Shown piece after piece: positions 1-13,441 of a DNA stretch of 13,441 bases (positions are counted from its first letter, which is position 1; the number at the start of each line of letters is the position of its first letter). The translations under genes and the position numbers were made by a program. Source of the stretch: Lachnospiraceae bacterium (GTDB lineage: Bacteria > Bacillota > Clostridia > Lachnospirales > Lachnospiraceae); the NCBI GenBank assembly GCA_024699395.1, contig JAILPU010000308.1, positions 1-13,441 on the forward strand. Direction: 5' to 3'. The notes under the pieces were generated by a model. It was given only the letters and a program-made list of their open reading frames with translations. It searched no databases and was not told where the DNA came from.

Positions 1-1
1 G

Positions 2-115
2 CTTATGGGTCAGGGCATGGGTGACAGCTTATTTGAAGGATTATTTGATGATGAGCCGGAGGATGAGCCTGAAGAAGAAAGAGATTTCCCACGTAACTAC
101 GGTGATGCATTGTAA
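2..115 (+). CDS. C-terminal end of an unidentified protein with an acidic tail (partial)
   Basis: Only the last 37 codons are in the window, ending at a TAA at 113-115. The frame is open from the window edge and reads as a Gly/Met stretch (MGQGMGDSLFEGLF) followed by a strongly acidic run (DDEPEDEPEEE) and the end RDFPRNYGDAL. The acidic tail suggests a soluble or cytoplasm-facing C-terminus. No family can be named from so little. It is co-directional with the VWA gene and lies 137 bp upstream of it, so it may belong to the same functional group. An overlapping frame open from 21 to 278 is less convincing because it lacks a ribosome binding site and overlaps this frame. Confidence 0.6.
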   Translation, partial: LMGQGMGDSLFEGLFDDEPEDEPEEERDFPRNYGDAL

Positions 116-123
116 TATAAAAA

Positions 124-138
124 TCGAAGCGGTTTCGA
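124..138. repeat. Short inverted repeat upstream of the VWA gene
   Basis: TCGAA (124-128) and TTCGA (134-138) form five-base arms around GCGGT, just after the stop of the upstream gene. It could be a small hairpin or an operator half-site pair. No T-tract follows, so it is not an intrinsic terminator. Arms this short can arise by chance. Confidence 0.25.
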
Positions 139-252
139 CGGAGAATAATAAGCAAATAGTTCAAGGCGGCGTGGCGCAGAATGGTGAAAAATACCAAATG
201 GCTGCGGCAGATAATAATGACAGATACCTACGGTATCGGAGAGGAGAATGTT

Positions 253-1188
253 ATGGGATGCGGATATTGGAGCGATGATGCTTTTAGAAAATATTCAAGA
301 AATATGGGAAGAACCGTGGATTCAAACGGAAAGCTTAAAGGAAATATGACCAATCAGGAGATGTTTAAGGAAAAAACTCTCAATCCCCTTTTGAATCCCA
401 AGGATGTAATGAGAACGTGCTGCGATAATGAGGAACATCCTAATACCATTCCCGTGATTTTGGCGCTGGATGTGACCGGCTCTATGGGGCAGGCGGCAGT
501 GGAAGTGGCAAAGCAGCTCAATATCATTATGACTGAGCTTTACAGAAATGTTAAAGACGTGGAATTTATGGTGATGGGTATTGGAGATTTCGCTTATGAT
601 AAACATCCTTTGCAGGTAACACAGTTTGAATCTGACATCAGGATTGCGGAGCAGCTGGACAAAATTTACTTTGAGTTCGGCGGTGGCGGAAACAGTTATG
701 AATCATATACCGCCGCATGGTATTTTGGATTGGAGCACGTGAATTTGGATGCCTGGAAGCGTGGACGAAAGGGAATAATCATAACCATGGGTGATGAGGG
801 TCTTAATCCCTATCTTCCCGGTAACAGACTGGCCGGCTTAACCGGAAGACCTGTTCCCTGCAATGTGGAAACAAGAGATCTTTACCCCGGAGTTTTGCAA
901 AAATATGACGTGTATCATCTTTTTGTGGATCACGGTAGTTACGTTCTCAGGGATTATTACAGAAGCTGGAGAGAATATCTGGATGAAGAGCACTTTATGG
1001 TGACCAACATCGATGGCATCAAGGATAAGATTGTCCGTATTGTGACAGCACATGCCGAAGAAGACAGGAGAACCGTTGCTTTTACGGAAGCGAAGGAAAG
1101 AAGATTTGGAAACTTTTTTGAACCAAATGAAAAGAAGGCGGCAACTTTCCTTCAGGCTGCGGCAAAAGCGGAGGGAATCAGCTGGTAG
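253..1188 (+). CDS. VWA-domain protein (MIDAS-containing), cytoplasmic
   Basis: This 311-residue protein has a von Willebrand factor A-type fold. The MIDAS metal-binding motif is intact: D73-V-T-G-S77 after a hydrophobic strand (VILALD), a Ser/Thr-rich loop after a GGGG turn (residues 143-153), and D181 in ITMGDE. No signal peptide or membrane segment is visible, so it probably acts in the cytoplasm as a divalent-cation-dependent protein-binding module. I chose ATG 253 because GGAGAGGAG sits about 7 bases upstream. In-frame ATGs at 181 and 217 lack a ribosome binding site. The N-terminus is Cys/Trp-bearing (MGCGYWS) and a CC pair lies at 56-57. It is followed after 69 bp by a PurA-like gene, probably co-transcribed. 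The partner protein is unknown. Confidence 0.85.
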   Translation: MGCGYWSDDAFRKYSRNMGRTVDSNGKLKGNMTNQEMFKEKTLNPLLNPKDVMRTCCDNEEHPNTIPVILALDVTGSMGQAAVEVAKQLNIIMTELYRNVKDVEFMVMGIGDFAYDKHPLQVTQFESDIRIAEQLDKIYFEFGGGGNSYESYTAAWYFGLEHVNLDAWKRGRKGIIITMGDEGLNPYLPGNRLAGLTGRPVPCNVETRDLYPGVLQKYDVYHLFVDHGSYVLRDYYRSWREYLDEEHFMVTNIDGIKDKIVRIVTAHAEEDRRTVAFTEAKERRFGNFFEPNEKKAATFLQAAAKAEGISW

Positions 1189-1257
1189 TCCGGTTACGAG
1201 AGGGGTTTACAGTTTCTGTGGTTGACATTTGTATTAGTTAAAAAAGGAGGTGACGGT

Positions 1258-2403
1258 ATGCAGGACGTTCGTATTGTGATAGGCGCCAATTATGGCGATG
1301 AAGGCAAAGGTTTGATGACTGATTTTTTTGCGGCGCAGGCTGTTAAAGAAGGAAAAAGGGTTTTGGTTATCCCTTCTAATGGCGGCGCCCAGAGAGGGCA
1401 TACTGTCACCACACCTGAGGGTGTGCGTCATGTTTTTCAACATTTCGGATCCGGGACCTTGGCGGGAGCCGATACGTGGTCACCTCGTTTTTTCATTGTT
1501 AATCCCATGATTTTTATGAATGAATATGAAAAATTAAAGGCGGAAGGCGCGGGAGATTTTCATGTTGCTTTTGATCCGGAGTGCCCGATTTCAACACCCT
1601 TTGATATGATCACCAATCAGATTTTGGAAGAACACAGAGGAAATGCCCGTCACGGTAGCTGTGGTATCGGTATCTGGGAGACTTTAATAAGGCAGGGAAA
1701 ACTCCTTGGGGAAATGCTTGCCATGTCTGATGCTGAGATTAAAAATTACATAAATACAGATTGCAGAAATCAGATGCTAAAGCGTCTTTCGGACAACGGG
1801 ATTCTCAATATACCTGACAGGTGGCGGGATATTATTGACGATGAGGGCTTGATTGACAATTTTATCTATGATCTAAGGGCTATGAGTGATATTGCTGTGA
1901 TTAGGGATGGGGATATCCTTGGGGAATATGACAGACTTATTTTTGAAAACGGTCAGGGACTTTTATTAGACCGCTCTCACAGGGAATATGCTCCCCACAC
2001 TACTCCCAGCAATACGGGATTTCGAAATCCCGCACAACTTATCAGGGAAAACTTAAAGGGGATGCAGGGGGATGTCGAGTGCTGCTATGTTACGAGGACT
2101 TATCTTACCCGTCACGGCGCAGGTCCCTTTAACGAAGAGTGCCTCAAAGAAGATATCAACGCCAATATGAAGGATCTTACCAATGTTCCCAACCCTCACC
2201 AGGGTACTATCCGTTATGGTAAGCCCAATGAGAAGGCTATACTTAAGCGTATCAGAGAGGATTTTGACAGCGAAGTGCTCCCGGAAGGCTTTATAAAGCG
2301 GATGGCGATTGCTGTGACTCATGTGAATGAATATCATTCGGGGATTGTTGAATTCGGCGATTATATCAGTGACGGAGAGACGAGGGAGGATGTAACAAAC
2401 TAA
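1258..2403 (+). CDS. Divergent adenylosuccinate synthetase (PurA) paralogue, probably C-terminally truncated
   Basis: This 381-residue protein belongs to the adenylosuccinate synthetase fold, which normally joins IMP and aspartate using GTP. Family motifs appear in order: GDEGKG at 13-18 (catalytic Asp D14), GGAQRGHTV with H48, HGSCGIGIWE at 132-141 in place of TTGRGIGP, NGQG with Q233, SNTG, TRHGAGPF, and GTIRYG with R319 at the aspartate-loop position. The guanine-recognition TKxD is replaced by THVN (H355, N357), so the nucleotide donor may not be GTP. Housekeeping PurA has about 430 residues. Here the frame stops early and the next frame continues as a plausible PurA C-terminus. ATG 1258 is preceded by AGGAGG at the ideal distance, and the TTG at 1222 is not needed. 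A housekeeping role seems unlikely. Fold confidence is high and substrate is unknown. Confidence 0.85.
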   Translation: MQDVRIVIGANYGDEGKGLMTDFFAAQAVKEGKRVLVIPSNGGAQRGHTVTTPEGVRHVFQHFGSGTLAGADTWSPRFFIVNPMIFMNEYEKLKAEGAGDFHVAFDPECPISTPFDMITNQILEEHRGNARHGSCGIGIWETLIRQGKLLGEMLAMSDAEIKNYINTDCRNQMLKRLSDNGILNIPDRWRDIIDDEGLIDNFIYDLRAMSDIAVIRDGDILGEYDRLIFENGQGLLLDRSHREYAPHTTPSNTGFRNPAQLIRENLKGMQGDVECCYVTRTYLTRHGAGPFNEECLKEDINANMKDLTNVPNPHQGTIRYGKPNEKAILKRIREDFDSEVLPEGFIKRMAIAVTHVNEYHSGIVEFGDYISDGETREDVTN

Positions 2404-2474
2404 GCGACATTGAATCAAAAACGTGGGAAGACAAGAACATTTCTTTGATACATAATGGCGGTTATGAGATTTAG
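2394..2474 (+). pseudogene. Frameshifted C-terminal tail of the PurA-like gene
   Basis: One frame away from the preceding gene, codons from 2394 to the TAG at 2472-2474 read NKLSDIESKTWEDK followed by NISLIHNGGYEI. This matches in layout the last helix and strand of PurA, which in E. coli runs through IKRIEELTG and ends near ISTGPDR, a segment that contacts the guanine of GTP. The stretch has no start codon of its own. One extra base near 2393-2394 would fuse it to the upstream frame and give a protein of about 408 residues. A real one-base deletion, a sequencing error or, less likely, programmed frameshifting could explain it. Confidence 0.55.
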
Positions 2475-2524
2475 GATCTTGTAGCTGCCTTTTATATTTA
2501 AACAAACGGTGGGGAAAAAGACTC

Positions 2525-2553
2525 TTGACATATTATCAAAATGAATATATGAT
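2525..2553 (+). promoter_or_regulatory. Sigma-A type promoter for the 711-residue gene
   Basis: A perfect -35 TTGACA (2525-2530) is followed by a 17-base spacer and the -10 TATGAT (2548-2553). The start of transcription would fall near 2560, giving a 55-base leader before the ATG at 2615. This separates the 711-residue gene from the VWA/PurA-like unit upstream. Confidence 0.8.
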
Positions 2554-2614
2554 AGAACAAATTAAGTATGTGTGTAGGCAACGCCTTTTAGAAAAATTTT
2601 AAGGAGCAGTAAAA

Positions 2615-4750
2615 ATGATGTATAGGTTTAACGGCTTAGAATTGCTTGATCAAAACGATAATATTGTGGTATGCGTTGGAATGCCGGTTGAAAAGATGCC
2701 TGAAGAAATAAGAGGGATGGCGCGTGTGGATGTGACATTTTTGGATTTTCACGGCAAATTGATTATTGGCACAAAAAATGCATTTGTGCAATCGCTTAGG
2801 TTATTGATTTATAAGAAAACGTATGTACTTGAGGCTTTAGCAAAGGCTACAGTCCAGGATTGTGATGCGGTATTTGAGGATGCTTTTTATTCTGTTCGCA
2901 CAGCGCTGGATACTTGGTTTAAAGATGCAATAAAACCTATAGCCGGAGATAGAGAGTCTGTTTATAAGATAGGTAACAAAAAGATATGTGCGGGTATATA
3001 CCCTGATTGTATATATATTAATGTTGCGTACTCCAAAGTTGTTATCATTCTGGAACCTCGATGTGAATTTAGAGGTGAATTTGATAGATACAATGGGATT
3101 GTCGGACAACAAACAAATGTTGCTTTAATAGGATTAGATAATATTACTGTAGTGGACGGAAATAAGAATGTTACAAAAACATTATTAAGTTTGTTTGGTG
3201 ACCTTTCTGATGCTTACAAGAAAAAACTTGTAAGTGCAGGCGTGGATGAAGCCGTTAAGGTAATAAAAGGTTGTGTCAAGGAATATTATTTTGACTTTGT
3301 CACGGTGGGATTTCCTGTAGACAACAGTTACCAGAAACAGCTTATTTTGAATATAATCGAGCATTTCTGTCGTCATGAAGCTGAAGTAAACAGGGCCGAT
3401 TTTTTGTGTGAGGATTCATTATTCAATTTCTTGAAAAAATACAATACTATTCCTGAAATGAACTGCCAAGAAAACAGTGAATTGCCCTATATAGAAGAAT
3501 CTGTAGACAAAATCACAAAAAGTATTCCCGGTCTGAAATCAAATCCTGAAAATTTGGAGAAGCATTCCTTTAAGTGGTTATTTGATGCCATTGATGTAGG
3601 GAAAATAATTATTGAGTGGGATATTTCGCCGGATAATTATATTGGCAGATATTACATGAGAATGATAATAAAGGGGCTCACTGACATCCTTAAAAGCATG
3701 GAAGTGGAATATAAAATAGAGGATAGCATTGACCATGAACTCAACTGCAAATGGATTAATATGTCAGACGGAGAATTTAAGATTCCTACTATCCCTGTGG
3801 GGAGAAAAATAGTATCCTGTGAACAATACATAGAACTGGCAAGAACGTTTTTACCGCCCCGAATGTTTGATGTGGTTTATGATGAAAAAACAAAATACTT
3901 ATCTTTTTCCCAAGACATTCTGTCGGATGATTTTAGGGGCATTGAGTCCGTTCGGTTTAGCCCTGAGTTAAGATGCTGGGATGTTTTTGTTTCTGCTGAT
4001 AATCATCCGCTATGTAAAAATGATAAAAACGCAATTTATAAGCCGATTGTTGAAGAATACAGAGCACTTGTATTGGAAGATTGGTTCAATAATACCTTTG
4101 ACAAAAGGAAAAATTTTCCATGGGGATATATTAGCCTTGAACACGAGGATAACCCTTATTGTGAATATGCCCATATTTCTCAAATAAGAATTCATTATCC
4201 CACGATTTCAAAGGAATTAGAAGTGAAGCTTGTAAATATAGAGAATTCTTCCGGTAAAACGATGCTTACTTTTGAATCACCCGATGGAGAGATACATACA
4301 ATTCAGTCCGGATACAACAACGCTCCAATGTACAGAATAAAAGAACTTGAACTCTTCGGAGATCATATATATGAGGAGTGCGAATGCCAGGCGGTATGGG
4401 AAAAGATATGTGAACAAAAGGAAATACTTAAGAAACTTAACGAGCATAAAGGAAACCATGCGGATTTTATATATAAAAAAGATATATATGGGCAAGTTGG
4501 ATATTTTATAGATGATGATTCCATACATGCGACGGATGGAAGTGGACGTAATTATTGCGATGCATTTTCAAGTGTATTGAAAAGTGCACTTAACAACTGG
4601 CTGGGAGAACATGATGAAATTGATGGGAAAGGTGGAAGAGCATATACACGCTGGATTAAACAGGACTATTTCGCTGAGATTTTGGATGCTGTAGATAAAG
4701 GAGGTATATGTTCCTATTCCAGTTATATAGAGAAAAATGTAACGAATTGA
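2615..4750 (+). CDS. Large protein of unknown function (711 aa)
   Basis: I do not recognise this protein. It is a 711-residue, mixed alpha/beta, apparently soluble protein with no signal peptide, no transmembrane segment and no Walker, nuclease or protease motif that I can see. The start is ATG 2615 or the adjacent ATG 2618, behind AAGGAG. Two regions look weakly alike: CDAVFEDAFYSVRTALDTW at 83-101 and CDAFSSVLKSALNNW at about 648-662, which may reflect a distant internal repeat. Codons are noticeably richer in A and T (AAT, AAA, ATA, TAT) than in flanking genes. It has its own strong promoter and is followed by repeat-bearing DNA that may be an insertion sequence remnant. Together these suggest a horizontally acquired cargo gene between the PurA-like and NrtR-like genes. 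Confidence 0.75.
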   Translation: MMYRFNGLELLDQNDNIVVCVGMPVEKMPEEIRGMARVDVTFLDFHGKLIIGTKNAFVQSLRLLIYKKTYVLEALAKATVQDCDAVFEDAFYSVRTALDTWFKDAIKPIAGDRESVYKIGNKKICAGIYPDCIYINVAYSKVVIILEPRCEFRGEFDRYNGIVGQQTNVALIGLDNITVVDGNKNVTKTLLSLFGDLSDAYKKKLVSAGVDEAVKVIKGCVKEYYFDFVTVGFPVDNSYQKQLILNIIEHFCRHEAEVNRADFLCEDSLFNFLKKYNTIPEMNCQENSELPYIEESVDKITKSIPGLKSNPENLEKHSFKWLFDAIDVGKIIIEWDISPDNYIGRYYMRMIIKGLTDILKSMEVEYKIEDSIDHELNCKWINMSDGEFKIPTIPVGRKIVSCEQYIELARTFLPPRMFDVVYDEKTKYLSFSQDILSDDFRGIESVRFSPELRCWDVFVSADNHPLCKNDKNAIYKPIVEEYRALVLEDWFNNTFDKRKNFPWGYISLEHEDNPYCEYAHISQIRIHYPTISKELEVKLVNIENSSGKTMLTFESPDGEIHTIQSGYNNAPMYRIKELELFGDHIYEECECQAVWEKICEQKEILKKLNEHKGNHADFIYKKDIYGQVGYFIDDDSIHATDGSGRNYCDAFSSVLKSALNNWLGEHDEIDGKGGRAYTRWIKQDYFAEILDAVDKGGICSYSSYIEKNVTN

Positions 4751-4877
4751 CAGAGTGACTGAAAAATACCGCCACCGGTGAGGAGAAAAAAGATAACATA
4801 ATCTGTTTCCTTGACTGTTACACCGTGCTTTGACTTGGCGACCAATTCCACTGAACCGACTTGTGAAATTTTTCATT

Positions 4878-4956
4878 AAATGTGTAAAAAGGCCGAAAGT
4901 GCCTCATAAAATGTGGGAGATTGCTCGAAAGTGCCCTAAAAATGCGTCAAAATTGC
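4878..4956. repeat. Imperfect tandem repeat with about 31-bp period
   Basis: AAATGTG at 4878, AAATGTG at 4909 and AAATGCG at 4940 are spaced exactly 31 bases apart. CGAAAGTGCC occurs at 4894-4903 and again at 4926-4935, with a degenerate third copy (TCAAAATTGCC) near 4946-4956. Between the copies the sequence is poorly conserved. Such an array could be transposase-binding repeats at an element end or binding sites for a regulator. Confidence 0.6.
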
Positions 4957-4959
4957 CGG

Positions 4960-4983
4960 TTTGCATCGTGAGCAAAATGCAAA
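4960..4983. promoter_or_regulatory. Inverted repeat, candidate operator upstream of the NrtR-like gene
   Basis: TTTGCAT (4960-4966) and ATGCAAA (4977-4983) form perfect seven-base inverted arms separated by 10 bases. The site ends 17 bases before the -35 box of the promoter for the NrtR-like regulator. NrtR proteins bind palindromic sites and often control neighbouring genes, so autoregulation is a reasonable guess. No second copy was noticed upstream of the VWA gene. Confidence 0.35.
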
Positions 4984-5000
4984 TATTGAGATATAGCTCC

Positions 5001-5028
5001 TTGTATCATGTTTCATTAGGGGTATAAT
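5001..5028 (+). promoter_or_regulatory. Promoter for the NrtR-like gene
   Basis: A perfect -10 TATAAT (5023-5028) follows TTGTAT (5001-5006) with a 16-base spacer. The -35 is weak, which suits a regulated promoter. The predicted leader is about 20 bases and contains the ribosome binding site AAGAAGGA. Confidence 0.6.
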
Positions 5029-5053
5029 AATAATTTAAGAAGGATGTGCACTT

Positions 5054-5959
5054 ATGAAAAACTATACAATGACTGATGAAGAAATAGAATATCTTAAGGG
5101 TTATGACATTACTCAATATGACAGGCCATCCCTTACTGCGGATATGGCGGTTTTTGCGGTATTGAGTGAGGGAGATTCCAAGGAATACAGAAAGGATCCC
5201 AAGAAGCGTTTGGGGATTCTTATGATTAGAAGAGGGACTTATCCATACAGGGATTGCTATGGGCTTCCCGGGGGATTTGCAAGGGTAGATGAAAGCATCG
5301 AAGAGACAGCTTTTCGTGAGCTGAAGGAAGAGACATCGGTGGACAGCGCCTTTTTGGAGCCTTTCGGAATGTTCAGCGCACCCACAAGAGATCCCAGAGG
5401 ATGGATAGTCTCCCAGGGATTCCTTGCATTGGTGGATGCCAACAAATATAAGGTACATGCGGGAACGGACGCCTGGGAAGCGACCTGGTTTTTTATCGAT
5501 GTGGATAAAAAAGAAATCAAAAGGCGTATGCAGAAGGACAAGGCTGAAATCATCACTCGCTATACCTTAAAGCTTGAGCGGGATGAGAAAAAATTGGAGG
5601 CTGTGATAGAGGAGCATAAAAAGTTTTGCGGCTATCACGAGACTACCCAATATGAAATCATTAAGGATGAGGATTTTGCTTTCGATCACGCAGAGATTGT
5701 TTTAAGAGCATATCTGGCACTTAAAGAGCAAACGGCGCAGTCGGGACGCATTGTTTTCGATTTGATGCCGGAACTTTTCACTTTATACAGTCTTCAGGAG
5801 GCCCATGAAGTGATTCTTGGGGAGAAACTTCTCACCCCTAATTTCAGAAGAAAGATGGCGCCCCTTGTAATCGAAACAGATGAAATGGTAACAGGTCCGG
5901 GACATCGCCCCGCCAAACTTTTTCGAAGGAACACGGAAGCGTTTTACGAGCGCAGCTAG
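5054..5959 (+). CDS. NrtR-like regulator: Nudix domain plus winged helix
   Basis: This is a 301-residue two-domain protein. The Nudix box spans residues 74-96 and reads G-x5-E-x7-R-E-L-x-E-E, with the final Gly replaced by Ser (ETSV). Residues about 231-292 look like the C-terminal winged helix of the NrtR family: LFTLYSLQEAHEVILGEKL, then NFRRKM and HRPAKLFRR. NrtR proteins bind ADP-ribose or related nucleotides through a Nudix domain, often catalytically weak, and repress NAD-metabolism or sugar genes. A charged helical insert of about 60 residues (150-210) separates the domains. ATG 5054 follows AAGAAGGA. The gene has its own promoter and terminator, so it is a single-gene unit. Because the Nudix residues are mostly intact, hydrolase activity is possible. 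The target genes are not identified. Confidence 0.85.
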   Translation: MKNYTMTDEEIEYLKGYDITQYDRPSLTADMAVFAVLSEGDSKEYRKDPKKRLGILMIRRGTYPYRDCYGLPGGFARVDESIEETAFRELKEETSVDSAFLEPFGMFSAPTRDPRGWIVSQGFLALVDANKYKVHAGTDAWEATWFFIDVDKKEIKRRMQKDKAEIITRYTLKLERDEKKLEAVIEEHKKFCGYHETTQYEIIKDEDFAFDHAEIVLRAYLALKEQTAQSGRIVFDLMPELFTLYSLQEAHEVILGEKLLTPNFRRKMAPLVIETDEMVTGPGHRPAKLFRRNTEAFYERS

Positions 5960-5961
5960 TA

Positions 5962-5998
5962 CAGGGATCGGAGTAAAATCCGGTCCCTGATTTTTTTT
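5962..5998 (+). terminator. Intrinsic terminator after the NrtR-like gene
   Basis: An 11-bp stem (CAGGGATCGGA, 5962-5972, with TCCGGTCCCTG, 5979-5989, one G-T wobble) encloses a six-base loop and is followed by eight T residues (5991-5998). Confidence 0.92.
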
Positions 5999-6030
5999 AC
6001 AAAATTTTTTTAAAGATTTTTTAAGGAAGC

Positions 6031-6064
6031 TGAAGACTTTTTGAAAGCTGTTTCGTTATATAAT
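6031..6064 (+). promoter_or_regulatory. Candidate promoter of the sigma-factor operon
   Basis: Two overlapping readings exist. An ECF-type one has TGAAGAC (6031-6037), a 16-base spacer and CGT (6054-6056), which would fit autoregulation by the encoded sigma factor. A sigma-A-type one has TATAAT at 6059-6064 but no good -35 box. The ECF -35 departs from the usual GAAAC/GGAAC core, so neither is certain. Confidence 0.35.
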
Positions 6065-6089
6065 ATGTAAGACAATAAAGGAAAAGGAG

Positions 6090-6614
6090 GTGGAGAAAAT
6101 AGATCCCAAGGAAAAGTTAACTGAGCTGATGGATAAATACAAGGATCTTGTTTTCTCCGTATGCCTCAAAATGACAGGGGATTATTTTACCGCGGAAGAT
6201 ATCACCCAGGAAACCTTTATCTTAGCTTATAAGAATCTGAACAGATTTGACCCGAAAGCCGAAAAGGCGTGGCTGTGTAAGATAGCCGCAAATAAATGCA
6301 TTGACTTTTTAAGATCGGCGAAACAAAGAGAGGTGGCCACATCCGAGGAGGATTTGCCCAATGTGCCCACTGAATCGGGGGATGAGCCTCTTGATAAGTG
6401 CTTAAACAAAAACATTCTGGAGGAGCTTAAAGAAAACTGCAAAGCTCTTCCCGAACCCTATAACGAGGTGGCGACGGATTATTTTGTATATGAGCTTACG
6501 GCAAAGGAGATCGCCGAAAAGAGAGGAAGCCCTCTTAAAACCACTCAGACCCATATTTACAGGGCGAGGGAAATGCTTAAGAAAACCATAAGAAAGGAGG
6601 ACTTGCTTGCATGA
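6090..6614 (+). CDS. ECF-type RNA polymerase sigma factor
   Basis: This small sigma-70 family protein (174 residues with the GTG start) contains only regions 2 and 4. Region 2 spans roughly residues 15-80, with DLVFSVCLKMTGDYFTAEDI and an aromatic/basic segment CIDFLRSAKQR. Region 4 spans roughly 118-170, with YELTAKEIAEKRGSPLKTTQ as helix-turn-helix. It would direct RNA polymerase to a small regulon in response to a membrane or envelope signal sensed by its anti-sigma factor. The start is uncertain: GTG 6090 overlaps the perfect AGGAGG (6085-6090), although AAAGGA at 6077-6082 could serve it. An ATA codon at 6099 lies at ideal distance from AGGAGG. The stop overlaps the next gene by four bases (ATGA), indicating translational coupling. 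Confidence 0.9.
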   Translation: MEKIDPKEKLTELMDKYKDLVFSVCLKMTGDYFTAEDITQETFILAYKNLNRFDPKAEKAWLCKIAANKCIDFLRSAKQREVATSEEDLPNVPTESGDEPLDKCLNKNILEELKENCKALPEPYNEVATDYFVYELTAKEIAEKRGSPLKTTQTHIYRAREMLKKTIRKEDLLA

Positions 6615-7045
6615 TGAATGATTTGGAATATTTTGATGACGACGCTTTGGAAAAGCTTATAGCCGACGTGGAGCAAAACGATCTGGTGAAAGCTCCGGAC
6701 AGGATTACAAAAAATGTTTTGGCCGCAATAAATCTAAGAGAGAGAAAGATTGTTGAATACAGAAGATATCGTCTGCAGGTGGGACTGGCAATTGCGGCGG
6801 CAGCAGTTTTCTTACTTGTAACACCCGTAAGAATTGCCTTTGGTTCAAAAACTATGGTAAAACCCGAGGCACCTTCTAAGGAGAGTGTGCTTGAAGCAGA
6901 AAAGGTTCCTTCCAAGGAGAGCATCCTTGAAGCAAACAAAGTGCCTTCCAAAGAGGAAGTAATGGCTAAGTATGATAGGACGTTTTCGGATAATCTGAAA
7001 AGAAAAGTTGAAGATATTATTGTTTACATAGGAGGTTCAGAATGA
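6611..7045 (+). CDS. Single-pass membrane anti-sigma-like protein with 12-residue tandem repeats
   Basis: This is a 144-residue protein with an acidic N-terminal cytoplasmic part (1-50), one transmembrane helix (about 55-73, GLAIAAAAVFLLV) and an extracytoplasmic tail. Position immediately after an ECF sigma gene with an ATGA overlap is the classic place for an anti-sigma factor that holds the sigma at the membrane. No zinc-binding HxxxCxxC motif is present, so it is not a ZAS-type anti-sigma. Residues 88-120 carry a tandem repeat, PSKESVLEAEKV, PSKESILEANKV, PSKEEVMAKYD, encoded by 36-base units beginning at 6872, 6908 and 6944. AGGAGG lies 10 bases before ATG 6611. The last four bases overlap the next gene. 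The anti-sigma role comes from context and topology, with no sequence motif to prove it. Confidence 0.75.
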   Translation: MMNDLEYFDDDALEKLIADVEQNDLVKAPDRITKNVLAAINLRERKIVEYRRYRLQVGLAIAAAAVFLLVTPVRIAFGSKTMVKPEAPSKESVLEAEKVPSKESILEANKVPSKEEVMAKYDRTFSDNLKRKVEDIIVYIGGSE

Positions 7046-7608
7046 AACATACACATATGAAAAAGAACAAGTTTCTTACATTTGGCTGTTCTCTTTTACC
7101 CGGTGCGGCTGAAATGTACATGGGTTTTTTAAATAACGGTTTAAGTCTCTTGCTGGTATTTATGGCTGCGGTTCTTCTGTGTTGGGGATTTGGTGAAGTA
7201 TTCTGTTTGGCATTGTTCATAGTCTGGGTATACGGATTTTTCCACGCATGGAGCATCCGAAGTCTTGATGAGGAAAGTTTTAAAACCTCTGAGGATGTAT
7301 ATATATGGGAGGAATTTACCAACGGAAGAGATGTGGTATTTGACAAAAAGAAGGTGGAGAAGACCATTCCGGTTATATTGCTTCTTATGGGCTTTGGTAT
7401 TCTGTGGAACAGTTTTTCATATCTTATTTTGGATTTCATTCCCGATAATCTCTGGCATATTTTTTCTCCCATAATCACCCATTTGCCGGGAAATGTGTTT
7501 GCTGTGATATGTGTGGTTTTGGGATTTAAGTTGTTAAGAAATAAAAAGAAAGATATGGATAAAGAATGCGAGGAATTAAAAGATGGATGCGAATCTCAGA
7601 GTAAGTAA
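7042..7608 (+). CDS. Four-TM membrane protein of the sigma operon
   Basis: This 188-residue protein starts at ATG 7042, inside the stop of the anti-sigma-like gene, with AGGAGG six bases upstream. Predicted membrane segments are near 32-50, 51-70, 108-131 and 148-164. The N-terminus (KNKFLTFGCSLLPGAAEMYMGF) resembles the small membrane proteins with a PGAG-MY-G signature that often accompany sigma/anti-sigma pairs in Clostridia, somewhat like TM2-domain proteins. The C-terminus is a short charged tail. It may help sense or respond to membrane state together with the anti-sigma factor. The precise function is unknown. The stop TAA overlaps by one base the ATG of a short TraX-like remnant. Confidence 0.75.
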   Translation: MKHTHMKKNKFLTFGCSLLPGAAEMYMGFLNNGLSLLLVFMAAVLLCWGFGEVFCLALFIVWVYGFFHAWSIRSLDEESFKTSEDVYIWEEFTNGRDVVFDKKKVEKTIPVILLLMGFGILWNSFSYLILDFIPDNLWHIFSPIITHLPGNVFAVICVVLGFKLLRNKKKDMDKECEELKDGCESQSK

Positions 7609-7706
7609 TGAAGATACCAAACGATGCCTTCAGCAAGTATTTGTTCTATGTCATCTATCCCCTTCATATCTGGCTACTTGTGATCATTGATTCCATCCAC
7701 GGTTGA
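7608..7706 (+). pseudogene. TraX-like C-terminal remnant (32 codons)
   Basis: The frame begins with an ATG overlapping the previous stop (TAATG) and encodes MKIPNDAFSKYLFYVIYPLH followed by IWLLVIIDSIHG. The K-Y-x-F-Y-x-x-Y-P-x-H pattern followed by a hydrophobic helix resembles the end of TraX-family membrane proteins (acyltransferase-like), which often finish this way. Nothing corresponding to the rest of TraX, normally over 200 residues, lies upstream, so this looks like the residue of a deletion. It could instead be a translated small membrane peptide coupled to the sigma operon. Confidence 0.5.
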
Positions 7707-7728
7707 GGTTTGCCTATGCAAAATATAC

Positions 7729-7757
7729 TTGCTGTAAAGTTCGACGTAACTTATAAT
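7729..7757 (+). promoter_or_regulatory. Candidate promoter for the acylation gene cluster
   Basis: A perfect -10 TATAAT (7752-7757) lies 17 bases after TTGCTG (7729-7734), a weak -35. The start would be near 7764, giving a leader of about 140 bases before the ATG at 7907. That leader would contain the strong terminator hairpin at 7795-7834. Confidence 0.45.
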
Positions 7758-7794
7758 ATAAGAGTCGGACAGGTGGTATATTAACGATTATATT

Positions 7795-7843
7795 GCCGAT
7801 TCTGTTTACTTTATTTAAGGGTAAGCAGGTCGGCTTTTGTTTT
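7795..7843 (+). terminator. Strong intrinsic terminator (end of sigma operon or leader attenuator)
   Basis: Bases 7795-7812 pair with 7818-7834 to make 17 base pairs with a single bulged T (7800) and a five-base loop. GCCGA pairs with TCGGC at the base and TTACTTT with AAGGGTAA near the loop. It is followed directly by TTTTGTTTT. It is well placed to end transcription of the sigma operon. If the promoter at 7729-7757 is active, it would instead lie in the leader of the next operon. Confidence 0.8.
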
Positions 7844-7906
7844 ATGTAAACACCGGTCGACGCCTTATATAGGCAATTTGTAAAAGGAAATATAAAGATA
7901 TATAAA

Positions 7907-9550
7907 ATGGGAAAAAATAAGTCCAAGGCGCTTTTTTATATTATGCCGGTGGTTCTCTTGGGGACGGTTATTTTTATTCAGTTATGTACTTTGATTAAGC
8001 TACCTGAAAAGAGAGAATTGAATAATGTGACCCTTGCATCCTTTCCTGAGGAGAAATCTCTTAAGGCATTTATGGACGGTTCCTTTCAGAAACAGTTGGA
8101 CAGCTGGCTGGGAGATCATTTTTACGGACATACTAATGCCGTTATGGTTCACAATCAGGTGGATTACAGTATTTTTAAGGATGCCTCCGGAAATGTGGCA
8201 CAGGGTAAAGAGGGTTATCTCTACATCAAAGATCAGACTCCACTTTATGTCTCCGGGAAGAAGACCAATGACAATACATGGGATGACTATCTTTCTTATG
8301 CGGGAAAGCTTAAGAACCTACAGGATATTTTGAATGCTAATAACAAGGATTTTGTGCTTCTTCTCACACCCATTAAGGCGGAAATTTATCCCGATAAGCT
8401 GCCCTGGTATTTCAAGCTTCTTAATAAAAAATATTCCGATAAAGAAAATGCCATTCATGATACATTTGTAAGAGCCCTCAAGGAGTGCGGGGTTAACTAT
8501 TATGACGTTACCGACGACCTTAAGAAAATGCGTGATGAAGTGGATTTCGAAGTGTTTTCCAAAACAGGTCAGCACTGGACTCTTACTGCGGCGGCATATG
8601 AGATGAACAGTATTTTTGACAGGTTTGAAGATATGTCGGAGTTTACGAAGTATCCAAGGGTGGATGTCGTGGATGTCAACGACGGAATTTTTGCTATTGA
8701 TAAAGACCTTTTGGATATGCAGAATGTTTTTTGGTACAAAGAGGCGGATAGATACACAAAGCCTGTAGTGAAATATACCAAAAGTGACGACAGCATTTAT
8801 ATTTTCGGAACAAGCTACATTCATGAAATCTGGCACTCACTTTACGGCGTGGATGAAACCGGAAAGGACCTTGCTTTTAATTCCATAACCGCACAGCAGT
8901 ATTTTGTATCGGTCACAGATGTTTCCGAAAAGGGTGCAAACACCACATTTTTTTCAGAGGGAGAAGACCCTTACGATCTTGGGATAACAAGAAGGTTAAA
9001 GAATTCTTCACTTCTTTTGATGGAGCAGTGCGGTGCATTTGGTGTTACGGATCACATAGCGGGTATTAACACAAGATTTGTGGATTATCTGACCGGGGTT
9101 TTTGACGGTGAGGATTACAGCCTTACGGGAAATATGCTTCGGGACAAATCCTACACCGGTGATTTTGAACTTACCAACTTTGACGGGCCTGAGGAGTTGG
9201 GTAGATGGTCATTGGGAGACGAGTTGGGATTTACAATGCACGACAGTCTCTGTCAAAGTGATTCTGAAAAGATTCTTCTTTGCATCGATGCCCATTCTTT
9301 TTCACAGGACCGGGATGCCCAAATTTGGCTTAACGATACATTGATAGATACAGTCAAAGTTAAATGCGATTCCACTGAAAGCTTTTCTTTTGAATTGCCT
9401 ACAGATCTCTTAAAGGACAGGGATAATGTTGTTGCGATTAGACTGTCCGGTCACAGCGTATCACCGAAGGAGTTGGGGGAGGGTGATGACGAAAGAAGCC
9501 TTGGACTTTTTGTGGAAAATATGGAAATAATTTCATCCGGAGAAAGATAA
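7907..9550 (+). CDS. AlgX/AlgJ-like SGNH-fold protein, membrane anchored, with C-terminal beta-sandwich
   Basis: This 547-residue protein has an N-terminal membrane anchor (about 9-30), so the bulk faces outside. Residues about 60-330 follow the AlgX/AlgJ (DHHW) pattern: GKEGYLYI, TPIKAEIYPDKLP, YYDVTDDLKK, KTGQHWT and a nucleophile-type IFGTSY. H223 and S303 match the His and Ser of the SGNH triad. The Asp normally two residues before that His is G221. The C-terminal part (about 415-547) looks like a carbohydrate-binding beta-sandwich. Such proteins partner MBOAT acyltransferases in adding acyl groups to exopolysaccharides, as AlgX/AlgJ do with AlgI in alginate acetylation. No good ribosome binding site sits at normal distance from ATG 7907; AAGGA at 7884 is 18 bases away. 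The stop abuts the next ATG (TAAATG). Confidence 0.85.
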   Translation: MGKNKSKALFYIMPVVLLGTVIFIQLCTLIKLPEKRELNNVTLASFPEEKSLKAFMDGSFQKQLDSWLGDHFYGHTNAVMVHNQVDYSIFKDASGNVAQGKEGYLYIKDQTPLYVSGKKTNDNTWDDYLSYAGKLKNLQDILNANNKDFVLLLTPIKAEIYPDKLPWYFKLLNKKYSDKENAIHDTFVRALKECGVNYYDVTDDLKKMRDEVDFEVFSKTGQHWTLTAAAYEMNSIFDRFEDMSEFTKYPRVDVVDVNDGIFAIDKDLLDMQNVFWYKEADRYTKPVVKYTKSDDSIYIFGTSYIHEIWHSLYGVDETGKDLAFNSITAQQYFVSVTDVSEKGANTTFFSEGEDPYDLGITRRLKNSSLLLMEQCGAFGVTDHIAGINTRFVDYLTGVFDGEDYSLTGNMLRDKSYTGDFELTNFDGPEELGRWSLGDELGFTMHDSLCQSDSEKILLCIDAHSFSQDRDAQIWLNDTLIDTVKVKCDSTESFSFELPTDLLKDRDNVVAIRLSGHSVSPKELGEGDDERSLGLFVENMEIISSGER

Positions 9551-11032
9551 ATGAGTTTTACGTCCGTATCATTTCTGCTTTTCTTATTTCCCGCAGGAAT
9601 CATACTTAATTATTTTACCAAAAAAGAATACAGAGTTTACATACTTACCGCTTTGTCGGTGCTGTTTTATGCATGGAGCGGCGTGGGCTTTCTCATACTT
9701 TTGACGGTGTCGGCTCTGTTGGCGTTTGTTTCGGGTATCGCCCTTGAGAAAGCAAAGAAGGTTTCTTTGCGAAGGGGAATACTGGCATTGACGCTTATTT
9801 ACAATATCGGTGTACTTTTCGGATATAAGTATCTTTTTACTGTTTTTCCGGGCTTTTCACAGAGACTGGCAAGGGTTTTTCATATTGATGGAAATCTTCT
9901 TAACAACATAGTGATTCCCTTGGGAATTTCCTTTTACACCTTTTCGATTTTATCCTATGTGATTGATGTTTATATCGAAAAATGCGAAGCCCGGAAAAAT
10001 TTTGTAAGGCTTTATTTGTATGTGATATTTTTCCCCAAGATAATACAGGGACCCATCACAAGATATACCGATTTTATGGAGCAACTCGACAATAATGAAA
10101 CCGGGATAGTCCTTATGGATGAGGGCTTTGAGCGTTTTATTAAGGGTATGGTTAAGAAGGTTTTGATAGCGGACCGGCTTTACAATATCGTGTCCTATCC
10201 CTTTGATAAAATAAGAAATGTAGGCACAATTCCTGCCTGGATCGGTATCATAACCTATCTTCTTCAGCTTTATTTTGATTTTTCGGGATACAGCGATATG
10301 GCCATCGGTCTGGGTAATATGCTGGGATTCAGGTTGCCGGAAAACTTCGATCACCCTTATTTGTCGGAGACGGTGTCGGAATATTGGAGAAGGTTTCATA
10401 TTACCTTGGGTGAGTGGTTCAGAGATTATGTTTATACGCCGGTTTCCAGAGTGCTTATCTGGAATGAAAAAATAAAGAGTTCCAAGAATCCCAGGCTTGT
10501 GTGCGATATTATTTCCCTTTTGTGCGTTTGGGTTCTTACGGGAATCTGGCACGGCGCGGGATTAAAATTTTTACTGTGGGGATTGTGGTATTTTGTTTTC
10601 ATAAGTTTTGAGAGAATAAGAGACGATCGCAGGAAAAAGATACGTAAGAAAAAGGGAATAAAGGGCAGTAAGAAAACTGTTCTTCAGTCAGTCTCGGACA
10701 GGCTTGTCACTGTTATTGCCACGGTATTCGGCTATGTGATATTCAGGGCGTCTTCCTTAAAGGATGCGCTTATCTACTGGTACAGGCTTGTGAAGTGGGA
10801 TACACGTGACGGCTGGGTATTTTTGGCTCGTTTCGATAACTATGTGATTTTTGCCGTTTTGATGGGGATTGTTTTTTCATTCCCGATTTACGGATTTATT
10901 AAGAAAAACGTATTTGAAAAAAATGATGTTACAAGGATTCTTCACAGAGTGATCCTTATAATATTTGCTGTCATAACTTTCTGCTATGCAGTGGGTTCGG
11001 GAAGCAGTGCGTTTTTGTATGAGGTTTTTTAA
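9551..11032 (+). CDS. MBOAT family O-acyltransferase (AlgI/DltB-like)
   Basis: This is a 493-residue polytopic membrane protein. MBOAT signatures are LGISFYTFSILSYVIDVY, PKIIQGPITRY, DFSGYSDMAIG (D243), a conserved segment EYWRRFHITLGEWFRDYVY (H283) and TGIWHGAG with the invariant catalytic-core His at H334. The length and motif order match AlgI and DltB. Such enzymes take an acyl group from a cytoplasmic carrier and pass it across the membrane to a polymer, helped by an SGNH partner, here the gene just upstream. ATG 9551 follows the previous stop immediately, and the GGAG ribosome binding site lies inside the upstream gene. The downstream FkbH-like gene also begins directly after this stop, so the three are tightly co-translated. 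The acyl donor is probably the ACP encoded at 12975. Confidence 0.93.
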   Translation: MSFTSVSFLLFLFPAGIILNYFTKKEYRVYILTALSVLFYAWSGVGFLILLTVSALLAFVSGIALEKAKKVSLRRGILALTLIYNIGVLFGYKYLFTVFPGFSQRLARVFHIDGNLLNNIVIPLGISFYTFSILSYVIDVYIEKCEARKNFVRLYLYVIFFPKIIQGPITRYTDFMEQLDNNETGIVLMDEGFERFIKGMVKKVLIADRLYNIVSYPFDKIRNVGTIPAWIGIITYLLQLYFDFSGYSDMAIGLGNMLGFRLPENFDHPYLSETVSEYWRRFHITLGEWFRDYVYTPVSRVLIWNEKIKSSKNPRLVCDIISLLCVWVLTGIWHGAGLKFLLWGLWYFVFISFERIRDDRRKKIRKKKGIKGSKKTVLQSVSDRLVTVIATVFGYVIFRASSLKDALIYWYRLVKWDTRDGWVFLARFDNYVIFAVLMGIVFSFPIYGFIKKNVFEKNDVTRILHRVILIIFAVITFCYAVGSGSSAFLYEVF

Positions 11033-12766
11033 ATGGATAACAGTATCTGTTCTTTCAGAGATTTGCAGAAACTGTCACGTAAAGAAGTGGCGGGACCCGG
11101 GGTAAAGATTGCGGTTTTGGGGAACTGTTCCACACAGTTTCTTTCCCAGGCCATAAACGGCGCTGTCAAAAACAGGGGCTTTAATGCATCTGTGTTTGAT
11201 GCGGACTACAATCAGATTGAAGCTCAGCTTTTGGACAGGGAAAGCGAATTGTTTGCCTTTGAACCTGACTTTATTGTGTTGTGGCTTTCAACGGAAAAAC
11301 TTTACGAAGAGTTTTTGGATGAAGATGCGGGCAAAAGACCTTCCTTTGCCGAAAGATATATGGCAAAGATTCTTCGCTATTGGGAGCTTGCGGGAAAGAA
11401 TTCAAAGGCAAAGATTTTACAGTTTAATTTTACGGAAACTGAGGATAAGTGTCTGGGCAATTATTCCGTAAAGGTTACCTCCTCATTTTCCTATCAGATA
11501 AGAAAATTAAATTTTATACTTGAAGAGAGCATGGCCGAAAATGCCAATGTGTTTCCTGTGGATATACTTTCTCTTCAGATAAGGCTTGGCAGGGATAAAT
11601 TCGGGGATGCGCCTCTTTATTACAATGCCAAGATGACGGTTTCCATTAACAGCCTCCCCTACATTGCCAAGGAGGTTGCGGGGATTATTGCGGCGACCAA
11701 GGGAAGTATTAAAAAGTGCGTGATCATGGATCTTGACAATACCCTTTGGGGCGGCGTTATCGGAGATGACGGCCTTGGGGGAATTGAGATCGGCGAGCTG
11801 GGACAGGGACATTGTTTTTCCAATCTTCAAAGGTGGCTTAAGCAGTTGAAACAGTGCGGCATTATCCTTGCGGTATGCAGTAAGAACAATGAGGAGACGG
11901 CTAAGGAACCCTTTGAAAAACATGAAGATATGATATTGAAGCTAGAAGATATCTCGGTGTTTGTGGCTAACTGGGAGGACAAGGCTTCCAATATTAAACT
12001 GATACAAAAGACCCTTAATATCGGAATGGATTCCATTGTCTTTTTGGATGACAATCCCTTTGAGAGAAATCTTGTGAGGGAAATGATACCGGAGATTACG
12101 GTGCCGGAACTTCCCGAGGACCCGGCGCTTTATCTTGATTTTCTTCAGAAGGAGAATCTTTTTGAAAACATAGCCTTCTGTGGGGAGAGTGCCGACAGAA
12201 CAAAGCAGTACAGGGCTGAGTTTGAGAGGAAAAAGGCAGAGCTTTCCTATGAATCCATTGACGAGTATTTAAAGAGTCTTAAGATGGTAGGAAGGGCAAG
12301 GGAATTTGAAGAGGTAAGATTCCAAAGGATTGCAGAACTTACCCAGAGGTCCAATCAGTTTAACTTACGAACGGTGCGCTATACCAAAGGAGACATTGAG
12401 AGGATTTCAAAGGACGATTCCTATATTACTTTGTATTACACTTTGAAAGACAAGTTCGGTGACCATGGTCTTGTGTCGGTGGTTATCTTAAAAAAGATTG
12501 ATGAAACTTCGGTATTTGTGGATACCTGGCTTATGAGCTGCAGAGTTCTTAAGAGAGGTATGGAGGAGTTTATCGTTAACACCCTTGTGGACAGGGTAAA
12601 GGAAAAAGGCTTTAAGTTAATTGAGGCCCAGTATATTCCCACTCCCAAAAACAAGATGGTGGAGCATATTTACGACAGAATGGGCTTTACCCCTGTGGGA
12701 GAGGGTAACTACAGGCTTAATGTAGAGGATTATATATATAAGCCAAACTTTATCGAGACGGAGTAG
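11033..12766 (+). CDS. FkbH-like HAD-IIIC enzyme (putative glyceryl-ACP synthase) with GNAT-like C-terminus
   Basis: This 577-residue three-part protein begins with an SGNH-like domain (about 20-210; VLGNCSTQFL near the start). The HAD-IIIC domain starts at about 228 with motif I D233-L-D235-N-T and later VFLDDNPFERN (D339, D340). A GNAT-like region follows at about 430-570, ending in YDRMGFTPVGEGNYRLN. FkbH-family enzymes take glycerate from 1,3-bisphosphoglycerate and place it as a glyceryl thioester on an ACP, removing the phosphate with the HAD domain. That role is known from methoxymalonyl-ACP and tetronate pathways. Here the enzyme follows an MBOAT gene with no gap and precedes an ACP gene, which suggests it loads that carrier for membrane-level acyl transfer. 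The acyl group is inferred. Some HAD-IIIC proteins have other or unknown substrates. Confidence 0.88.
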   Translation: MDNSICSFRDLQKLSRKEVAGPGVKIAVLGNCSTQFLSQAINGAVKNRGFNASVFDADYNQIEAQLLDRESELFAFEPDFIVLWLSTEKLYEEFLDEDAGKRPSFAERYMAKILRYWELAGKNSKAKILQFNFTETEDKCLGNYSVKVTSSFSYQIRKLNFILEESMAENANVFPVDILSLQIRLGRDKFGDAPLYYNAKMTVSINSLPYIAKEVAGIIAATKGSIKKCVIMDLDNTLWGGVIGDDGLGGIEIGELGQGHCFSNLQRWLKQLKQCGIILAVCSKNNEETAKEPFEKHEDMILKLEDISVFVANWEDKASNIKLIQKTLNIGMDSIVFLDDNPFERNLVREMIPEITVPELPEDPALYLDFLQKENLFENIAFCGESADRTKQYRAEFERKKAELSYESIDEYLKSLKMVGRAREFEEVRFQRIAELTQRSNQFNLRTVRYTKGDIERISKDDSYITLYYTLKDKFGDHGLVSVVILKKIDETSVFVDTWLMSCRVLKRGMEEFIVNTLVDRVKEKGFKLIEAQYIPTPKNKMVEHIYDRMGFTPVGEGNYRLNVEDYIYKPNFIETE

Positions 12767-12917
12767 TCGGGTATTATATATTGGGGGCACGAAAACGACA
12801 GATGCATTATTCCATACCCAATCGACGACAAATTTTGAAAAATTGTGCGAGAATCAGAGGATTAGTATGTTAACCGGATGTGCCGCAGGAAATCACGTGG
12901 TGGCAATGATAACATAA
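12767..12917 (+). pseudogene. Possible decayed coding fragment between FkbH-like and ACP genes
   Basis: The 208 bp between the FkbH-like gene and the ACP contain a frame open to a TAA at 12915-12917. It reads LYIGGTKTTDALFHTQSTTN, then FEKLCENQRISM and LTGCAAGNHVVAMIT. The composition looks like a protein but there is no start codon with a ribosome binding site; the only in-frame ATGs are at 12867 and 12906. The frame directly after the FkbH stop also reads plausibly (IIYWGHENDRCIIPYPIDDKF). I cannot name a family. It may be the end of a deleted gene, and it may equally be chance. Confidence 0.25.
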
Positions 12918-12920
12918 TTA

Positions 12921-12949
12921 ATGAAAAACAACTCAAAACAATATATGAT
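12921..12949 (+). promoter_or_regulatory. Weak candidate promoter for the ACP gene
   Basis: TATGAT (12944-12949) lies 17 bases after ATGAAA (12921-12926), a partial match to TTGACA. If used, it would give the ACP and lipoyl genes their own transcription as well as read-through from the FkbH gene. Confidence 0.35.
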
Positions 12950-12974
12950 GTGTAAAAAATAAAAGGAGAAAAAC

Positions 12975-13220
12975 ATGGACAGAGCACAGGCTTATGAAAA
13001 AGTTACGGAGATATTCAGAGATATATTTGAGGACGATGAGATTGTATTAAGTGATGAGACCACCGCAAAAGATATCGAGGGATGGGACAGCCTTACACAT
13101 CTTAGTCTTATAAATGAAATAGAGATGGCTTTTGATATAAGATTCAAGCTTGCAGAGGTTCAGAAATCCAAGAATGTGGGTGAACTTATCACAGCTCTTT
13201 TAAGTCACGTGGGAGAATAA
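12975..13220 (+). CDS. Acyl carrier protein
   Basis: This 81-residue acidic helical protein has the carrier-protein signature GWDSLTHLSL, with S39 as the expected 4'-phosphopantetheine attachment site. The sequence resembles stand-alone carriers of secondary pathways and DltC-like proteins more than the housekeeping fatty-acid ACP, which usually reads DSLDxVEL. AAAGGAG precedes the ATG by about six bases. Its place after an FkbH-like loader and an MBOAT gene suggests that it carries the acyl group handed to the membrane enzyme. A GcvH-like gene starts four bases after its stop, so the two are probably translated together. Confidence 0.92.
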   Translation: MDRAQAYEKVTEIFRDIFEDDEIVLSDETTAKDIEGWDSLTHLSLINEIEMAFDIRFKLAEVQKSKNVGELITALLSHVGE

Positions 13221-13224
13221 TGAT

Positions 13225-13441
13225 ATGAGTATAGCTTATTCTAAGGAACATATCTGGGTGAAAGAAGAAGATGGCGTGGCTCTTTTGGGACTTTCCGAGT
13301 ATGCCGTTACAAAGCTTAAAGCTATTATGTTTTTAGACCTCCCTGAGGAGGGGGACGAAGTTGATATAGACTCCAAATTCGGAGATGTGGAGAGTAAAAA
13401 GACGGTTTCTGACATGATTTCCCCTGTAACCGGAGTGGTTA
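13225..13441 (+). CDS. GcvH-like lipoyl carrier protein (partial, runs off the window)
   Basis: The first 72 codons are present. They align along their length with the glycine cleavage H protein: YSKEHIWV at the start, VALLGLSEYAVTKLKAIMFL, LPEEGDEV, FGDVESKKTVSDM and SPVTGVV. K59, the second Lys of ESKK, corresponds to the lipoylated Lys of ESVKAASD. ATG 13225 follows GGGAG with a nine-base gap. H proteins carry methylamine or other groups on a swinging lipoyl arm. Finding one beside an ACP and FkbH-like enzyme, with no P- or T-protein gene visible in the window, suggests a specialised lipoyl carrier rather than the housekeeping glycine cleavage component. The downstream genes, outside the window, would decide this. 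Confidence 0.88.
   Translation, partial: MSIAYSKEHIWVKEEDGVALLGLSEYAVTKLKAIMFLDLPEEGDEVDIDSKFGDVESKKTVSDMISPVTGVV

Follow-up and report, generated by a model that had tools for sequence, protein, structure and literature searches.

Gene order at the locus

The window analysed here is the whole contig C215 (13,441 nucleotides) of a single metagenome-assembled genome (G000; 76% complete), so the operon described below may extend beyond view. Four reading frames follow one another on its forward strand, encoding a membrane-anchored SGNH protein (positions 7907–9550, 547 amino acids), an MBOAT acyltransferase (9551–11032, 493 amino acids), an FkbH-like enzyme (11033–12766, 577 amino acids) and a stand-alone acyl carrier protein (ACP; 12975–13220, 81 amino acids). 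This order, given in the preliminary description of the DNA, was confirmed by the reading frames, all on one strand, and by profile matches to all four families. The SGNH stop codon ends at the base immediately before the MBOAT ATG, and the MBOAT stop codon at the base immediately before the FkbH ATG, so that both junctions are of zero bases; a gap of 208 bases separates FkbH from the ACP. A further frame, absent from the preliminary description, begins 4 bases past the ACP end (13225–13441, forward strand) and runs off the contig without reaching a stop codon. It encodes a GcvH-type lipoyl carrier (PF01597, 64.4 bits), with Lys59 in ESKKTVSD (13399–13401) as the expected lipoylation site.

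Catalytic features of the encoded proteins

The FkbH-like enzyme matched FkbH_N (PF21211, 220.8 bits, cut-off 27) and the FkbH model TIGR01686 (308.1 bits, cut-off 146.65). It combines a GDSL-fold N-terminus, a HAD-IIIC phosphatase domain and a GNAT-fold C-terminus. HAD motif I reads DLDNT (Asp233, Asp235 and Thr237; 11729–11743), and together with S283, K317, D339, D340 and the C503 of an SCRV motif (12539–12541) these positions were invariant in all 120 aligned rows (101 distinct sequences). We take Cys503 to be the candidate glyceryl-thioester cysteine. The FkbH domain, the HAD motifs and the conserved cysteine are all present, and the enzyme is predicted to load glycerate from 1,3-bisphosphoglycerate onto the ACP. 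The latter matched PP-binding PF00550 (29 bits, cut-off 20.8), carries its expected phosphopantetheine site at Ser39 in WDSL (13089–13091), and has 315 relatives.

The MBOAT protein (PF03062, 77.1 bits, cut-off 27) is predicted to receive the ACP-bound acyl group on the inner side of the membrane and to pass it outward. Its C-terminus contains FLYEVF (11012–11029), which fits the acyl-shuttle motif FXYXXF; in the available part of PMC12148441, the tyrosine of this motif is described as the acyl-bearing residue of PatA and DltX. Comparison of 64 MBOAT rows (63 distinct sequences longer than 420 amino acids) from related loci revealed the conserved histidine motif WHG in 63/63 and FXYXXF in 60/63. 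The three proteins without the motif came from L061, where the gene is cut by a contig end, L068, which has the near-motif LMYGNF, and L089. The window operon type thus has WHG and a C-terminal FXYXXF, the two marks of the MBOAT in MBOAT–SGNH acyltransferase pairs, and the SGNH-fold, membrane-anchored partner expected of such a pair adjoins it.

This partner belongs to the AlgX/PatB1 type (ALGX/SGNH PF16822, 36.7 bits, cut-off 26.5). The best structural matches of its predicted model were PatB1, AlgJ, AlgX and a DHHW protein, and its C-terminus forms a beta-sandwich resembling a carbohydrate-binding module. His223 (in GQHW; 8573–8575) and the candidate nucleophile Ser303 (in GTS; 8813–8815) were invariant in 11/11 aligned members. 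The usual Asp of the DxH motif is replaced by Gly221 in the same 11/11, and a different Asp may complete the Ser-His-Asp triad. We predict that this protein is the final transferase onto a surface polymer.

A six-gene set between carrier and MBOAT in relatives

GcvH is the only member within the window of a set of six genes found in related operons; the other five, which encode the GcvH reductase DLD, the ligase LplA, the two subunits of a 2-hydroxyacyl-dehydratase-like pair (HGDb and HGDa) and an activase, were not found within the window. The order FkbH, ACP, GcvH, DLD, LplA, HGDb, HGDa, activase and then MBOAT is complete in loci L033, L035 and L036, and L042 has the same order lacking DLD only. 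The alpha and beta HGD-D subunits and the ATPase activase were confirmed with Pfam and NCBIfam in L036 and L038. Genome G035, of the same genus as the window, encodes FkbH, ACP and GcvH, and its contig then ends within DLD, after the first 51 matched residues. No HGD-D match was found in G000 or G035 (99% complete), and in both the contig breaks at GcvH/DLD. The break was rejected as a sign that these genomes lack the set: the remainder of the G035 DLD is likewise missing, so the lack of an HGD-D match in the two genomes is not proof of absence. We infer that the remaining five genes follow in the window operon, past the contig end. The preliminary description had named, as an objection, an ACP confined to a soluble pathway encoded downstream; in L033, L035 and L036 the soluble genes are followed by the MBOAT gene, and the objection falls away there.

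The set is present in one and absent from the other of two closely related loci. L049 and L035 share the same gene order and 94.6% identity in FkbH, 93.6% in ACP, 90.3% in MBOAT and 81.5% in the protein at the SGNH position, and only L035 has the six genes (approximately 5.2 kb) between ACP and MBOAT. In the corresponding spacer of L049, a search for a remnant of the set gave a 24-residue peptide with no notable match among local reading frames. The set also exists independently: it, or parts of it, occurs without FkbH or MBOAT nearby in L141, L153 and L154, and in genome G366 (97% complete) HGD genes adjoin an MBOAT gene while no FkbH match was found in that genome.

A search for the glycine-cleavage P-protein (GDC-P), whose control gave a match in 10 of 14 genomes, found none in G035 and G156, each 99% complete and each carrying the operon; in G000 the best score was 23.1 bits, under the cut-off of 26. 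Glycine cleavage was therefore rejected as the task of this GcvH, which is left without its ordinary job in G035 and G156. A literature search, with most subscription journals outside its reach, returned nothing on a GcvH that travels with a radical dehydratase without glycine cleavage, and nothing on this operon system.

Glyceryl-ACP might be handed directly to the MBOAT, with GcvH and its partners serving an unrelated function on a shared transcript. This would agree with L049, which lacks the set beside an MBOAT 90% identical to that of L035, with the sets that stand alone in L141 and L154, and with the 30 of 93 tallied loci that have MBOAT and FkbH without any of the tailoring sets looked for. 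The packing of the genes argues against it, as GcvH starts 4 bases past the ACP in the window and 3 bases past it in L033, the two genes overlap at the ACP end in L035, and the MBOAT gene starts only 3 bases past the activase gene in L035 and L036; the GcvH without a P-protein in G035 and G156 argues in the same direction. We regard such plain glyceryl transfer as possible, though rather unlikely. The succession of ACP and GcvH, extended in relatives by DLD, LplA, the dehydratase-like pair and the activase before MBOAT, instead suggests a modification of the carrier-bound acyl group ahead of its export.

Linkage of FkbH and MBOAT across loci

We collected 71 FkbH loci with peptide patterns taken from the FkbH of the window, a sample that is accordingly tilted towards its near kin. 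An ACP lay within 2.5 kb of FkbH in 62/71 loci and a same-strand MBOAT within 10 kb, on either side, in 48/71, a recurrent linkage of the kind that the preliminary description asked for. In 61 genomes of the genus, 263 MBOATs were counted over 188.6 Mb, which corresponds to approximately 0.028 expected per 20 kb; the linkage thus exceeds chance (48/71 loci against about 3%, the binomial treating non-independent loci as independent). An SGNH-like gene was present at 41/71 loci, a label based partly on gene position and on in-house profiles that were themselves derived from these loci, since the representative proteins at this position in relatives (s15, s16, s34 and s67) were mostly without a Pfam match and some matched GDSL or DltD weakly. 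No MBOAT was found within the available flanks of 23/71 loci, or in 11 of the 37 loci whose flanks extended 5 kb or more in both directions. The MBOAT-linked loci belong to Bacillota and, according to record titles, to a few other phyla.

A clade of seven FkbH proteins (L124–L130) is tied to CMP-sugar (NeuA-like) genes; an ACP is present, and no MBOAT was found in the flanking DNA examined at any of the seven loci. The contrast is a property of the clade rather than of every NeuA-type locus, as a NeuA-like gene lies within 10 kb at 13 loci in all and MBOAT is present in 3 of these. One locus of the clade belongs to the genome of the window itself, where the second FkbH–ACP pair adjoins CMP-sugar and GNAT-like genes with no MBOAT within the 10.5 kb examined. 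Together with two close FkbH relatives in a NeuA-type context (L045 and L046), this paralogue raises the question whether the FkbH and ACP of the window serve a soluble sugar-acylation route as well, leaving the SGNH–MBOAT pair to use acetyl-CoA like PatAB or AlgIJX. The zero-base junctions from SGNH through FkbH, the MBOAT linkage in 48/71 loci on either side of FkbH, and the lack of a separate GNAT gene in the visible part of the operon make this improbable.

On a quick FkbH tree with several long branches, from which rows shorter than 480 residues were excluded, the tailoring sets were dispersed (31 changes over six context groups), which would be expected if different tailoring steps drew on a single loader product. 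L038 and L140 represent one MAG region, as do L059 and L112; L140 and L112 were left out of the tree and kept among the 93 tallied rows.

Proposed pathway

The operon probably encodes a Dlt-like cell-surface acylation system whose carrier is loaded by FkbH rather than by an ATP-dependent ligase, and whose carrier-bound acid is altered before export. FkbH would draw glycerate from 1,3-bisphosphoglycerate to form glyceryl-ACP. The bound acid would then be altered by GcvH with DLD and LplA, joined by the radical 2-hydroxyacyl-dehydratase-like pair and its ATP-driven activase. The acyl group would cross the membrane via the MBOAT, on the tyrosine of its own C-terminal FLYEVF, and the SGNH protein would transfer it to a surface polysaccharide; both the acyl groups and the acceptor are predicted. 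The preliminary description had proposed a Dlt-like module with an FkbH loader that places a glycerate-derived group on a surface polymer. An ACP-dependent MBOAT/SGNH route is upheld by the recurrent linkage, the kept catalytic positions of FkbH, the shuttle motif and the PatB1/AlgJ/AlgX-like SGNH model; that glycerate itself is the transferred group is made less certain by the GcvH gene after the ACP and by the tailoring genes of relatives.

As to the chemistry, we hypothesize, with considerable doubt, that the six genes encode a lipoyl-coupled radical dehydroxylase for carrier-bound hydroxyacids, which brings 3-hydroxypropionyl groups to the surface and is one of several ways to derive varied surface acyls from one loader. 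The activase would give one electron to the HGD pair, and the ketyl radical of glyceryl-ACP would shed its 2-hydroxyl. The dihydrolipoyl arm of GcvH would act as hydrogen donor, a role like that of the dithiol in ribonucleotide reductase, yielding 3-hydroxypropionyl-ACP, and would be re-reduced by DLD with NADH. MBOAT and SGNH would place the product on the cell surface. The MaoC and SDR proteins of other relatives may form lactyl from the same glyceryl-ACP.

If the proposal is correct, one loader supplies a family of surface acyl groups from a glycolytic intermediate, and swappable tailoring sets would let surface acyl groups be predicted from genomes. The GcvH that travels with a radical dehydratase without glycine cleavage is a separate puzzle.

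Comparison with known systems

The Dlt system (DltA, DltB, DltC, DltD and DltX), as portrayed in the available part of PMC12148441, shares with the window operon a carrier-protein thioester donor, an MBOAT, an SGNH-fold partner and a tyrosine acyl shuttle. The window operon differs in having an FkbH loader in place of the adenylating ligase, a shuttle motif fused to the MBOAT, an AlgX/PatB1-type partner, and GcvH, with further tailoring enzymes in relatives. A true Dlt operon was rejected on model cut-offs: the MBOAT scored 168.6 bits against the DltB equivalog model (cut-off 375), and the ACP matched the DltC equivalog weakly at 20.6 bits (cut-off 68). That the operon is a divergent Dlt carrying D-alanine, with another role for FkbH, is very improbable given these scores, the AlgX/PatB1-like SGNH partner and the lack of a DltA-type adenylation-domain gene within the window, whose contig ends inside the operon, despite the distant similarity of the MBOAT to DltB (including matches to the DltB structures 8jem and 6bug, E < 1e-26) and the weak DltC match.

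PatA/PatB, PatA1/PatB1 and AlgI/AlgJ/AlgX have in common with the window operon the C-terminal FXYXXF of the MBOAT and an SGNH partner of PatB1/AlgJ/AlgX-like fold. In the same portion of PMC12148441, Dlt is the route that needs a carrier protein, and these other MBOAT/SGNH routes are said to use acyl-CoA without one; the window operon, in contrast, has FkbH and an ACP. It would then represent a second carrier-dependent MBOAT/SGNH class, fed by glycolysis without an ATP-using ligase.

The FkbH glyceryl-ACP synthases of tetronate and methoxymalonyl-ACP pathways share the FkbH enzyme, the stand-alone ACP and the conserved catalytic positions; in the window FkbH is coupled to a membrane export pair and not to a polyketide synthase. 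Glyceryl-ACP in FkbH pathways either serves as it is or is modified while bound to the carrier, according to the part of PMC7489565 available. HadBC with its activase and the benzoyl-CoA reductase kin resemble the relatives of the window in their alpha/beta pair, activase and aligned cysteines: C85, C118 and C336 of HGDa and C65 and C273 of HGDb align with cysteines of 3o3m, and HGDb of L154 also has the aligned cysteine. Unlike the 2-hydroxyacyl-CoA dehydratases, the HGD pair of the relatives is encoded with GcvH, DLD and LplA, has five further HGDa cysteines that were invariant in 9/9 sequences and might point to a 'double-cubane' cluster, and is predicted to act on a carrier-bound substrate.

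Organization of the operon and its surroundings

The four genes recognized in the preliminary description, encoding an SGNH protein, an MBOAT, an FkbH enzyme and an ACP, were genuine and correctly placed according to ORF and family checks. Zero bases lay between stop and next start at the SGNH/MBOAT and MBOAT/FkbH junctions, and a 208-base gap separated FkbH from ACP. A fifth gene began 4 bases past ACP and was cut by the contig end. Its product is a lipoyl carrier of the GcvH type in which the lipoylation motif, ESKKTVSD, is intact. The window is an entire contig, and the MAG to which it belongs is incomplete.

Positions 6090–7608, immediately before the operon, contained a gene for a sigma factor of the ECF type (PF04542, 64.1 bits), followed by a 144-aa gene, which may encode its anti-sigma factor, and a gene for a 188-aa protein, the latter two without a Pfam match. 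This region is a possible regulator. A short forward frame (7608–7706; MKIPNDAFSKYLFYVIYPLHIW...), read by eye in the interval that separates the 188-aa gene from the SGNH gene, resembles what is left of a membrane protein; no forward ORF of at least 60 aa was found there. An adenylosuccinate synthetase-like protein (1222–2403) scored 78.6 bits, so far short of the equivalog cut-off of 402 that it is probably not the housekeeping enzyme. Its gene adjoined one for a 335-aa protein that matched no family.

Linkage of FkbH and MBOAT

In 71 FkbH loci, each from a separate contig, ACP was found within 2.5 kb of FkbH in 62, a same-strand MBOAT within 10 kb in 48 and an SGNH-like gene in 41. Among the 37 loci in which FkbH was flanked by 5 kb or more in each direction, the counts were 33, 26 and 22, respectively. 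The background in the window's genus was 263 MBOATs in 188.6 Mb (61 genomes), and therefore approximately 0.028 MBOAT would be expected per 20 kb. Since MBOAT was located before or after FkbH depending on the locus, the linkage speaks for functional coupling rather than a single inherited block. The Dlt-like architecture proposed in the preliminary description was right, and the recurrent MBOAT and ACP linkage gives it comparative support. The window FkbH was most similar (65% identity) to that of locus L088, which had MBOAT and SGNH and none of the tailoring sets sought.

A clade of FkbH paralogues (L124–L130) adjoined CMP-sugar transferase and GNAT-like genes; ACP was present, and MBOAT was absent from the surrounding DNA examined in all seven loci. 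MBOAT was present in 3 of 13 loci having a NeuA-like gene within 10 kb. One clade member, with the same type of neighbours, is the second FkbH–ACP pair of the window's own genome (L130:245-2871, on G000:C65), which is perhaps involved in soluble acylation of a sialic-acid-like sugar.

Putative tailoring genes in relatives

The tailoring tally comprised 93 rows, two repeated regions among them. MBOAT occurred with none of the sets sought in 30 rows, with MaoC and SDR in 13, with TPP enzymes and MaoC in seven, with MaoC only in two and with GcvH/HGD (2-hydroxyacyl-dehydratase-like) genes in seven, including the window and one region twice; 34 rows lacked MBOAT. On an FkbH tree built with a quick method, there were 31 context changes over six groups versus a shuffled mean of 51.6, so the contexts are clustered to some degree, yet often gained or lost. 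By analogy with the bryostatin loading module, whose known chemistry is a precedent, the products of MaoC and SDR acting on glyceryl-ACP would be pyruvyl- and lactyl-ACP. Two-subunit transketolase-like TPP enzymes, encoded in the interval from FkbH to ACP and upstream of MBOAT (L118:10944-13454, L123:11090-13550), suggest that another acyl group is made from a carrier-bound acid.

A lipoyl/HGD gene set

Loci L033, L035 and L036 shared the order FkbH, ACP, GcvH, dihydrolipoyl dehydrogenase, lipoate ligase, HGD beta, HGD alpha, activase and MBOAT, with one extra gene between activase and MBOAT in L033. L042 had the lipoyl/HGD order without dihydrolipoyl dehydrogenase, and in L038 MBOAT was upstream of FkbH and ACP downstream of activase. 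In G035, a genome of the window's genus, FkbH, ACP and GcvH were followed by the start of dihydrolipoyl dehydrogenase at a contig end. L035 and L049 were alike in order and in sequence (identity of FkbH 94.6%, ACP 93.6%, MBOAT 90.3%, next protein 81.5%), but only L035 had the six lipoyl/HGD genes between ACP and MBOAT; the pair is a natural experiment for this set.

Three cysteines of HGD alpha and two of HGD beta aligned with cysteines of the respective 2-hydroxyisocaproyl-CoA dehydratase subunits, and additional cysteines (five and one, respectively) were invariant in 9/9 loci. Glyceryl-ACP is a 2-hydroxyacyl thioester. Mechanistic passages on the enzyme family of 2-hydroxyisocaproyl-CoA dehydratase describe a ketyl radical from which the 2-hydroxyl is expelled, leaving an enoxy radical (PMC11574389). 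A lipoyl dithiol beside an HGD-type enzyme suggests a reductive version of this reaction as a putative step.

Searches with HGD beta alone identified five genomes at E ≤ 1e-25 (3/397 in the family, 2/391 in the class); 99 relatives searched with it gave weak matches only (best 6.9e-11). FkbH adjoined the HGD genes in only one of the five, G156, the MAG of L038. MBOAT adjoined them in G366, which had no FkbH match anywhere in the genome. Neither gene was found in the DNA examined around the HGD genes of G411, G683 and G624; G411 had FkbH genes elsewhere, and G624 had all six lipoyl/HGD genes together in a different order. Lipoyl/HGD gene sets with neither FkbH nor MBOAT nearby were L141:8199-13444 (six genes), L154:5540-10863 (six) and L153:9785-13019 (four). 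This distribution speaks against a tailoring role: the lipoyl/HGD set is a separate module, which may have a job other than FkbH/MBOAT acylation. Also against such a role, genome searches of G000 (the window's genome) and G035 did not find an HGD-D gene.

Comparison with known systems

For the window's operon, we infer all three of the acyl product, the acceptor and the continuation. In two tests of Dlt membership, the MBOAT was not a DltB equivalog and the carrier was not a DltC equivalog. The FkbH/MBOAT/SGNH system is nevertheless proposed to work like Dlt and PatAB simultaneously, with a mode of action resembling both, and the tailoring enzyme set at its end is possibly novel.
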